From Candidatus Hebobacterum abditum (lineage in GTDB: Bacteria; Armatimonadota; Hebobacteria; Hebobacterales; Hebobacteraceae): a stretch of DNA of 64,000 nt. The position numbers and the translations under genes are program-made. The stretch spans positions 1 through 64,000 of the forward strand of contig JALGXW010000018.1 of NCBI GenBank assembly GCA_029821875.1, given 5' to 3'. The notes under the pieces were generated by a model, which was not told the DNA's origin, made no database searches, and saw only the letters and a list, made by a program, of their open reading frames with translations. Shown in pieces: positions 1-64,000 of this stretch (positions within the stretch are counted from its first letter, which is position 1; each line of letters opens with the position of its first letter).

Positions 1-2004
1 CTTGAGCTTGGGCGAGTTCGGCGACTTGACCTCCAGCCGGGCGATGTCCACGAGCAGCTCCTCGTAGGAGGGGAGGAACTCGTGCAGCGGCGGGTCGATC
101 AGCCGAATGACAACCGGCAGGCCGTCCATCGCCCGGAAGAGGCCGGCGAAGTCCTTGCGCTGGAGGGGCAGCAGCTCCTTGAGTGCTTTCGTCCGTTCTT
201 CCGAAGAGTGGGTGAGGATCATGCGCTGGACGATGGGCAGGCGCTCGGTCTCCATGAACATGTGCTCGGTGCGGCAGAGCCCGATGCCCTGCGCGCCGAA
301 GCCGCGGGCACGCTTGGCGTCACGCGGGTAGTCGGCGTTGGCCCACACCTCCAGCCGGCGGATGTCATCCGCCCAGCTCAGAAGCGTCGTAAGCTCCTTC
401 TCCTTCGCCAGGTTCGGGGTGATGGTCGGGATGAGGCCGGCGAACACCTCGCCCGTGGTGCCGTCGATGGAGATCGGCTCCATCTCCTTGAGCACCTTGC
501 CGTCCACAGTGAGCCGGTGGGCGGCCTCCTCCACTCGGATCGCCTCACACCCGGCGACACACGGCAGCCCCAGGCCGCGGGCGACCACGGCCGCGTGGCT
601 GGTGGACCCGCCGCGGGCGGTGAGGATGCCCTTGGAGGCGAGCATGCCGTGCACGTCGTCGGGAGTGGTCTCCGGTCGGACCAGCACGACGGCGGCCCCG
701 GCCTGGCCCTGCTCCTCGGCGCGGTCGGCATTGAACACGGCGGCTCCGCTGGCCGCGCCGGGCGAGGCGTTGAGGCCCTTGGCGAGCAGCCGGCCTTCCT
801 GCGCGGCCAGAGCCTTCTCCTTCGGGTCGAAGGCGGGCAGGAGCAGCTGGTTGATCTGGTCCGGCTCCACCCGCATGACGGCCTCTTCCTTAGTGATGAG
901 CCGCTCCTTCACCATCTCCACCGCGATGCGGACCGCCGCCCGGGCGGTGCGCTTGCCCACCCGGCACTGGAGGATGTAGAGAGTGCCGCGCTCGATGGTG
1001 AACTCGATGTCCATCGCGTCCTTGTAGTGCTTCTCGATGCGGGTGGCGAGGCGGACGAACTGATTGTAGATCTTCGGGTCCTGTTTCTTGAGCTGCGCGA
1101 TCTCGATGGGCGTGCGGACGCCCGCGACGACGTCCTCGCCCTGGGCGTTCATGAGGAACTCGCCGTAGATCTTCTTCTCGCCGGTGGCGACGTCGCGGGT
1201 GAAGGCGACGCCGGTGCCGGAGTCCTCGCCCATGTTTCCGAAGACCATCGTCTGCACGTTGACGGCCGTGCCGAGGTCGTGCGGGATCTTGTAGAAGTTG
1301 CGGTAGGCGACGGCGCGGGGGATGTTCCAGGAACCGAAGACGGCGCGGATGGCGGTTTCGAGCTGCTCCATGGGGTCGGTGGGGAAGTCGCGCTTCATGC
1401 GGCGCTTGAAGAAGGCCTTGTACTGCTTGACCAGCTCCTTGAGGTCGGCGGCGGTGAGCTCGGTGTCCTGCTTGACGCGGCGCTTCTTCTTCATCGCTTC
1501 GAGCATCTTCTCGAAGTTGGCGCGCTCGATGTGGAGCGCCACCGAGGAGAACATCATGATGAAGCGGCGGTAGGCGTCATAGGCGAACCGTTCGTTGCCG
1601 GTGAGGGCGACGATGCTCTGGAGGGTATCGTCGTTGAGGCCGAGGTTGAGGATGGTCTCCATCATGCCGGGCATGGACATCTTCGCGCCGGAACGCACGG
1701 ATACCAGGAGCGGGTCCTTCGGATCGCCGAACCCCTTGCCGGTCTCGCGCTCGACCTTCTTCATGGCGGCCTTGACCTGGTCCATCAGGCCGGCGGGCAT
1801 GCGATCGGCCTTGAGGTAATCGGTGCAGGCCTCGGTGGTGATGGTGAATCCGGAGGGGACGGGGATGCCGATGTTGCTCATCTCGGCCAGGTTCGCGCCC
1901 TTGCCTCCGAGCAGATCGCGCATCTCCCTGCTGCCCTGTTGGAAGAGATACACTCGCTTGGCGGTTTTCTTTGCGGCCTTCTTCTTCGCGGACTTCCTAG
2001 GCAC
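1..2004 (-). CDS. ppdK: Pyruvate, phosphate dikinase, N-terminal 668 residues (runs off the window start)
   Basis: Interconverts pyruvate, ATP and Pi with PEP, AMP and PPi in the cytosol. The frame is open from a GTG at 2004, with AAAGGAG about 10 nt upstream, to base 1, so the C-terminal PEP/pyruvate barrel is largely outside the window. The ATP-grasp part starts with LLGGKGANLAEM. The phosphohistidine domain carries GGSTSHAAVVARG with the catalytic His near residue 470, followed by the start of the barrel (GIGLCRTEHMF). The first 18 residues are a Lys/Ala-rich tail (PRKSAKKKAAKKTAK) not usual in the family. It lies 108 nt downstream of mazG on the same strand and is probably the last gene of the parvulin-mazG-ppdK unit. 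The plus-strand 656-residue frame over it is a shadow. Confidence 0.96.
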   Translation of the reverse strand, partial: MPRKSAKKKAAKKTAKRVYLFQQGSREMRDLLGGKGANLAEMSNIGIPVPSGFTITTEACTDYLKADRMPAGLMDQVKAAMKKVERETGKGFGDPKDPLLVSVRSGAKMSMPGMMETILNLGLNDDTLQSIVALTGNERFAYDAYRRFIMMFSSVALHIERANFEKMLEAMKKKRRVKQDTELTAADLKELVKQYKAFFKRRMKRDFPTDPMEQLETAIRAVFGSWNIPRAVAYRNFYKIPHDLGTAVNVQTMVFGNMGEDSGTGVAFTRDVATGEKKIYGEFLMNAQGEDVVAGVRTPIEIAQLKKQDPKIYNQFVRLATRIEKHYKDAMDIEFTIERGTLYILQCRVGKRTARAAVRIAVEMVKERLITKEEAVMRVEPDQINQLLLPAFDPKEKALAAQEGRLLAKGLNASPGAASGAAVFNADRAEEQGQAGAAVVLVRPETTPDDVHGMLASKGILTARGGSTSHAAVVARGLGLPCVAGCEAIRVEEAAHRLTVDGKVLKEMEPISIDGTTGEVFAGLIPTITPNLAKEKELTTLLSWADDIRRLEVWANADYPRDAKRARGFGAQGIGLCRTEHMFMETERLPIVQRMILTHSSEERTKALKELLPLQRKDFAGLFRAMDGLPVVIRLIDPPLHEFLPSYEELLVDIARLEVKSPNSPKLK

Positions 2005-2112
2005 AGTAAGACAGCTCCTTTCAGTCGCTCAACTCTCTACTTCTACCCATAGGTGAAGGGGACGATTGTCCCTCTGGGATACGCTTTCATCTGGATGTAG
2101 GCGCGGACGCCC

Positions 2113-2856
2113 TCAGTCGCGCCCGCCTCCCGCGGGAGCGTCCGGCGAGTCAGCGGGGTCGCTCAGCTCAGATATGCGCTCGTCGACCCGCTCCCGCAGC
2201 ACCTGCTCCGCGTCGAGGCCGGCGATGCGCGCCAGATCGACCGCAGCCAGCAGCAGCTCGCCGATGACCTTCTGCGCCTCCTGCGGGTCGAGCTTCTGCC
2301 CGGTGAGCACCCCCAGGGCCGCGCAGGCCGAGGAGCACACGTCTTCGACGGGGCGGCCGCGCCCGGCGCGGGCGGCGCGGCGCTCCACGACGTGGGCGCG
2401 GGAGAGCGCGGGCAGCGTCTTCGGCACATCGGTCATCGGGCTCGTGCTCTCTTCGCCCTCGCCGCGCTCGCGCCGCTTGAGGTCATCCCACTGGTGCAGC
2501 ACCTCCTCCGGCGTCTCGGCCGCGCTGTCGCCGAAGACGTGGGGGTGGCGCGCCACCAGCTTATCGCGCAGGCCCTTCACGACATCATCCATGTCGAACT
2601 GACCGGCCTCGGTCGCGAGCTGTGCGTGGAAGATCACCTGAAGAAGCAGGTCGCCCAGCTCCTGGCACAGGGCCTGCGGGTCGTCGCGGTCGACCGCCTC
2701 CAGAACTTCGTAAGTCTCTTCCAGCAGGCACGGGCGCAGGGACCGGTGGTCCTGCTTCCGGTCCCAAGGGCAGCCCTCCGGGCTGCGCAGCCGAGCCATG
2801 ATCTCGACCAGTTCGGCGAAGGGTGACTTGTCGGAGGACGAGCTGTCCTTTCCCAT
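2113..2856 (-). CDS. mazG: MazG nucleoside triphosphate pyrophosphohydrolase
   Basis: 247-residue all-alpha NTP pyrophosphatase, expected to hydrolyse (d)NTPs to the monophosphate and PPi as a housekeeping or stress function. The N-terminal MazG domain shows LRSPEGCPWDRKQ and the metal-binding EExxE motif (EETYE, residues 46-50), followed by QELGDLLLQVIFHA. The second half keeps the degenerate second MazG repeat with the EARR-like helices typical of full-length bacterial MazG. I start at MGKDSSSS rather than the upstream ATG because similarity begins there and the longer frame would run into the preceding gene. It sits 79 nt after the parvulin lipoprotein gene and 108 nt before ppdK on the same strand. 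Confidence 0.95.
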   Translation of the reverse strand: MGKDSSSSDKSPFAELVEIMARLRSPEGCPWDRKQDHRSLRPCLLEETYEVLEAVDRDDPQALCQELGDLLLQVIFHAQLATEAGQFDMDDVVKGLRDKLVARHPHVFGDSAAETPEEVLHQWDDLKRRERGEGEESTSPMTDVPKTLPALSRAHVVERRAARAGRGRPVEDVCSSACAALGVLTGQKLDPQEAQKVIGELLLAAVDLARIAGLDAEQVLRERVDERISELSDPADSPDAPAGGGRD

Positions 2857-2935
2857 CGGTTCAGTTCTCCCGCGGCGGCCAGCCGCGGGCCGCCCGGCGG
2901 CCGTTGGCACACGATCGCCTCGGGCGTGCCGTCGG

Positions 2936-4078
2936 CTACTCGCCTTCCGCGGCCGGTGGAGCTTCCCCGGCCGGCGGCCCCGCACTCTCGGGCACGGCGG
3001 GGCCGATCGGCGGGAGCTGCGTCGGCTGGGCGAGTCGCTGCTGCCTGGCCTCCCGGGCCTCGCGATAGACCTCGTCCAGGACCCGATAGCGCGGCGCGAG
3101 TATCTGGACATCGGCCTTGGCCTTGAGGTTGCCGACGAACTGCGCCAGCTCGAACTGGTACTGGCGTTCCTGCAGCATCCAGCTCTCGATCACGTCGCGG
3201 TTGCGCTCGAGGGTCAGCTCTCCGGCCGGCTTCTGCCTCTCGACCATGAGGATATACCAGAGCACCATCGGCTCCTGCTCCTCCGCCGCTTCCTCCTCCT
3301 GCTCCACCCCCTCCTCGGCGGGGACCGGAACTGCGGTCGGCGCGCTCACCTCGCCGGGCTCCAGCTCGAACAGCACCTCCTCAATCTCGGGGATCGGGCT
3401 CTTGCCCTTGATGAGGTAGCCCGCCATGCCGCCGCGGCGGCGGCCGATGTGGTCGAGGCTTCGCTCCTTGGCCACGGAGGCGAACTTCTCTCCGCTCACC
3501 CGCCCGTCGGCGGAACCGGCGACCACCTCATTTCGAACGGCCTGCGCCTCCTCCTCGGTGGCGACGATGATCTGGCGGAAGATGACCGACTCGTTGCTGT
3601 AGGGGAGCTCGGCCAGCCGTTCCCTGTTCTGCTCGAAGTACTGCCTCACCGCGTCTTCGCCTAGCACCAGCCTCGCGGTGAGCATCTGAACACTGAGCTG
3701 ATCCAGGAGGTCCTCTTCGGTCTGGACACTTTCGGCGAGCCACCTCTCGTAGTCCTTGCCGGTGGCGGCGAGGATGTCGTCCTTCAGACCCTCCAGGCGA
3801 AGCTCCACCTCCTGCCCGGTGAGTTGGACGTCGCGCTTCTGGGACTCCTGGCGGATGAGCTGGCGGGTGATCAGCGAGTCGAGAACGTCGCGGGCAAACT
3901 GGCCCTCGTCCACGCGCTCCAGGGCCTCGTACAGGTCGCTCTGGGTGATCGGCTGCCCGTTGACGCGGGCGATGACCTCGGCCTTCTTCCGGCCGCACCC
4001 GGCGCCGAAGGGCAAGCTCAGCGCCGCACACAATATAAGGATAGTGATAAGCCCCGCCAGCGATGCTCGCTTGGGCAT
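2936..4078 (-). CDS. SurA/PrsA-type peptidyl-prolyl isomerase lipoprotein
   Basis: 380-residue periplasmic or surface chaperone. The N-terminus MPKRASLAGL plus a hydrophobic stretch ends in a lipobox-like GAGC (Cys about 28), so a lipid-anchored protein is predicted. A SurA-like helical N-domain (VNGQPITQSDLYEAL) is followed by a parvulin domain at about 155-245 (FRQIIVATEEEAQAV, GGMAGYLIKGKSP, FELEPGEVS). A Glu-rich insert (about 258-272) and a Pro/Ala-rich tail flank the C-terminal helix. The start at 4078 has GGGAG 8 nt upstream. Its promoter is called at 4265-4294. Cleavage and localisation are inferred, not shown. Confidence 0.9.
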   Translation of the reverse strand: MPKRASLAGLITILILCAALSLPFGAGCGRKKAEVIARVNGQPITQSDLYEALERVDEGQFARDVLDSLITRQLIRQESQKRDVQLTGQEVELRLEGLKDDILAATGKDYERWLAESVQTEEDLLDQLSVQMLTARLVLGEDAVRQYFEQNRERLAELPYSNESVIFRQIIVATEEEAQAVRNEVVAGSADGRVSGEKFASVAKERSLDHIGRRRGGMAGYLIKGKSPIPEIEEVLFELEPGEVSAPTAVPVPAEEGVEQEEEAAEEQEPMVLWYILMVERQKPAGELTLERNRDVIESWMLQERQYQFELAQFVGNLKAKADVQILAPRYRVLDEVYREAREARQQRLAQPTQLPPIGPAVPESAGPPAGEAPPAAEGE

Positions 4079-4264
4079 TCGCTGCACTCCCTTTCCTCTC
4101 GTGCAGACGCCCGGTTCGCCGCCGCAGCGGTGTGCAGCAGGAAATACCTGCCTCACCGGCCGCCCGTGTCGCGTGAACGGCCCGCCCGTGGAATGCGGGC
4201 AGGCCGCCTCGCCCGACATCTTCAAAGCGCCGGGCCGGCGCCTTCCATGCGCGAGACCACCGTG

Positions 4265-4294
4265 ATTCTACCCCTCCCACACCCGAAAAGTCAA
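4265..4294 (-). promoter_or_regulatory. Sigma-70-like promoter for the parvulin-mazG-ppdK unit
   Basis: Minus strand: -35 TTGACT (4294-4289), 18-nt spacer, -10 TAGAAT (4270-4265). A start near 4258 would give a leader of about 180 nt before the lipoprotein gene. The 384-bp gap 4079-4462 otherwise holds a boilerplate repeat (TCATCCTGAGCAAAGCGAAG at 4353-4372) and the palindrome at 4391-4414. Confidence 0.6.
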
Positions 4295-4390
4295 GGCGAG
4301 GGCACTGTGGGGCGCATATGCGGCACCGAGGAGTTCGCCGCCGCTCTCCGGTCATCCTGAGCAAAGCGAAGGATCTTGGCTCCGTTCGCT

Positions 4391-4414
4391 GTTTCGGGAG
4401 AGCGCTCCCGAAAC
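4391..4414. repeat. REP-like palindrome, GTTTCGGGAG subtype
   Basis: Perfect 10-bp arms GTTTCGGGAG and CTCCCGAAAC around a 4-nt centre. It matches the 24-bp palindrome at 12229-12252 and is related to the GCTTCGG palindromes around the transposase at 30415-30894. Confidence 0.75.
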
Positions 4415-4462
4415 GTGAGTGGGACAGGACCTCCCGGGGGGCCGCCGAAGTGCATCCTTGCC

Positions 4463-5086
4463 ATGGCTGGGGGGGATAGAGTCAGCTCGGCCAAGCCCCG
4501 GGCCACCGTCGCCGAAGAGGCCGACGGCGCGCTGAAGATCACCATCCCCGTGCGGCGGCGATGGTATGATTGGCCAGGGATGGTGCTTGGCGTCTTCCTT
4601 GCCTGCGCGTTCCTGGTCGGAGCCGCCGTCGTGCTCGTCGGGCTGGCAATTGGTCGCGTCGGCTTGAGGGGTCCTGAAGGGTCGCTGGAAGCAGAGCCGC
4701 TTCTGCTCTTGTTCGGGTTTGCCGCGTTCGGGCTGTGGCTGGCCTACATAACGCTCTGGTGCCTCTTCGGGCGCGAGGTGATGCTCATCGACGCGAAGGC
4801 GCTCATCCTGCGCTGGCAGGCGCCGCTTCACCCGGTCGAGAAGAGGTACGTCCTCGCCGAAGTGCGCAACCTGCGGGCATCTAGGGGGGTGTGGGCTGGT
4901 TACTTCCGGTACGCGTCCGGGCTGTTCCTACCTGACCTGTTCGAGCTTAGGCGCGGCTACATCGCTTTCGAGTACCGCGGCAAGACGCGGAGCTTCGCGG
5001 CCGCCCTCGATGAGGCCGAGGCGGAGCAGATCGTGGCGCGGATCATAGAGCGCTTCCCGTCGTTGGGCGAGGAGCGCCGGCGATGA
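4463..5086 (+). CDS. Two-TM membrane protein, unknown function (paralogue of the next gene)
   Basis: About 207 residues. A short cytoplasmic N-terminus (ALKITIPVRRRWYDW) is followed by two hydrophobic segments (about 42-66 and 78-100), then a soluble C-terminal half with YIAFEYRGKTRSF and AEQIVARIIERFPSLG. The order resembles small bacterial PH-like or sensor proteins, but I do not recognise a named family. The downstream gene, which overlaps by ATGA, shares the layout and the near-identical tail QIVARIIERFPSLGE, so the pair is a tandem duplication. A third relative lies at 46251. The start is uncertain: no clear Shine-Dalgarno site precedes ATG 4463. Confidence 0.75.
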   Translation: MAGGDRVSSAKPRATVAEEADGALKITIPVRRRWYDWPGMVLGVFLACAFLVGAAVVLVGLAIGRVGLRGPEGSLEAEPLLLLFGFAAFGLWLAYITLWCLFGREVMLIDAKALILRWQAPLHPVEKRYVLAEVRNLRASRGVWAGYFRYASGLFLPDLFELRRGYIAFEYRGKTRSFAAALDEAEAEQIVARIIERFPSLGEERRR

Positions 5087-5676
5087 CCGAACCCCCGAAG
5101 GGCAAGGCGTCGATCACACAGATGTCCGGCGGCCTGCTGATCGTGATGCCGCCTCCGCGTCGCTGGTTCATGGTTGCCGGCTTGGCCTTCTACGTCGCCT
5201 TCTGGGTGGGCTTCCCGCTGGTCGTCTTCGGGGACGCCGGCTGGTCCGGGGCGTTCTCCGTGTGGATCGTAGTCTTCGTCGCGGTGTGGCTGTACTGCGG
5301 GGCTGTATGTGCGTATCTATCTCTCTGGCTCATCGCCGGCCGCGAGGTAGTCATCATCGACGAGACCGCTCTAGCCACGCGGCAGGAGACGCCGATGCGC
5401 ACGCGTTCAGAGACGTACGATATCCGCGACGTGCACGACCTGCGGGCAACCTCCGAGTGGCTGCCAGAGCCACCGACCGACTCGTGGTTCTGGAGGATTC
5501 AGTGCTCTCCCGAGCGCGGGGAGGCCATATGGGGCCTGGCCGGCGGCCATATCGCCTTCGACTACCACAACCGCACGCACCGCTTTGCCGCCGGCCTCGA
5601 CGAGGCCGAGGCCCAGCAGATCGTGGCGAGGATCATAGAGCGCTTCCCCTCGTTGGGAGAGAGCGGCCAGGCGTGA
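5083..5676 (+). CDS. Two-TM membrane protein, tandem paralogue of the preceding gene
   Basis: 197 residues. Its ATG overlaps the TGA of the upstream gene (ATGA), so translation is probably coupled. N-terminal TEPPKGKASITQ, then two TM segments (about 28-48 and 55-82, rich in aromatic and branched residues), then a soluble domain with HIAFDYHNRTHRFAAGLDEAEAQQIVARI. This tail aligns with the upstream paralogue almost residue by residue. The upstream copy has FRYASGLFLPDLFEL where this one has FWRIQCSPERGEAIW, so the middle has diverged more than the C-terminus. Function unknown. Confidence 0.8.
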   Translation: MTEPPKGKASITQMSGGLLIVMPPPRRWFMVAGLAFYVAFWVGFPLVVFGDAGWSGAFSVWIVVFVAVWLYCGAVCAYLSLWLIAGREVVIIDETALATRQETPMRTRSETYDIRDVHDLRATSEWLPEPPTDSWFWRIQCSPERGEAIWGLAGGHIAFDYHNRTHRFAAGLDEAEAQQIVARIIERFPSLGESGQA

Positions 5677-5682
5677 GCACAG

Positions 5683-5935
5683 GGGCAGGAGATAAGCTCC
5701 TGCCCAACAAGTCACCGGGGGCTCGGGGGCCGGTAGGTCCCCGACGGCTTCCGCCCAAGAGTGAACTCTCGGGCAACACCCACCCCCCGCAACCGCGCTC
5801 ACCCCTGCCATCAACACGCCGCCCGCGACACTGTCAAGAAGGCCAAAGGCGAGTGAGGGGGGAAAGGGGGGACGAATCGCCAGTCGTCCCCCCGTCCGTC
5901 TCGGGGGGCTTGGGGGACCGAAGGCCCCCAAAGCG
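5683..5935 (+). repeat. Composite intergenic repeat, copy A
   Basis: First of four copies (others 9941-10215, 12040-12205 inverted, 55085-55287 inverted). Order in this orientation: GGGCAGGAG hairpin, a GC-rich GGGGGCTCGGGGGCCGG block, a palindrome of the form GCCCGAGAGT/ACTCTCGGGC (here slightly decayed), a spacer with CACTGTCAAGAAGGCCA, and a hairpin GGGGGGACGA...TCGTCCCCCC. No ORF is conserved among copies. Confidence 0.8.
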
Positions 5936-5960
5936 TCTTCCGTCGAGGAGAGATGGTGTG

Positions 5961-7073
5961 ATGGGCGAGGCAGCGGAGATCAAGATCACGTATCCCCGAA
6001 ACGGCGATGTGCTGAACCGGCATGACGGCATCGAGGCCGGTGGCGCGCTGACCATCGAGGTGAGCGGAGCCGCGCCGGAGGGAGCAGCGGTGAAGGTGAA
6101 CGGCCGGCCGGCCCATGTCTCGGGCGGGCGCTTCAAGTGCGAGCTCGACCTCACCCAGCGGCGGACGGCCATCACCGCGATCGCCGCTCGCGAAGGCGCG
6201 GAACTCGAAGACACCGCCACCGTCCTCTGGGACAAGGATTCCCGGCCGCGCTATCGCTTCTCGGTGGATGACAACATCGAGTTCCTCCGCGACATCGCGC
6301 TGCGGGCCGACGACTACCCCTCTCTCTTCGACCACTGGTACCTGGGCTTCTGGCGGGAGATGCACCGGGAGTTCGGCGCGAAGATCCACATCAACATCTA
6401 CTACCAGACCGTCGGCGGGGAGTTCACGCTGCGAGAGATGCCGGACAGATGGAAGTCCGAGTGGGCACACAACTCCGACTGGCTCCACCTCACCTTCCAC
6501 GCGTTGCAGGATCAGCCCGAGCGCATCTACAAGGACGCCACCTACGAGCAGATGGCGGCCGACTTCGACCTCGTCGTCGGCGAGATCGAGCGCTTCGCCG
6601 GCCGCTCCGTTCTTAGTAGGGCGACGACGATCCACTGGGCGGAGGCACCGCTGGAGGCCTGCCGCGCCCTGCACGACCGCGGCATCCGCGTGCTCGTCGC
6701 CATCTTCCGCCGCGAGTTCGACGGCGAGTGCCCCACCGGCTACTACCTATCGACGGAGACCAAGGACTACGCCAACACCCGCGACGCCTACTACGACCCC
6801 GAGGCCGACCTCATCTTCGTGAGCGAGGACGCTACCGTCAACGGCCTCGCGCTCGACGAGATCGAGCCCTGGCTCGACCGCCAGGTGGAGAGCGCCCATA
6901 CGAGCGAGCTGATGGAGCTGCTCATTCACGAGCAGTACTTCCGGGAGGAGCGCCCCGAGCACGACCCCGACATCCGCGAGAAGGTCGTCCGCTCGCTGAG
7001 GTGGGTGAACGAGCGCGGTTACGAACCCGTCTTCTGGGGCGACGGCTTCCTCGGCAACCCAACGCGAGTGTAG
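5961..7073 (+). CDS. Polysaccharide-deacetylase-like protein with N-terminal Ig-like domain
   Basis: 370 residues, start ATG 5961 with GAGGAGAG 8 nt upstream. Residues 1-85 look like an Ig/cadherin-type beta domain (KITYPRNGDVLNRHDG, EVSGAAPEGAAVKVNG). The rest resembles a NodB/TIM-barrel deacetylase-like fold: FSVDDN sits where the TFDDG motif would be, followed by WLHLTFHALQD and IHWAEAPLEACRALHDRGI. No signal peptide is visible, so the protein may be cytoplasmic. Because motif residues are altered, the activity could be a different carbohydrate or metal-dependent hydrolysis. The family is assigned from fold-like sequence patterns only. Confidence 0.75.
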   Translation: MGEAAEIKITYPRNGDVLNRHDGIEAGGALTIEVSGAAPEGAAVKVNGRPAHVSGGRFKCELDLTQRRTAITAIAAREGAELEDTATVLWDKDSRPRYRFSVDDNIEFLRDIALRADDYPSLFDHWYLGFWREMHREFGAKIHINIYYQTVGGEFTLREMPDRWKSEWAHNSDWLHLTFHALQDQPERIYKDATYEQMAADFDLVVGEIERFAGRSVLSRATTIHWAEAPLEACRALHDRGIRVLVAIFRREFDGECPTGYYLSTETKDYANTRDAYYDPEADLIFVSEDATVNGLALDEIEPWLDRQVESAHTSELMELLIHEQYFREERPEHDPDIREKVVRSLRWVNERGYEPVFWGDGFLGNPTRV

Positions 7074-7240
7074 CTCAGAAGCGTGAACCGTGGGGCAGGA
7101 GCGAAGGCCTGCCCTGAGCCTGCCGAATGGGATCTTGGTGGCCCGCTCACCTCACCCACTCAGCCCTCCTGGGGCCCCCTGCGGCGTGGGAGCGGACGCC
7201 GGCCCCGCGGCAGAATCTTGCCAAAGCACCCAAGATTCAT

Positions 7241-7269
7241 TTGCCTTTGGGGTCGGATTGGGGTATAGT
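7241..7269 (+). promoter_or_regulatory. Promoter of the cold-shock gene with long leader
   Basis: -35 TTGCCT (7241-7246), 17-nt spacer, -10 TATAGT (7264-7269). The predicted start near 7276 gives a leader of about 117 nt, as is common for cspA-type thermosensing mRNAs. The 319-bp gap 7074-7392 also contains a boilerplate repeat around 7098-7135. Confidence 0.75.
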
Positions 7270-7392
7270 ACCGATTGGTACGCCCGTAAGGGCAGTCGAA
7301 TCTAGAAGGCCGTAGGACGTCGGGGTGAGGAACACGTTACACGCGTCAGCCGATCTCCGTTCCCACGATGCTTTCGGAAAGGAGACCGGCAC

Positions 7393-7590
7393 ATGGTAAA
7401 AGGCACAGTCAAGTGGTTTAACGACAGCAAGGGTTTCGGCTTCGTCGAGACCGCTGATGGTGATGTCTTCGTGCATCACTCGGCGATCGAGGGCCAGGGA
7501 TTCCGTTCCCTGCGCGAAGGCCAGGAAGTCGAACTCGAAGTTGGTCAGGGCGACAAGGGCCCGAGGGCCACTAAAGTCCGACCGCTGTAG
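7393..7590 (+). CDS. Cold-shock domain protein (CspA family)
   Basis: 65-residue single-strand nucleic-acid-binding OB-fold protein that probably acts as an RNA chaperone. It begins [18 protein letters not shown], containing RNP1 (KGFGFV), then RNP2-like VFVHHSAI, and ends in [11 protein letters not shown]. The length is typical of the family. Start ATG 7393 has AAAGGAG 9 nt upstream. It has its own promoter with a leader of about 117 nt and its own terminator, so it is monocistronic. Confidence 0.97.
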
Positions 7591-7613
7591 TTCAGCCCGT
7601 AGTTAGACGAACG

Positions 7614-7645
7614 GAGCTCCGGCTCATGCCGGAGCTCTCTTCTTT
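7614..7645 (+). terminator. Rho-independent terminator of the cold-shock gene
   Basis: Perfect 10-bp stem GAGCTCCGGC/GCCGGAGCTC with a TCAT loop (7614-7637), followed by a T-rich tract TCTTCTTTC. It starts 24 nt after the stop codon. Confidence 0.85.
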
Positions 7646-7663
7646 CGTCTCCCGCCCCACCCC

Positions 7664-7775
7664 TTGACAGCCGTTCCCTTGGTGCGCGAGAGTTGGGAGG
7701 GGATGAGGGCGTGAGGGGGGGAGACCGGGCTTCGGGAGCGCCGGGCTTTGGCAGCAGAACTGCCGAGGCAACGGA
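7664..7775 (+). repeat. Composite element: promoter-like TTGACA-N18-GAGAGT joined to a decayed REP palindrome
   Basis: TTGACA at 7664-7669 and GAGAGT at 7688-7693, then a GGGATGAGGGCGTGAGGG block and the arms GGGCTTCGGGAG and ACTGCCGAGGCAACG. It aligns end to end with 17525-17614 (+) and 31553-31465 (-). Here the palindrome carries extra bases. It ends 4 nt before the next gene and is in its sense orientation. Confidence 0.7.
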
Positions 7776-7778
7776 AAG

Positions 7779-8720
7779 ATGATGGCCTCTGCCGGATGGT
7801 TGCCAAGCGTAGCTCTCGCCCTTGCGCTGGCAGCAGGGCTCACGGGCACTTCTCAACACCGACATTCCTGCACGGCCTCCAGCCGTCCAACAGTCGTTGG
7901 GTCAGTGACCCCTGTGTGGATCAGCGAGACCGGTGGCTGGGAAACTCCTCTGTACGTGAACGTGGTGGGGACGTGGGATCGCAAGCGGGGATGGCACGAG
8001 CTGACTTCGCACCGACTGACTTCGGATGAACTGGGCGATGGACCCGTCGCCCGTCGCCTCGCGGCTGAAGGCACAACATGGACGCTGTATCGCTTGGGGC
8101 AGCCCATTGTAGCGGCCAATAGTCAGACAGCCATTGTTGTTCCTGGTATCGAGGAGGATTGGGAAACCGCCATTTCCTGGTCGCGGATTCATGCGCCCCT
8201 TGACGACATGTCGCCGAGCCTTCGAGAATCGTGCTTGGCAATCTCAAGCGTGCGCAGGATAGATGTCCCGACATTGCGCCTGCTGCCCCCGGAAGACAAC
8301 TTGGTGGATGACCTTGTGCGCACGGCTCTGCGGAAGCTCGGAAGGAGACCGGGTTTCAAGGTGGCTCAGAATGTGGTCGTCGATCTCGATGGAGACGGCA
8401 GAACAGATCGGCTGATCGCCCTCGAGCTCCCCGAGAAGCCAGATCCTCCAGTAATGGCCTTCGCGATGACTGGAGCAATGATCCTCGCGATGTTTGAGCG
8501 TAGTGATGGTGATACGCAGACGACGGTGGTGAGAGAACCTACCGGCGAACCCTGGGGCCCTATCAGCCAAGCCAATATCCTGGCGGTGGTGGACATGAAT
8601 GGCGACGGCTTCTGTGAGATCGCGATAGAGGTCTACGCGCCAGATCTTTCCGCATATGAGCTATATCACTACGACGGCGGACAATTCGAGATGGCACTGC
8701 ATTGGCTAAAGGCAGAGTGA
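7779..8720 (+). CDS. Secreted protein with two FG-GAP/VCBS-like calcium-binding motifs
   Basis: 313 residues. An N-terminal signal peptide (MMASAGWLPSVALALALAAG) is followed by a beta-rich region. Two loops, VVDLDGDGRTDRLIAL and VVDMNGDGFCEIAIEVY, match the DxDGDGxxD calcium-loop style of integrin-like FG-GAP repeats. No catalytic motif is apparent. The protein is probably exported and binds a ligand or polymer, but this is inference. The promoter-like element at 7664-7693 lies 85 nt before the ATG. Confidence 0.8.
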   Translation: MMASAGWLPSVALALALAAGLTGTSQHRHSCTASSRPTVVGSVTPVWISETGGWETPLYVNVVGTWDRKRGWHELTSHRLTSDELGDGPVARRLAAEGTTWTLYRLGQPIVAANSQTAIVVPGIEEDWETAISWSRIHAPLDDMSPSLRESCLAISSVRRIDVPTLRLLPPEDNLVDDLVRTALRKLGRRPGFKVAQNVVVDLDGDGRTDRLIALELPEKPDPPVMAFAMTGAMILAMFERSDGDTQTTVVREPTGEPWGPISQANILAVVDMNGDGFCEIAIEVYAPDLSAYELYHYDGGQFEMALHWLKAE

Positions 8721-8889
8721 GGGGAATGCCGGTTCGCTGCTTCGCCAGCCCCTCGGTCCCGGCTAGGCCGGGCCGGGGTGTCGGCCCGCGTCAAGGCGGG
8801 CCTAGCCACACGGCGCCGGAGACGGCCAGGCCTACTGAAGCACCGGCATCGTCCGGTGAGTTGACTGCTGCCAGGAGGCAGGCCAAACG

Positions 8890-9162
8890 GTGAGATCGAA
8901 GTTCTTCGCCTGGGCGGTTGTGCTCGCAGTGGCAGGCCTACTCCACGTGTACCACAGCTTGTATGTGGACCCGGGCGCAAGCCAGCTATGGCGCGGGTTC
9001 AGCTACCGCTATGCCGGCTTCTGGTGGGTCGGCTCTCTGGTGGCAGCTACTGTGTCGGTCGCCAAGCGTGAACGCGCTCGATGGCTGAGCGTGGCCCTGA
9101 TTGTACTGGTCGTCCTCGCTCTGTGCTGCCATACCTGCGCGCTGCTGCTGCCGCCTATCTGA
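8890..9162 (+). CDS. Small membrane protein, about three TM segments
   Basis: 90 residues starting GTG 8890, with AGGAGGCAGG about 6-12 nt upstream. Hydrophobic stretches at about 5-22, 43-60 and 66-86, separated by a Tyr/Trp-rich loop (YRYAGFWWVG) and a basic loop (AKRERARWL). No family recognised. The preceding gap (8721-8889) contains a large GC-rich inverted repeat (GGCTAGGCC ... GGGCCTAGCC). It is followed closely by the next membrane gene on the same strand. Confidence 0.65.
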   Translation: MRSKFFAWAVVLAVAGLLHVYHSLYVDPGASQLWRGFSYRYAGFWWVGSLVAATVSVAKRERARWLSVALIVLVVLALCCHTCALLLPPI

Positions 9163-9285
9163 GTGGTCTGGCCGTTCTCGGGTCTGGTTCGGCAGCAGGC
9201 TGCCGCAGGCGGTCGGGGCTGCCGAAGCAACGAAGAGCAGCGAGAAGAATTGCGCTCGACCCCGAGCGCGGGGGGAGTTGGCAAG

Positions 9286-9861
9286 ATGGCTGGGCAAAGA
9301 GCTGCATCCCGTCTCATGCGTCGCGGAGGTCCCTCTCCCATCCCCGTTGTGCTAGCGGCCATCGCGCTGCTGGTGCTGGCTCCGGCTGCCGTGCACGCCG
9401 ACGATATCGTCGTCTCGTTCGACATCCCTCTCGAAATCGAGATCGTCCTCCTGCTCATCGTTCTCACCCCGGCCACGATAGCCCTCGCCGCGGTCGAGGC
9501 CATCGTGCTCAACTACTACCTGGCTCTCGGCTATCGGCGCTCGCTGAAGTACGCCTTCGTGGCAAACGCCGTCTCGATTGCATTGGGATTCGCCTGGCGG
9601 GCCATTCTGGGCGAGGAAGGCTGGAAGATGTCCATCCAGACGGGCCAGGTGGACAGGATCGCGGTGCTGTTCGCTCGTTCGTTCTTCATCACCCTGATCG
9701 AGGAGGGTCTGGTCGTCGCACTGCTGGCGGGCATGACAGTCAACCGGAAGGCCACCCTCATGGCGGTGTTTCTGGCGAATCTGGTTTCCTATGTGCTTCT
9801 GGCGGCGCTGCTCGGCGGGATGCACCTGATGTCGACGCCACACACTCCTGGGTATCGGTAG
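9286..9861 (+). CDS. Exported multi-TM membrane protein, unknown function
   Basis: 191 residues. I start at ATG 9286, which has GGGGGGAG 8 nt upstream and places a signal-like segment (PVVLAAIALLVLAPAAVHA) at the N-terminus with cleavage after AHA plausible. About four further TM helices follow (EIVLLLIVLTPATIALAAVEAIVL, YAFVANAVSIALGF, a hydrophobic FITLIEEGLVVALLAGM, VFLANLVSYVLLAALLGG). No motif gives a function. The longer frame from 9163 runs through a half-REP and lacks a better start. Confidence 0.7.
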   Translation: MAGQRAASRLMRRGGPSPIPVVLAAIALLVLAPAAVHADDIVVSFDIPLEIEIVLLLIVLTPATIALAAVEAIVLNYYLALGYRRSLKYAFVANAVSIALGFAWRAILGEEGWKMSIQTGQVDRIAVLFARSFFITLIEEGLVVALLAGMTVNRKATLMAVFLANLVSYVLLAALLGGMHLMSTPHTPGYR

Positions 9862-9940
9862 TTCGCACCGCAGGGGCCTTTCGGTTGCCTCGGTAGCCCC
9901 GGCCGCCTCCGGCGGCTTACTGCCGCAGCGGGGCCGCAAG

Positions 9941-10215
9941 GGGCAGGAGACACGCTCCTGCCCAACACTCCCGCTCCTGCCCAACGTCGGGCCCCGGGGG
10001 CTCGGGGGCCGGCAGGCCCCCGACGGCTTCCGCCCGAGAGTGTACTCTCGGGCAACACCCACGCCTCCCAACGCCGATCAGCTCTGCCATCAAGACTCCG
10101 TCCCGCACACTGTCAAGAAGGCCAGAAGCGAGTGAAGCGGGTCCGGGGGGACGAATCGCCAGTCCTCCCCCCGACGTCATGCGGCGATAGCCGGCAGGCC
10201 CCGGCGGCGCTGGCG
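9941..10215 (+). repeat. Composite intergenic repeat, copy B
   Basis: Same order as copy A: hairpin GGGCAGGAG-5 nt-CTCCTGCCC (9941-9963), a second CTCCTGCCC half-site, the GGGGGCTCGGGGGCCGG block, palindrome GCCCGAGAGT/ACTCTCGGGC (10031-10052), the CACTGTCAAGAAGGCCAGA spacer and the GGGGGGACGAATCGCC hairpin. It fills most of the 439-bp gap 9862-10300. Confidence 0.85.
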
Positions 10216-10300
10216 CCGAAGTGGCCAGGGCCATCGGAGCAAACCTCTCGGCGCGAAGGTGGGGCAGTGTAGGTGAGGACGTGTCGAGAGGAAGCCTGCG

Positions 10301-11974
10301 ATGGCTGAGACGGGAGCTGCGGTGGCTCAGGCGGAGGTCGAGTTGGCGGACTGGCAGGGATCTGTGGCGAAGGCGCGGCGGGGCGATGTGCAGGCCTTCG
10401 CCGCGGTGGTGCGGCGCTTTCAGGACATGGCGGTGGGTTACGCCTACTCCATCCTGGGAGACTTCCATCTCGCGGAGGATGCGGCGCAGGACGCCTTCGT
10501 GCAGGCCTACCTCAACCTGAGCACGCTGCGAGAGGTGCGGGCGTTTCCCTCCTGGCTGCGGCGCATCGTCTTCAAGCAGTGCAACCGGATCACCCGCCGG
10601 AAGCGAGTGGCGACGGTGCCGCTGGAGGCCGATGTCGAGCCGGCCGACCCTCGTCGGGGGCCCCACGAGGCGGTCGAGCAGAGGGAGACGCAGAGGGAAG
10701 TGCTCTCCGCGGTGAACGCGCTGCCTGACAAGGAGCGCACCGCGGCCACGCTCTTCTACATCGACGGCTACTCCATGGGCGAGGTCGGCGACTTCCTGGG
10801 AGTGCCCGTCACGACGGTGAAGAATCGCCTCCACTCGGCGCGGACTCAACTGCGAGAGAGAATGGAGGACGAAGTGAGAGAGACACTCAGCAGTCACCGT
10901 CCCGACGACGAGTTCGGCAAGCGCGTGAAGCGCGTGCTGGCCGGCGTCGAGAGGATTCACTGGACGACCACCGCCTGCGTGTGCTTCCCGGGTGCGGCCG
11001 CCGCCTGTATGCACTATCTGAAGGAGGACGTCAGCGACAACTACGTGATGGGCATCTCCGGCGGCGCATTCAAGATGATCTGGGAGCCGCCGTGGAGCCC
11101 TCGCAACTGCGACCTGCTCATGCTCGGCGGCGAGCCGGTGAAGCGGACCTTCGCCGCGCTGGGCTATGACTACACCTTCGTGCCGGACTACGACCGCGAT
11201 GACCCGGGCGACGCGAAGGAGGTGTACCGGAAGGCCATCGTCGAGAGCGTCGACAAGGGCCGTCCGGTGATCGCCATCGGCGTCGTCGGTCCGCCGGAGG
11301 CCTGCATCGTGGCGGGCTACGATAAGGGCGGCGAGGTGCTGTACGGCCGGAGCTACTTCCAGGAGAGCAAGAAGGGATACTTCAGCGAGGCCGACTGGTT
11401 CGAGAACTGCCACGGGCTGCTCCTGCTGGGCGAGAAGCGCGAGCCGCCGCCGCGCCGGCAGGTGCTGCGGGACACACTCGAGTGGGCGATCCGCCTGGCG
11501 CGGGAGCCCGAGATGCCGCTGGCCACCATCGATGGGAAGATCGAGAAGCAGCTCATCACCGGCCTGGCGGCCTATGACGCGATGGCGGAAGCGCTGGAGC
11601 GGGACGAGGACTTCGCCTTCGCCGATGATGACCTCGAGGCGATGGAGATGCGCTGCTTCGCCATCAGCAATGACGGCCTGTACCTGCTCCACGCCAAGCG
11701 CAACAGTGCCGCCGCCTTCGTGGAGAGCATGGCCGACGACGGCGAGGGAGTGTCGGCGCAACTCCGCCAGGCCGCCGAAGCCTACCGGGCCGAGGTGGAT
11801 GTGCTCGGGCCGGCCTGTCACCTCGCGCCTCTCAGCTTCGCTCCCCAGCCCAAGCGCCTCGCGCTGCGCGATCGCGACCTGCGCTGCAAGCTCTCCGCCC
11901 TCGTGCGAGAGGCGAAGGCCCACGACGAGCGCGCCGTGGAGCACCTGGAAGAGGCCCTCGCGTCCCTTCGATAG
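10301..11974 (+). CDS. ECF-type sigma-70 factor fused to a papain-like/BtrH-like domain
   Basis: 557 residues, far longer than the usual 160-220 of ECF sigma factors. Region 2 spans about 30-100 (HLAEDAAQDAFVQAYLNL, SWLRRIVFKQC) and region 4 about 135-190 (LPDKERTAATLFYIDGYSM, VTTVKNRLHSARTQLRERM). Then comes a domain of about 350 residues beginning CVCFPGAAAACMHYL, with GISGGAF, a DKGRPVIAIGVV strand and AGYDKGGEVLYGR. That order resembles C39-like/BtrH N-terminal folds. A His is not found where the catalytic one would be, so binding rather than proteolysis is likelier. Start ATG 10301 follows GAGAGGAAG. The region-4-to-domain junction is continuous, with no stop or frameshift. Confidence 0.85.
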   Translation: MAETGAAVAQAEVELADWQGSVAKARRGDVQAFAAVVRRFQDMAVGYAYSILGDFHLAEDAAQDAFVQAYLNLSTLREVRAFPSWLRRIVFKQCNRITRRKRVATVPLEADVEPADPRRGPHEAVEQRETQREVLSAVNALPDKERTAATLFYIDGYSMGEVGDFLGVPVTTVKNRLHSARTQLRERMEDEVRETLSSHRPDDEFGKRVKRVLAGVERIHWTTTACVCFPGAAAACMHYLKEDVSDNYVMGISGGAFKMIWEPPWSPRNCDLLMLGGEPVKRTFAALGYDYTFVPDYDRDDPGDAKEVYRKAIVESVDKGRPVIAIGVVGPPEACIVAGYDKGGEVLYGRSYFQESKKGYFSEADWFENCHGLLLLGEKREPPPRRQVLRDTLEWAIRLAREPEMPLATIDGKIEKQLITGLAAYDAMAEALERDEDFAFADDDLEAMEMRCFAISNDGLYLLHAKRNSAAAFVESMADDGEGVSAQLRQAAEAYRAEVDVLGPACHLAPLSFAPQPKRLALRDRDLRCKLSALVREAKAHDERAVEHLEEALASLR

Positions 11975-12039
11975 TCGCACCGCCGAAACCGAAACGACAA
12001 AGGCAAACGCCCGGCAGACATCTGCCGGGCGAAGCCGTG

Positions 12040-12205
12040 GCCGGGGGGACGACCGGCGATTCGTCCCCCCGGACCCCCCTCACTCGCCTTTGGCGTCCGC
12101 TGGCGATGTGCCGGACCGAGCCGCGTGAGCGGAGGGGGGATGCCCGAGAGTACACTCTCGGGCGGAAGCCGTCGGGGACCTACCGGCCCCCAGGCCCCCG
12201 GGGCG
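12040..12205 (-). repeat. Composite intergenic repeat, copy C (inverted)
   Basis: Reverse orientation relative to copies A and B: GGGGGGACGA hairpin first, CACTCGCCTTTGGCG, palindrome GCCCGAGAGT/ACTCTCGGGC at 12132-12153, then the GGCCCCCAGGCCCCCGGGG block. It lacks the terminal GGGCAGGAG hairpin. It lies in the 483-bp gap 11975-12457, which also holds the REP-like site at 12229 and a promoter at 12324. Confidence 0.8.
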
Positions 12206-12228
12206 GGGCTGCGCGATAGACCAGTGGT

Positions 12229-12252
12229 GTTTCGGGAGCTTGCTCCCGAAAC
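12229..12252. repeat. REP-like palindrome, GTTTCGGGAG subtype
   Basis: 11-bp arms GTTTCGGGAGC and GCTCCCGAAAC around a TT centre. Second copy of the subtype seen at 4391-4414. Confidence 0.75.
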
Positions 12253-12323
12253 GTGCGCGTCAGGGGGCAGGAGTCTCGGCCGCGCTGGCTGAGGCTTGCG
12301 GAGGGAGGGGCGAACTGGGTCTC

Positions 12324-12353
12324 TTGGAGAAACCAGTTGTCTCCGGGTATTAT
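12324..12353 (+). promoter_or_regulatory. Promoter upstream of the membrane-fused spermidine-synthase-like gene
   Basis: -35 TTGGAG (12324-12329), 18-nt spacer, -10 TATTAT (12348-12353). The leader would be about 98 nt. Confidence 0.5.
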
Positions 12354-12457
12354 TGGGAGACAGCAGCGGCAGGGCGGCCGTGCGGGAGTGCTCCGCTTCG
12401 AAGCGGGCCCCGCAGAGCGCCGGGCGGCCCTGGCAATGACCTCGGGAGACCTGCTCT

Positions 12458-15052
12458 GTGCCATCGCTCATCTACTGGCTCTTCTTCGCCTCCGGCGCCG
12501 CCGGTCTGATCTACGAGATCGTGTGGATGCGCATGCTCACGCGCATCCTCGGGGTGACGGTGCTGGCCTACACGATCGTGCTCACCACCTTTATGTTGGG
12601 GCTTGCCGTTGGTGGGTGGTGGTTTGGGCGGCGCATCGACCGGGCCGGACGACCGCTTCGCGTCTATGCCGCTCTCGAGGCCGGCATCGCCGTCTGGGCG
12701 CTCATGCTCCCGGCCGTGCTCGCGCTGGCAACCGTCGTGTTCTCCTCGGCCGCGCCCAACCTCGCCGGAGCGCCGATCCTCATCCATGTCGTTCGGGGAA
12801 CTCTCGCCTTTGGCGCGCTGCTGGTTCCGACGATACTCATGGGCGGCACGCTTCCGGTGCTGAGCAAGTTCCTCGTCGAACGTGAAAGGGAGCTGGGCCA
12901 CAAGGTCGGCTCGCTCTACGCGGTCAACACCTTCGGCGCCATCATCGGCGCGGGCGCGGCCGGCTTCGTCCTCATCGGCACCATTGGCGAGAGCAGGACG
13001 ACCCTCATCGCCGTCGCCTTGAACCTCATAGCCGCGGGCGGCGCGCTCGTGATGTCGCGAACTCGCGCCGCGACCGAGCAGGCGACCCGGGCCGACACGG
13101 CGGCCGCGAGTTCGGCCGAAGCCTCGGCCCAGACTTCAGGAGACATGGGCTTGCTCGTCCTGCTGATTGCCGCCATTACCGGGGCCACGATGCTCGCCTA
13201 CGAGGTGCTCTGGACTCGCACGGCCGTGCTTCTCCTGGCCAACACAACCTATAGCTTTAGCCTCATGCTGCTTGCCTTCCTCGGCGGCATAGCGGTCGGG
13301 AGCGCGGTGGCGGCCGCGTGCCTGCGGGCCCTGCAGCCCTCCCGGGCCGCGCGTTGGCGCGTGCTGGCGGCGCTCCAAGTGCTCATTGGGATCGTTGCCC
13401 TGGTGTCTCTTGCCTCCGTCGTGCCAGTGGTCGGCATGGTGCTTCCCATCTGGATGAAAGCCGCCGGCCCGATACCAGAGTGGATCCCTGGCCCCGTTCC
13501 CGCGATCTTCGTGCTGCTCGCGCCCCTGACGCTGCTGAGCGGCGCCTCCTTCCCCGTCGCTGCCAGCCTGTATGTGCGCGATGTAGCGCGGGTTGGCGCT
13601 GGCGTCGGCGCGGTCTACCTGTGGAACACCGCCGGCGCAGCCGCCGGTTCCGCCATCGCCGGCTTCCTGCTCCTGCCCCAGCTCGGCATCATGGGGAGCT
13701 TCCTCGTCTGCATCGGCGCGAACATCGCCCTCGGGCTCATCGTCTTCGCCGCCATGCCCGTCGGCTCTGCGGCCGCCCGCCTCCGCCCGGCCGCTGCCTG
13801 GGCGATCGTCGCCGCCGCCGTGTTCGCGGTCGTCCACTTCGCGCATGATGGCCTCGATGTTCCTCGCACACTGCTGGCCAAGCGGCTTGCCCGGCCCCAC
13901 CAGAAGTGCATCTTCTACCGAGAAGACATCAATGGCATCGTCAGTGTCTGGATCAACCCACTCCAGGATGACCCATGGCTCAACAACAAGCGCCTCTACA
14001 TCGACGCCCAGCCCATGGCTTCCGCCTATCGATACGGCATGATCTACGAGCGCCTGCAAGCTCACTACCCGCTTCTCCTCCATCCCGATCCCAAAGACGT
14101 CCTGGTCATCTGCCTCGGCACTGGCACAACCCTGGGCAGTGTCGCCCAGTACTCCGTCGAGACCATCGACTGTGTCGAGCTGTCGGCCTCGGTCGTCGCG
14201 GCGGGAGACCAGTTCCGGGAGGAGAGCCACCATGTATTGGATGATCCGAGGCTCGCGGTCCACATCGACGACGGCCGCAACTACCTGCTTTCCACTCGGA
14301 AGTCGTACGACGTCATAACGGCCGAGCCGATGCACCCCCATCTCGCCGGGACCGTGAACCTCTACACCCGCGAGTACTTCGAGCTGGTAAGATCGCGCCT
14401 TCGCGCCGGGGGCATCTGCTCCCACTGGATCCCCCTCAACAGGATGAAACCCATGGAGGTGAAGCAGGCGGTTCAGGCCTTCCGCGCAGTCTTCCCCCAT
14501 ACCGTGCTCTTCCTCCAGACGGCAGAGGCCATTGTCGTCGGCTCCGATCGGCCCCTCACCATCGACGTGGAGCGTTGGCGGCGCCTGCTCGGCGACGCCC
14601 GAGTGTCACACGACCTGGCGGAGGTCGGCCTCTCCGGCATCGCACAGCTCCTCTCGACCTATATGGTGGATGACGCTGGACTCCGGCGATACGTGGGAGG
14701 CGTCGGCCCCGTCACAGACGATCGGCCGACACTGGAGTTCTTCGGCTCCTATGCGCGTGCCGAGCGCGGCCTGGCCGAGAACATCCGCCAGATCGTCGCT
14801 GAGCGTGACCCCCTGCAGAGGCTGCTCGAGGATCGTCTCCGAGGAGAGCTGACCGCGGAGGAGCGCGCCGACCTCGACCGGCTGTACCCCCTGGAGAACG
14901 AGTATCTCCTGGCCTATGCGGACTTCACACAGGGCGACTGGGCCTCGGCTATAGAGCGCCTGCAACGCGTGCTCGAGATCGCCCCCGAGGACAAGCGCGC
15001 CGAGATCACGCTGAAGACCCTCACAGGCGGCATCAGAGTGCCCGGGCGATAG
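12458..15052 (+). CDS. Membrane-fused spermidine synthase-like protein
   Basis: 864 residues from GTG 12458, with GGGAG about 9 nt upstream. The first 460 or so residues form two MFS-like bundles of hydrophobic helices (FFASGAAGLIYEIVWMRML at the start, repeated as ITGATMLAYEVLWTRTAVL at about 236-255). A Rossmann aminopropyltransferase-like domain follows from about 540: VLVICLGTGTTLGSV (SAM/dcSAM glycine loop), DCVELSASVV, and DDGRNYLL for the acidic catalytic region. A C-terminal helical tail follows. In this fused family polyamine synthesis has not been generally shown, so the substrate is open. The internal duplication of the membrane part is visible from the repeated GLIYE/AYE motifs. 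Confidence 0.88.
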   Translation: MPSLIYWLFFASGAAGLIYEIVWMRMLTRILGVTVLAYTIVLTTFMLGLAVGGWWFGRRIDRAGRPLRVYAALEAGIAVWALMLPAVLALATVVFSSAAPNLAGAPILIHVVRGTLAFGALLVPTILMGGTLPVLSKFLVERERELGHKVGSLYAVNTFGAIIGAGAAGFVLIGTIGESRTTLIAVALNLIAAGGALVMSRTRAATEQATRADTAAASSAEASAQTSGDMGLLVLLIAAITGATMLAYEVLWTRTAVLLLANTTYSFSLMLLAFLGGIAVGSAVAAACLRALQPSRAARWRVLAALQVLIGIVALVSLASVVPVVGMVLPIWMKAAGPIPEWIPGPVPAIFVLLAPLTLLSGASFPVAASLYVRDVARVGAGVGAVYLWNTAGAAAGSAIAGFLLLPQLGIMGSFLVCIGANIALGLIVFAAMPVGSAAARLRPAAAWAIVAAAVFAVVHFAHDGLDVPRTLLAKRLARPHQKCIFYREDINGIVSVWINPLQDDPWLNNKRLYIDAQPMASAYRYGMIYERLQAHYPLLLHPDPKDVLVICLGTGTTLGSVAQYSVETIDCVELSASVVAAGDQFREESHHVLDDPRLAVHIDDGRNYLLSTRKSYDVITAEPMHPHLAGTVNLYTREYFELVRSRLRAGGICSHWIPLNRMKPMEVKQAVQAFRAVFPHTVLFLQTAEAIVVGSDRPLTIDVERWRRLLGDARVSHDLAEVGLSGIAQLLSTYMVDDAGLRRYVGGVGPVTDDRPTLEFFGSYARAERGLAENIRQIVAERDPLQRLLEDRLRGELTAEERADLDRLYPLENEYLLAYADFTQGDWASAIERLQRVLEIAPEDKRAEITLKTLTGGIRVPGR

Positions 15053-15200
15053 CCGCTGCGCCGCCATCGCCTCCGGCCCCCCATAGGCGCGGGGCCAATC
15101 AGCGACATGTGCGGGGCGACCAGCCGTTCGACTTCGCTCAGGGCAGGCCTGCCATTCGTCCCCCCATGCCCCCCTGTGCCGTTGGGCAGGAGCCCGGGCC

Positions 15201-15237
15201 GCGAAAGGGGCGGAGCGCCCGGCCGGGCGCCCCGCCC
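15201..15237 (-). terminator. Terminator of the first prepilin-like gene
   Basis: Read on the minus strand: a GC stem GGGCGGGGCGCCC/GGGCGCTCCGCCC followed by CTTTCGC. The same stem type terminates the other two prepilin genes (24081, 25640). Confidence 0.65.
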
Positions 15238-15280
15238 ACACATAGAGTCGTCTCCTGCTGAAAGAGAACCTCAGCAGTCC

Positions 15281-16405
15281 CTAGTACAGGAACGCCATGC
15301 CGTCTGGCGGATCGCCGCACGCCTCGATGTAGAGGGCTTGGCTGGCGGCAGGGCAGTACTCAGAGGTCCCAGCCAGCTCGCCATCGGCATACTTGGCGAG
15401 CAATCTCTCGGAGTTGAACCAGCTGGCATGTCCATCCAGGAACCCGACGTTGACTCCGCCCAGGTGCCGGGTGGCCTCTTTCCTCGCCTCGTGATCGTAG
15501 CCCGAAGCCGACCACCAGGCGTTTATCGCGTGCATTGAGGAACACTCCGGGCAGTACGCGCCGGTGGGGCAGTCAGTTATCCCGCCTGCTGCGCCACCCC
15601 AACCCCACGCCCAGGGAGCAACACCAGCGCACTCCGCGCAGCAGATGTCGGGAAAGGCCAGGACGCCAATGCTGCCGGAGTCGTCATCGACGCCGCCATC
15701 ACCGCAGACGACGAAGTTCACCACATCCTGGACCGCGGCCAGTTTCAGTCCGGGGTGGTCGGCTTGGGTGGTCATGACACTCTGCACAAACGCCTTGTGG
15801 GCCACGTTGCCCGTCTCATCGGCCTCAGGAACGGCTGCCCGCTGCTGCAGGCAGGAGTCTGTGACCTCGCCGCCCCAGCCCTTGGGCCAGCTCTTGGTGC
15901 AGGGCCCAAGGCCCAGTGCGTCCCCCCACTCTCCCTCATGGGTCTGGAGATAGAGAACGTAATTCTGGATCGGGACGATGAAACTGGCGCCCGAGTACGT
16001 CTTCGCGCTCGGACAGTTCCACACATCGCGGTTCTTCGTGTACTCGTCCAGAATCACCGGAATCCTGAAGTAGGGATTGGCAGAGACGGCTCTGCCCGCC
16101 GCCGGGTCCCATCCTTCCCAGTCAACCGGCTCACACTCCCCACCGCCTGGTGCGGCGCGGAAGTACGCAGTCAGCTCCGGCGGGACCTTGTCAGAGCTGC
16201 CAGGCATCAACGTGTCGTTATTGTCCGCCAGATACATCTGGATGGCCAGGGCGATGTTCTTCACATTGGACAGACACACCGCCTTGCGCGCAGACTCACG
16301 CGCCCTCGCAAACACCGGGAACACCATGGCCGCCAGGATGCCAATGATCGCAATGACAACCAGCAGCTCAATCAGAGTAAACCCTTTACATCTGCCTCGT
16401 CTCAT
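15281..16405 (-). CDS. Prepilin-type protein with H-X9-DG domain (paralogue 1)
   Basis: 374 residues. The N-terminus [26 protein letters not shown] is a class III/type IV prepilin leader with the cleavage Gly and Glu+5, followed by [19 protein letters not shown], characteristic of Armatimonadota-type major-pseudopilin families. The large globular part is Cys/Trp-rich ([12 protein letters not shown]) and ends with the H-X9-DG motif HLGGVNVGFLDGH. Expected to be processed by a prepilin peptidase and exposed at the surface or in a fibre; the function of these expanded families is unknown. Start ATG 16405 has GGAGGAGG upstream. Paralogues at 22838 and 24404 share most of the domain. Confidence 0.92.
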   Translation of the reverse strand: MRRGRCKGFTLIELLVVIAIIGILAAMVFPVFARARESARKAVCLSNVKNIALAIQMYLADNNDTLMPGSSDKVPPELTAYFRAAPGGGECEPVDWEGWDPAAGRAVSANPYFRIPVILDEYTKNRDVWNCPSAKTYSGASFIVPIQNYVLYLQTHEGEWGDALGLGPCTKSWPKGWGGEVTDSCLQQRAAVPEADETGNVAHKAFVQSVMTTQADHPGLKLAAVQDVVNFVVCGDGGVDDDSGSIGVLAFPDICCAECAGVAPWAWGWGGAAGGITDCPTGAYCPECSSMHAINAWWSASGYDHEARKEATRHLGGVNVGFLDGHASWFNSERLLAKYADGELAGTSEYCPAASQALYIEACGDPPDGMAFLY

Positions 16406-16702
16406 CTCGCAACCATCCTCCTCCGGACGAAGTAACATGACGCTGCAGACTCAGCCGCGGAACCTCCGCGGCCGTTGGCCCTTCTCGTATGTCCCGCCGT
16501 TCCTCCTTTCCCGAACCATGGCGGCCTCGTTCGGCCGATGTCATAGTGACGGCCTAGGGGTCTTGCCGATGCCCAGGCGCGCCGACGGCGCAACGTACCC
16601 GTTGCGCCGCTTGCTGCATTCCAGACAAGAATGTGTGGTCCATCTGCTGTGTCGAAGCGGCCCAAGCCGACCTCTTAACCGAGACCCAGCACGATCGGGC
16701 AC

Positions 16703-16731
16703 ATTATACTGCGGCCGGGCTCGATTGTCCA
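16703..16731 (-). promoter_or_regulatory. Promoter of prepilin paralogue 1, long leader
   Basis: Minus strand: -35 TGGACA (16731-16726), 17-nt spacer, -10 TATAAT (16708-16703). The leader to ATG 16405 is about 290 nt and contains an inverted repeat CCGCGGAGG/CCTCCGCGG-like near 16455-16470. This divergent gap (16406-16811) also carries the plus-strand element at 16755. Confidence 0.7.
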
Positions 16732-16754
16732 GGCGTCCCGGTGGCGCCCGCCCC

Positions 16755-16783
16755 TTGACGGCCGCTCCCTCTGGCGCGAGAGT
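16755..16783 (+). promoter_or_regulatory. Promoter-like repeat TTGACG-N17-GAGAGT
   Basis: TTGACG 16755-16760 and GAGAGT 16778-16783, with the shared core GGCCGCT...GGCGC between. It lies 28 nt before ATG 16812, in the same sense, with AGGGGGG as the ribosome site in between. This is the cleanest of seven copies. Confidence 0.6.
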
Positions 16784-16811
16784 GGGGGTGATCGGGTGTG
16801 AGGGGGGCGCC

Positions 16812-17462
16812 ATGCGTCCATATATCGACGGCAACGTTCTCTGGTTCCGAGCAGTCCGAGCGCTCGGCTGGGCGAACCTGTGTGTCCTGCTGCTCCTCCC
16901 TGCCGACTGGTTCGGCGATGGGGCAAGGCATACCCCTTGGGGCGTAGTGCTTGATGTGTTTCTACTCATCCTCGCGCTCGTGGCCTTCCTAGCTCCGCTT
17001 CCGGTCATAGCGGGGATGGCCATGTACTCGAGGAGGCTCCCCGGCACATGGAACCTGACGGTCGCGGCAGCAGTCTTCTTGGGCCCGGTCGTGACGGCGT
17101 TCTGTGGCGAGCTCGTTGCATCATTGTGGGGCATCGGTGCCTTCGAGTCGTCGCTGTATGCGTGGGCCACGCTGGCGTGCGGGGCGAGTGGGTGCGCGCT
17201 TGCATCACTCCTCTGCAGACGGGGGCGAGGTGAAGTCGGGCAGCGCTGCTATCCCCTCTGGTGTGTCTATCTCTGCGGGGTCGCGGGCCTGCTTGCCGGC
17301 GGCGCTCTCCTCATCAATGGTAGACTGATGTGGGAGGGGTACGGTCTGGCCATAGTAGTGGCCTACGCTCAGGTGCTGGCGATGAGCACAGCGGCATGCT
17401 TCGGGGTGGTGGCTCTCGCAACGTGGCGGGGTTCAGGGGCGACCTCGGCCGCCGAAACCTGA
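16812..17462 (+). CDS. Six-TM membrane protein, unknown function (paralogue pair with next gene)
   Basis: 216 residues. The start is ATG 16812, with AGGGGGG just upstream and the same N-terminal pattern (I-NxxxLWFxAxRxLGW) as the next gene. Six hydrophobic segments alternate with short polar loops; a basic cytoplasmic loop (RRGRGEVGQRC) precedes the last two. No catalytic or transport motif recognised. The N-terminal motif NVLWFRAVRALGW versus NSRALWFSALRGLGW shows common descent with 17663-18352. Followed by a GGGCAGGAG hairpin at 17478-17501 that could act as terminator. Confidence 0.75.
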   Translation: MRPYIDGNVLWFRAVRALGWANLCVLLLLPADWFGDGARHTPWGVVLDVFLLILALVAFLAPLPVIAGMAMYSRRLPGTWNLTVAAAVFLGPVVTAFCGELVASLWGIGAFESSLYAWATLACGASGCALASLLCRRGRGEVGQRCYPLWCVYLCGVAGLLAGGALLINGRLMWEGYGLAIVVAYAQVLAMSTAACFGVVALATWRGSGATSAAET

Positions 17463-17477
17463 CCGCGTCAATCCGTG

Positions 17478-17501
17478 GGGCAGGAGCTTCGCCTCCTGCC
17501 C
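17478..17501 (+). repeat. GGGCAGGAG-type hairpin, possible terminator
   Basis: Arms GGGCAGGAG and CTCCTGCCC with a short CTTCGC centre, 16 nt after the stop of the upstream gene. Member of the hairpin family with exact copies at 9941, 36843 and 56134. No T-run follows, so a terminating role is doubtful. Confidence 0.6.
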
Positions 17502-17524
17502 TGTAAGCTTATTCAGCCTCGCGC

Positions 17525-17614
17525 TTGACGGCCGCTGCTGGCGGCGCGAGAGTGGGGGGAGATGGTTGGAGGGGGAGACGAGACGGGCTTCGGCAGCACG
17601 CTACCGAAGCAACG
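17525..17614 (+). repeat. Composite element: TTGACG-N17-GAGAGT plus intact REP palindrome
   Basis: TTGACG 17525-17530, GAGAGT 17548-17553, purine-rich block, then the REP palindrome with arms GCTTCGGCAGC and GCTACCGAAGC (17587-17610) and AACG. Same architecture as 7664-7775 and the minus-strand 31465-31553. In sense to the next gene, 109 nt before its GTG. Confidence 0.75.
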
Positions 17615-17662
17615 AGAATGGCCGGAGGGGGGAGACGAGATGGGCCTCAGTGGGGGGCCGCT

Positions 17663-18352
17663 GTGACCATTCGCATCAACAGCCGTGCGCTCTGGTTCTC
17701 AGCCCTGCGCGGCCTGGGCTGGGGATTCCTGCTTTTCGAGGTTCTGTGCCTCGTTGCATCCCTTGTGTCCGGCCCACTGAGCAGTGGGGGAGGTACTTCG
17801 CTGCGCGCCTGGGTGACGCTTGTGGTGGCTGCCGTGTTGGCGGGCGGGCTGTTTGTCTTCCCGGTCTATGCCATCGCTATGAGCGCGATACGAGCGACTC
17901 GGCCGCCGAGCGTGTGGTGGGCACGCACAATGCTCGTGTACGCAGTGCTGACGCCTGTGCTGCTGCTGGCGGCGCTCGAACGGTCCAACTTCTGGGGTAC
18001 GGAACCCGGGTACGTGTACCTGTGGACAGTGACGATCGTGTCAATGGCCGCTTCGGGGTTCGCCTTGCTTCCCTTGCGAGGTGCGCGCCCTGGCGAGGAC
18101 GAGGGCGAAGTGGTTCTGCCTCTGTGGCAGATCCCTCTCGCGGTTCTGGCTGGACTGGCGCTCGGCGGGTTCGTCTACGCGACGCTGTACTTCCGGTGGC
18201 TTCTGCCGTCCCTTCCGTCCCTTGAGGAGGGAGCGGCGATACTCCTCTTGGTTCCGCAGTTCCTCCTGGCCAGCACAGTCGGCTGCTATGCCGTGGCACT
18301 GATGTGGCGGCTCTCCGGGCAGCGGGAGAGCGAAGCCGAGGTGAGCCCTTAG
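17663..18352 (+). CDS. Six-TM membrane protein, paralogue of the preceding gene
   Basis: 229 residues from GTG 17663. The longer frame from 17525 would translate the repeat element itself and is unlikely. The start is set by homology to the upstream paralogue: TIRINSRALWFSALRGLGW. Six TM segments, with a basic/acidic loop (RGARPGEDEGEVVLPL) before the last two, in the same position as the RRGRGEV loop of its paralogue. Function unknown. The shared regulatory element upstream suggests the pair is co-expressed. Confidence 0.75.
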   Translation: MTIRINSRALWFSALRGLGWGFLLFEVLCLVASLVSGPLSSGGGTSLRAWVTLVVAAVLAGGLFVFPVYAIAMSAIRATRPPSVWWARTMLVYAVLTPVLLLAALERSNFWGTEPGYVYLWTVTIVSMAASGFALLPLRGARPGEDEGEVVLPLWQIPLAVLAGLALGGFVYATLYFRWLLPSLPSLEEGAAILLLVPQFLLASTVGCYAVALMWRLSGQRESEAEVSP

Positions 18353-18360
18353 GCCCCCCC

Positions 18361-18390
18361 TTGACGGCCGCTGCCTTGCGGCGCGAGACT
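18361..18390 (+). promoter_or_regulatory. Promoter-like repeat TTGACG-N18-GAGACT
   Basis: TTGACG 18361-18366, GAGACT 18385-18390, with a small GCCGC/GCGGC stem in the spacer. 56 nt before ATG 18447, same sense. Confidence 0.55.
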
Positions 18391-18446
18391 TCGGCGGGGA
18401 CATCTATTCGGCCGCGACCCCGACCCACATATATAAGGAGGGGATT

Positions 18447-18857
18447 ATGAAGGCGCTGAAGGTTGTGCTGGTGGTGCTGGGCATCGTCTGCATCCTGAGC
18501 ACCGCCCCCGCAGTGGTGGCGCCGTGGCCCGCCATCGTCCATTGGGCGGGGGTGTTCGGCTACGAGGTCCCGGCGGATCACCCGGTCTTCGTCTACTGCG
18601 TGCGCCTGTCCGCGCTGGGCTACGCGCTGATCGGGGTGTTCTTCCTGGTGGTGGCGAGCGACCCGCTGCGCTACCGGCCGATGCTCGTGCTCGCCGTCTG
18701 CGGCCTCCTCCTGACGGCCGCGCTGGCGCTGGCGACCGGGTGGCTCACGCAGATGCAGCCGCCCTGGTATCTGGTGGACTGCGTCTTCTCGCTGGTCGCG
18801 GCTCTGCTCATCCTCGCCCTCTGGCCGAAGCAGGCCAGCCCGGCGGCCACCGAGTAG
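18447..18857 (+). CDS. Four-TM small membrane protein
   Basis: 136 residues, start ATG 18447 after a strong AAGGAGG (8 nt). Four hydrophobic segments (about 4-22, 47-70, 79-96, 104-128) and a short hydrophilic tail. The pattern resembles DUF4345-type small proteins, but I cannot confirm this. A single-gene unit with its own promoter-like element, converging on the minus-strand gene at 18868. Confidence 0.8.
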   Translation: MKALKVVLVVLGIVCILSTAPAVVAPWPAIVHWAGVFGYEVPADHPVFVYCVRLSALGYALIGVFFLVVASDPLRYRPMLVLAVCGLLLTAALALATGWLTQMQPPWYLVDCVFSLVAALLILALWPKQASPAATE

Positions 18858-18867
18858 CCGCGCCGCC

Positions 18868-19725
18868 TCAAGGTGCGGTGTCAGATGTGTGTGCGCGCTC
18901 GTCGAGCACCTTCATCCCTGGTGGCAGCGTGAAGGCCAGGTCCTCCTCGCTGATCGGGACGTTGATCTCGAAGCCGGGGTCATAGGTCCCGTAGACCTTC
19001 TTCTCGATGGTGCCGTCCGGCCGATAGTCCACCCGCGTGTACCTGGCCGGGCCCCACAGCCCCTCGGTGTACTGCTTCAGCGCCGCCTCTTCCTCCCGCA
19101 TCAGAACGGCCTCGCCGGCCTCGGGGAGGTACCACACCAGGAGCTTGCGGACGGCGAAGCCCCTCGCCACGTCCACCCAGACCCGGACCCGCGAAATCGG
19201 GCTGCTGAACTCCACCACCACGCACTCGTGACCATCCACCTCCTCGCGGCCCACGATGGCTGCTTGCCAACCCACCTGAGGATAGAGGATCGTCTGCGGC
19301 CAGGCGCCGATGCTGCGCGGGTCCACGAATATCGAGAACATGCTGTTCGTGACGCCTTTCTTCCCGTCGTACCGGCGCGCACCGGCAGCGTCGAGCCACT
19401 CGGTCGTGGTCTTCCCGTCGTAGAGGCCCTCGAAGTTGGCGGCCTCGCCAGTGTGCACCTGGCCGGACATCCGCAGGCGCTCCCCGTCGAAGGCGGCGGT
19501 GAGGACCTGCACGATGGAGAGCTTCTCGCTTTCCTCCATGGGAAGGGTGGTGACGAGGTGCACCGAGCCCCGGCAGCTCGTGACGGCGCGGAAGCGCTCG
19601 TACATCCCGACACGAATCAGCTCGAGCAGCTCCTCCTCGGAGGCGGGCGTCGGGCCGGCCAGCAGGACCGTCACTGCCAGTAGGCCGGCGAGCAGCACAC
19701 CCAGGCCGCGCCTTGCATCGCTCAT
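18868..19725 (-). CDS. Secreted LolA/outer-membrane-lipoprotein-sorting-like protein
   Basis: 285 residues. A signal peptide (RRGLGVLLAGLLAVTVLLAGPTPA) is followed by a beta-rich single domain with the pattern of LolA/LolB- or DUF-type lipid carriers: SCRGSVHLVTTLP, FDGERLRMSGQV, YDGKTTTEWL and a C-terminal FEINVPISEEDLAF. Start ATG 19725 has AGGAGGGGAG 6 nt upstream. If real, it carries hydrophobic ligands in the periplasm; this is inferred from fold style. Histidine phosphatase is the next gene upstream on this strand (21 nt between). Confidence 0.75.
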   Translation of the reverse strand: MSDARRGLGVLLAGLLAVTVLLAGPTPASEEELLELIRVGMYERFRAVTSCRGSVHLVTTLPMEESEKLSIVQVLTAAFDGERLRMSGQVHTGEAANFEGLYDGKTTTEWLDAAGARRYDGKKGVTNSMFSIFVDPRSIGAWPQTILYPQVGWQAAIVGREEVDGHECVVVEFSSPISRVRVWVDVARGFAVRKLLVWYLPEAGEAVLMREEEAALKQYTEGLWGPARYTRVDYRPDGTIEKKVYGTYDPGFEINVPISEEDLAFTLPPGMKVLDERAHTSDTAP

Positions 19726-19746
19726 CGTCTCCCCTCCTGTCCAGTG

Positions 19747-20370
19747 CTAGGCCGTCGGCCCATTCGCCTCAGGTGCTCCCCCCGCCAGGTGGCTTGTATC
19801 GTTGCGGCGCAGGACGCGGAAGGTGGACCCGGACCCCTCGACCTCCCAGATGCCGGTGTGGTCGATCTCGAGCCTCATCCCCATGTCGGCGCGGAGGTCG
19901 GGGCAGAGCAGCGTGAGGATCACGTTGTTCACGACGCCGTGGGCGACGATGGCGAGGGTGCCCGCCTCCTCATCGGTGACATGGCGAGCCACTATGGGCC
20001 AGACTCGGCCGGCCACATCGTCCAGGCTCTCTCCCTCGGGAGGGCCGACATCAGTGCGTCCCGCTTGCCAGTGGGCCACGAGTTGGCTCCACTGCCGCTG
20101 CTCCTCGTGTCCCCAGGGCCAGAGCCTCCCCAGGCCGATCTCCCTCAGTTCCGGCTCCACGACGAGCGGCGCGCCGACGGCCTCGGCGAGCGGCCGCGCC
20201 GTCTCCGCCGCGCGCTCCATGGAGGAGCAGACGACGCGGTCCAGCGCGGAATCTCCCAGGGCCTCGGCCAGACGCGCCGCCTGCGTTCGGCCGGCCTCGC
20301 TCAGCGGCGGATTATTGCCGGAGGAGAGGTCGGTCTCGGGCTCGGCATGGCGGATGAGGAGCACTCGCAT
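19747..20370 (-). CDS. Histidine phosphatase (phosphoglycerate-mutase-like) family protein
   Basis: 207 residues. The N-terminal RHAE motif (LLIRHAEPETD, His 8) is the phospho-accepting His; Arg in SSMERAAETA and the second His in IVAHGVVNN complete the branch-1 catalytic set. PLSEAGRTQA is the usual phosphate-loop neighbour. Substrate unknown: it could be a phosphomonoester in cofactor or carbohydrate metabolism. Start ATG 20370 after GGGAGGGG. It lies 21 nt upstream of the LolA-like gene, so they may be cotranscribed. Confidence 0.93.
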   Translation of the reverse strand: MRVLLIRHAEPETDLSSGNNPPLSEAGRTQAARLAEALGDSALDRVVCSSMERAAETARPLAEAVGAPLVVEPELREIGLGRLWPWGHEEQRQWSQLVAHWQAGRTDVGPPEGESLDDVAGRVWPIVARHVTDEEAGTLAIVAHGVVNNVILTLLCPDLRADMGMRLEIDHTGIWEVEGSGSTFRVLRRNDTSHLAGGAPEANGPTA

Positions 20371-20479
20371 CCCCTCCCAGTTCCGTCGCCGAGAGGTCCG
20401 CTCCTCTTCCGGATGGCCGGGCGCTTCGCAGGGGAGGCGCCTCGGGCGGCTCGCCTCGCGGCCCTGCTCAGATCTACGC

Positions 20480-20509
20480 TTGACGGCCGCTCTCCCCCAG
20501 CGCGAGAGT
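20480..20509 (+). promoter_or_regulatory. Promoter-like repeat TTGACG-N18-GAGAGT
   Basis: TTGACG 20480-20485, GAGAGT 20504-20509, 46 nt before GTG 20556 in the same sense. Core GGCCGCT...CAGCGC conserved. Confidence 0.6.
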
Positions 20510-20555
20510 GGGGAGGGGAGGCGCCGGCGAAACTCCCAGCAGTGGAAGCCGACAC

Positions 20556-21437
20556 GTGAAGAGACCGGCCCTCACAACCGCCGCCCGGATCGCCCGCCGC
20601 GCATGGCCGCTGGCCGTTGTGTTGGTCGCGTTTGTCTTCCTTGCCACAAGGCTCGGGCGCTCCCCGACCGAGCCGCAGCCGGTGCCGTCACGGCAAGAGG
20701 GCGAGACCATCGCGAGACGCATCCCGCCCCCGCCGGGGTATGACTTCGTGCGCGCACAGCCCGGCAGCTTCGAGGAGTGGCTCGCCCAGCTTCCCCTCAA
20801 GCCCGGGCGGCCGCCGGTTCGTCTCCACGATGGGAGCGAGAAGCCGAACCAGGACGCGCACCACGCGGTGATGGACATCGATGTCGGAGCTCGCGACCTC
20901 CAGCAGTGCGCCGATGCCATCATCAGGCTGCGGGCGGAGTACCTCTGGGCGGCCGGCCGCTACGCCGATATCCACTTCAACTTCACCAGCGGCGACCGCG
21001 CCGACTACGAGCGATGGCGGGAGGGCTACCGGCCGCTGGTTGTCGGCGACAACGTGAGTTGGGTGAAGAGCGCCGGTCGGAATGAGTCCTACGAGAGCTT
21101 CCGCGACTACCTCACCACCGTGTTCCGCTATGCCGGCACGCATTCGCTCAGCGCGGAGCTATCGGCCGTGCCGGACGTCGCCCAGATGAAGATCGGCGAT
21201 GTCTTCATCCGCGGCGGCTTCCCCGGGCACGCGGTGATCGTGGTGAACATGGCCGAGAAGACGGAGACGCGGGAGCGACTGTTCCTGCTCGCGCAGAGCT
21301 ACATGCCGGCCCAGGATATCCACATACTCAGCAACCCGACCGACCCCGACCTGAGCCCGTGGTACTCCCTCGCCTTCGGCGATCGGCTCAAGACTCCCGA
21401 GTACACCTTCCGCAGGGACGAGTTAAGGCGCTTCTGA
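20556..21437 (+). CDS. DUF4846-domain protein, membrane-anchored
   Basis: 293 residues from GTG 20556. An N-terminal TM anchor (WPLAVVLVAFVFLATRL) is followed by a DUF4846 domain: PPPPGYDFVRAQPGSFEEWL, LQQCADAIIRLRAEYLW, DIHFNFTSG and a C-terminal GDVFIRGGFPGHAVIVVNMAE. The Gly-His-Ala pattern and preceding acidic residues are the most conserved part of the family. Function unknown; in other phyla such proteins appear on the surface or as lipoproteins. Its promoter-like element is the copy at 20480. Confidence 0.82.
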   Translation: MKRPALTTAARIARRAWPLAVVLVAFVFLATRLGRSPTEPQPVPSRQEGETIARRIPPPPGYDFVRAQPGSFEEWLAQLPLKPGRPPVRLHDGSEKPNQDAHHAVMDIDVGARDLQQCADAIIRLRAEYLWAAGRYADIHFNFTSGDRADYERWREGYRPLVVGDNVSWVKSAGRNESYESFRDYLTTVFRYAGTHSLSAELSAVPDVAQMKIGDVFIRGGFPGHAVIVVNMAEKTETRERLFLLAQSYMPAQDIHILSNPTDPDLSPWYSLAFGDRLKTPEYTFRRDELRRF

Positions 21438-21699
21438 GACCCGGGCAGGAGCCCTGCCTCACGAACTCCCCCGCACCGGTCTGCCCGCGGCCGTGCGGCC
21501 ATCTCCGCGCATGCCGCACAGCCGGGGCGCGTATTCGCCCGCGGACGAACCGACGAGGTATGGAACATACTGGCTAGCAAGGAACGTGGGCCGCGACCAT
21601 CCCGCCCGGGCAGCCGGCCACAGGCTGCTCGTTGCTGTGCGGACCCCGCGGAGTCGAGTATCACCAACTGGCGGCGGGGGTGGCCTCTCGGAGGGTACT

Positions 21700-22311
21700 A
21701 TGCGATCGGCTTATGCGGCTTCAGTGGGTCTCGCCAGCGCGGCCGTGGGCGTGCTGCTCGGCCACTTCCTGCCAAACCTGGGCGACACAGCGTGGACGGC
21801 CGGCGGCCTGTTCTTGTGCGGCGCCGCACTGTTCGGGCTCCTGCAGGGAACGCAGCGGCTCGGCTCGGAGCGGCGCGGCTTGGACCGGCGCGTCTCGGAC
21901 CGGCGCGGCGCCGAGCTGCCCGTCCCGGAGGTGGCCGTCCCGGACGTGGGCGTCCCGGAGGTGGGCGGCCCGGAGGTGGGCGGCCCGGAGGTGGAGGAGG
22001 AGCCCCAGCAAGCCCGGACGGACGGCGCGCCGCCTCTCGGGGAGATGCTCGTGAGCTATGGCCTGATATCAGAGGCCAACCTGCAGAAGGCGCTGGCGCG
22101 GCAGAAGAAGAGGGGCAGGCGTCTGGGTCAGGTGCTGGTGGAGATGCGGCTCGTCACGCTCGACCAGGTGTTGGCGGTGCTGCAGGAGCAGAGCTCGCGC
22201 AGGATCCACGGCGCCGTGCAGACGGCGCCAGATGCCCCCCGGCGCAGGGACTCGGAGACAGCCCCTGCTGGGGCGGCAGGCGACTGTAGTGTTTTCGCGA
22301 ACAGGGAGTAG
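21700..22311 (+). CDS. Two-TM protein with VPEVG repeats and MshEN-like (type II secretion ATPase N) domain
   Basis: 203 residues, ATG 21700 after GGAGG. Two TM segments (YAASVGLASAAVGVLLG, GGLFLCGAALFGLL), then a basic stretch with RRGLDRRVSDRRGA, then five tandem PEV(A/G)xP-type repeats (21925-22000), then GEMLVSYGLISEANLQKAL and LVEMRLVTLDQVLAVLQEQ, the two helical half-motifs of the MshEN/GspE N-terminal domain. That domain binds c-di-GMP or a partner in pilus or secretion ATPases; here it stands alone on a membrane stalk. It could link the pilin neighbourhood to a sensor, but no ATPase is in the window. Confidence 0.78.
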   Translation: MRSAYAASVGLASAAVGVLLGHFLPNLGDTAWTAGGLFLCGAALFGLLQGTQRLGSERRGLDRRVSDRRGAELPVPEVAVPDVGVPEVGGPEVGGPEVEEEPQQARTDGAPPLGEMLVSYGLISEANLQKALARQKKRGRRLGQVLVEMRLVTLDQVLAVLQEQSSRRIHGAVQTAPDAPRRRDSETAPAGAAGDCSVFANRE

Positions 22312-22400
22312 TACAACACGGCCGAACTGTGGCAGTGGAGTACAACTCAATCAGCGTGAAGCCTGAGTTTCGCGCAGAGCAGGGCCTCGCCTTCAGGCTA

Positions 22401-22442
22401 GGCCGCGGAGAGACAATCATCCTCTCCGCGGTCGCTTTTTTT
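22401..22442 (+). terminator. Strong rho-independent terminator
   Basis: Stem GGCCGCGGAGAG/CTCTCCGCGGTC (22401-22433) with a 9-nt loop, followed by GC and a run of eight T. It ends the MshEN-like gene. Confidence 0.9.
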
Positions 22443-22588
22443 CGCCCGAACAGCACACCAGCCGCCTTCGCCTTCCGCCCTTCGACCTCGCTCGCCGTTT
22501 GCTCGCCCCGGCCCTCCCGGCCGCTCTCTGCGGCGCGAGCGTTGGGAAGAGCGTGTCTGCGGGACCCCCGAGCCCGTTCCCTTGCCTG

Positions 22589-22617
22589 TTGACGCAGCAG
22601 GCGAGTTCCTGCATACT
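22589..22617 (+). promoter_or_regulatory. Promoter of prepilin paralogue 2, long leader
   Basis: -35 TTGACG (22589-22594), 17-nt spacer, -10 CATACT (22612-22617). The leader to ATG 22838 is about 214 nt. The 526-bp gap 22312-22837 also holds the terminator at 22401 and a GCCGC/GCGGC stem at about 22511-22528 that resembles the promoter-like repeat without its TTGAC. Confidence 0.6.
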
Positions 22618-22837
22618 ACCCCTGCGTGTGTGCGCACGTGGATTTGCATCCTCATCAGGGCCTTACCAGGGGCACGGGCCACTGGGATCCGGGCGGACCC
22701 GAGGCGGGGCGTCTGGGCCGACCCGGAGCGCCGAGGCGGCGGAGAGGAGGTGAGGCGGTCAAGCTGCGTGAGGCGGCGTGTGGTGGATGTCCCGATGTCT
22801 GGATCCGTATCGAAGCTTTCCAAGGAGGTGGAGACGG

Positions 22838-23986
22838 ATGTTCAGACGGAGAGGCTTCACCCTGATCGAGCTGTTGGTGGTCATCGCGATCATCGGGATC
22901 CTTGCGGCGATGGTGTTCCCGGTCTTCGCGAGGGCGCGCGAATCTGCGCGCAAGGCGGTGTGTCTGTCGAATGTGAAGAACCTCGCCCTGGCCGTTCAGA
23001 TGTACCTGGCGGACAACAACGACACGTTCCCGCCGTCGGAGCACCGCCAGGAGGCCTATGACTACTTCGCCACGGGCCCGGGCGGGGGCGACCCCGCCGA
23101 GGATTGCCACGACATTTGGCATATGGTGCACTTCGCAAATCCCTATCTCCGGTGGCCTGTCGTCTTGGACGAGTACGTCAAGAACCGCGACGTCTGGCAG
23201 TGCCCCAGCGCCAAGATGATGAGTGCCGCGAGCTTCCTCCTCCCAGGCCCCGATTGGCTGTTGTATCTGCAGGTGAATGAGAACCAGTGGGGCGATGGCT
23301 CGCTTGCCGGCGGTCCCTGTTTGCACATGACCTTTCCGCCGGGATGGGGCGGGACAGTGACCGACTCCATCCTACAGCAGCGCAATGCCGGCATTGATGA
23401 TAGCGAGGGCTCGCAGCAGGGGGCTCACAAGACCTTCGTCCAGACGATCACCCCAGCCCAGGAGAACTTCTACGATGCGAAGCTGGTGGAGTACCAGGAC
23501 GTCGCCCACGTGCCTGTGCTCGCGGACGGCGGCCTCTCGGCAAGCTGGCTCAGCATCGCCACCATGGCCTATCCCGACATCTGCTGCGCGGAGTGCAGGG
23601 GAGTGCACGGGATCGCCTGGGGAGGGAGCCCCGACGACCCGTGCGCAATGAACGAGGAGGGCTGGTGCGACGGGTGCTGGGAGATGCACGCCAACTACAG
23701 CATGTACACAAACGACACGCTGAAGCAATATACTCGGCACCTCGGCGGCAGCAACATTGGATGGGCCGACGGCCATGCCTCATGGGTCAATGCCAAGAGG
23801 CTCGCGTCGATGAGCGACGAGGGAGACATAGAGGGCGTGGGCTGGATCTGCACGGGCCCGCCCGGCAGCGGCTGGGGTGGCACCAACCCCGTAACGTACG
23901 CGAATGAGTGCGGAGGACTCGTCCCGGGGTTGGTCTTCATCCACAACGAGCCCGTCGACTGGAATGGCAACCGTTTTAGGTATTGA
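22838..23986 (+). CDS. Prepilin-type protein with H-X9-DG domain (paralogue 2)
   Basis: 382 residues. ATG 22838 after AGGAGGTG. The leader [23 protein letters not shown] carries Gly-Phe at the cleavage site and Glu+5; [19 protein letters not shown] follows. The globular domain contains [31 protein letters not shown] and the H-X9-DG motif [13 protein letters not shown]. It is about the same length as paralogue 3 and clearly its closest relative. Expected on the cell surface in a pilus or sheath-like fibre. A terminator of the same type as its neighbour's lies at 24081. Confidence 0.93.
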   Translation: MFRRRGFTLIELLVVIAIIGILAAMVFPVFARARESARKAVCLSNVKNLALAVQMYLADNNDTFPPSEHRQEAYDYFATGPGGGDPAEDCHDIWHMVHFANPYLRWPVVLDEYVKNRDVWQCPSAKMMSAASFLLPGPDWLLYLQVNENQWGDGSLAGGPCLHMTFPPGWGGTVTDSILQQRNAGIDDSEGSQQGAHKTFVQTITPAQENFYDAKLVEYQDVAHVPVLADGGLSASWLSIATMAYPDICCAECRGVHGIAWGGSPDDPCAMNEEGWCDGCWEMHANYSMYTNDTLKQYTRHLGGSNIGWADGHASWVNAKRLASMSDEGDIEGVGWICTGPPGSGWGGTNPVTYANECGGLVPGLVFIHNEPVDWNGNRFRY

Positions 23987-24080
23987 TGCCAACTGAGAGG
24001 ACAGTTCAGATCTCGTCCTGCTGTGCGTGGTAGCTTAGCTGCCTAGCACGAGGCCGGGCCGAGATAGGTGTGTACACAAC

Positions 24081-24116
24081 GGCGGAGCGCCCACTCCGGG
24101 CGCTCCGCCCCTTTTT
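24081..24116 (+). terminator. Terminator of prepilin paralogue 2
   Basis: GGCGGAGCGCCC/GGGCGCTCCGCC (12-bp stem), loop ACTCC, then a CTTTTT tract. Confidence 0.9.
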
Positions 24117-24206
24117 CCGCACCTCCGAGCAGGCCCGGCCCGGAGACGACTTGGGGAAAGCGCTCCAGAACCGTCGAATGTTACAAGAAAACCGGCGGTA
24201 TTCCCA

Positions 24207-24235
24207 GTGACAAAACGGCGGATCGGCGCTACAAT
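24207..24235 (+). promoter_or_regulatory. Promoter of prepilin paralogue 3
   Basis: -35 GTGACA (24207-24212), 17-nt spacer, -10 TACAAT (24230-24235). The leader is about 165 nt. The 417-bp gap 23987-24403 contains only this and the terminator at 24081. Confidence 0.6.
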
Positions 24236-24403
24236 TCTCCTGCAACAGCCGCCTAGTGCGCGGCCTCCGACGAGGCGTCGACGGCGCCTCGCGGTGCTTC
24301 CAGGAGGAGAGGAGGGAGGTGAGGCGGGACCACAATCGGGTGGTCGCGGTCCGCACGAGACCGCGAGGGATGTGCCTTTATTCCTAACGGGAGGTGTGAC
24401 GAA

Positions 24404-25552
24404 GTGAGCTTTAGCAGACGGAGAGGCTTCACGTTGATCGAGCTGCTGGTGGTCATTGCCATTATTGGCATCCTGGCAGCGATGGTGTTCCCGGTCTTCG
24501 CACGAGCGCGCGAATCGGCGCGCAAGGCGGTGTGTCTGTCGAACATAAAGAACATCGCCCTGGCCGTTCAGATGTACCTGGCGGATAACAACGACTCGTT
24601 CCCACCCTCGGAGCATCGCCAGGAGGTCATGGACTACTTCGGCACCGCGCCGGGCGGGGGCGACGACTGCCGCATCGGTGAGGACGGCGAGCGCGTGCCA
24701 TGGAAAGCCAGGGGGGCCAACCCGTATCTGAGGTGGCCCGTCATCATGGACGAGTACATTAAGAACCGCGACGTCTGGCGGTGCCCGAGCGCCAAGGTGG
24801 ACCAGGCGGCGGGCTTCATCTACGGGATCCAAGACTGGCTGCTGTATTTGCAGGTCAACGAGGGGAGCTGGGGAGAGGCCTTGGACCTCGGCCCGTGCGA
24901 GGGAGCGCAGCACTTCCCGGCCGGATGGGGCGGCGGCATCACCGACTCCGTCCTGCAGCAGTCGATGGCCTGGATAGATACCCGTCACGGAACGGGCGCA
25001 GGAAGCCACAAGACCTTCGTCCAGAACTACGCGGTCGGCGCGGGGAACTTCTTCGACATGAAGCTGGTGCAGTTCCAGGATGTGGCCCACGTCCCGGTCG
25101 TTGCGGACGGCGGCATGGGGGTGGGCTGGATAGGCATCCCCCAGGTGGCCTATCCCGACATCTGCTGCGCGGAGTGCAGAGGAATCCACGGGATCTCCTG
25201 GGGAGGCACCCCCGAGGACCCGTGCGCGATGAACACGGAGGGCTGGTGCGACGGGTGCTGGGAGATGCACGCCAACTACAGCATGTACAGAGACAACACG
25301 CTGAAGCAGTATGCTCGGCACCTGGGCGGCACCAACATTGGCTGGGCCGACGGCCACGCCACGTGGATGCACTCCCAGGCGCTGTTGAACATGTCCGACG
25401 AGGGAGAGATCGAGGGCGCCGGCCCAGTCTGCGCCACAGTTGCCAGCTCGGTGGAGGCCTATCGGGCGAACTGCAGCGATCCTCCCGAGCGGGGAATAGT
25501 ATTCCTGTACAACAACGCGATAGATGATATGGGAAGGGACACCATGCGGTGA
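24404..25552 (+). CDS. Prepilin-type protein with H-X9-DG domain (paralogue 3)
   Basis: 382 residues from GTG 24404, with GGGAGG upstream. [18 protein letters not shown] with the same leader, then [19 protein letters not shown]. The globular part repeats [13 protein letters not shown] and [13 protein letters not shown] of paralogue 2, differing in loops, e.g. RYPSRNG-type insertions. The recent duplication covers the coding region and the terminator stem (25640-25665). Role unknown; perhaps alternative subunits of one surface structure. Confidence 0.93.
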
Positions 25553-25639
25553 GACCCGACTGCAGGCCCGGCGCTGGCGATGCGCAAGGGCTATGCTGAC
25601 CCGGTAGCTTCGGTCTACCGTGGCCGGTGTCTGAACAAG

Positions 25640-25673
25640 GGCGGAGCGCCTCCGGGCGCTCCGCCTCCGTTTC
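25640..25673 (+). terminator. Terminator of prepilin paralogue 3
   Basis: Stem GGCGGAGCGCC/GGCGCTCCGCC (25640-25665), loop TCCG, then TCCGTTT. The stem sequence matches 24081. The rest of the 389-bp gap 25553-25941 shows a boilerplate repeat at 25685-25705 and a decayed REP-like palindrome at 25901-25923. Confidence 0.75.
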
Positions 25674-25941
25674 CGGCAGGCCTCGGCCCTTCGGCAGGGC
25701 TCAGGGAAACAGGATGCTGTTGGGGCAAGCGGCGATGTGTCGCACCCGGCGGCCGCCACAGAACTCTCCGCGGGGCTTCACAATGCTGACACAGTGCGAG
25801 AGTAAGATGACACTAGCTCAATCAGCGTGAACCTCTAGCCTCCACGACCGCCTGGTCCCTCCGCCGGGCGGTCGAGCGTTTGCGCCATCTCGCCGATGGC
25901 ACTTCGGCAGCGTGCCGCCGAGGAGCAGGAAGGCCTCATCT

Positions 25942-26571
25942 GTGAGCATCCGTTCGGAGAACGACGCCAGGCGCTGGCAGCGCATCGGTCTTTGGCTGGT
26001 CGGTGCCACCATGGCCTACAACGCGGTGGAGGCCTTCGTGGCCCTATGGTCCGGACACGAGGCTGGGAGCATCGCGCTGGTGGGCTTCGGCCTCGACAGT
26101 GTGATCGAGCTCGCCGCCGCGGGCGTGCTGTTCTGGCGGCTGGGGGTGGAGGCGCGGGGAGCGGATCCGGAGGCCGTCGCCACCGCTGAGAGGAGGGTCC
26201 ACCGCTTCGTCGGCTTCACCTTCTTCGCTCTCGCGCTCTACGTCGTGGCGCAGGCCGGCTGGACGCTGCTGGGGGGCGCCCACCCCCAGGAGAGCCTTGT
26301 CGGCATCGTGCTCGCCATCGCCTCCCTGGTCATCATGCCGCTCATCGCGGCGGGGAAGCTGCGCGCCGCGGCCCACGTCGGCAGCGCTGCCCTCCGGGCC
26401 GAGGCAAAGGAGACTCTCGCCTGTTCCTACCTCTCCTTCACCTTGCTGCTGGGGCTGACGGCCAACTCCCTCGCCGGCCTCTGGTGGGCCGACCCGGCGG
26501 CCGCGCTGTTGATGGTGCCGTGGCTGGTGAAAGAGGGCCTGGAAGGAGTACGAGGCGAGGAGGACGACTGA
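25942..26571 (+). CDS. Cation-diffusion-facilitator-like membrane protein with unusual metal-site residues
   Basis: 209 residues, GTG 25942 or 25912 (uncertain start). Five to six TM segments in CDF order. TM2 reads LVGFGLDSVIELAA, where the Asp pair of a standard CDF DxxxD motif would be, and TM5 reads ETLACSYLS instead of HxxxD. It therefore belongs to a CDF side branch with a reduced metal site. No C-terminal metal-binding domain is present; the protein ends after TM6 with GLEGVRGEEDD. It might export a different ion or be regulatory. Confidence 0.75.
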   Translation: MSIRSENDARRWQRIGLWLVGATMAYNAVEAFVALWSGHEAGSIALVGFGLDSVIELAAAGVLFWRLGVEARGADPEAVATAERRVHRFVGFTFFALALYVVAQAGWTLLGGAHPQESLVGIVLAIASLVIMPLIAAGKLRAAAHVGSAALRAEAKETLACSYLSFTLLLGLTANSLAGLWWADPAAALLMVPWLVKEGLEGVRGEEDD

Positions 26572-26632
26572 GACGTCCGGGCCTCCGGCCGCGCTAGATC
26601 CTGCGGCGAAGAGGTCGCAGCCTCGTGCCCGG

Positions 26633-27844
26633 TCAGTCAGCGGACTCCGGCCGCTCGTACTCCACCGTGCACTCGAAGTGCTCGTGCGAGGCCAGCACCG
26701 CGCGCCAGATGAGGGTGGTGGTGCCGTTGCCTCTGGTCTCGGCCGGCTCGGGATCGGAGGACAGGAGCTTTACTCCGGGCGGCAGCCGGAGGGCCTGCAC
26801 GTAGGCCGTCTCGTTGGAGCCGGGGCACTGCTTCCAGTGGAAGGAGAAGCGGCCCTCCGCCACGCGCTTCGTCTCCGATCCATCCGTCGGAGGGTAGACC
26901 AAGAGGTAGTGGATGGACTGCCCCGGTGCCACGGGATGGGCGAGCGAGGCCGTGTAGTGGTCGGTGCCCTCGAAGTCCGCACACGGCTCCCTCGTGAAGG
27001 TGAGCTCCTCACCCTCCTGGTAGATGTGCGCGAGTGGGAGGCCGCTCCCCGAGTGAAATTCAATGACGGGGATCGTCTGCTCACTGGCGTTGACGTGTGA
27101 CTCGCTCACATAGAGGGTGGACACGCGGTCGCCGTCGAGCTCCACGAGGTGCATCTGCTTGTGATCTCCCTCCAGCGCGTCGAGCATGGAGGCGACTTGG
27201 CCGAGTTCCTCTGCCTGCTCCCGGCAGCTCGCGCACTCGGCCAGATGGGCCTTCATCTTGGCCGCCTCCTTCTCCGGCCGCACTCCGTAGGCGTAATCGA
27301 TGAGGCTGATCTCGTCCGGCAGCTTGCATTCCGCCATCGCCATTCTCCTTTCGGCCCGCAGCGCCGCGCGGAGCGCGCCGAGCGCTTTGCTGACACGCCA
27401 CTTCGCGGTGCCCACGGGACAGCCCATGTGGCCGGCGATCTCCCGGTAGGTGAACCCCGCGTAGTGCTTCATGATGAGGGCCGTCCGCAGCGCGGGTGGG
27501 AGTTCGGCGATGGTCTGCCTCACGGCGAGCAGTTCGGCGCGGTCGTAGGTCGCGTCCTCGCTCGGCGACTCGTGATCGCCCAGCGGCACCTCCGCCCGCA
27601 CGTGCCGCTGCCGCAGGTGAGTGTGAAAGGCACTCCTCGCAATGGCGGCCAGCCAGGCGCGGGCGTCCCCGCCGCGATAGGAGGCGATCCCGGCGCGAGC
27701 GCGCAGATAGGTCTCCTGGAGCAGGTCATCGGCCAGGTCGAGGTCGCGCCCCAGCCCGATGAGCAGCCGCCTCACCGACTCCCGGTGGGACTCCCACATC
27801 CGCTGGAGCGCCTCCAGCTGTGGCTCCGCGATCTGCCTCTGCAC
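26633..27844 (-). CDS. ECF sigma factor fused to an anti-sigma zinc finger and C-terminal beta domain
   Basis: About 403 residues. Region 2: DLDLADDLLQETYLRARAG, ARAWLAAIARSAFH. Region 4: LPPALRTALIMKHYAGFTY, REIAGHMGCPVGTAKWRVSKAL. It continues without a stop into a zf-HC2-type segment EAAKMKAHLAECASCREQAEELG with the H-x3-C-x2-C pattern of ZAS anti-sigma domains, then a beta-rich domain of about 165 residues (HSGSGLPLAHIYQEG, HYLLVYPP). No TM segment is seen. The start at GTG 27844 is chosen because GGGAGG lies 8 nt upstream; ATG 27862 lacks a site. Normally sigma and anti-sigma are separate proteins. Confidence 0.85.
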   Translation of the reverse strand: MQRQIAEPQLEALQRMWESHRESVRRLLIGLGRDLDLADDLLQETYLRARAGIASYRGGDARAWLAAIARSAFHTHLRQRHVRAEVPLGDHESPSEDATYDRAELLAVRQTIAELPPALRTALIMKHYAGFTYREIAGHMGCPVGTAKWRVSKALGALRAALRAERRMAMAECKLPDEISLIDYAYGVRPEKEAAKMKAHLAECASCREQAEELGQVASMLDALEGDHKQMHLVELDGDRVSTLYVSESHVNASEQTIPVIEFHSGSGLPLAHIYQEGEELTFTREPCADFEGTDHYTASLAHPVAPGQSIHYLLVYPPTDGSETKRVAEGRFSFHWKQCPGSNETAYVQALRLPPGVKLLSSDPEPAETRGNGTTTLIWRAVLASHEHFECTVEYERPESAD

Positions 27845-28190
27845 TCGGACTGCCTCCCACATCGTAGACGCGCCGAAGGGCCTCAATGGTTGGCAGGGGG
27901 CCGGCTTGCCTCCTGCCCCCCAGACCATCTCTCGCCCCCCCAAATCCATCTCACTCTATCGCTGATCCTGTGGAATGAAGCCCCTAGCATCGTCTCCTTC
28001 TCGGATGTGAGGAGCGGGGATCTGAGGGCCTACTGTCGCCGGGCCATGCAGACTTCCCCGCTTCTCGCACGATTGAGTGGACCCCACGCGCCGACCCGGA
28101 CCTCCCCCTTCCCGCGCACGAGCACCCCAAGGAACAGCGCTCCGCCTCGGCGAACCCATCCGAGAATCTCTGGCCTTACAGGATGGGACC
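27845..28190. other. Divergent intergenic region, nothing decisive
   Basis: Only an imperfect GGCAGG...CCTCCTGCC hairpin at about 27892-27918 is recognised. No clear promoter hexamers were found on either strand. The ATG at 28191 of the next gene has GGATGG just upstream. Confidence 0.4.
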
Positions 28191-30299
28191 ATGCTTTCTT
28201 CGCTGGGGTTTGTTGTGCTGTGCTGTCTGCTGACTTGCCTCATCGCCTGCGGCGCCGTGGGCGATGAATCCTCCGCCCCCGCCGCGCCTTCGGACCCGCG
28301 CTGGGATGACTACCAGGTCATCATGTGGGTGCTCCACGGCATCCCCGGTGATGGCGACCTCTTCTTCCAGCGCCTGCGGGAGGCGAACGTCAACGGCATC
28401 CAGGTCGCGACCTGGGAATCGCCCGAGCCCGCGCTCAGTCGCGGCTTCGAGTTCTATGTCGAGAATGTCCACCGCATCGCCTTCCTCCACGAGAGAGAGC
28501 CCATCTACAAGGCCGACTGGGACGCCTACACCAAGACCCGCGACAAGCAGCATCTCCTCCGCGATCCCTGCCTGCACGACGAGAGCTATCTCGCCAGCGC
28601 GAAGCAGGACATCCAGGACAAGGTGCGGCGCTTCGCCGATCACAACCCCCTCATGTATGACCTCGGCGACGAGTGCTCCATCACCTCCTTCGCCAGCCCG
28701 ATGGACTACTGCTTCGCGGAGCCCACGCTGAAGGCCTTCCGCGAGTGGCTCATGGAGCACTACGGCGACCTCGACCGGCTCAACGAGCAGTGGGAAAGCG
28801 ACTTCAGCTCCTGGGAAGACGTCGTCCCCATAACCACCTATGAGATGAAGGACCGCGAGAGGACCGGCAGCGAGAACTACTCGCCCTGGGCCGACCACCG
28901 CACCTTCATGGACGTCACCTTTGCCGAGTCGTGGCGCACCTTCCGCAGTTGGCTCCGCGAGATCGACCCCGACGGGCTGGCCGGGCTGGCGGGGCTGCAG
29001 ATGCCGGCCACCTTCGGCGGCTACGATCTCTGGCGGCTCTCCCAGGTGCTCGACTGGTTCGAGCCCTATGACATCGGCGAGTCCCGCGGCATCTTCCGTT
29101 CCTTCCTGCCGGAGGGCACGCCGGTCTTCGCCACCCTCTTCGAGCACGACCCGAACCAGGCCAGCCGCCGGCTCTGGCACGTGCTGCTCAACGGCGACCG
29201 CGGTGTCATCATCTGGTGCAGCAGCGATTGGTTCGACTACGAGTCCCCCGACATCACGCCCAAGCCCTTCGTCGCCGGCATGGGCGAGGTGTTCGCGGAG
29301 CTGCGCGGCCCGGCCGCGAAGGCGATCATGCACGCCAAGCGCGACCGGCCGCCCATCGCCATCCACTACTCCCACCCCTCCATCCAGGTCGGCTGGATGA
29401 TCGACTCCCGCGAGGACCTCGACACCTGGCCGCGCCGGTTCTCCTCCTATGAGGCGGTGCACTCCCGCATCACCCGGGTGCGGGATAGCTGGTGTCGCAT
29501 GCTGGAGGATCTCGGCTATCAGTACGACTTCGTCTCCACCGATCAGATTCTCGATGGCACCCTCGCCGAGCGCGGCTATGAGGTGCTCATCCTCCCCCAG
29601 TCCATGGCCGTCCGGGAGGAGGAGGCGGAGGCCATTGAGCGCTACGCGAACGACGGCGGCGTGGTCGTCGCCGACTTCTTCTGCGGGATCTTCGACGGGC
29701 ACGCCAAGCGAAGGGAGGCGGGGATCCTCGACTCCTTCTTCGGAATCTCCCGGGATGCGCAGACCGGCATGGTCGCCCAGCCCGAGCAGAGCCATGCCGA
29801 TGACGGCCAGCTCCGCGCCGCCGAGCCGGAGCTGCTCACCGAAAAGGGCGAGGCCGTGTCACGCCTGCGCCGAAAGGTCGGCAAGGGCGCGGCCGTCTAT
29901 CTCAATCTCACGCCCATCGATTACTCGAAGCTGCGGCTCGAAGGCAAGGGCGATGATATCCGCGCCATCGCCGCGGAGACCCTCGCCGACGCCGGCCTCG
30001 CGCCCCCCGCCGAGGTCACCATCGACGGCGGTCCGCCGGTGGGATGTGAGGTGCTCACTTACGAAGGCGACGGCCGCCGCTATATCGCCATCATGCGCCG
30101 GCCGGAATACAGCATCGGAAGCCTCGGGGAGATCGGCTACAGCGACAACTCGCGGTTCGAGAAGCCGGTCGACGTGACGGCCCGCTTCGGCGAGAAGACC
30201 CGCGCCACCGAACTCCTCTCCGGCCTCGACCTCGGCGAGACCGAAGAAACCACCCTCACCCTCCGCCCCTGGAAACCCCTGATCCTCGAACTGCAGTGA
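28191..30299 (+). CDS. GH42-like beta-galactosidase lipoprotein
   Basis: 702 residues. Lipobox LIAC at the end of a signal peptide (LSSLGFVVLCCLLTCLIAC), so extracellular and lipid-anchored. The N-terminal domain is a GH-A TIM barrel of GH42 style (VIMWVLHGIPG, LGDECSITSFA with a potential acid/base Glu, FDYVEN...), with YGDLDRLNEQWESDF and FATLFEHDPN typical of the family. From about 480 a GH42 trimerisation-like Rossmann domain follows (YEVLILPQSMAVREEEAEAI, YANDGGVVVADFF), then a small beta domain. Substrate may be galactoside-like. Catalytic residues are inferred, not verified. Confidence 0.85.
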   Translation: MLSSLGFVVLCCLLTCLIACGAVGDESSAPAAPSDPRWDDYQVIMWVLHGIPGDGDLFFQRLREANVNGIQVATWESPEPALSRGFEFYVENVHRIAFLHEREPIYKADWDAYTKTRDKQHLLRDPCLHDESYLASAKQDIQDKVRRFADHNPLMYDLGDECSITSFASPMDYCFAEPTLKAFREWLMEHYGDLDRLNEQWESDFSSWEDVVPITTYEMKDRERTGSENYSPWADHRTFMDVTFAESWRTFRSWLREIDPDGLAGLAGLQMPATFGGYDLWRLSQVLDWFEPYDIGESRGIFRSFLPEGTPVFATLFEHDPNQASRRLWHVLLNGDRGVIIWCSSDWFDYESPDITPKPFVAGMGEVFAELRGPAAKAIMHAKRDRPPIAIHYSHPSIQVGWMIDSREDLDTWPRRFSSYEAVHSRITRVRDSWCRMLEDLGYQYDFVSTDQILDGTLAERGYEVLILPQSMAVREEEAEAIERYANDGGVVVADFFCGIFDGHAKRREAGILDSFFGISRDAQTGMVAQPEQSHADDGQLRAAEPELLTEKGEAVSRLRRKVGKGAAVYLNLTPIDYSKLRLEGKGDDIRAIAAETLADAGLAPPAEVTIDGGPPVGCEVLTYEGDGRRYIAIMRRPEYSIGSLGEIGYSDNSRFEKPVDVTARFGEKTRATELLSGLDLGETEETTLTLRPWKPLILELQ

Positions 30300-30332
30300 C
30301 GGCCAGGGGGGCAGGTCGCCGGCCGGTTCCTT

Positions 30333-30400
30333 GCTTCGGTAGCGTGCTGCCGAAGCCCCTGGCCCTGGTCTGCCTTGCTTCGGTAGCGTGCTGCCGAAGC
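30333..30400 (-). repeat. Two REP palindromes in direct repeat, downstream of the RAYT gene
   Basis: Copies at 30333-30356 and 30377-30400, 44 bp apart, each with arms GCTTCGGTAGC and GCTGCCGAAGC and followed by CCCTGGCCCTG. They are the exact reverse complement of the copy at 30910-30933 and lie 15 nt from the end of the transposase gene. Confidence 0.9.
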
Positions 30401-30414
30401 CCCTGGCCCTGATC

Positions 30415-30894
30415 TCAGAGCGAGATCCCCTCCCAGCTATCGCAAGTGAAGGGCACTTCAGCCGACCCCAGGACAAGCTGCCGATAGCTGGAGTGCTCCC
30501 AGTCCGCCGGGCCTGGTGCTAGCCCACGCCGCAGCGGGTTGTCGTGCAGGTAGTCCACCTTGACCTGGAGCAACCTTCCCGAAGACACCGGCAGGACGCG
30601 AGGTCGCTCCTTCCACAGGCCGCCGCCCGGCTGCAGTAAGTGTGAAGTCAGCCCAAGCGTCCTCTGCAGGAAGCGGCGGACGCTCCGTCCTTGCTCTGCC
30701 CACAGCAGGAGGTGGAAGTGCTCGGGCATCGCCACGTAGGCGAGGACGCGGACGCCAAGCGCCTCCCGGGCAGCATTCCATTCACGGTACAGCACGTCCA
30801 GCGCCTCATCGACCAGCACCGGACGCCATCCGGATATGGTGGCCGTACAGAAGTGCGCGTGCGCGTCGAGATAGCGGTTATGCCATCGGGACAT
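30415..30894 (-). CDS. REP-associated tyrosine transposase (RAYT, Y1_Tnp/HUH family)
   Basis: 159-residue single-strand DNA transposase related to IS200/IS605 TnpA. The HUH motif is EHFHLLLW (His 59, His 61); the catalytic Tyr is Tyr 115 in VDYLHDNPLRRGL, the conserved RAYT Y-x-x-x-N-P signature. Members recognise REP hairpins and are usually single-copy domesticated genes. Here REP palindromes sit 16 bp before the ATG (30910-30933) and 15 and 58 bp after the stop in inverted orientation. Start MSRWHNRYLD; the longer frame from 31236 crosses REP and other genes. The gene is intact. Confidence 0.95.
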   Translation of the reverse strand: MSRWHNRYLDAHAHFCTATISGWRPVLVDEALDVLYREWNAAREALGVRVLAYVAMPEHFHLLLWAEQGRSVRRFLQRTLGLTSHLLQPGGGLWKERPRVLPVSSGRLLQVKVDYLHDNPLRRGLAPGPADWEHSSYRQLVLGSAEVPFTCDSWEGISL

Positions 30895-30909
30895 GCGTTG
30901 CTCGACCCC

Positions 30910-30933
30910 GCTTCGGCAGCACGCTACCGAAGC
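30910..30933 (+). repeat. REP palindrome at the 5' side of the RAYT gene
   Basis: Arms GCTTCGGCAGC and GCTACCGAAGC: exact inverted copy of the downstream REPs at 30333 and 30377. It sits 16 nt upstream of the transposase ATG. Confidence 0.9.
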
Positions 30934-30982
30934 AACGAATGCATCTCCGCTGCCCGAGACGTTCTGCCCCTTGCGGCTCTCG

Positions 30983-31453
30983 TCACTGCGTAGAGCCTGT
31001 AGCGCCTTCCGATGCTCCGTATTGCGGGGGCCGCCACCCGAGCCTCCGCGCGATAGGCCGGGGGAGATACTCGTGGCAAGCGACATGAAACATGACGAGG
31101 CCAACCAGCGCAGCCAATCGCCACCACCAGGCCGCGTCCATACCGACGATGACGAAGACGATATAGTAGGCCAGGGCTGCCAGCGCGAAGAGCGCGTCCG
31201 CATGGAGGCCTCCCCCGCGGAGCAGGTACGTGACATCCAGGTACGCAGCTATTGGGGGCGTCAGCGCCGCCGCCACGAACACCCACCGCGCGACGAGCCG
31301 GGCTGTGTCTGCGGGGAGCACAAGCGCCACGATGATCACGCCCGGGATGCCGAGCACTGTCGCCAGCCCGCACAACGCGTACAGATAGTAGATGACGCGG
31401 TCCAGCCCCGTCACCGGCACTTCACGGGTCGGTTGTTCTGGTTCTTGGTTCAA
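30983..31453 (-). CDS. Membrane protein, about four to five TM segments
   Basis: 156 residues. Short polar N-terminus (NQEPEQPTREVPVTG), then hydrophobic helices GVIIVALVLPADTA, WVFVAAALTPPIAAYL, FALAALAYYIVFVIVG and WWWRLAALVGLVMFHVAC, with a positive tail (PRPIARRLGWRP). Function unknown. The ATG at 31453 follows the minus-strand composite element by 11 nt. Expression under that element is inferred. It ends about 50 nt before the REP upstream of the RAYT. Confidence 0.75.
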   Translation of the reverse strand: MNQEPEQPTREVPVTGLDRVIYYLYALCGLATVLGIPGVIIVALVLPADTARLVARWVFVAAALTPPIAAYLDVTYLLRGGGLHADALFALAALAYYIVFVIVGMDAAWWWRLAALVGLVMFHVACHEYLPRPIARRLGWRPPQYGASEGATGSTQ

Positions 31454-31464
31454 GGCGTTTCGTT

Positions 31465-31553
31465 ACTTCGGTAGTGCGCTCCCGAAGCCCGGTCTTCCCC
31501 CCCTCACGCCCTCATCCCCGCCCAACTCTCGCGCCGGGGGGGACGGGTGTCAA
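31465..31553 (-). repeat. Composite element on the minus strand: TTGACA-N17-GAGAGT plus REP palindrome
   Basis: Minus strand: TTGACA (31553-31548), GAGAGT (31530-31525), GGGGATGAGGGCGTGAGG block, then the palindrome with arms GCTTCGGGAGC and ACTACCGAAGT (31488-31465) and AACG. Sense orientation to the membrane gene at 31453. Confidence 0.75.
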
Positions 31554-31590
31554 GGGGTGGGTTGAGTAAGGCGCCGCCTGCGGCCCGCGC

Positions 31591-33003
31591 TTAGTCGCAG
31601 CGGAAGATGACGTCGTAGTCGTAGGGGTCCTGCTCCCGCTGCTCGAACCCCGTTAGCTCGAAGAAGGTCTCCCAGTCGCGGGCGGCGTTGTCGTCCTCCA
31701 TGTCGGGGCCGATGCTCCACACGACGAAGCCGTCACCCTCCTGCCGGTAGTGGAAGGGCCCGCCGCCGAAGGGGTCGGTGGGCAGTTCCCAGCCCTCGGC
31801 CTCGAGCTCGAGGAGGGAGTCGGGGTAGGAACCGTGTTCGGCGCGGTGGCCGGCGACGGCGAGGGCGACCTGCGCGGCGCGGACGGCGGCCGTCTTCAGG
31901 TCCCTGGTCCAGACAACGCGGGTGTAGACGGGGAAGACCATCTGCGTGACCAGGCTCCGCCAGGGCGGCAAAGCTTCCACCGCGGCGGTGGCCGCCCCGA
32001 TGCGCTCCTCCGACTCCGGCCAGGGCAGGTCGAGGGCCTCGAAGTACTCGGCCCAGGCCTGGAGGGAGGCGAGCTGGTCGAGGTTGAGGAGAGGGCGGCC
32101 GACAGTGCGGTAGAGGACGACGCCGACCCGCTGCCTCCTCGATGCTTCCTGCCCGCCGGACCAGATACTGACGACCTCGGCGGCCGGGGCGTGCTGCACA
32201 TAGTCGAAGATCCAGAGGTGCATGGCAAGCTCGAACTCCATGGCACGGGCGAAGGCGGGCCGTTCGGCGCTCGGCCGGAACTGATCGAAGGTGTCGCGGC
32301 AGGCCTCCGCGGAGGGGCTGCCGCCGCAGAGCGTCTCCCGCAGCGGCGGGTCTGCGATTCCCTCGATCGCGAGGGCGACGAGCTGGGCGATGATGGTGGG
32401 CTCGGCCTTCGCGTGTTCGGCGAGACGGAAGATGGTGGCGCAGTCGGCGAGGGCCTCATCGTGCCGGCCGTCGGCGTTGAGGACCCGCGCCCGAACGGCA
32501 AGCATCCGGGCGGCCTCTCGCATTCGCGCCCAATGGGGGAAGGTGGCCTCGGGGCCGCGCTCCCAGTCAACGGGGAAGGCGCACTCTGGCATCCGTGAGG
32601 CGCGATCAAGTAGGTCGAAGTACGTCTCGTTCGCGGCCACCACCTCGCGGGCGACGGCCATCACCTCCGGATCATCGGGGTCATCGGGCCAGAAGAGCGC
32701 CATTTCCTCCTCGTGCGATCGCCGAAGAGAGTCGAAGGCCTGCTGGTAGACATCGGCCGCATTCTCGCCTTCCGGTGGGACGGGAGGCGCGATCTCGGCG
32801 AAGGCGAGGAGCTGGCCGGCGTCGGCGAGGCGCTCCATCTCCTTGCCGACGAGGCGGCCCGTGATGAGCGTGGCTGCGATGTGAATGACGAGCAGCGGCG
32901 GGAGGACATAGAGCAGGAACTTCCGCGCCGCGCGGCCGACGGCCCTCGTCGCCCGCCAGAGGTAGCCCGGAACTCGTGGGAAGAAGGGGAAGAGGTCGCT
33001 CAT
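31591..33003 (-). CDS. 470-residue single-TM exported protein with pseudopilin-like C-terminal segment
   Basis: N-terminal TM segment (KFLLYVLPPLLVIHIAAT), then a long helical soluble part with tetratricopeptide-like repeats of acidic helices (ENAADVYQQAFDSL, MPECAFPVDWERGPE) and a C-terminal block YPDSLLELEAEGWELPTDPFG, GDGFVVWSIGPDMEDD. That tail is typical of GspG-like pseudopilin C-termini. A paralogue at 38244-39716 shares the same order and about 15 anchor residues. Last gene of the sigma/anti-sigma operon; 3 nt separate it from 33007. Confidence 0.8.
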   Translation of the reverse strand: MSDLFPFFPRVPGYLWRATRAVGRAARKFLLYVLPPLLVIHIAATLITGRLVGKEMERLADAGQLLAFAEIAPPVPPEGENAADVYQQAFDSLRRSHEEEMALFWPDDPDDPEVMAVAREVVAANETYFDLLDRASRMPECAFPVDWERGPEATFPHWARMREAARMLAVRARVLNADGRHDEALADCATIFRLAEHAKAEPTIIAQLVALAIEGIADPPLRETLCGGSPSAEACRDTFDQFRPSAERPAFARAMEFELAMHLWIFDYVQHAPAAEVVSIWSGGQEASRRQRVGVVLYRTVGRPLLNLDQLASLQAWAEYFEALDLPWPESEERIGAATAAVEALPPWRSLVTQMVFPVYTRVVWTRDLKTAAVRAAQVALAVAGHRAEHGSYPDSLLELEAEGWELPTDPFGGGPFHYRQEGDGFVVWSIGPDMEDDNAARDWETFFELTGFEQREQDPYDYDVIFRCD

Positions 33004-33006
33004 CGG

Positions 33007-33435
33007 CTAGCCTCCCGAGCCGTTCGCCAGCAGCGAGGCGCGCAGCGCGGCATAGGTGTCGGCGGCGGCCGGGGAGTCGGCACGGAGCCAGGCGATGCGC
33101 GCCGGCGCGGCCTCGCCGAGCATTTCTGCAAGCCAGGTTGTATCGTCGTCGGCCGCCGTCGGTGTGGAAGGGGTAGCGGCGACGACGGCCGGCGACGAAG
33201 ACCCTGACACCCTCCCGTCCTGCACCTTCAGCACGATGATGTCGATCAGCAGCAGGGCCGCGACGAGGGCGGCCGCCAGCACAGGCCGCGCCGCGCCCCA
33301 CCCGCGACGCGTCCGGGTCCGCGAGTGGGAGAGCGCCCGCGTTCGCAGGTGCCGGCCGGGCTCCCGCCGCGGCAGGCCGCGGATGATGTTTTCGAGAGCG
33401 TCTTCGTCGATATCGTGGAGGCGTCGGTCGGTCAT
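33007..33435 (-). CDS. Probable single-TM anti-sigma-like protein
   Basis: 142 residues. The N-terminus is polar with Asp/Glu and a basic stretch (LRTRALSHSRTRTRRG), then one TM helix (VLAAALVAALLLIDIIVLKV) and a short extracytoplasmic tail. The position directly after an ECF sigma gene, overlapping its stop by 4 nt, is what one expects of a membrane anti-sigma or co-regulator. No zinc motif is present, so the assignment is positional inference. Start ATG 33435. Confidence 0.7.
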   Translation of the reverse strand: MTDRRLHDIDEDALENIIRGLPRREPGRHLRTRALSHSRTRTRRGWGAARPVLAAALVAALLLIDIIVLKVQDGRVSGSSSPAVVAATPSTPTAADDDTTWLAEMLGEAAPARIAWLRADSPAAADTYAALRASLLANGSGG

Positions 33436-33977
33436 GACGCATCACCTTTCAGGAGATCGCGCAGCTTGGCGATGCCGAGGCGGTAGCGGCTGAAGGCGGT
33501 GTCCTTCGTGGTCCCGCAGAGGGCGGCGATCTCCCTGAACGTGTAGCCCTCGGAGAGATGGAGGGCGATGACTTCGCGCTGGTCCGGTGGCAGCGAGCGC
33601 AGGGCGCGGTCGATGTCGATGGCGAGGGCGCGATCCTCGGTGCCGCAGGCCTCCAGGTCGATCCAGGAGGTATCTGCCTCGAACTCCCGGCGTCGCTGGC
33701 GCTTGCGGCGCAGGCCGATGGCCTGGCAGCGGGCGGCCTGGAAGAGATAGGGCCGCAGGTCGCGGATGCGGCCCAAACCGATGCGGGCCACCGCCAGGAA
33801 GACCTCCTGCAGCGCGTCCTCGGCGTCCTGCTCTGACCCGACGAGTGTCAAGAGATAGCGATAGAGAGGCGCGGCATAGGCCTCGTAGACCTCCCCGAGG
33901 TGGGTCGGACGCTCGGCCTCGGCCGCCGCTTCCTCGCCCTTCAGATCGCCGGCCTCCAGCACTCGGCTGGTCTCCAT
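33432..33977 (-). CDS. ECF RNA polymerase sigma factor
   Basis: 181 residues, ATG 33977 with GGAG 8 nt upstream (an alternative GTG at 33986 lacks one). Region 2 includes YLLTLVGSEQDAEDALQEVFLAVARIG and the DNA-melting basic patch (ARCQAIGLRRKRQRR). Region 4 includes LPPDQREVIALHLSEGYTFREIAALCGTT with the HTH ending in TAFSRYRLGIAKLRDLL. First gene of an operon with the membrane protein 33007 and the 470-residue exported protein 31591, overlapping or 3 nt apart. Expected to respond to an envelope signal. Confidence 0.95.
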   Translation of the reverse strand: METSRVLEAGDLKGEEAAAEAERPTHLGEVYEAYAAPLYRYLLTLVGSEQDAEDALQEVFLAVARIGLGRIRDLRPYLFQAARCQAIGLRRKRQRRREFEADTSWIDLEACGTEDRALAIDIDRALRSLPPDQREVIALHLSEGYTFREIAALCGTTKDTAFSRYRLGIAKLRDLLKGDAS

Positions 33978-34090
33978 GTGGAGCACTCCATCTGATTAGA
34001 CGCGAAAGGGAGGCGAATGTGTCAAGACAGATTGCCCTTTTCTCGGAAGGCAGGCGCCTTGCCTCCTACCCCACGAACTCGCTTCGCCAG

Positions 34091-34120
34091 TTGTGGACAG
34101 CCAAACACTTCGTGTATAAT
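34091..34120 (+). promoter_or_regulatory. Promoter of the tcmP-Gp37/68 pair
   Basis: -35-like TTGTGG (34091-34096), 18-nt spacer, consensus -10 TATAAT (34115-34120). Start near 34127, leader about 64 nt. The upstream 34048-34075 is a decayed GGCAGG hairpin. Confidence 0.65.
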
Positions 34121-34190
34121 AGCCCTGATTTCGAGGGCAAGCTAACGACGCAAGACAGTGTGGCATCGGAGGCGCGAGGGGGAGCCGCGA

Positions 34191-35054
34191 ATGACTCAAC
34201 CCCAGTTGGACGGGCTGAGGACCTGGTCTCAGGTCAAGCACGTCATCGTCAGGAAGTACATCCAGGCGTACTCAACGCTCATCGCAGCGCAACCGGGCCT
34301 CAAGCATGTCTACGTCGACGCGTTCGCCGGTGCGGGGATGCTTGAGAACGCAGAGACGGGCGAAGAGTCCGCAGGTTCGCCGATCATCGCGCTGGAGATC
34401 AAACCTCCTTTCCATGACTACCACTTCATCGAGCTTGATGAGCGCAAGGCGCGAATCCTTAGAGAGCATGTGGGAGAGCGCGGCACAGTTCATACAGGCG
34501 ACTGTAACGAGGTGCTCCTAAACTCTGCTCTGCCGCTCTGTCGGTGGGACGATCACCGGAGGGGGTTCTGGCTGCTGGATGCGTACGGGATGCACTATGA
34601 CTGGGAGGCTATCGCGGCAGCCGGAGCGGAGCGCGGAGTGGAGATCCTGCTCAACTGGCCCATCCATGACATCAACCGCAACGCAGCTTGGCGAGACCCC
34701 TTGAAGCTGGATGCCGGTCGCTTGGAGCGGATGCGCAGATTCTGGGGTGATGACTCGTGGCGAGACGCCGCCTACGTGAAGCAGTTCGGCCTCTTCGGAG
34801 GTGAACCTGCAGAGCGCAAGGTGCCGTACACGAGGATCATCGATGCCTATCGCGATCGGCTCAGGCGTGTCGCGGGCTTCCCGTTCGTACCGAGACCCCT
34901 CCCGGTGAGGGGCGAGGGCCGCCAACCTCTGTACTACCTCGTCTTCGCGTCGCACAACGCGACAGGGGCGAAGATCGCGGGAGACGTATTCAGGAAGCAT
35001 GCACGTGACGCTGACCGCGGGTCGCTCCTAGAACCGGAGGACGATGGCTGTTAA
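34191..35054 (+). CDS. tcmP: TcmP, three-Cys-motif partner protein
   Basis: 287 residues; the family is known only as the partner of a three-cysteine protein. Features: [34 protein letters not shown] (a methyltransferase-like glycine-rich loop), [27 protein letters not shown] and a C-terminal [14 protein letters not shown]. The Rossmann-like AGAGM and ELD motifs suggest a SAM-type fold. Start ATG 34191 with GGGGGAG 6-7 nt upstream. It overlaps the next gene by 11 nt. Its base composition seems lower in GC than its neighbours, in keeping with acquisition; this is an impression and not computed. Confidence 0.9.
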
Positions 35055-35769
35055 CTCGTCAATTGAATGGACCGAGTCAACCTGGAACCCGGTGACGGGT
35101 TGCACGAAGATCAGCGCGGGGTGCGATCACTGCTACGCGGAGCGTATGGCGCGCAGGCTCCACGGCATGGGGAACGTCCGCTACCGCAATGGTTTCTCCG
35201 TGACGCTGCACCGCGACAAGCTCCCGCTTCCGCTTTCCTGGCGAGAGCCACAGACGATTCTCGTCAACTCCATGAGCGATCTCTTCCATCGGGGGGTGCC
35301 GACCGAGTTCATCCACGAGGTCTTCCGGGTGATGAGCGAGGCCCCGCACCATCGCTTCCAGGTCCTCACGAAGCGTTCCCGGAGGATGGCGGAGTTGGGC
35401 GCGAAGCTGGCGTGGCCTGCAAACGTGTGGGCTGGTGTAACCGTCGAGGACGAAGCCTGCCGGTTCCGCATGGAGCATCTGAGGCGGGTGCCCGCGCAGG
35501 TGAAGTTCCTGTCACTCGAACCACTGCTCACCGCGCTGCCGGACCTGGACCTGGGCGGGATCGACTGGGTCATCGTCGGCGGGGAGTCAGGCCCCGGGGC
35601 GCGCCCGATGCGCGTCGAGTGGGTCACCGACATTCGCGATCAGTGCCTCGCCGCCGGTGTTCCCTTCTTCTTCAAGCAGTGGGGCGGAGTCGCCAAGAAG
35701 CGCGCGGGCCGGAAGCTCGACGGGCGCACATGGGATGAGATGCCCGCCCTCGCCGGCGCGGTCGGCTAG
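35044..35769 (+). CDS. Gp37/Gp68-family (DUF5131) three-Cys-motif protein
   Basis: 241 residues. Metal-cluster-type motif C-x6-C-x2-C ([13 protein letters not shown], Cys 20, 27, 30) at the start of a radical-SAM-like barrel: [82 protein letters not shown] and [15 protein letters not shown]. This matches the Gp37/Gp68 family seen in phages and chromosomes. Start ATG 35044 with GGAGG 3 nt upstream, overlapping tcmP, so translation is coupled. No other phage gene is near. Confidence 0.93.
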
Positions 35770-35989
35770 CCCGGAGCGCACGCGATTGCCCAACGGATCC
35801 AAGATCCCATTCGGCAGGCATTCACGCCGTTCAGGATGACAGGCGGCGGGCATTCGGCTTCTCCGCACACGTGTCCAACACAACAGGAGGTGCGCGCGTG
35901 TGGCTCGAATCCACTGGTGAGCGCATGTGTGCTCACTAACGTGCCGCGAGGCTGCGCGTGCGGCCGACACACGCGAGGAGGGGGAGACG

Positions 35990-36673
35990 ATGGCGGCGAT
36001 ATCGTGCCGGCAGTGTGGGCGTGAGATGCCCGAAGGGGCGTGGGTCTGCTCGCACTGCGGCCGCGCCCAACCGGGCGAGGACGCCAGCCAGGTTGCTGCG
36101 CCCGGGCAGGTCGCCGCCAGCCCTGACTCCGTTGGGGCAGGCCAACCGCCCGCAGGCGGAGCGGAGCCCATCTCCGCGGCCGAACTCGATCGCGGCCGCA
36201 CCCACTACTACCTGCTCTACTTCGGCGCCGCGTTCCTGGGGCTGGGGCTGACCTACGGAGGAGAGCGCGCGTGGCTGTTCCTTCTCCCCTGGTTCCTCTG
36301 TCTCGCCGCGTTCTTCTGGGTCTTTCTGAAGACCGCCCACAGAGCGGGACTGTCCGGAGCTACGCTGGCAGGGATCTTCGTCCTCCTCCTGATCCCGTTG
36401 GTGGGGCTGGTGACCCTGATGTTGGTGGACTTCCGCATCGCCGACACGGTGGAGCGCGAGTCCGCGAAGGCGGCCGAGTCCAGGCTCTCGCGCCTGTCGT
36501 ACTGGTCCATCATCATGGCTTGGTTGCCACCCGTGGGACTTCCCATGGCCCTCGTCGCGCTCACCCAAATCGCACGCAGTCGTGGGAGGCTCAAGGGGCG
36601 CGGGTTGGCCATCACGGGCGTCGTCCTCAACGCGCTCGTGCTGCTGTGCTGGCTTGTCATCGCGAGCAACTGA
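35990..36673 (+). CDS. Zinc-ribbon membrane protein, four to five TM segments
   Basis: 227 residues, ATG 35990 after GGAGGGGGAG. N-terminal zinc ribbon of two C-x2-C knuckles (ISCRQCGREMPEGAWVCSHCGRAQ), a Pro/Ala/Gly-rich linker, then four hydrophobic segments ending IAITGVVLNALVLLCWLVIAS. The DUF4190/DUF-type C-terminal motif LVALTQIARSRGRLKGRGLAITG is common in such proteins. Probably an envelope protein of unknown role. The preceding gap 35770-35989 contains boilerplate repeats (35795-35850) and an inverted GAGCGCATGTGTGCTC stretch. Confidence 0.8.
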   Translation: MAAISCRQCGREMPEGAWVCSHCGRAQPGEDASQVAAPGQVAASPDSVGAGQPPAGGAEPISAAELDRGRTHYYLLYFGAAFLGLGLTYGGERAWLFLLPWFLCLAAFFWVFLKTAHRAGLSGATLAGIFVLLLIPLVGLVTLMLVDFRIADTVERESAKAAESRLSRLSYWSIIMAWLPPVGLPMALVALTQIARSRGRLKGRGLAITGVVLNALVLLCWLVIASN

Positions 36674-36805
36674 CCTCGGGGCGCGCTCCTGCTCGACGAA
36701 CGGCGGGATTCCCGTTCGGCTTCGCTCAGGACAGGCCTTCGCTTCCGACTCCGCCAAGGCTACGTAGGACAAGCCGTCGGGCAGGTCGTTCAGGATGACA
36801 GAGGC

Positions 36806-36865
36806 CAGGCAGGACACGAAGGTCCTGCCCCACGAACGGCCTGGGCAGGAGACACGCTCCTGCCC
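36806..36865 (+). repeat. GGGCAGGAG-type hairpins downstream of the zinc-ribbon gene
   Basis: A GGCAGGAC/GTCCTGCC stem (36806-36830) and an exact copy of GGGCAGGAG-ACACG-CTCCTGCCC (36843-36865) stand in tandem between convergent genes; 36700-36805 is boilerplate repeat. Confidence 0.75.
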
Positions 36866-37128
36866 TACGGCTCCCCCTCTTTGCGCCGCTCGCGGGACAG
36901 CCAGAGCTGCGCGGTGAGCAGGGCGTTGATGAGGGCCAGCCCCACCATCCCCAGCACGCCCGCGATGACGCAGGCCACCCCCCACCGCCACAGCGCGAGG
37001 CTCTGGGCCAATGTCCGGGTCCACTGCTCCGCGGAGAGGGTCAAGGCGGCCCTCACGTCGAGCACGATGAGGACCGCGCCGAAGGCCATCAGCGCGAAGC
37101 AGCAGGCGACGGCCAGGTTCCGTATCAT
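36865..37128 (-). CDS. Small membrane protein, two TM segments
   Basis: 87 residues. IRNLAVACCFALMAFGAVLIVLDV and GVACVIAGVLGMVGLALINALL are the two TM helices, with a Trp-rich loop (AEQWTRTLAQSLALWRWG) and a charged tail (SRERRKEGEP). The ribosome site is weak, so the start and reality of the gene are moderately certain. The stop overlaps the hairpin at 36843-36865. Confidence 0.55.
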   Translation of the reverse strand: MIRNLAVACCFALMAFGAVLIVLDVRAALTLSAEQWTRTLAQSLALWRWGVACVIAGVLGMVGLALINALLTAQLWLSRERRKEGEP

Positions 37129-37240
37129 CGCCGCTCGCTCAGTTCGGCCGCTGCGCCCGAGTTCAGGGGCTGCAGCTCAACTCAGGGGCCGCGCCTCGGT
37201 TCAGGAGACATCGCCACGTGGCGCCGGCGGCCGCCGTGGT

Positions 37241-37462
37241 TCAGGCTTCGTCCTCGCCCGCCTCTCCTACCCGCACGTACAGCATGACCATCCCACAGTC
37301 GTGACACACATCGGAATAGGCCGGCATGCTCGCACCGGGGCCCGCTTCCGACGTCGGGGACACCGAGACGCTCACACCCTCCACCTGCTCTCCCCGAACG
37401 ATAGTGTCGCCCCCACAACTCGGGCACACTCGGGGCCTTCTGCGGTTGCCCTGCCCTGCCAT
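37241..37462 (-). CDS. Zinc-ribbon protein
   Basis: 73 residues, ATG 37462 with GAGGG 8 nt upstream. Two C-x2-C pairs (VCPSCGGDT near residues 13-16 and SDVCHDCGMVML near 53-56) bracket a Gly/Ser-rich hinge. This is a rubredoxin- or zinc-ribbon-like fold with no catalytic motif. It may bind nucleic acid or a partner; function unknown. Confidence 0.75.
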   Translation of the reverse strand: MAGQGNRRRPRVCPSCGGDTIVRGEQVEGVSVSVSPTSEAGPGASMPAYSDVCHDCGMVMLYVRVGEAGEDEA

Positions 37463-37699
37463 AGCGCACACCCTCCCTCGCCTTTGATGCACGTGCATGA
37501 GCCGGACCCCCCCAGCTGACCCTTCCCCGCCGACCCGGCGATACCTCCTGCTCTGGATCTGCTTTCTCAGCGGGCACCCTGAGCCCGGGCCCCCACTCCT
37601 GACGCGGCCGGGCCGCGGGGCGGAAGCCAGCACCCGCGGCCCAGGCAAAGAAGTACCTGTGAAACTGCCTCGTCCTACTAAGACCCTACTCAGGTCCCA

Positions 37700-38041
37700 C
37701 TAAGGCCCCGGCTCGACCAGAGGGCCTCCCTTCACCGGCTCGCCCGTCTCCTCCGCTTCCTGCCGTCTCTTCTCGGCCTCTCGCCGGGCCTCGGCGCCTC
37801 GCTCCCGCGCCCTCGCCGGCAGCTGCTGGGCTTCCTGCTCGGCGCGGCCGCCGAGCTCCGACTCACCGATGAACTCGTCGGGCGCTTCCTCGCCGGTCAG
37901 CACCTCCCCGCCGACCGTGCCCGTCACCCGTCCGCCTGCTCCGATGCCCTTCGTCACCTGGTAGTTGACGATCAGAACGACCAGGATCACGACCACCAGG
38001 ATGATCACGATCCCCAGCAATGTGGGCACAGACTTGTTCAC
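37700..38041 (-). CDS. Single-TM protein with Glu/Arg-rich C-terminus
   Basis: 113 residues from GTG 38041, with AAAGGAGGAG 5 nt upstream. N-terminal TM helix (VPTLLGIVIILVVVILVVLIV), a short linker (GEVLTGEEAPDEFIGE) and an extended charged helix (AEARREAEKRRQEAEETGEP), probably coiled coil. Function unknown. Confidence 0.7.
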   Translation of the reverse strand: MNKSVPTLLGIVIILVVVILVVLIVNYQVTKGIGAGGRVTGTVGGEVLTGEEAPDEFIGESELGGRAEQEAQQLPARARERGAEARREAEKRRQEAEETGEPVKGGPLVEPGP

Positions 38042-38243
38042 GCCACTCCTCCTTTTGCCCGACCGTGCCAGCCCGGTCGTGGTAGCGCCCATTGGAGCAC
38101 TCAGGGCGCTCGTGACCCCGTTTCGACGGGGCGATGGCGGAACACCTCTCCTGCCATGCCGTTCCTTGTTTTGCCAGCGGGACAAGCCTGCAGAGCCACC
38201 TGACGGGCTCTCAGACACGACCTCAGGCGCCAGGGTGAAGGAC

Positions 38244-39716
38244 CTAGTCGCCGGAGGCACATCGGAGCACGATGTCGTAGGGCCCCTCCAAGTAGACCAT
38301 CGTCTGGGGATCGTACTCCACCCCGTTGTCGTCCTTCAGATTGGGGCCGAGGCCCCACACGACGAAGCCGTCGCCCTCCCGGCGATACCGGAGCGGCTGG
38401 CGGCTGAACGGGTCGAGAGGCGTATCCCACCCGGCCGCCTCCAGCTCGGCGAGCGAATCCGGGTACTGGCCGCGCTCGACGCGGTAGGCGACCGCCGCGA
38501 GGGCCACCTGCATGAGCCGCAGCTCGGACGCCCTCTCATCTCTCTGGAGCAGGAACTGAGTGTGCACAGAACGTACGTCGCTCGGGGCGCGTGCACGTCC
38601 GGGATCGAGGTCGGCAAAGACGGACGCTGGGATGGAAACGTCTTGCGAGCGAGTCAGGACTGAATGTCTCGAAGGCATCTCGTACGGCACGCGACGGGCC
38701 TCGGCCATCTGCTGGCGGCACTCGGGCCAGGGCATGCTCGCCGCAAGGATGGTCTTCTCCATGCGTCTCAATGTGGCGAGCTTGTCCCTGTAGAGCAGGT
38801 GTTTGCCAACCGAGCCGTAGGACCTGATGGCGAGTTCATCGGCCAGAGTCTCGTCGGGCATCAGACGCCGGAAGGAGAGCACGCCCCGCGAAGCTACGTC
38901 TGCGGGGATCTCTTCGAAGATCGGCATGTCGTACAGCGCCAGCTCTCCTTTCAGTCCTCGAACCGATGCCGGCACATGATCGATTTGGTCGAGTTGGTCG
39001 TACAGCTTCCGGCATGCAGGCACCGACGGCTCAGCCTCGTCCAGCACCTCGCCGAGTTGAGACAGACCGATCCTCTGGAGCGCAGACCCCGTCGCCGCAG
39101 AGAGGACGGCGGGCTCGAGCTTGAGGTGCTCTCCGATGCGGAGGATTCTCCCCGCGTCCTGCAGCACACCATCCCAATTCCCGTCCGCGGCGCGAACCTC
39201 CATCCTGCGCCTCAGCCAGCGGGTCACCTCGCGCAGTTGAGGACCATGGTACCGGCCCCGGGCGAACGGGTCGCTCCAGTCAACCGGGAAGGCGCAGTGT
39301 GGGAGTCGGGAGGCCCTTTCAATGAGATCGAAGTAGCCAGGGTTCCTGGAGATGAGCTCGCGCAGTGTCGCCAGCCGCGCCGCACGATCGCTCTCCAGAT
39401 CGTACACAATCGTCCGTTCGTCGGCCGTCATCTGCACGGCCCCGAAGGCCTGCTGGTAGAGGTCGGCCGCGTTCAGCTCACCCTCGGGGACTTCGGGGAT
39501 GAGGTCCTCGGGTGAAAGGAGGATGCCCGCCTCGGTGAGCCGCGCCATCTCCGCCTCCAGCTCGCGCTCTGCCTCCGGCGCAAGGGACAGGTAGTGGAGC
39601 AGGAGGGGCACCAGGACGATGACCACCAGGAGGAGACAGCCGACTCGGTTCATCCGCCGGAGCTTCGCCCGCCGGCCCTCAGCGTCCGGGTCCTTCTCCT
39701 TGTGCGAGTCCCCCAT
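38244..39716 (-). CDS. Single-TM exported protein, paralogue of 31591-33003
   Basis: 490 residues. N-terminal basic segment (KLRRMNRVG), TM (CLLLVVIVLVPLLLHYLSL), then the same scaffold as its paralogue: ELNAADLYQQAFGAV, LPHCAFPVDWSDPFARG, and the C-terminal YPDSLAELEAAGWDTPLDPFSRQP, GDGFVVWGLGPNLKDDNG. The paralogue lies in a sigma-factor operon; this copy is alone. No function known, but the pseudopilin-like tail suggests an exported scaffold. The ATG at 39716 has no strong ribosome site. Confidence 0.8.
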   Translation of the reverse strand: MGDSHKEKDPDAEGRRAKLRRMNRVGCLLLVVIVLVPLLLHYLSLAPEAERELEAEMARLTEAGILLSPEDLIPEVPEGELNAADLYQQAFGAVQMTADERTIVYDLESDRAARLATLRELISRNPGYFDLIERASRLPHCAFPVDWSDPFARGRYHGPQLREVTRWLRRRMEVRAADGNWDGVLQDAGRILRIGEHLKLEPAVLSAATGSALQRIGLSQLGEVLDEAEPSVPACRKLYDQLDQIDHVPASVRGLKGELALYDMPIFEEIPADVASRGVLSFRRLMPDETLADELAIRSYGSVGKHLLYRDKLATLRRMEKTILAASMPWPECRQQMAEARRVPYEMPSRHSVLTRSQDVSIPASVFADLDPGRARAPSDVRSVHTQFLLQRDERASELRLMQVALAAVAYRVERGQYPDSLAELEAAGWDTPLDPFSRQPLRYRREGDGFVVWGLGPNLKDDNGVEYDPQTMVYLEGPYDIVLRCASGD

Positions 39717-39810
39717 CGCGCACTGCCTCGGAGAGCGGCCGAGTGTGGATGGCCTGCGGCACCGTGGCGCCGCCCAAGCCGCGCCCAGTATACATGAACT
39801 CCTGCGCTAG

Positions 39811-39850
39811 ATGTCAGATCTCCCCTCTGGTGACGAGCGCGATGAAGGCC
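39811..39850 (-). pseudogene. Duplicated 3'-end remnant of the DUF6785/6784 gene
   Basis: The 3' codons AFIALVTRGEI plus the post-stop bases of the gene at 41219 recur here with only a few mismatches (GCCTTCATCGC..CTCGT..ACC; ACATCT after the stop). Only about 40 bp are duplicated. They flank the DUF4832 gene (39861-41138) as direct repeats, as if the gene had been inserted or a second copy lost. Confidence 0.75.
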
Positions 39851-39860
39851 AGCTGATTCC

Positions 39861-41138
39861 TCATCGAGTGCTCCCTTGTGTGCCCAAGTTGGCCTCGAAT
39901 TCGATCTGCTGGCCCGGCACGAGGCGGTCGCACTCGATGGTGAGCCTCGGGTCGACGCCGCCAGACGCAACCGTGAATCCGCGCTCTTCGCCCGGGAGCA
40001 ACCCCTTCAGCGAGTCCTCTGCGCGCACGCCGTTGACGGCCACGAAGGCGTCGTAGTAGATCGGCGCCACGCCGGTGTTCCTCACCGTGACGCGAGCGGC
40101 CGTCGAGCTGACCTCGAAGGCGGTGATCGCGAACCGGTAGCCGCAGGCCAGGCTGTGCTCGCGGATGCGGTCCATGGTGGTTCGGGGGGGCCACCCCTCG
40201 CAGATCATGAAGGTGATGTGGAAGTTGGCGGCTTCTCTCGCCCAAGCTTCGGCCACCTGCTCCGACCGCTCTCGATTCCTGATGACGATCTCGCCGCCGC
40301 AGGGAGAGTGCTGCCATCGGTCGCGCCCGAAGAACTCCCAACCTTCCAGGTTATAGCCCGGTTCCCATGCCTGGTGGAAAGTGTCGTCGAAGAGGCCGAA
40401 CTCGAGGTCGAGCAGCTCGCGCTCGTCCGCGAAGGGCGCGCGGTGGGCCTCGTGCGCGTCCTGCGATATCATCCAGGGCGTCTCCTGGAAGACTTCGGCC
40501 AGATGCCGGAAGAACTGCGCCTGGCCCTCCTTGCTCGGGAACGTCTTGCCCAGCACTTCGGGTCCGGAGTAGATGTGATACTCGGCCCACAGGCCGAAGC
40601 CGACCTCCAGGAAGGCGAGCCGCGGGTCGCGGTCATACTTCGCGGCCAACCGCTCGTAGAACTCGAGGAAGAAGCGCCGATATTCGGGATGTGACCAATC
40701 CGGGAAACTAGTGTCGCGACCCTGGCTCTTCGCCCGCGTCTCCTGGTAGTCGGGCAGAGCCTTGATGTACTCCGGCACCGTGGTCTGGTGCCCGGGCCAG
40801 GTTTCGTAGAAGCGCAAGACGGCCTGGTGCTTGCGGGAGGCGGCTGAGTTGAGCTTGCGCTCGACGGCCGACCAGTCGTATCGGCCTCGTGCTTTCACGA
40901 CCTCGTCGTAGCGCAGATAGGAGTATTCGAGTGAGATGGCTTCCGTACGGCTGTTCTCTGAGTCCTCCCACATCACGATCCCGGTCATGGGTTGGACGCG
41001 GGTGATGTGGCTCTGGATAGGAACGGCGCGGAAGGAGTCGCCCCCATCCGACGACGTGCCGGAGACGCACCCAGCCGCGCCAAACAGCCCCGTCAGGCCG
41101 CTCGCGAGCGTCATCAGGATCAGCGGACGTTCGACCAT
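39861..41138 (-). CDS. DUF4832-domain lipoprotein (probable glycoside-hydrolase-like)
   Basis: 425 residues, ATG 41138 with AAAGGT upstream. N-terminal lipobox FGAAGC. The barrel part shows ARGRYDWSAVERKL, YETWPGH and LAFLEVGFGLWAEYHIYSG (possible catalytic Glu), with a C-terminal beta-sandwich from about 340 (FAITAFEVSSTAARVTVRNTGVAPIY, KGLLPGEERGF) that is the DUF4832 signature. Surface-attached enzyme of carbohydrate type; the reaction is unknown. It lies 80 nt downstream of the DUF6785 gene on the same strand and is bracketed by the repeated 3' end (39811-39850). Confidence 0.85.
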   Translation of the reverse strand: MVERPLILMTLASGLTGLFGAAGCVSGTSSDGGDSFRAVPIQSHITRVQPMTGIVMWEDSENSRTEAISLEYSYLRYDEVVKARGRYDWSAVERKLNSAASRKHQAVLRFYETWPGHQTTVPEYIKALPDYQETRAKSQGRDTSFPDWSHPEYRRFFLEFYERLAAKYDRDPRLAFLEVGFGLWAEYHIYSGPEVLGKTFPSKEGQAQFFRHLAEVFQETPWMISQDAHEAHRAPFADERELLDLEFGLFDDTFHQAWEPGYNLEGWEFFGRDRWQHSPCGGEIVIRNRERSEQVAEAWAREAANFHITFMICEGWPPRTTMDRIREHSLACGYRFAITAFEVSSTAARVTVRNTGVAPIYYDAFVAVNGVRAEDSLKGLLPGEERGFTVASGGVDPRLTIECDRLVPGQQIEFEANLGTQGSTR

Positions 41139-41218
41139 CGCAAGACGTACCTTTTGCCGGAATGCCGCGCCGTCCTGCCCAGCACCGCCGGAGGCCACCG
41201 GGGCTTCTGCCCCAGATG

Positions 41219-43174
41219 TTAGATCTCCCCTCTGGTCACGAGGGCGATGAAGGCCCACAGCGCGCGGTTGAGCAGCTCGCCCACGATGAAGCCGATGGCG
41301 AGAGGCACGGTGGCCCGGTAGAGGCGCAGGCCGCCGTAGCGGAGCACGACCGTCTTCGCCGCCCAGCCGATGAGGAAGGCCGACCAGTACCAGTACATCC
41401 CCCAGCAGGTGGCGGCCATGTATCCGATGGGATGGAAGGGCCACCACCACAGCCGCAGCCGCATCATCCCGAGGAAGACGGCGAAGACGGCCCCGACTCC
41501 CATGGCGGTCATCCCCCGCGGGTCGGGGGGCCAAGGGGTCACGAGGCGGAACGATATCCGGCCCCCGTCCCGTATCGCGTCCCGGGCGAGGGCGCCGGAG
41601 GCATAGGCTTCGAGGCCGAACCACCCGTAGTGGTAGATGCCGGTCAAGAGGACGAAGATGCCGACCACGAGCGCGACGACGAAGCCGAGCAGCAGCACCC
41701 AACTCAGGCGCCGCTTGTTCATCTGCGCCGAGTCGGCGATCTTGAATGTCTCCAGGGCGTTGCCCGCGCACACATCGAAGGAGCTGCCGCCGCCCGGCGT
41801 GTAGGCCCAGCGGGCCGAGATCGTCGTGACCCACTCCTTCACGCGATAGGCGGCCGTGCCGAAGGGGATCCTGGGGATGAACTGGAGCTGCAGCGGGAAG
41901 ATGAGGAAGCCGAGCCCCGTCTCCGCCCGCAGCCGCGCCCACACGACATGGTAGCCGACGATCCCGCCGATGAGCGCGAGGCCGAACCACAGGCGGCAGC
42001 CGGCGGCCCAGCAGAAGTAGACCAGGCCGAGGAAGGAGAGCAGCAGGCCCGCGGTGGCGAAGCGGTAGGACAGCGGCTCCTCCGCGTCATCGGCTCGGGG
42101 CCGCCCGGGAAGCAGGCTGCGGAACGCCTGGCCGAGGTGGCGGCGGGCGATCCACAGCGACCATAGCCCAAGGGCGAAGATGGCGCCGCCTCCCTGCCAC
42201 TTCGGCGCGGGAAAGGTCGTCCACCAGTTGTCGGCGACCGGCCCGGGATCCCCACCGAGCGCGATGCCGGCCACGGTGATGCCGACCAGCGCCCAGTAGA
42301 AGAACCAGGCCGAGAAGGACAGGTCCTTGGGGATGAGGTAGGCGACCGCGATCATCCACGGGAAGAGCCACAGCACGAGCTGCCCCATGCCCGCGATGGG
42401 CCCGACCTTCGATTCTTGGATGAGGATGATGGGACCGAGGTTGATCGGCGGGACCGCCGGGATATGTTCGGACACCTGGCCGATGGTGGTCAGGCCGAAG
42501 GAGATGAGCAGGCCGCCCCAGAACAGCCACGCCCTCGGCAGCACGGGCCGGCTCGGCGCGCCCTCACCGCCGGCCTCGCGCACGAGCTCCAGCGGCACCT
42601 GCGCGAAGGGGAAGCTGAGGCGCTCGTGTGTTATCCACTGGCGCTGCAGCAGCACGATGGTGCAGAAGGCGCACACGAACACCGCCACCGTGAACGCAGA
42701 CCAGGCGCCGAGCGGCACCCACCAGTGCGACCACGGCACCGCCGACTCGCCCAGGAAGAACGACTCGACCACGGCCGGATCGGTGGGCGCGAACCACAGG
42801 GGAACCTGAGGGACGAATGTGTTCTGCCAGTCGCGGTACACGCTGGCGAAGTAGTGGTAGTGGATCGACTTGACGAGCATGAACCCGAGGATGGATTTGC
42901 TCACCAGCGGCCCGCCGACCAGCAGCACCGAGTAGATGGTGAACAGCTCCCGCCGCGTCAGCCCGAGGCGGCGGAAAATCGGCAGCCCCGCGAGGGCCGT
43001 GAAGAGAAACAGCAAGACGACGGGGGCCATGGCCGGGATGCCGGTGAAGGTCGCGGACTTGTTCCAGAGGATGTCGAGCAGGAAGGCCACCGGCGACAGG
43101 CCGACCAGCAACAGCAGAGCGATGAGGATCGCTCGCCTGGTGACGCCCCCCGCCCTGTCCGTGCCCTGTGCCAT
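41219..43174 (-). CDS. DUF6785/DUF6784 multi-TM membrane protein
   Basis: 651 residues with about 14 TM segments. N-terminal basic leader then PVAFLLDILW, AMAPVVLLFLFTALAGLP, SVLLVGGPLVSKSILGFML; the DUF6784-type C-terminus is HPIGYMAATCWGMYWYWSAFLIGWAAKTVVLRYGGLRLY. A relative is at 49176-51191. The fold is reminiscent of OPT-type oligopeptide transporters, but I know of no demonstrated function. The neighbours are carbohydrate enzymes, so a sugar- or oligomer-related transport role is an inference. Start ATG 43174. Its 3' end is duplicated at 39811-39850. Confidence 0.85.
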   Translation of the reverse strand: MAQGTDRAGGVTRRAILIALLLLVGLSPVAFLLDILWNKSATFTGIPAMAPVVLLFLFTALAGLPIFRRLGLTRRELFTIYSVLLVGGPLVSKSILGFMLVKSIHYHYFASVYRDWQNTFVPQVPLWFAPTDPAVVESFFLGESAVPWSHWWVPLGAWSAFTVAVFVCAFCTIVLLQRQWITHERLSFPFAQVPLELVREAGGEGAPSRPVLPRAWLFWGGLLISFGLTTIGQVSEHIPAVPPINLGPIILIQESKVGPIAGMGQLVLWLFPWMIAVAYLIPKDLSFSAWFFYWALVGITVAGIALGGDPGPVADNWWTTFPAPKWQGGGAIFALGLWSLWIARRHLGQAFRSLLPGRPRADDAEEPLSYRFATAGLLLSFLGLVYFCWAAGCRLWFGLALIGGIVGYHVVWARLRAETGLGFLIFPLQLQFIPRIPFGTAAYRVKEWVTTISARWAYTPGGGSSFDVCAGNALETFKIADSAQMNKRRLSWVLLLGFVVALVVGIFVLLTGIYHYGWFGLEAYASGALARDAIRDGGRISFRLVTPWPPDPRGMTAMGVGAVFAVFLGMMRLRLWWWPFHPIGYMAATCWGMYWYWSAFLIGWAAKTVVLRYGGLRLYRATVPLAIGFIVGELLNRALWAFIALVTRGEI

Positions 43175-43250
43175 GGGAACGGTCTGTGGTTTGTCTGCCG
43201 GGGAATGAGGTTCCTGCTTGCGGCGCGCCGGGGTGGCGGCCCGCTGCAGG

Positions 43251-44288
43251 CTAGCTGAGCGCGGCTCGCCTCTCGTAGAGCTGCTCGCGACCGTACGGCC
43301 CGCTGTTGTAGAACAACACGAGGTGTTGGTCTTCTACTGCCAGGAGATGGTGCCGCCAGAGGTTCACGCCCTCCCCCGCCGCGATAGCTGGCTCAGGGAT
43401 GTCATCGATCCACTCTATCGGGTCGGGGCACCAGGTCCATCCTCCGATAGGGAACTCCTCGTCGCAGAAGGCGAAGCCACCGAGGCTCGGCGGGGGCTCC
43501 TCCCGATGAACGGATGTGTCTGCGGCGAAGGGCGCGGTCGGCGATGCGTTCACCAGGCCGACCCATCGGTGCTGCCGGCCCGGCAGGAGTTGCAGCCCGC
43601 CTACCCAGCCCGCTGCCCAATGGCCGGGCTGCTCGCAGGGAGGGAGCACCACGCCGAGCTTGCGGGCCTGCGCCTCTCCGACGCGCTGAATGGCCGCGCC
43701 CTGCGCCGACCCCAGCGGGCTCACCTGGCGCGGCTGAGGGACCTCCGGATACCCCATGTAGAAGTAGAGAATCTCGTTGCGCTCCGGGAAGAAGAACCCC
43801 GATACCGCGTCCGCGTGCTTGGCGTCGAACTCGTCGTGAGCGCCGAGCCCGATCAGGGGAGCCTCCACCAGTGTCCACGGCCCGCACAGCCGCTCTGCCC
43901 AGGCCTGCTGGACGAGCTTGTGACCCTCCAGGTGACTCACGGTGACGAGGCTGTACTGCCCCCCGATCCTCGCCGGCATGTTCGGACGGTGCGCTTCCAT
44001 GACGATGTAGGGCTTGTGCGTGTGCCCACCCACCAGCGCCTTGGGATTGGTGAACGGCAGAGGGCCTTCCAGCTCCCATGGACCCTTCGCCAGCGGGTCG
44101 CGGCAGACGGCCTGTGCGTGTCCGGGGGGGGCATAGAACAGGACCATCCGCCATCCGTTTACCTCCTCATCCCAGACGATGCAGGGGTCTCCTGCCACGC
44201 TCTCTCCACTGTCGGTCTGGCGTCTGCCTATGGCCAGGCCGCAGCGTTCCCATTCGGTCGGGATCGAGATCTGGATGTCTTCAGTCAC
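43251..44288 (-). CDS. Beta-propeller glycosidase-like protein (GH43/GH130 style)
   Basis: 345 residues. Repeated blades with Asp/Glu near their ends: SVAGDPCIVWDEEVNGW, KPYIVMEAHRPNM, DEFDAKHADAVSGF and WCPDPIEWIDDIPEP. This is the pattern of five-bladed propeller hydrolases or phosphorylases (GH32/43/68/130). No signal peptide, so cytoplasmic. Substrate unknown. Its promoter is the TTGACA-N17-TAGTAT pair at 44408-44436. It is upstream of the DUF6785 gene and may share regulation with it. Confidence 0.78.
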   Translation of the reverse strand: MTEDIQISIPTEWERCGLAIGRRQTDSGESVAGDPCIVWDEEVNGWRMVLFYAPPGHAQAVCRDPLAKGPWELEGPLPFTNPKALVGGHTHKPYIVMEAHRPNMPARIGGQYSLVTVSHLEGHKLVQQAWAERLCGPWTLVEAPLIGLGAHDEFDAKHADAVSGFFFPERNEILYFYMGYPEVPQPRQVSPLGSAQGAAIQRVGEAQARKLGVVLPPCEQPGHWAAGWVGGLQLLPGRQHRWVGLVNASPTAPFAADTSVHREEPPPSLGGFAFCDEEFPIGGWTWCPDPIEWIDDIPEPAIAAGEGVNLWRHHLLAVEDQHLVLFYNSGPYGREQLYERRAALS

Positions 44289-44407
44289 GGGCTATCCTGT
44301 CTGGCACCAGTCTTGCACGTCGGGTCCGACAGTGACGCCTGTCGGCTGTTCTCCGCGCAGAGGCCGGTGATTGTGTCCCCGCCCGTAGTGGGCGGGCGTT
44401 CGCGCCG

Positions 44408-44436
44408 ATACTAGACGTCGAGGCAGCCGTTGTCAA
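44408..44436 (-). promoter_or_regulatory. Promoter of the beta-propeller gene
   Basis: Minus strand: -35 TTGACA (44436-44431), 17-nt spacer, -10 TAGTAT (44413-44408). The transcript would start near 44401 with a CCCGCCC/GGGCGGG hairpin (44378-44396) at its 5' end. The 334-bp gap 44289-44622 shows nothing else. Confidence 0.7.
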
Positions 44437-44622
44437 CGGAGATCCGCGGCCCAGTCGCTGCGCAGCAGGCCTTCGTCCGGCGCGGCCCTCACCGCCCACA
44501 GGCCACCTGCTGCCCGCTGGCATCGACAGAGGAAGGGTCCATTCTGTAGTGCATCGAACTGGCCTGGGCGACCGATGGCACCTCGGTGTTGTGTGGGACA
44601 ACGCATGATGAGTGAGGATAGT

Positions 44623-45753
44623 ATGGCAAGGCAAACCGACGTGAAGCGTGATTGGGCGGATGGCATCGGGCTCAACTTCATCCGGCCGGATGTGGGCCGG
44701 CCGGGCAACTACGATTTCGTGAACAGCGGCACCTGGCTGGTGTCTCAGTTCAAGGAGCTTGGCGTCAAATGGAACCGCGTCGCCTTCTCCTGGGTGCTGA
44801 TGGAGCCGGAGGAGGGGAAGTTCAACTGGGAGCCCTACGATCGCGTGGTCGAGGCCTGCGACAGGGAGGGGATCCACATCCTCGCCACACTCGGCGGCCA
44901 CTTCGACCGGCCGCCGGTTCCCGCCTGGGCCGGGGACTCACTGGCGGAGGTCGTGCGCAGCAACGCGGGCGCGCTCGAACGCTTCCTCCAGGCCTGGGTG
45001 GAGCGCTACCAGGGCTCGATCAAGCACTGGGAGATGCTCAACGAGCCCAAGACCTTCCACAAGGGACTGACGGTGATGGAGTATGTGGAGGGCGTCCTGA
45101 AGCCCGGCTACCGGATCGTCAAGGCGGCGAAGGCCGGGGCAGTTCTCCCCTGCGCGTTCAACCAACTGCCGGTGCTCGGCGAGAGGGACGAGTTCTGGGA
45201 GGCGGCGCGGGGCCACTACGACATCCACAACGAGCACATGTACGTGGACTGGGGCCTGTTCAGAACGAGGCCCCACGCCAGGCCGGAGGAGGCCGGGGTC
45301 CGGCGCTTCCGCGAGATGGTGGAGAAGCATGGGGAGGGCGACAAGCCGCTGTGGATGACGGAGATCGGGTGGTGGGGCACGGGCAACATCACCTCGGGCT
45401 GGGTCTACGACACCTACAAGCGCGACCCGATGCTGCGCGAGGTCGAGTTCCAGCCCTCCTATCGTGGCGAGGACCTCCTCAATCATCCGGTCGTGCTGAG
45501 GGAAGATGCGCGGCGGGCCGAATGGCTGAAGGACATGTATGCGCGGCTGCTGTCGGTGCCGGGGTGTGAGAAGGTGTTCCTGTGGGTGTCGCTGGACGAG
45601 TTCGAGGGCGGCTACGATCCGAACAGGATCTACGGCACAAGCGCCGCTGAGAGGCCCGCAAGCCAGGTCGATCTGTGGGGCATCATCGCGGGAGACAAGA
45701 CCTGGCGGAAGAGCGCCCACGCGCTGCAGGAGCTGATCGCCGAGCTAGCGTAA
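44623..45753 (+). CDS. GH-A clan glycoside hydrolase (GH5/GH39-like)
   Basis: 376 residues from ATG 44623, with GAGG about 6 nt upstream. TIM-barrel features: IGLNFIRPDVGRPG, GVKWNRVAFSWVLMEPEEG, YQGSIKHWEMLNEPKTF (NEP, acid/base Glu), DIHNEHMYVDWG and KPLWMTEIGWWGTG (nucleophile Glu), with VFLWVSLDEFEGGYDP near the end. No signal peptide. Cellulase or xylosidase-type specificity cannot be told. Confidence 0.85.
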   Translation: MARQTDVKRDWADGIGLNFIRPDVGRPGNYDFVNSGTWLVSQFKELGVKWNRVAFSWVLMEPEEGKFNWEPYDRVVEACDREGIHILATLGGHFDRPPVPAWAGDSLAEVVRSNAGALERFLQAWVERYQGSIKHWEMLNEPKTFHKGLTVMEYVEGVLKPGYRIVKAAKAGAVLPCAFNQLPVLGERDEFWEAARGHYDIHNEHMYVDWGLFRTRPHARPEEAGVRRFREMVEKHGEGDKPLWMTEIGWWGTGNITSGWVYDTYKRDPMLREVEFQPSYRGEDLLNHPVVLREDARRAEWLKDMYARLLSVPGCEKVFLWVSLDEFEGGYDPNRIYGTSAAERPASQVDLWGIIAGDKTWRKSAHALQELIAELA

Positions 45754-45908
45754 GTGGCGGGCGAGGCGAGGCCTAGCTGCGGCCGGCCCCCGCCGTCGTG
45801 ACGAGCTCCCGGAGAAGGACGCGCCCGCGCGCCGCCGCGCCTGTCATTCTGAACGAAGTGAAGAATCCCGCCGTTCCCCGTGGGCGGCCAACAGATTCCA
45901 GCCATACC

Positions 45909-45938
45909 TTGCCCGCACTTGCCGGCGTGTGCTAGAGT
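45909..45938 (+). promoter_or_regulatory. Possible promoter upstream of the small membrane genes
   Basis: -35 TTGCCC (45909-45914), 18-nt spacer, -10 TAGAGT (45933-45938). It lies in a 497-bp gap (45754-46250) that also holds a boilerplate repeat at 45840-45870 and a possible miniprotein at 46056. Confidence 0.4.
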
Positions 45939-46055
45939 TGAGCGGAGGGGGCCGTCTCGGGCCCGCAGGCAAGACCATGGGGCTGTCTGTGCCCGATACT
46001 GCATCCGAGGACACCTCTCCTCCGCGGCCGAGGAGGAGCGAACTGTCGTGTAGGA

Positions 46056-46175
46056 ATGGCAGCCATGGTGTGGCTCAACGCGCCCGCTGTCTCCGGGGTG
46101 CTTGCCTTCCTTGGCTGCCTCCTAACTTGGTGTCATCTCTCCCTGCTGCTGTGGTGGCGCAGTCTGCCGGAATAG
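46056..46175 (+). CDS. Possible 36-39 residue hydrophobic miniprotein
   Basis: A small frame of 39 residues from ATG 46056, or 36 from ATG 46065, with one strongly hydrophobic segment (SGVLAFLGCLLTWC, then LLLWW). AGGA lies just before the first ATG, 9 nt before the second. It stands between a possible promoter and the membrane gene 46251. It could be a spurious frame: no homology can be claimed. Confidence 0.3.
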   Translation: MAAMVWLNAPAVSGVLAFLGCLLTWCHLSLLLWWRSLPE

Positions 46176-46250
46176 GCCGGTCGCTTCGCCGCTTCGGCAC
46201 GGATCAGGATGAAGGGCACGCTGCCGAGCCAAGAACGTGACGCGTCTGCG

Positions 46251-46805
46251 ATGAGTGAGCCACCGGAGGAGTTCTGCACAATACGGCAGCGATGGGCGCT
46301 GTGGATCGTCTATGGTCAGATGGTCTCGCTCTACCTGTTTGGGGGCGCGATCATCCTGCTACATGGGGTCGTCGCGGTGGGAGTGCTGTTGGGGCAGATT
46401 GGTGTTCGGTCGGTGTTCCCGCCGTCCGCCGGATGGGCACGCGCCCTGCTTCTGCTTCTCAGTGCAATAGGGATGTTGGTGGGGGCAAGATATGTCCAGA
46501 AGCGGATCCGCGCACTCAAAGGCGTCTCGCTCAAGGTGGACGCCTCTACGATCTACGTCACGGACGTGCGGAGCGACCGATACACGGTTGACCTGTCCGA
46601 GGTCCGAGAGCTAAGGGTGAGGAGGTCGTGGTGGCTTGGCAACCATTTCTGTGTGGCGCTCGCGTCGGGACGCCAGTGTCGCCTGCCCCAGGGCGTCAAG
46701 AGTGTGGACGCCCTCGTCGAGAAGATTAGGACGAACGCCGGCCTGGACGAGCATTGCCAGGAGGGGAGATGGGACGTGTACTCCCGATCGGACGCTGGCG
46801 CGTAA
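46251..46805 (+). CDS. Two-TM membrane protein related to the 4463/5083 pair
   Basis: 184 residues. Start ATG 46251 chosen because the N-terminus SEPPEEF aligns with TEPPKG of the gene at 5083. Two TM segments (QMVSLYLFGGAIILLHGVVAVGVLLG, ARALLLLLSAIGMLVGA) and a soluble domain with DASTIYVTDVRSDRYTVDLSEVRELRVR. Third member of a small membrane family in this window; unknown function. Confidence 0.7.
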   Translation: MSEPPEEFCTIRQRWALWIVYGQMVSLYLFGGAIILLHGVVAVGVLLGQIGVRSVFPPSAGWARALLLLLSAIGMLVGARYVQKRIRALKGVSLKVDASTIYVTDVRSDRYTVDLSEVRELRVRRSWWLGNHFCVALASGRQCRLPQGVKSVDALVEKIRTNAGLDEHCQEGRWDVYSRSDAGA

Positions 46806-46907
46806 GGTGTGACGCCGATGGCGAGCGGCGAAGCCTGCCGGAATAGGGCTAGGGGCAAGCCGCCGGAGGCGGCCAGGGCTGCCGAAGCATCGGGGAGGGT
46901 GTGCCGA

Positions 46908-47195
46908 CTACTCCTGGGCAACGGCGATGAGCGAAACCGTCGCCGCGCCCTCTCGCAGCTTCCTCAGCTTGCGGTAGTCCTCCGAGTCATAGAACTCCTT
47001 GGCCCTCTCCAGCGAAGGGAACTCGATCACGGCCACCCTCTGCCTCTCTTCGGGCCCCTCCAGCGTCACTACCTCGCCGCCGCGGGCAAGAAACCGACCG
47101 CCGAACTTCGCGATCACGCCCGGTGTCAGCTTCGCGTACTCGCGGTAGCGGTCCCGGTCAGTCACAGTGACCTTTCCAATGACGTAGGCAGGCAT
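46908..47195 (-). CDS. DUF1330-domain protein
   Basis: 95-residue ferredoxin-like small protein: AYVIGKVTVTDRDRYREYAKL, KFGGRFLARGGEV, IEFPSLERAKEFYDSEDYRKL. This is the full length of the family. Often linked with stress or catabolic operons; molecular role unclear. ATG 47195 with AAAGG upstream. Confidence 0.93.
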   Translation of the reverse strand: MPAYVIGKVTVTDRDRYREYAKLTPGVIAKFGGRFLARGGEVVTLEGPEERQRVAVIEFPSLERAKEFYDSEDYRKLRKLREGAATVSLIAVAQE

Positions 47196-47307
47196 GCGAG
47201 AACCTTTCCGCCGGGAAACTCAGTCCTGGCTAGCTTCGACTTCCCACCGGGGCGGATTCCGCAGATACCCATCGCCGACCTGCCCGCCGTCGTGACGAGT
47301 CGCGCCG

Positions 47308-48186
47308 TCACGCCTCCCGCAGGTAGTCGTGGAGCTTCCCCCACCTCCCCTGTACGATGAGCCGACTCACCTCCGTCAGTCGCGCCTTCAGCGCGGCACG
47401 CTCCGGCGATGCGGCGTCCATGAACAGGTCATCCCATCGCTTGCGCCAGGCAAGAACCAGCTCGCACTCGGCACCGGAAATGTAGCCCTCATCGCGGAGC
47501 TCGCACATCCAGGCGTTGAAGTCGTTCCCCCAGCCCGCCTTCTGCGCGTAGGGAAAAGTGGGGCAGGGGATGATGTCTCGCAGCAGCGAGACCCGCCGCC
47601 GCAGGTGGCCGTTCGCGTCGAGCACGTCGTCCACCAGGTTCGGCGGGAAGACGGAGATGATCTCCTCTCGCTCGCTGAACAGATAGCGATCGTCGATACT
47701 GGCCCCGACGACACGCGTAAAGGCGATGAGATGCGTGTGATAGCGCTCCACGTGATCGACGACACACTCGAGGTTGATGGGGCAGTCGGCGATGCTCGGC
47801 ACGTCGACGTAGAGCGACTTGCAGAGCTGCAGCCGCGCGATGTCCGCTTCGCACACACCCTCCGGCGCACGCTGGCCGCATATTGCCAGCTCGCGAAGCT
47901 GGTCGCGTGTCGGCTCGGCGAGCACGCATTCGGCCCCGGGCGCGCTGAGGTTCCGCACCACTCGCTCGTCATCCAGAGGGATGTTGATCGACTGGCTGTA
48001 GGGCTTCCAGGTCAGTGGACAGAGCGATGTCGAGCGGACGCAGAGGGAGTCGCCGGGCGGGACATCCCGCGTCACGAGCAGCAGCTGGGCCATCGGCGCG
48101 CGCAGCGCGTGGGCCATGGGGTCCATCACCTCTCCCTGCTGGAGAGACTCGATCTCATCGGCGGAGAAGAAGCGTTTGCTGGTCAT
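47308..48186 (-). CDS. Flavin-reductase-like protein (paralogue 2) with C-terminal helical extension
   Basis: 292 residues, ATG 48186 with GAGG 6 nt upstream. FMN-binding split-barrel features: LLLVTRDVPPGDSLCVRS, LSAPGAECVLAEPTRDQL, DCPINLECVVDHVERYHTHLIAFTRVVGASID. A C-terminal extension (from about 230) is helical (GAECELVLAWRKRWDDLF). A neighbour 9 nt upstream is the paralogue. Could be a flavin-dependent oxidoreductase for aromatic or sugar-linked substrates; inferred. Confidence 0.8.
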   Translation of the reverse strand: MTSKRFFSADEIESLQQGEVMDPMAHALRAPMAQLLLVTRDVPPGDSLCVRSTSLCPLTWKPYSQSINIPLDDERVVRNLSAPGAECVLAEPTRDQLRELAICGQRAPEGVCEADIARLQLCKSLYVDVPSIADCPINLECVVDHVERYHTHLIAFTRVVGASIDDRYLFSEREEIISVFPPNLVDDVLDANGHLRRRVSLLRDIIPCPTFPYAQKAGWGNDFNAWMCELRDEGYISGAECELVLAWRKRWDDLFMDAASPERAALKARLTEVSRLIVQGRWGKLHDYLREA

Positions 48187-48194
48187 CGCCATCC

Positions 48195-49064
48195 TCACTC
48201 TCCACTCAACTGCGCGTGGAGGTCGTCCCACTCCTCCCACGCGGCAGACGCGAGCGCGCGGGTGACACGCTCGCGGAGTGCAGGGTTCCGGCCCGCGGCG
48301 CTGCTCAGCTCCTCAATCCAACCGCTGAGCGCGGCGCCCTCGGCCTCGCTGAGATACCCCTCCTGCCGAAGGTCGGCCACCCAGGCCGTCATGTCGCTGT
48401 TGAACCCGCGCTTCGCGCCCGCAGGGAAGCCCGGGCACTCCAGGAGTTCGCCATTCACTCCGAGCCGCTCGATGGACCCACCCCAGATATTGGTCGCGTC
48501 GTCGACCTCGTAGGTTGGGTAGTGGCCGATCTGGCCGGCGCGATCCCGAGTCAGCATCTCTTCGTCGATGCTCGCCGCGACAACCTTGAGGAAGACCGCC
48601 GTTGCGCGGCCATACAAGTCCCTCACGAACTCGACGACGCACTCCAGATTCACGGGGCACTCGGCGATCCCGGGCACACTGACCACCTGAGAGTCCAACA
48701 GGGACAGCTCGGCCACCTCCGCCTCGAAGATGCCGCGGGGAAGCGGGAGCGCCGGTATCCAGGTCTCGCGAATGAGATCCCTGCCGGGAAGCGCCACCAC
48801 GCACTCCGCCCCCACCGCCGACAGGCTCAAGGCGGAGTGTGGGCTCGAGTGCAGATGCAGACAGATCGTGTAGGGATGGTCGGTGAGCGGGCCGAAAGTG
48901 CCGGCGGCCAGATTCAGCTCGCCCGAATCGGGATCGCGGGTGACCAGCAGGTTCGCCGGCCGCGCCGGACGGAAATGATAATAGACGAGCGTCGGATCCT
49001 GGACCCCGGGAAAAGCCGGCTGGCCAAGCAGTTCGTCTGACCCATAGTACAACCTGCCCATCAT
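48195..49064 (-). CDS. Flavin-reductase-like protein (paralogue 1)
   Basis: 289 residues, ATG 49064 with AAAGGAGG 3-4 nt upstream. Split-barrel FMN domain: ANLLVTRDPDSGELNLAAG, HSALSLSAVGAECVVALPGRDL, AECPVNLECVVEFVRDLYGRATAVFLKVVAASID, with a C-terminal helical extension (LRQEGYLSEAEGAALSGW). It is immediately followed by its paralogue (9 nt). Retention of two diverged copies in tandem suggests a heteromer or two substrates. Confidence 0.83.
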   Translation of the reverse strand: MMGRLYYGSDELLGQPAFPGVQDPTLVYYHFRPARPANLLVTRDPDSGELNLAAGTFGPLTDHPYTICLHLHSSPHSALSLSAVGAECVVALPGRDLIRETWIPALPLPRGIFEAEVAELSLLDSQVVSVPGIAECPVNLECVVEFVRDLYGRATAVFLKVVAASIDEEMLTRDRAGQIGHYPTYEVDDATNIWGGSIERLGVNGELLECPGFPAGAKRGFNSDMTAWVADLRQEGYLSEAEGAALSGWIEELSSAAGRNPALRERVTRALASAAWEEWDDLHAQLSGE

Positions 49065-49175
49065 GATCCTCCTTTAGATAGCGGCTGCGCCGGATCGTCC
49101 CCGCCGCGCCTTAGCTCTCGCATCCCCGCGCGCCCAAGGCCAATGCTCCGGGCGGTGGTCAACCCTATGCGCACC

Positions 49176-51191
49176 TCATTGTAGCGCGGTCACGCCTCTG
49201 CTGCCCAAGACAAGCGCGGCGAACAGCGCCATTGCGGCGTCGGTGAGATAGTGTCCGAAGACGAGGCCGAGGAAGGCGGGGCGCAGCGCGCGGTAGAGCC
49301 GGAACCCGCCGAATTTGCGGATGAGCGTGGTGAGCAGCCAGGCGATGAAAGCGTTGGCCCAGATGGCGTGGTTCGTGTGCCAGACGCCGGCCATGATGAA
49401 ACCGATGGGGCTGAGAGGCCACCAGATGAAATTCGCGCTCAGCCACGTCAGCAACAGGGTGAAGCCGGCGCCGATGACGACGGCCGCGCGAAGCCACGTT
49501 TCCGGATCCTCCGGAGAGCGGAGGCTGTTCGCGAACGTGCGGAAGGCGCAGGTGGGGATGGCCGTTATCGGCCAGCAGATCATCGTCACGGCGCCATGAC
49601 GGTAGGAGAAGTAGATGACGGCGGCGCTGCCTACCAGGCCCACGCACACCACCGAGAGGAGGATGGCCCAGGGGAAGCCGCGCCCGCGAACCCGGCCCTC
49701 ATGAAGGAGCTTATAGCCGTTCATGAGGTAGTTGAGCGGGGAGTTCTGTGGCTCGCGCATGATACTCAGGTTGAGCAGTCCGGAGACCATGAGGGAGGAC
49801 GGGCCCAGCGGCCGAGCCCCGAGCAGGCGCATCATGATCGCTCTCGGAAAGACCGGTGGCATGGGCTCGACGATTCCTGCGGCGGAGGCGAGGCGAGCCA
49901 CGCCGATGAGCACGACGTAGAGGATGCTCATTTGCAGAGCGAAACTCCACCACGACATGCCCGCGCGGAGGGCCCAGACGAGCATCACCGCGTTCGCCAG
50001 CACGAATCCGGGGACAGCCAGGACACTCGCCATCGGCGCCGACAGATCGGGTGGGTCGTCGTCTCCGCGTCGGGTGACAAGCCGGCGAAGGCTTAAGGCG
50101 ACGAAGCCCCTGCAGCGGTACAGCGCGACCAGACTGATGGCGACGAACCCCCCGATCTCCGCATAGTCGAAGAAGCTCTGCGGGTTGAAGCCTCCCGCAC
50201 GGGTGCCCCAGGGGACGACGCCGAAGCTGGCGCACACCACGAGATAGACATTGAAGAGCACATAGAAGACCCACACGCTGAACGCGATTTCGCCGGGGAT
50301 CAAGCACATCACCCCGATCACCGCCGGCAGGATGCGGACCTTCATGCCCGACAGGACGGTCCACGGCAGGCCGTAGTTCCGGATCATCTGGCCGGGGTAA
50401 TGTTCGAGCGTGAAGGCGGGCAGGGCCGGGTAGAGACGGGAAAGCCAGCTGAGCAGCATGAGTCCCGCCGCGGGGACGAACCCGAGCCAGAACACCCTCG
50501 AGCGGAAGATACTGCCAGAGGTGGTGGGACGTTCGCCCTCCCCCACCAGCCCCATCGGGATCTCGGTCAACGGGAAGGCGAGCCTCTGCCGCTCGATCCA
50601 GTCCTTCCGGAGAATCGCGCCCAGACAGATCAGGGATCCACATAGGGCCAGGATCAAGACGCCCCACGATGCCACGGGCGTCACCCAATCACGCCAAGGA
50701 GTGGCGGCCCCCGCTGGCATGCCGGCCCAGAACGACGTGATGGTATCGCCCGACGACGGCTGGAGCCACAGCGGCACGTGCGGCAGGACGGATTCCTCCC
50801 ACCCGATCTCTCGTCGCGCCTGGTAGAGGGGATAGGCGGTCAACCCGACGGTGTACGGGATGAGGACGGTTATCAGCGCCGCCGACACGGTGAGGATGAT
50901 GTAGATGGTGAGCACATCGGCGCGGGTGAGTCCCAGGGCAGATCGCCACCTGAGGAACAGCCCGTTCAGCGCCACGAGCACGAAGGCGATGACCACCGGC
51001 CCGTTGGGCAAGGTCCCCCAGCCGAAGTTCCAGGTGCGGCTGAGGTAGTTGGTGTAAGGGGCGACGACCGCAGCTATCACGGCCAGCGCAGTGCCCAGCA
51101 GGACCGCGCGAAGAGAGATCCCCTGGCTCCAGCGGAGCCCGGCCGTGTCCGGGTCGGCTCCGCCGTCGCTACGAGCTCCCGGCGAGGTCAC
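49176..51191 (-). CDS. DUF6785/DUF6784-like membrane protein, uronate operon
   Basis: About 671 residues with about 14 TM segments, starting GTG 51191 (overlaps the enolase-superfamily stop as GTGA). Hydrophobic segments include ISLRAVLLGTALAVIAAVVAPY and GPVVIAFVLVALNGLFL; the C-terminal DUF6784 signature is SPIGFIMAGVWHTNHAIWANAFIAW, then FGGFRLYRALRPAFLGLVFG. A paralogue lies at 41219-43174. Possibly an uptake system for the aldaric acid or oligomer degraded by the upstream enzymes; this is inferred from operon position only. Confidence 0.83.
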   Translation of the reverse strand: MTSPGARSDGGADPDTAGLRWSQGISLRAVLLGTALAVIAAVVAPYTNYLSRTWNFGWGTLPNGPVVIAFVLVALNGLFLRWRSALGLTRADVLTIYIILTVSAALITVLIPYTVGLTAYPLYQARREIGWEESVLPHVPLWLQPSSGDTITSFWAGMPAGAATPWRDWVTPVASWGVLILALCGSLICLGAILRKDWIERQRLAFPLTEIPMGLVGEGERPTTSGSIFRSRVFWLGFVPAAGLMLLSWLSRLYPALPAFTLEHYPGQMIRNYGLPWTVLSGMKVRILPAVIGVMCLIPGEIAFSVWVFYVLFNVYLVVCASFGVVPWGTRAGGFNPQSFFDYAEIGGFVAISLVALYRCRGFVALSLRRLVTRRGDDDPPDLSAPMASVLAVPGFVLANAVMLVWALRAGMSWWSFALQMSILYVVLIGVARLASAAGIVEPMPPVFPRAIMMRLLGARPLGPSSLMVSGLLNLSIMREPQNSPLNYLMNGYKLLHEGRVRGRGFPWAILLSVVCVGLVGSAAVIYFSYRHGAVTMICWPITAIPTCAFRTFANSLRSPEDPETWLRAAVVIGAGFTLLLTWLSANFIWWPLSPIGFIMAGVWHTNHAIWANAFIAWLLTTLIRKFGGFRLYRALRPAFLGLVFGHYLTDAAMALFAALVLGSRGVTALQ

Positions 51192-52318
51192 CGCTCTCGC
51201 TTCTCCCAGCCGGTCTCGAAGAGCCGGACCATCTTGTCCTCGCCGTAGGGATGCTTCGCGGCCTCGTCCTCGTCGAACTCCACGCCAAAGCCGGGGGCAT
51301 CGGAGGGCTCGAGATACCCGTCCACGACCTCGGGAACTCCCTTGAACACATCGCGGGCCCACGGGACGAGGAAGTCGTCGAAGCACTCCTGGATGAGGAA
51401 GTGCGGCATGGTGCTGTGGAGATGCGCGTTAACGGCCGTGTTGAGTGGGCTCTGCGCCTGGTGGCAGGCGACTTGGGCCTCATGGGCTCGCGCCAGCGCG
51501 GCCGCGCGCAGCACGCCGCTTACTCCGCCACATCGCAGGGCCTCCGGCTGCACGATGCCGATGGCGCCGGATGCGAGCAGAGCCGCGAACTCGCTCGGGT
51601 GCCGGAGGCGCTCGCCGCTCGCCACGGGGACCGGGACCGCGCGGGCGACGGCGATGGTCGCCTCGATGTTCTGCGAGTGGACCGGGGCCTCGAACCACAT
51701 GGGACGAAACTCCTCCAGCGCTCGCCCGATCCGCGTCGCGGTCGCGGTGGAGAAGCGGTCGTGCCCTTCGATCATCAGGTCGACCTCTTCCCCGACCGCC
51801 TCTCGCACGGCGCGGATGATGGCCAGCGACAGCTTCTCCTCGGACCGGTCCAGGCTCAAGTAGGCCGTGCCGAAGGGATCGAACTTGAGCGCGGTGTAGC
51901 CCATCTCCGTCACCTGGCGGGCCCGCTCGGCGAAGGCGGCCGGCTCCCGCGGGCACGTGTACCAGCCATTGGCGTAGACGCGCAGGCGCTCGTGCAGGCG
52001 GCCGCCGAGCAGCCGCCAGACGGGGACGCCGAGGCTCTTGCCGAGGATGTCCCAACACGCGATCTCGATCGCGCAGGCGGCCTCCTTGACGGACAGGAAC
52101 ACGCCCTTGTCCAGCGCGTCGGCGACGCGCAGCGGCTCGCGTGGATCCATGCCGACGACGAAGCGGGACATCTCCTTGACCTCGGCGGCCATCGGCGCGG
52201 AGGTGATCGCCGTCGCCTCGCCCAGGCCGGAGACGCCTTCATCCGTGTCGACTCTGACGATGACCCAGTTCTTCCACGGGTTGCCTATGACGAAGGTTGA
52301 AACGCGATCGATCTTCAC
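51188..52318 (-). CDS. Enolase-superfamily (mandelate racemase/muconate lactonising) sugar-acid dehydratase
   Basis: 376 residues. N-terminal capping domain (KIDRVSTFVIGNPWKNWVIV), barrel with the metal and base residues: LMIEGHDRFS (Glu and His), MWFEAPVHSQN (Glu), VASGERLRHP (Glu), VACHQAQSPLNTAVNAH (His). The EGHDR pattern resembles galactonate/aldarate dehydratases more than glucarate dehydratases. Expected to dehydrate a C6 aldarate or aldonate. Lies between the DHDPS-family gene (10 nt upstream) and the DUF6785 gene (4-nt overlap). Confidence 0.9.
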   Translation of the reverse strand: MKIDRVSTFVIGNPWKNWVIVRVDTDEGVSGLGEATAITSAPMAAEVKEMSRFVVGMDPREPLRVADALDKGVFLSVKEAACAIEIACWDILGKSLGVPVWRLLGGRLHERLRVYANGWYTCPREPAAFAERARQVTEMGYTALKFDPFGTAYLSLDRSEEKLSLAIIRAVREAVGEEVDLMIEGHDRFSTATATRIGRALEEFRPMWFEAPVHSQNIEATIAVARAVPVPVASGERLRHPSEFAALLASGAIGIVQPEALRCGGVSGVLRAAALARAHEAQVACHQAQSPLNTAVNAHLHSTMPHFLIQECFDDFLVPWARDVFKGVPEVVDGYLEPSDAPGFGVEFDEDEAAKHPYGEDKMVRLFETGWEKRER

Positions 52319-52328
52319 GGGTCGCTCC

Positions 52329-53258
52329 TCAAGCGAACGGGCCTTTCACGGTGAGCAGATCGGACAGCTCGTCGAGCAGGATGTCGAGCTCGCGGTGGTC
52401 GACCTCGTCGAGCGGGGCATGGCTCGGGTTGCGCACAGTCGCAGTCCGTATCGCGCCGCGCCGCCGGAGCACTTCCTTATATATCACCATCGGGTAGAGC
52501 GATTCCATCGTCAGCAGCGGCAGGATGCGGTAGTAGATGTGGCGCGTCTCCGAGAGGTCGCCGCGCTCGAACGCCGCCCAGAGCGCGCAGTGCGCGTCGG
52601 GGATGTCGCAGGCGGGCATGGTGCCACAGGCGCCGCGAGCGGCCTCGTTCATGAAGAATCGTCCAGCCTGGCCGCCGAAGATGCCCTTGAACTTCGCCTG
52701 GTCTTTGATCAGCTCACTCACCTGGGACATGAGGTGAGTGCACGGGTCGGCCTCTTCCTTGACATAGTCCACCTGCGGCAGCTCGTCCACCATGCGCGCC
52801 AGCAGATCGGGAGGCATGGGAGTGCCGAGCGGCGGGTGGCAGTTCTGGATGATGATTGGCACTCGAGCGATGTGGGAGATCCCGCGGTAGTACTCGAAGA
52901 GGCCGTCTCGAAGCGGTGGCTTGAGCGGCGGCGGCATCGCCATCAAGCCGTCGGCGCCGATATCCTGGGCCGCCTGCGCCATCTCCACCGCGGCCCACTG
53001 GGAGCCGCCGGTGACGCTGAGCACGACCGGCGCTCGCTGCCGCGTCTGCTCGACGACGATTTCGCTTACGCGACGCCGTTCGGCATCTGACAGAGTAAAC
53101 CACTCGCTGGCGTTGGCCGGTATGACCAGCCCATGCACCCCGGCCTCGAGGCAGAACTCCACCTCGGCCCGAAGCGATTCCTCGTCGATGTTGCCCTGCT
53201 CATCAAACGGCGTCACGACGATGACGAACACTCCGCGGAACGGCTTGTCCTGCGCCAT
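52329..53258 (-). CDS. DHDPS/NAL-family aldolase or dehydratase (5-keto-4-deoxyglucarate-type)
   Basis: 309 residues with the N-acetylneuraminate-lyase barrel: GVFVIVVTPFDEQGN, VIPANASEWFTLSDAERRRV, VVLSVTGGS, DGLMAMPPPL and the Schiff-base Lys in DYVKEEADPC. The Tyr of the usual YxxP strand is missing (IIIQNCHPPLG), as in some KDG-dehydratase-like branches. Expected to act on a 2-keto-3-deoxy aldarate or aldonate produced by the neighbouring enolase-type enzyme. Start ATG 53258. It is 10 nt upstream of that gene. Confidence 0.88.
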   Translation of the reverse strand: MAQDKPFRGVFVIVVTPFDEQGNIDEESLRAEVEFCLEAGVHGLVIPANASEWFTLSDAERRRVSEIVVEQTRQRAPVVLSVTGGSQWAAVEMAQAAQDIGADGLMAMPPPLKPPLRDGLFEYYRGISHIARVPIIIQNCHPPLGTPMPPDLLARMVDELPQVDYVKEEADPCTHLMSQVSELIKDQAKFKGIFGGQAGRFFMNEAARGACGTMPACDIPDAHCALWAAFERGDLSETRHIYYRILPLLTMESLYPMVIYKEVLRRRGAIRTATVRNPSHAPLDEVDHRELDILLDELSDLLTVKGPFA

Positions 53259-53284
53259 GCGTGTCTGCTCCTATGCTCCGTGTC

Positions 53285-54061
53285 TCACGGTTCAGAAGGC
53301 CCCGGCCCATAGCGGGCGACGACGTCGTCCTGGGGCTCGTACCCGAGGATATCCCGGGCCGAGCGCAGGCTCAGGATCTCCCGGGATGTGATGGAGGTGC
53401 CGAACACGACTGCATAGCCGACGCCCGGCTTCTCGATCGCCAGCCGGAACAGCGACACCGCGTCCCCCGGGCTGAGCCAGATGAGACGCTCGAACTCGCT
53501 GGTTCGCAGATCCGGGTGATCGTACGGCAGCAGCCAGCCGATCCGGATCGCCACGAACTCCATCTCCCAGTGGTCGTGATAATAGCGGCCGAGCGCCTCC
53601 CCGAAGGCCTTCGACACCCCGTAGGTTGTCTCCGGCTGGAACGGATCCCTCACGTCTATCGTGTGCCGGGCATCCACGAACCCCACGACATGGCAGCTGC
53701 TCGCGTAGACGATGCGCCTGACCCCGGCCTCTCTCGCCGCCTCGAAGATGTTGTAGGCGCCGACGATGTTGGCGGGCACGATCTCTTCGACAAAGGGCGC
53801 CTCGCGGCTCACCGCCGCGAGGTGCACGAGAACGTCCATCCCCTCCATGAGAGACTGGAGCTTGCCGCGGTCCTGGAGATCGCCGAGGACGGCCGTCGGA
53901 TCGTCGGGCTCGGGGCGGCGGTAAAGGGTTCGGAGTTCGTACGCGTCGCGGAAGGCCGGCGCGAGCACACGGCCGACCTTTCCGCTCGCGCCGGTGAGGA
54001 ACACCTTCAACCGGGATGTCTGGCGATCCGCGCCAGGCGACATCTGATCTGCCTCGCCCAT
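53285..54061 (-). CDS. Uronate-dehydrogenase-like SDR epimerase/dehydrogenase
   Basis: 258 residues. NAD-binding TGASGKVG (about 23-30), LGDLQDRGKL, LVHLAAVSREAP, IVYASSCHVVG and the catalytic YGVSK (Tyr-x3-Lys). Typical of extended SDRs of the uronate dehydrogenase type, which oxidise galacturonate or glucuronate to the aldaric lactone. First gene of the four-gene run; together with the next two enzymes this matches the oxidative uronate route. Promoter not identified in the 112-bp gap to queE. Confidence 0.85.
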   Translation of the reverse strand: MGEADQMSPGADRQTSRLKVFLTGASGKVGRVLAPAFRDAYELRTLYRRPEPDDPTAVLGDLQDRGKLQSLMEGMDVLVHLAAVSREAPFVEEIVPANIVGAYNIFEAAREAGVRRIVYASSCHVVGFVDARHTIDVRDPFQPETTYGVSKAFGEALGRYYHDHWEMEFVAIRIGWLLPYDHPDLRTSEFERLIWLSPGDAVSLFRLAIEKPGVGYAVVFGTSITSREILSLRSARDILGYEPQDDVVARYGPGPSEP

Positions 54062-54173
54062 GCCTCCGACCCGACTGGCTTCTGTGTTCCAGGCGGACTC
54101 GCATGGCCCCTGGTTCGAGCAAGGAGATGGGTGTGCGAGGGGCGAGGAGAGGCCGCCGGAGCAGGGGGGCCGA

Positions 54174-54941
54174 CTACAGATAGCCGCCGAGGCGGTGCAT
54201 CTGGGGGATAACGCGGACGTTGGCCAGGTGGCGTTTGGCGACGGCCTGGAGGTCGAGCATCTGGCCCGGCGCGGGAGGCTCTACCTCCGGAGAGATCGGC
54301 GTCACCGGCTGAAGCACGAGCGGCATCTCCGGCCGGATCCCCCTGATGATCCGGCAGGCGGTCTCGATCTCTTCCTCCTCGCAGGCGGCCGTGACAACGG
54401 CCTTCGCGAAGTCGAGGCGCGTCGCATCCTCCACCGCGACCAGGCCGAGCAGGAAGCGCTCGTGGGTACCCCAGATCGGGGCGCGGCGAGTTGACGAGGG
54501 GAGCTTGATGTCCGCGCACACCGCGTCGACGTGGGGCAGCAGCCGCACGAGTTCATCGGCGAGGGTGCCGTTCGTCTCCAGGTACGCGCCCAGGCCGAGA
54601 TCGCCAAGCACCGGCAGCAGCTCCAGCAGGAAGTCGGTGTGCAGCAGTGGCTCGCCGCCGGTCAGAGCCACCGAATGATGCAGGCCCGGCTGCGGCCGGA
54701 CGAGCCGTCCCACGGCCTCCGCGACCTCCGTCACCGAGAGCGGGTTCGGCTGCTGCTCGAACTCCCCCGCGCCCGCGGTCTGCTCGATGCGGCAGGCGGC
54801 GCCCTCTTCCCGTGCGGCCGGCGTGTCGCAGTAGGCGCAGTCGAGGTTGCAGCCGCAGAGGCGAAGGAACACCTGCCGCTCTCCAACCAGCAGCCCCTCG
54901 CCCTGCACCGATGAGAAGATCTCGAACACGGGCGCGGTCAC
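54174..54941 (-). CDS. queE: 7-carboxy-7-deazaguanine synthase (radical SAM)
   Basis: 255 residues. Catalyses ring contraction of CPH4 to CDG in queuosine/archaeosine-type deazapurine synthesis. The radical SAM cluster motif is C-x3-C-x2-C (CNLDCAYC, Cys 31, 35, 38), preceded by [21 protein letters not shown] typical of Que[16 protein letters not shown] follows. Start GTG 54941, uncertain because no ribosome site is clear; upstream frames run into repeats. QueC, QueD and QueF are not in the window. Confidence 0.92.
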
Positions 54942-55084
54942 GAGAGAGGAGATTACCTGCCCGGCAGCCCCGCTCCTGCCCCTGGAGAGGCACCCCGTTT
55001 TGTGTGGCCGTGGGGAGGGGGAAGAATCGAGGGGGGAGGGTGTCCCTCCCCTCTCGAAGCGCATCCACCCTACCGCCCCCCACT

Positions 55085-55287
55085 TAGGGGCGGGGGGACG
55101 ACCGGCGATTCGTCCCCCCGCGCCCCCCTCACTCGCCTTTGGCGTTTGCTGGCGACGGGCCGGGGCAAGGCACGTGGGCGGGACGAACGGAGGCCCGAGA
55201 GTATACTCTCGGGCGGAACCCGTCGAGGGCCTGCCGGCCCCCGAGCCCCCGGGGCCAGATGTTGGGCAGGAGCTTGCCTCCTGCCTC
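55085..55287 (-). repeat. Composite intergenic repeat, copy D (inverted)
   Basis: GGGGGGACGACCGGCG hairpin, CACTCGCCTTTGGCG, palindrome GCCCGAGAGT/ACTCTCGGGC at 55193-55214, the GGCCCCCGAGCCCCCGG block and GGCAGGAG hairpin at 55264-55282. Same orientation as copy C. The 606-bp gap 54942-55547 also holds a boilerplate repeat (55427-55455) and the promoter-like site at 55497. Confidence 0.85.
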
Positions 55288-55496
55288 GTTCCTGCGGGCC
55301 AGGGTTCCTGCCCCATCTCTCGGCCGTCGGGGCTCGCCTGCTCTCACTAAGCCAGACACCTCTCCCGTTGGGCAAAAGCCTTGGGCGCCTCGGGTGCCTT
55401 GCCTCCTGCCCCCTTTCTCGACGCCCTGTCATCCTGAGCGCGGCGAAGGATCTTGGGAGGCCGAACATCTTGTCCAGCTAGCTTAGCTGCGCGCCC

Positions 55497-55526
55497 TTGA
55501 CGGCTGCGCCGTCAAGGCGCGAGAAT
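55497..55526 (+). promoter_or_regulatory. Promoter-like repeat TTGACG-N18-GAGAAT
   Basis: TTGACG 55497-55502, GAGAAT 55521-55526. Here the spacer also forms a TTGACGG/CCGTCAA palindrome. 21 nt before ATG 55548, same sense. GAGAAT is closest of all copies to the sigma-70 -10 consensus. Confidence 0.6.
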
Positions 55527-55547
55527 CACGAGACGGAGGGTGAGGGC

Positions 55548-56093
55548 ATGACCCCGGGGCTGGTGATCAAGGAAGGTCCGCGTATCCGCATTCGACAGTT
55601 GCGCGAGGAGGATGTGCCGCGCATGGCTGCCGGCGCTTTCGGCGGCGAGGAGGGGGCGAAACGCTGGTACGCGGAGGAGCTGGAGAAGGGCGACGGGGCC
55701 TCCAAAGACTTCCGGCAGTTCGCGGTGGAGACGAAGTCGGGCGAGTGGATAGGCTGGACCGGCTTCTACGGGGACCCCGGCGGGGACGCCGGCGGCTACT
55801 TCACCATTGCCGAGCCGTTCCGAGGCCAGGGGTATGGCACCGAGCTGGTGCGGTGCGCCCTGGAGGTCATGTTCCTCGACTGCGAGGCCGCCCGCTGCAC
55901 CATCGATTACCACGACTGGAACGAAGCTGCGGCGCGCACCTACGCGAAGTTCGGCTTCGAGGAGACCCAGCGCATCCGCATCCCTGAGGACAAGCTCACC
56001 GACGAGGACCGAGCCATGGCGCCCGACCGGCCGGTCGACGCGGTGGTCATCACGCTAACCCGAGAGAAGTTCCTCGGGGCTGGCGGCGAGTAG
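55548..56093 (+). CDS. GNAT-family N-acetyltransferase
   Basis: 181 residues, ATG 55548 after GGAGGGTGAGG. GNAT core: RIRQLREEDVPRMAAG, GEWIGWTGFYGDPGGDAGGYFTIAEPFRGQGYGTELVRCAL (acetyl-CoA pyrophosphate loop RGQGYG), then EAAARTYAKFGFEETQ. RimJ/RimL-like substrate class; substrate unknown. Confidence 0.93.
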   Translation: MTPGLVIKEGPRIRIRQLREEDVPRMAAGAFGGEEGAKRWYAEELEKGDGASKDFRQFAVETKSGEWIGWTGFYGDPGGDAGGYFTIAEPFRGQGYGTELVRCALEVMFLDCEAARCTIDYHDWNEAAARTYAKFGFEETQRIRIPEDKLTDEDRAMAPDRPVDAVVITLTREKFLGAGGE

Positions 56094-56133
56094 GCCCTGG
56101 GCCGGGAGACCTGCCTGCATTGCAGAACGGCTG

Positions 56134-56156
56134 GGGCAGGAGACACGCTCCTGCCC
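56134..56156 (+). repeat. GGGCAGGAG hairpin, exact copy
   Basis: GGGCAGGAG-5 nt-CTCCTGCCC, identical in all 23 positions to 9941-9963 and 36843-36865, 40 nt after the GNAT gene. The 319-bp gap 56094-56412 also holds a boilerplate repeat (56170-56195) and the promoter at 56354. Confidence 0.85.
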
Positions 56157-56353
56157 TACGAGACTCGCCGGCCTGCCCTGAGCGACGTCGAACGGGTCGT
56201 CCCCCCGCCGGCAAGTCTGCCCGGCGGGCATCCGCCGGGCATGTCGTTGTGCTGTGATGACTGCGCGCCTGGCATGGGTATGCTCCCCCTGGAAGGGCCA
56301 GGCTGTGGCGCGTTGGTTGGGCGGCGACGGCGCCACGCTCTCTGCGCCGCGGT

Positions 56354-56383
56354 TTGTTCGGGGGCGCGGGCACATGCTATAAT
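56354..56383 (+). promoter_or_regulatory. Promoter of the MoxR-like gene
   Basis: -35 TTGTTC (56354-56359), 18-nt spacer, consensus -10 TATAAT (56378-56383) with extended TGC before it. Leader about 23 nt. Confidence 0.75.
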
Positions 56384-56412
56384 GCCGGCCGGCGGGTAGA
56401 GAGGATCCAATC

Positions 56413-57360
56413 GTGGAGAGTGTGAGCTGGACGGCGGAGCGGGCCCGGGCGATTGCGGATGAGATCGAGACGGTCATCGTGGGCAAGCGCGAGGCCGTCG
56501 AGATGGTGGTCATCGGGCTGCTGAGCAACGGCCACCTGCTGATCGAGGACATTCCCGGGGTGGGCAAGACGATGCTGGCGCGGGCGCTGGCCGCGGCGCT
56601 GGGCGCGAAGTACCGGCGCATCCAATTCACGCCCGACCTGCTGCCCGCGGACATCACCGGCACCTCGATCTTCAACCAGAAGACGAGCGAGTTCGCCTTC
56701 CGTCCGGGGCCCATCTTCACCAACGTGCTGCTGGCCGACGAGATCAACCGCGCCACGCCGAAGACGCAGTCGAGCCTGTTGGAGGGCATGGAGGAGTTCC
56801 AGGTCACGGTGGACGGCGCGACCCATGTGCTGGAGCGGCCCTTCTTCGTGATCGCGACGGAGAATCCGATCGAGTACCGGGGCACCTACCCGCTGCCGGA
56901 GGCGCAGCTCGACCGGTTCCTCATGCGCATCAACCTCGGCTATCCGACGCCGGATCAGGAGGTGGTGGTGCTCGACCGGCAGGTGAAGGAGCACCCCATC
57001 CACTCGGTCAAGCCGGTGGCGGAGCGAGATGAAGTGCTGCAGATGCAGCAGAACATCCGCGATGTGCACATCGACCCCTCGTTGAAGCAGTACATGGTGG
57101 ACATCGTTGCGGCCACCCGGGAGCATTCGTCCCTGGTGCTGGGCGCGAGCCCGCGTGCCTCCATCGGCCTCATGCGCACCGGCCAGAGCCGGGCCGCGCT
57201 GCAGGGCCGCGAGTACGTGCTGCCGGATGATGTGAAGGCACTCGCCGCGCCGGTGCTGTGCCACCGCCTCATCCCCAAGCCCGAGGCGAGGATTCGGCCG
57301 GACGAAGTGGCGTCAGTCGTCAGCGAGATCCTCGACCAGATGTCCGTGCCGGCGGTGTAG
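56413..57360 (+). CDS. MoxR-family AAA+ ATPase
   Basis: 315 residues from GTG 56413, with GAGAGGA upstream. Walker A EDIPGVGKT (45-53), Walker B LLADEINRA, sensor 1 FFVIATENPIEYRGT with PLPEAQLDRFLMRI, arginine-finger region and the lid helix ASPRASIGLMRTGQSRA. MoxR ATPases act as chaperones for metalloenzyme or complex maturation. No VWA-domain partner is seen in the window, which is unusual for the family. It may serve the downstream acetyl-CoA-synthase-like protein, but that is speculation. Confidence 0.93.
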   Translation: MESVSWTAERARAIADEIETVIVGKREAVEMVVIGLLSNGHLLIEDIPGVGKTMLARALAAALGAKYRRIQFTPDLLPADITGTSIFNQKTSEFAFRPGPIFTNVLLADEINRATPKTQSSLLEGMEEFQVTVDGATHVLERPFFVIATENPIEYRGTYPLPEAQLDRFLMRINLGYPTPDQEVVVLDRQVKEHPIHSVKPVAERDEVLQMQQNIRDVHIDPSLKQYMVDIVAATREHSSLVLGASPRASIGLMRTGQSRAALQGREYVLPDDVKALAAPVLCHRLIPKPEARIRPDEVASVVSEILDQMSVPAV

Positions 57361-57385
57361 TCGGGCCGGCCCGCTGCTGCTCCCC

Positions 57386-57414
57386 TTGACGAACAGGCGT
57401 GTTGCTGGCATAGT
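57386..57414 (+). promoter_or_regulatory. Promoter of the site-2 protease gene
   Basis: -35 TTGACG (57386-57391), 17-nt spacer, -10 CATAGT (57409-57414). Leader about 55-60 nt before GTG 57478. Confidence 0.65.
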
Positions 57415-57477
57415 CGCGCCGGTGCTCGCCGCCCGACTTGCCGCGGCATCCTGCGCCGGAGATGCGAGAGCCGAACG

Positions 57478-58107
57478 GTGTCACTTGATTCACCGATAAC
57501 CAGGATCATTGTGAGCATACCGGCCTTCCTGCCGGCCATCATCCTGCACGAGGTGGCGCACGGCTACGCGGCCTATCTGCTCGGCGACGATACGGCCAAG
57601 CGCGCCGGCCGCCTCACGCTGTCGCCGGTGGCCCACTTCGATCCCATCGGCGCGCTCTTCTTCGTCTTCACCAGCATCGCGGGCGTCGGCTTCGGCTGGG
57701 CGAAGCCGGTTCCGGTGGCGACGCACATGCTGCGCAATCCCCGCCGAGACGACATCCTCGTGAGTCTGGCCGGACCGGCCGCCAACTTCGCTCAGGCGGT
57801 GGTATGGGCGGTGCTGCTGCGGTTCCTGTTCCGGCTGCCCGCCAGCGATTTCGTGCTCGCGCTGGCGACCTTCTGTTACCTCGCCGTCATGATCAACGTC
57901 GTCCTGATGGTGTTCAACCTGCTGCCCATCCCGCCGCTGGACGGCTCCCACGTCGCGCTGCGGCTGCTCGGCGTCGACGACCCGACCCTCGCCAGCCGGC
58001 TTGCGCCGATCGGGTTCGTCGTCCTCTTCCTGCTGGTCGGCACGCGGTTCTTCGGCGGCATCTTCGGCGGGCTGATAGGCCGCGTCCTCGACCTGTTCGT
58101 GCGGTAG
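57478..58107 (+). CDS. Site-2 protease family zinc metalloprotease (M50)
   Basis: 209 residues with about five TM segments. Zn motif HEVAH (His 24, Glu 25, His 28) in TM1, NLLPIPPLDGSHVALRLLG (the third-ligand PPLDG motif) later, GPAANFAQAVVW between. Short M50B class without PDZ domain. Could process membrane regulators such as anti-sigma factors; no direct partner identified. Start GTG 57478. Confidence 0.9.
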   Translation: MSLDSPITRIIVSIPAFLPAIILHEVAHGYAAYLLGDDTAKRAGRLTLSPVAHFDPIGALFFVFTSIAGVGFGWAKPVPVATHMLRNPRRDDILVSLAGPAANFAQAVVWAVLLRFLFRLPASDFVLALATFCYLAVMINVVLMVFNLLPIPPLDGSHVALRLLGVDDPTLASRLAPIGFVVLFLLVGTRFFGGIFGGLIGRVLDLFVR

Positions 58108-58186
58108 TGGCTGTCGGCCTGGCGAGGCAGGCCCGCCGCCGCCATGTCCCGAAGGAATCCCCCGGAACACGTGAGGAGCGAACGCT

Positions 58187-60052
58187 GTGATAGCTGGCCT
58201 GAGAATTCTTGTCGAGCAACTGCCGGAGGAGGTTGTCCCTTTCGGGGGCAGTCAGTTCGCATTTCCGATAAGCGAGGTCTTGTTTGGGTCGCCGCCCGAC
58301 CTCGCGTGGGTTCGAGAGGAGGTCGAACGGCTCGACGCAAGCGACGCGGAGCCACACGAGGCCGCCTGGGTGGCCTTGGCGGCGGCCGAAGCGGCGGAGT
58401 CGGCGCGGCCCGACCGCGGGGAGTGGTTTGTCACCGACGGGCAGTTCCGCGGGATTGTCTTCATGGGTATCAAATGGCGGGCCGGGTGGGCGCTGGTGCT
58501 CGGCGAGCACCAGGAGGCGTACGCCCGCGCCTTCGACGATGCCGGCTTCATGACGTTCGTGACGCGGCCCGGCCTGAAGGTGGGTCGCTTCTTGGGAGAG
58601 CGCGAGACAGCGTCGATCTACTTCGCGCAGCTCCTCGCGCGGTATGCCCTGCTCTACAGCGACGTCGAGCCCGGGCAGAGCCACGAGCTGACGCACTTCA
58701 TCGAGGATCACGGCCCGGCCGTGCTGGTGGTCTCCGGCCGCATGAAGCCTGTCGAGGCGCTGCTGTGCTTGTCGCTCATGCGGCTCGGAGTGGGGGTGAT
58801 CATCGCCGAAGCAGACTTCCCGTGGCAGGTGGGCAACCGCGTGGAGGTCGATTCGCCCGAGGCCGCGGTCGCCGCGACCGGGGGCTTCCAGAACCTGCGA
58901 ATCCGATCGCAGGATGATCCGCTCTCCGCGCTGCCCGAATACGCCGACCCCGCCTTTCTGCGGGAGGAGTTCGAGCCGGCCCGGCGGCTCGGCGGGGGGC
59001 CGAGCAGCTTCCTCTTGCTGCGGGCCGGAAAGGCGGCAGAGGCGGTCAGGACCGAGGCTCTGGCCGATGGCGGCACGGCCGCAACCGAGGACATCGGCAT
59101 TCTGGTCACCATAGATGATCCGACTCTGGACGCGCCGGCCGCGGAGGAGCTGGAGCGCGCCGCGGTCGGCTACCTGAACCTCCTGCGCGGAGTGCGAGTG
59201 GAGCAGGCCGACCCGCTGACGCTCGCACTCAAGGAGGGAGGGGGCCCGACCCTGGAGCAGATAGGCGAGGTCGTCCGGCGCGGCCTCCGGCTCGAGTACC
59301 CGCGGCTGGGCCCGATCCGGGTGGAGGTTATAGCCGATGGGGCGCGGCTCGAGGGCCTGGCCGCGGAGGCGAAGGCGGAGCGGGAGCGCCGGCGGGACGA
59401 GACCGAGCGGATGGCCGAGGGCGACGAAGCCGAAGTCTACTCGTGCGAGTCGTGCGCGCCCTTCTCCCGCGAGCACGTGTGCTTCGTCCATCCGCTTCGC
59501 ACCCCGATGTGCGGCCGGCCCTGGCGAGAGATGCTGGTCGGCGCGCGGTACATGGGCGTGAGCGCCGGCCGGCCCTGGCGCAGGCGCGGCCGGCCGGAGA
59601 ACTGCTGCACGGTCGTGCCCCTCGGCCGCGAGATCGATCCCGTGAAGGGGGAGTACGAGGGCCTGAACGAATTCGTCCGACGTGCCACCGACGGCCGGAT
59701 GGAGCGCGTGTTCTTGCACTCGGTGAGAGACTACCCCCACAGCTCCTGCGGGTGCTTCTACGCCCTCGCCTGGTGGAGCGAGGAGATGGGCGGCATCGGC
59801 CTCATGCAGCGGGGCTTCTCCGGGACGGCGCCCGATGGGTCCACCTGGAACACGCTGGCCAATCGGGCCGGCGGCAAGCAACAGCCCGGCATCACGGGCC
59901 TCGCCATCGGGTACATGCGCTCCCCCAAGTTCCTCCAGGGAGACGGCGGCTGGGGCGCGGTCAAGTGGATGACGCAGAGGCTCAAGGACGAGCTGCGAGA
60001 GGCCGTGCCGGAGGTCGAGGGGATCGCCACAGAGGAAGACGCAGGAGAGTAG
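58187..60052 (+). CDS. acsB: Acetyl-CoA synthase (AcsB/CdhC) family protein with intact A-cluster motif
   Basis: 621 residues, GTG 58187 with GAGGAG 8 nt upstream. C-terminal A-cluster residues: Cys 420, 423, 432, 442 (C-x2-C-x8-C-x9-C) and the CGC tripeptide 521-523, with Phe 426 three residues after the second Cys, as in known acetyl-CoA synthases. Other signatures: GGIGLMQRGFSGTAPDGSTW, NTLANRAGGKQQPGI, DGGWGAVKWM. The N-terminal 400 residues resemble the AcsB CODH-interaction and middle domains (RYALLYSDVEPGQ, AVLVVSGRMKPVEALL). Normally builds acetyl-CoA from CO, CoA and a corrinoid methyl group. No cooS, acsCD or acsE neighbour is present, so its actual substrate is open. Confidence 0.88.
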   Translation: MIAGLRILVEQLPEEVVPFGGSQFAFPISEVLFGSPPDLAWVREEVERLDASDAEPHEAAWVALAAAEAAESARPDRGEWFVTDGQFRGIVFMGIKWRAGWALVLGEHQEAYARAFDDAGFMTFVTRPGLKVGRFLGERETASIYFAQLLARYALLYSDVEPGQSHELTHFIEDHGPAVLVVSGRMKPVEALLCLSLMRLGVGVIIAEADFPWQVGNRVEVDSPEAAVAATGGFQNLRIRSQDDPLSALPEYADPAFLREEFEPARRLGGGPSSFLLLRAGKAAEAVRTEALADGGTAATEDIGILVTIDDPTLDAPAAEELERAAVGYLNLLRGVRVEQADPLTLALKEGGGPTLEQIGEVVRRGLRLEYPRLGPIRVEVIADGARLEGLAAEAKAERERRRDETERMAEGDEAEVYSCESCAPFSREHVCFVHPLRTPMCGRPWREMLVGARYMGVSAGRPWRRRGRPENCCTVVPLGREIDPVKGEYEGLNEFVRRATDGRMERVFLHSVRDYPHSSCGCFYALAWWSEEMGGIGLMQRGFSGTAPDGSTWNTLANRAGGKQQPGITGLAIGYMRSPKFLQGDGGWGAVKWMTQRLKDELREAVPEVEGIATEEDAGE

Positions 60053-60150
60053 ATCTCCCTCGCGGGATCTCCCGCGAACGCCGCGCGCAGCCCGCGGACA
60101 GGAGCGCAAACGATCCCGTCGAAGCGGGCACCCGGAAGGGGGTGAGGAGC

Positions 60151-60972
60151 ATGCGGTTCGCCTTCTGCAACGAGGGCTTCGGGGAAGCCGCCTGGCCCCT
60201 CGTGTGCCGCACCATCGCGGAGGCGGGGTATGACGGCGTGGAAATCGCGCCCTTCACCTTCGCGCCCAGCGTGCAGAGCATCCCGTCCCATCGCCGAGCC
60301 GAGATCCAGTCGGCCGCGCACGACGCGGGCCTGGAGATCGTGGGCCTCCACTGGATTCTGGCGGAGACAGAGGGGCTGCACGTGGGGCATCCCGATGCCA
60401 GCGTCCGTCGGCGCACGCGGGACTACGTGTGTCATCTCGCGGACTTCTGTGCCGACCTCGGCGGCCGGGTGATGGTGCTCGGCTCGCCCAACCAGCGCGG
60501 GCAGGTCGGAGGCGCGAGCGATGAGGACACGTGGAGGTGGGCGGCCGAGACTCTCGAGGGCGCGCTCGACACCCTGGCCGAGCGCCAGGTCATGCTGTGC
60601 ATCGAGCCCCTCTGCACGGAGGAGACGGAGTTCATCAACACCGCGGAGGAAGGCCGGCGGCTGGTGGATGAACTCGGCCACCCGAGCTTCGGGCTGATGC
60701 TCGACGTCCACGCCATGGCCCTATCCGAGTCGCGCCCCATGGAAGACGTGATCAAGGACCAGCGCGAGGTCTTGGCACACGTCCACGCCAACGATGCCAA
60801 CCGGCAGGGCCCCGGGTGCGGCGAGGTGGACTTCCATCCCATCCTGAAGGCCCTCCGCCAGATCGGATATGACGGCTACGTGTCGGTGGAGCCGTTCGAG
60901 TTCGACCCGGACGCGGAGACCGTGGCGCGGCGGTGTGTTCGCTACCTGCGGGACTGCCTGCCCAGTGAGTGA
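60151..60972 (+). CDS. Sugar phosphate isomerase/epimerase-like TIM barrel (paralogue 1)
   Basis: 273 residues of the xylose-isomerase-like/AP-endonuclease-2 fold: RFAFCNEGFGEAAWPLV, YDGVEIAPFTF, LMLDVHAMALSESRP, VLAHVHANDANRQGPG, YVSVEPFEF. Conserved Glu/His/Asp metal residues in E-P-L, LDVH, HVHANDAN, SVEPFEF. Exact substrate unknown. A distant relative lies at 61645. It is overlapped at its end by the MoaD-like gene. Confidence 0.88.
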   Translation: MRFAFCNEGFGEAAWPLVCRTIAEAGYDGVEIAPFTFAPSVQSIPSHRRAEIQSAAHDAGLEIVGLHWILAETEGLHVGHPDASVRRRTRDYVCHLADFCADLGGRVMVLGSPNQRGQVGGASDEDTWRWAAETLEGALDTLAERQVMLCIEPLCTEETEFINTAEEGRRLVDELGHPSFGLMLDVHAMALSESRPMEDVIKDQREVLAHVHANDANRQGPGCGEVDFHPILKALRQIGYDGYVSVEPFEFDPDAETVARRCVRYLRDCLPSE

Positions 60973-61274
60973 TTGCATTCATGACATCTGAGCCCGAGCC
61001 CCAGGTGGAGATCAGCATCCCGCATCGGCTTCGGCCCCTGGCCGGAGAGGAGCGCGTGGTGCGTGTCTCGGCGCGCTCCGTCGGCGAGGCGCTGGAGGCG
61101 CTGGTGGAACGCCATCCCGCGCTCCGCTCGCGGCTGCGGGATGGGGATGGGAAGCTGCGCCCCTCGGTGCTGTTCTTCCTCAACTCCGAGGACATCCGGG
61201 CAAAGGACGGCGAGGAGACACCGGTGAGCGATGGCGACACGCTGGGCATCGTGCCGGTGGCCGATGGAGGGTGA
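60969..61274 (+). CDS. MoaD/ThiS-family ubiquitin-like sulfur carrier
   Basis: 101 residues from GTG 60969, overlapping the upstream stop by GTGA (or ATG 60981). Ubiquitin-like fold: VEISIPHRLRPLAG, SVGEALEALVERHP, LFFLNSEDIRAKDG, then a C-terminal Gly-Gly (VADGG) needed for AMP activation. Candidates are molybdopterin synthase small subunit or another thiocarboxylate donor. No E1-like, MoaE or sulfurtransferase gene is near. It may support a metal cofactor, perhaps in connection with the AcsB-like gene, but this is positional speculation. Confidence 0.85.
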   Translation: MIAFMTSEPEPQVEISIPHRLRPLAGEERVVRVSARSVGEALEALVERHPALRSRLRDGDGKLRPSVLFFLNSEDIRAKDGEETPVSDGDTLGIVPVADGG

Positions 61275-61290
61275 GAGCGCGCGGCCGCTA

Positions 61291-61320
61291 TGGACAAGTG
61301 CTGCTTAGGCATGCTACCAT
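61291..61320 (+). promoter_or_regulatory. Weak possible promoter of the Cys-rich miniprotein
   Basis: -35-like TGGACA (61291-61296), 18-nt spacer, TACCAT (61315-61320). Leader about 39 nt to ATG 61366. Confidence 0.35.
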
Positions 61321-61365
61321 AGTACAGCCAACATCTAGTGAGACCACTGCGAAGGAGTTCGACGG

Positions 61366-61509
61366 ATGTGTGAGTGCTGCAAGCCTGAGCCGAAGACGTG
61401 TGAGAAGGGAAAGGATCCGAAGACCTGCACGACCGAGCAGGTCAAGGATTGCCACGGCGACACCAAGAAGCACGAGTGCGAAGAGGCCTCCGCCGAGGCC
61501 TCGAAGTAG
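61366..61509 (+). CDS. 47-residue cysteine-rich acidic/basic miniprotein
   Basis: ATG 61366 has AAGGAG 9-10 nt upstream. Cys at positions 2, 4, 5, 12, 21, 29 and 38 are visible (MCECC..., KTC, DPKTC, DC, HEC), with many Lys/Glu and an Ala/Ser/Glu tail. A Cys-rich, metallothionein-like or cluster-binding peptide is plausible; no homology claimed. It has its own strong terminator at 61526-61560, so it is a monocistronic unit. It is too short to appear as a long ORF, but codon-level features and ribosome site support it. Confidence 0.65.
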   Translation: MCECCKPEPKTCEKGKDPKTCTTEQVKDCHGDTKKHECEEASAEASK

Positions 61510-61525
61510 CTGGGGGGTTGCCGTG

Positions 61526-61560
61526 AGCGGCGCGGCCTTTCGGCCGCGCCGCTTTCGTTT
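61526..61560 (+). terminator. Rho-independent terminator of the miniprotein gene
   Basis: 12-bp stem AGCGGCGCGGCC/GGCCGCGCCGCT with a TTTC loop (61526-61553), then TTCGTTT. Confidence 0.9.
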
Positions 61561-61644
61561 GGCCGGGCAGAGGGCGGCGGGGAAGGGGCCAGTGCCCGAG
61601 CCGAAGAAGTGCGACCGAAGCGGATGTAATGGAGGAGTAGGAAT

Positions 61645-62502
61645 ATGGCCTGGAAGTATGCCGTGTTCACCGTGATGTGCCCCGAGTGCGACCTGGAGGA
61701 AACGGGCGCGCTCGCCAAGTCGGCGGGCCTCGACGGGCTGGAATGGCGGGTGGCGAAGAAGGCGCCGGAGCCCATAAGAGAGGTGAGCTACTGGGGCGCC
61801 AACCGCTCGACGGTCGATGTGGATGACCCCGCGGCCGACCTGAAGCGGGCGAAGGAGATCGCCGACCGGCACGGCCTGGCGATGCCGATCCTGGGAACCT
61901 ATATGAAATGCGATGAGCTTGCCGTGGTAGAGGCCGTCATGCAGGCGGCCTCCGATGTGGGCTGCGGCAAGATGAGGGTCGGCCCGCCGGGCTACGATGG
62001 CTCCCGCCCCTATCACGAGCTGCTCGCGGAGGCCGCCCGCGACTTCGAGAAGGTGGCAGCGCTCGGCAAGAAGTACGGCGTGCAGGCCTGCGTCGAGATG
62101 CACATGGGGAACATCACGCCCTCGGCCGCCCTCGCCCATCGCCTGGTCTCGAACTTCGATCCGAAGGAGGTGGGCGTCATTTACGATCCCGGCAACACGG
62201 TGGTGGAGGGGTCGGAGAACTTCGATCTCGCGCTGGAGATCCTCGGCCCGTACCTGAGCCACGTCCATGCGAAGAACTGCCTGTGGGCGAAGACCGGTGA
62301 AGAGGGCGGGGTCGCCAAGTGGGAGTGGCGCATGGCCGCCGTCAAGGAGGGCCAGATCGACTGGCAGCAGATCGTCGCCTCCCTGAAGAAGGCGGGGTAT
62401 GAGGGCTGGCTCTCCTTCGAGGATTTCTCCGAGGGCGACACGAAGGCGAAGCTCGCCGAGGCGCTTGGGTATCTGAAGCAGCTCGAAGCGGAGTCGCGCT
62501 AG
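61645..62502 (+). CDS. Sugar phosphate isomerase/epimerase-like TIM barrel (paralogue 2)
   Basis: 285 residues, ATG 61645 after GGAGG. WKYAVFTVMCPECDLEE, LKRAKEIADRHGLAMP, ACVEMHMGNITPSA, VGVIYDPGNTVVEGSENFD, YLSHVHAKNCLW, WLSFEDFSEGDTK. The MHMGN and DPGN-H metal positions are conserved. Likely acts in sugar-acid or inositol metabolism; substrate not known. It precedes a sulfatase gene by 49 nt, so both may belong to one catabolic unit. Confidence 0.88.
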   Translation: MAWKYAVFTVMCPECDLEETGALAKSAGLDGLEWRVAKKAPEPIREVSYWGANRSTVDVDDPAADLKRAKEIADRHGLAMPILGTYMKCDELAVVEAVMQAASDVGCGKMRVGPPGYDGSRPYHELLAEAARDFEKVAALGKKYGVQACVEMHMGNITPSAALAHRLVSNFDPKEVGVIYDPGNTVVEGSENFDLALEILGPYLSHVHAKNCLWAKTGEEGGVAKWEWRMAAVKEGQIDWQQIVASLKKAGYEGWLSFEDFSEGDTKAKLAEALGYLKQLEAESR

Positions 62503-62551
62503 CGCGAGCATCGTCCCGCGGCACAACTAAGTAAGAGAGGCGAGGCCCGCC

Positions 62552-63862
62552 ATGGCCGGGCAGCAGAGCAGCCCGAACATCGTCCAGATCATCTGCCACG
62601 ACCTCGGGCGGCATCTCCGCTGCTACCGCCGACCCGATGTCGAGAGTCCCAACCTCGATCGGCTCGCCGCCGAGGGCATGCGGTTCGCCAACTGCTTCGG
62701 CGCCTCGACGCCGTGCAGCCCCGCCCGGGGCTGCTTCATGACAGGCCGCTACGCCCACTCGAACGACCAGATCGGGCTGGCGCACCGCGGGTTCCCACTG
62801 CCAGAGGAAGAGCGGACCATCGTCGACCATCTCAATGCGGCCGGGTACGTGACAGCCCACATCGGCCTGCAGCACGAGCGCCACGACCCGCTTGCCAACC
62901 GCTATCAGGTCAACGACCAGGAGAGGAACCGGTGCGAGGTCGTGGCGCAGAAGGCGGCGGAGTTCCTGCGGGGCCGGGCGCCGAAGCGCGGCGCGCCCCT
63001 CTACCTCAACGTCGGCTTCTTCGAGGTGCATCTGCCGTTCGACCGGCCGGAGTACAGGCCCGACGACCCCGCCTCCGTCGCGGTGCCCGAGTGGCTGCCC
63101 GACAACGCTGGCGTGCGAGAGGAGCTGGCGCGGTTCAACGGCGCGATACGGTTCATGGACGAGGCGGTCGGCGTGATCCTCGGCGCGGTCAGCGACACGG
63201 GGCTCGACGGGGAAACGATCGTGATGTTCACCACCGACCACGGGATGGCTTTCCCGCGGGCGAAGGGAACGCTCTACGACCCGGGGATCGGGGTCGCGCT
63301 CATCATGCGCCCGCCGCGCGGCCTGGGCACGGCGGGCCTGGTCGTGGATGACCTCGTCAGCCACATCGACATCGCCCCGACGTTGCTCGCCGCGGCCGGC
63401 GTGCCGATAGCCGACTCAATCCAGGGCCGCAGCTTCTGGGGACTGCTGGCCGGCGGCGACTACAAACCGCGGGAGTGCGTGTTCGCGGAGAAGAACTTCC
63501 ACGACTGCTACGACCCCATCCGCGGCGTGCGCACCAAACGCCACAAGTACATGCGCAACTTCGAGCCGCGGCCGAGGATCATTCTCTCCACCGATATCAG
63601 GAAGAGCCCGGCCTCCGACGAGCTCTGGACCTGGGCGGCCGAGCCGCGGGAGGAGGAGGAGCTGTACGACCTCCAGGCCGATCCGCTGGAGATGGAGAAC
63701 ATCGCGCAGGACCCGGCCGCGGCGAGCGTGAGAAACGAGCTTGCTGCGCGGCTGGAGGAGTGGATGGAGAGGACCGGAGACCCGATCCTGAGAGGGCCGA
63801 TTCCGGCCCGGCCCGAGGCCCAAGTCGATCCGCCCTATCCCGCCATCACACCGGAGGCATAG
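62552..63862 (+). CDS. Sulfatase (formylglycine-dependent), no signal peptide
   Basis: 436 residues. Arylsulfatase-type active-site motif CSPARG (Cys 55, to be converted to formylglycine), metal residues in QIICHDLGRHL, LYLNVGFFEVHLPF and FTTDHGMAFPRAKGTLYDPG, C-terminal EEELYDLQADPLEMENIA typical of heparan-type sulfatases. No signal peptide, so an intracellular sulfatase for sulfated sugars is likely. Start ATG 62552 with GAGAGGCGAGG upstream. 49 nt after the isomerase gene. Confidence 0.93.
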   Translation: MAGQQSSPNIVQIICHDLGRHLRCYRRPDVESPNLDRLAAEGMRFANCFGASTPCSPARGCFMTGRYAHSNDQIGLAHRGFPLPEEERTIVDHLNAAGYVTAHIGLQHERHDPLANRYQVNDQERNRCEVVAQKAAEFLRGRAPKRGAPLYLNVGFFEVHLPFDRPEYRPDDPASVAVPEWLPDNAGVREELARFNGAIRFMDEAVGVILGAVSDTGLDGETIVMFTTDHGMAFPRAKGTLYDPGIGVALIMRPPRGLGTAGLVVDDLVSHIDIAPTLLAAAGVPIADSIQGRSFWGLLAGGDYKPRECVFAEKNFHDCYDPIRGVRTKRHKYMRNFEPRPRIILSTDIRKSPASDELWTWAAEPREEEELYDLQADPLEMENIAQDPAAASVRNELAARLEEWMERTGDPILRGPIPARPEAQVDPPYPAITPEA

Positions 63863-63931
63863 GTTCGCCGCCCGCGGGCGAAGCGCGGTGCGCGCCGCGC
63901 CGTCGCTGGACGTCGGTCCCGCGCGGGCCGC

Positions 63932-64000
63932 TCAGTCGGCGATGTAGCCCAGGGCCTGGAGCTTCGCCAGCGTCGCGTCGGAGAGGTCGATGACGGTGAA
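63932..64000 (-). CDS. C-terminal 22 residues of a minus-strand protein, probably a sulfatase (runs off the window)
   Basis: Frame ending in ...DATLAKLQALGYIAD at 63932, open to 64000. A terminal LxALGYI is common in sulfatase C-termini, so a second sulfatase convergent on the first is suspected. Not enough sequence for a firm call. Confidence 0.45.
   Translation of the reverse strand, partial: FTVIDLSDATLAKLQALGYIAD

Follow-up and report, generated by a model that had tools for sequence, protein, structure and literature searches.

We found that a stand-alone gene in the 64,000-nucleotide stretch of the Candidatus Hebobacterum abditum genome analysed here (the window) encodes a small protein with all the predicted ligands of the acetyl-CoA synthase (ACS) A-cluster. 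From its sequence, we read this protein, with a probability of roughly 45%, as a member of a third deep ACS clade that would act as a CODH-independent A-cluster enzyme, performing CO/acyl chemistry with an altered acyl acceptor. The more general part of this reading, that we are dealing with an A-cluster metalloprotein and that its chemistry is of the Ni-CO/acyl type, is well favoured by the same evidence. ACS is a nickel enzyme of ancient carbon fixation that couples CO to a methyl group (EC 2.3.1.169: CO + methyl + CoA -> acetyl-CoA). To our knowledge, its A-cluster has been described in no other setting than the CODH/ACS complex, in which a tunnel delivers the CO. The orphan, as we call the window protein (58187-60052, genome G000) and its relatives in genomes G008, G281 and G256, probably does related nickel chemistry alone.

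Homology between the orphan and ACS is far beyond chance, given its Pfam, NCBIfam and solved-structure matches, and the first-pass annotation of an orphan ACS-like gene is therefore confirmed. Its sole Pfam match is PF19436 (ACS_CODH_B_C), spanning residues 402-608 with 132.7 bits against a curated cut-off of 25 (E 2.1e-38), which places it in the A-cluster superfamily, and solved ACS structures match it at E 1e-42 to 1e-31. The NCBIfam CdhC/AcsB models also match (E 5e-57 to 6e-62), all under their curated cut-offs: the AcsB models NF040764 and NF007078 score 193.6 and 196.7 bits (cut-offs 800 and 809) and the CdhC model TIGR00316 scores 201.2 bits (equivalog cut-off 355.95). A GAGGAG sequence (58173-58178) lies 8 nt 5' of the start codon. 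The coordinates of the gene, its parts and its neighbours are collected in Table 1.

Table 1. Features of the orphan ACS-like gene and its neighbours in the window.
Feature	Position	Strand	Basis and remarks
Orphan ACS-like gene	58187..60052	+	621 aa, GTG start; PF19436 E 2.1e-38; PDB matches; kept in relatives
A1-like N-terminal domain, residues 1-300 (approximate)	58187..59086	+	hhalign to AcsB A1; start and several loops shorter than in AcsB
Helix R88 to W97, aligned with the AcsB gating helix	58448..58477	+	Alignment
Tyr157 at the CO-alcove position F229	58655..58657	+	Alignment
A2 middle domain, residues 301-415	59087..59431	+	Not recognised by PF03598
Site of the lost QR-x3-W-x-R-[IV]-[SG] motif, residues 337-349	59195..59233	+	Alignment
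A3 A-cluster domain, residues 416-621	59432..60049	+	PF19436; hhalign
C420-x2-C423-x8-C432-x9-C442, predicted [4Fe-4S] ligands; F426 = F512	59444..59512	+	4/4 orphans and all canonical ACS compared
GRPWRRR, core of the Arg/Trp-rich insert that follows the Fe-S motif in orphans only	59567..59587	+	Alignment
C521-G522-C523, predicted distal/proximal Ni ligands	59747..59755	+	Alignment
M50-type intramembrane protease, upstream of the orphan	57478..58107	+	PF02163; gene order kept in G008; at most a candidate member of the system
Xylose-isomerase-like TIM barrel (IolO-like), downstream of the orphan	60151..60972	+	PF01261; NF041099 below cut-off; order kept in G008; at most a candidate member of the system

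The orphans keep the positions around the metal site that are invariant across all ACS, and in A2 almost none of the invariant positions survives. Exactly six cysteines are common to the four orphans, namely C420, C423, C432, C442, C521 and C523, and they are the A-cluster ligands. The complete cysteine set, the CGC motif and the conserved phenylalanine described at first pass are indeed present, and the latter (F426, F512 in M. thermoacetica numbering) is retained across the orphans together with R88 (R142). A sequencing error is unlikely, since the ligands recur in the 88% identical protein of another species (L008), where the gene order is the same as well. In hhalign comparisons, A3 matches CdhC at E 1e-53 and AcsB at 2e-45.

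The A1-A2-A3 order is found in a single chain in the orphan, and the earlier statement that the N-terminal domains match the AcsB layout held in part. Roughly the first 215 residues are remotely homologous to bacterial AcsB A1 (hhalign probability 96.6, E 5.5e-10, 21% identity over 204 columns), but Pfam recognised neither PF18537 (CODH_A_N) nor PF03598 (CdhC middle domain) in the window, G281 and G256 orphan proteins, both being present in the genome's own AcsB. An AlphaFold model built from two sequences only reached a mean pLDDT of 35 and a pTM of 0.23.

The roles of R142, G145, I146 and V149 in ACS have been described (PMC11474084, PMC11321310, PMC12289521): R142 bonds to the glycine ligating the distal Ni (PMC11474084), and the gating helix has a hinge glycine (PMC12289521). 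In the aligned orphan helix, R142 is kept, whereas G145, I146 and V149 are replaced by V91, F92 and I95, respectively; across the orphans the hinge glycine is gone and the V149 position holds Ile or Ala. At the CO-alcove position F229, G000 and G008 carry Tyr, and G281 and G256 carry Trp. M. thermoacetica ACS binds CO with a Kd of 12.8 uM; its F229W variant has an 80-fold higher affinity, and the equivalent of F229A abolishes autotrophic growth of C. autoethanogenum (PMC11321310). Since Tyr and Trp co-occur with other alcove changes in the orphans, the F229W data apply to them by analogy only, and on this analogy the orphan alcove is likely tuned toward tight CO binding.

The A2 domain aligns weakly with AcsB (hhalign E 1e-7), so that losses of single residues in it can be trusted less than that of the QR-x3-W-x-R-[IV]-[SG] motif, which occurs in 30/30 canonical AcsB/CdhC compared, bacterial and archaeal, and in 0/4 orphans. 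By offset, the W and R of this motif correspond to W427 and R429 of M. thermoacetica ACS, which we take to be CoA-site residues. CoA has been located on the ACS middle domain, with no residues named (PMC12289521). Within the orphan-specific insert, R462, P463, W464, R466 and R467 are invariant (R-P-W-x-R-R), and one might speculate that this insert stands in for the lost W/R contacts of the A2 motif.

Bacterial AcsB (C. hydrogenoformans 7zkj, M. thermoacetica 1oao) resembles the orphan in its three-domain chain, its full set of A-cluster ligands and the F512 and R142 equivalents. Compared with it, the orphan is about 110-125 residues shorter (621 against 747 residues for the genome's own AcsB, in line with the shortness noted at first pass), shares 24-26% overall identity with Armatimonadota AcsB, lacks recognised PF18537/PF03598 domains and the QR-x3-W-x-R motif, carries G145V, I146F and F229Y/W, and has the extra R/W-rich insert and no cooS/acsCDE linkage. 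Its A-cluster domain resembles archaeal CdhC (ACDS beta subunit, M. thermophila 9c0s) slightly more than AcsB, the A3 identities being 39-42% for orphan-CdhC, about 36% for orphan-AcsB and 49% for AcsB-CdhC. However, CdhC has no A1 and keeps QR-x3-W-x-R, whereas the orphan has an A1-like domain and lost the motif; moreover, the CdhC-type genes we read sit beside other cdh genes, and the orphan does not.

The phylogenetic comparison with AcsB and CdhC proposed at first pass resolved the orphan as a deep separate clade, with long branches as a caveat. In the A2-A3 tree, the four orphans form one clade (support 100/100) outside bacterial AcsB, which groups without them at 100/98. Forcing the orphans together with Armatimonadota AcsB was rejected (p-AU 0.004), and with it a nesting of the orphans within that group. 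The branch to the orphan clade is very long, exceeding the AcsB-CdhC branch, so that the clade may be either an ancient third lineage or an offshoot that evolved fast. The stronger proposal, that the orphans are a third primary ACS lineage beside AcsB and CdhC, whose Ni-CO/acyl chemistry on free CO or a non-CoA acceptor would be independent of CODH and the Wood-Ljungdahl pathway, appears doubtful to us. We met no account of such a clade in the literature searched, and an earlier notice in the main ACS phylogeny (Adam et al. 2018) is possible.

Between the window and G008 orphans, dN/dS is 0.24 for the whole gene, 0.55 for A2 and 0.12 for A3, and the overall and A3 values indicate that the gene is maintained. 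These values, together with the same gene order in G008, argue against contamination and against a pseudogene. We also considered that the gene might be left over, in decay, from a Wood-Ljungdahl pathway of older date, or might be a binning or assembly artefact, which would agree with the sporadic occurrence (4/291 Armatimonadota genomes) and with the long branches. This seems to us highly implausible in view of the open frame, the low dN/dS, the ligands kept in three genera, the gene order shared with an independent MAG (G008) and the extant Wood-Ljungdahl pathway of the host genome.

The host genome (G000; 4.31 Mb, 103 contigs, 95% complete, 3.7% contamination) belongs to 'Ca. Hebobacteria' of the Armatimonadota, a class for which a Wood-Ljungdahl pathway has been reported (PMC10290634). 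Its contig C40, separate from that of the orphan, carries a complete acs/coo cluster with a 747-residue AcsB (PF18537 + PF03598 + PF19436), AcsC, AcsD, an AcsE-like pterin-binding protein and CooS, as well as a RACo-type activator and MetF-like and hydrogenase-like genes. Besides this AcsB, the orphan is the only PF19436 protein of the genome, and a homology search found no CODH, corrinoid-protein or second ACS homologue elsewhere on the orphan's contig. Since the complete cluster on C40 has its own AcsB, the orphan is a divergent paralogue outside the cluster rather than what is left of a pathway since lost. The first-pass annotation had suggested either a reassigned acyl-CoA synthase or a residue of an older Wood-Ljungdahl pathway: the former fits the deep clade, the intact metal site and the altered A2 and CO pocket, while the latter is contradicted by the separate cluster and by the purifying selection on the orphan. 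It had also weighed a complete acs/coo cluster elsewhere in the genome with which the gene would group; the cluster does exist, but the orphan falls outside the AcsB clade.

A profile built from the window protein and the 88% identical G008 protein, searched against 291 Armatimonadota genomes, recovered four full-length orphans in three genera, matching at 1e-124; all the other matches were ordinary AcsB or fragments, the best at about 1e-36. G008 belongs to the same genus as the window genome, and its orphan (locus L008) is 88% identical to the window protein, whereas G281 and G256 belong to other families and their orphans share 37-40% identity, the values among all four falling as low as 35-38%. 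Canonical AcsB and corrinoid proteins are present in G008 and G281. G281 also has CooS, its complete acs/coo set lying on contigs other than the orphan's; no CooS was found above cut-off in G008. In G256, no AcsB, AcsC/AcsD (CdhD-family) or CooS match was found above cut-off, which is not proof of absence, the completeness of this genome being 88% and its contamination 7%. Outside Armatimonadota the sampling was very sparse and covered 106 further bacterial genomes, in which there was no orphan-type match, and three genomes around each of two non-Armatimonadota genomes. A scan of viral contigs with the four-sequence alignment found no relative, and tblastn of plasmid records gave one partial match only (30% identity, Acetoanaerobium noterae).

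The canonical Wood-Ljungdahl genes of G000, G008 and G281 could serve the orphan in trans. The complete acs/coo sets on other contigs in G000 and G281, and the fully kept A-cluster, would suit a conventional second ACS making acetyl-CoA, perhaps under other conditions, with CODH and corrinoid protein supplied in trans by the same genome. Such an isozyme is nevertheless unlikely, as the pan-ACS A2 residues are lost, CODH_A_N is unrecognised, the orphan is never co-localised with an acs/coo cluster, and G256 has no CODH or corrinoid-protein match above cut-off.

Alternatively, the orphan might release CO from acyl-CoA, in parallel to what has reportedly been proposed for D. mccartyi. The gene stands alone, has an intact A-cluster and occurs in a genome with no detected CODH (G256), all of which would be consistent with this function. 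However, D. mccartyi uses an ordinary AcsB together with its corrinoid protein, while the orphan is devoid of the middle-domain motif and G256 of AcsC/AcsD matches, and we consider this possibility quite improbable.

The neighbours of the orphan vary over the three contexts read. In G000/G008 they are the M50 protease and the TIM-barrel isomerase; in G281, whose orphan is at a contig end, CcdA-like and thioredoxin-like genes; and in G256, carbohydrate-related genes, those of G281 and G256 being named by reading the sequence. In none of these contexts do CODH, corrinoid-protein or methyltransferase genes adjoin the orphan, as first stated for the window, and no linkage to cooS/acsCDE was seen. 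This isolation from metabolic partner genes, the loss of the CoA-domain motif and an alcove that likely favours tight CO binding (by alignment and PMC11321310) could also be expected of a CO/nickel sensor or carbonyl-handling protein holding an A-cluster without turnover. Yet Pfam recognised no DNA-binding, signalling or other effector domain, and the residues surrounding the cluster are kept as in enzymes, which makes a sensor very unlikely.

Further along the window, a MoxR-type AAA ATPase (56413-57360), codirectional with the orphan, is directly followed by the M50 protease instead of a DUF58-type partner, and a role of this ATPase in metal insertion is conceivable. A 47-residue Cys-rich protein (61366-61509), with a CxCC start and a metallothionein-like look, is encoded between a ThiS/MoaD-like gene and a TIM-barrel isomerase; it has seven cysteines, and not the eight of the class to which it had been assigned. 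Two adjacent paralogues on the minus strand (48195-49064 and 47308-48240) are flavin-reductase-like, as named from reading the sequence only.

Other unusual ACS genes were met in the genomes searched. One Armatimonadota genome has two AcsB frames of canonical length (755 and 789 residues; G250:C26 and G250:C13), and a bacterial 1.0-Mb genome (G355:C21, L075:1291-2511) encodes an archaeal-type CdhC of 406 residues with no A1, followed by an AcsC-like gene. Similarly to the orphan, a 172-residue mini-ACS paralogue of Archaeoglobus (L009:1046-1564) is a second, non-canonical PF19436 protein alongside an ordinary CdhC, and it keeps the four Fe-S cysteines. Unlike the orphan, it has neither A1 nor A2, its branch is too long to place, and it cannot bind Ni as ACS does because CGC is replaced by TSPL. 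In Archaeoglobus sp. MAG 85 (G291:C15), this gene overlaps one that is radical-SAM-like, a MoaA-like gene lies downstream, and the same contig has nitrogenase-like and homocitrate-synthase-like genes (named from reading the sequence). The acetogen without canonical CODH/ACS (PMC7000372) is not the same thing, as no ACS homologue is reported there.

Considering the frozen metal site, the tuned CO pocket, the rewritten middle domain and the lack of partner genes, we favour a CODH-independent A-cluster enzyme with an altered acceptor. The single-chain orphan would build a normal Ni-Ni-[4Fe-4S] A-cluster and work with no CODH dedicated to it. CO, either free or from an acyl substrate, would bind the proximal Ni in the reshaped alcove (Phe229 to Tyr/Trp, Ile146 to Phe), which may be tuned to hold CO tightly where no CODH tunnel supplies it. 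On Ni, an alkyl or methyl group would then be joined to, or split from, CO, and the acyl group might be exchanged with an acceptor other than the CoA canonically bound by the middle domain, possibly via the clade's W-x-R-R insert near the cluster.

Annotation based on PF19436 or at the EC level would miscount such genes, for example that of G256, as evidence for carbon fixation. As small single-chain proteins, the orphans may allow direct tests of how tightly CO is bound, which acceptor is chosen and whether ACS is as ancient as claimed. If our reading is true, A-cluster chemistry would exist outside the Wood-Ljungdahl pathway, in proteins that kept the metal site, bear natural F229W/Y alcoves and dropped both the CODH linkage and the middle-domain motif.
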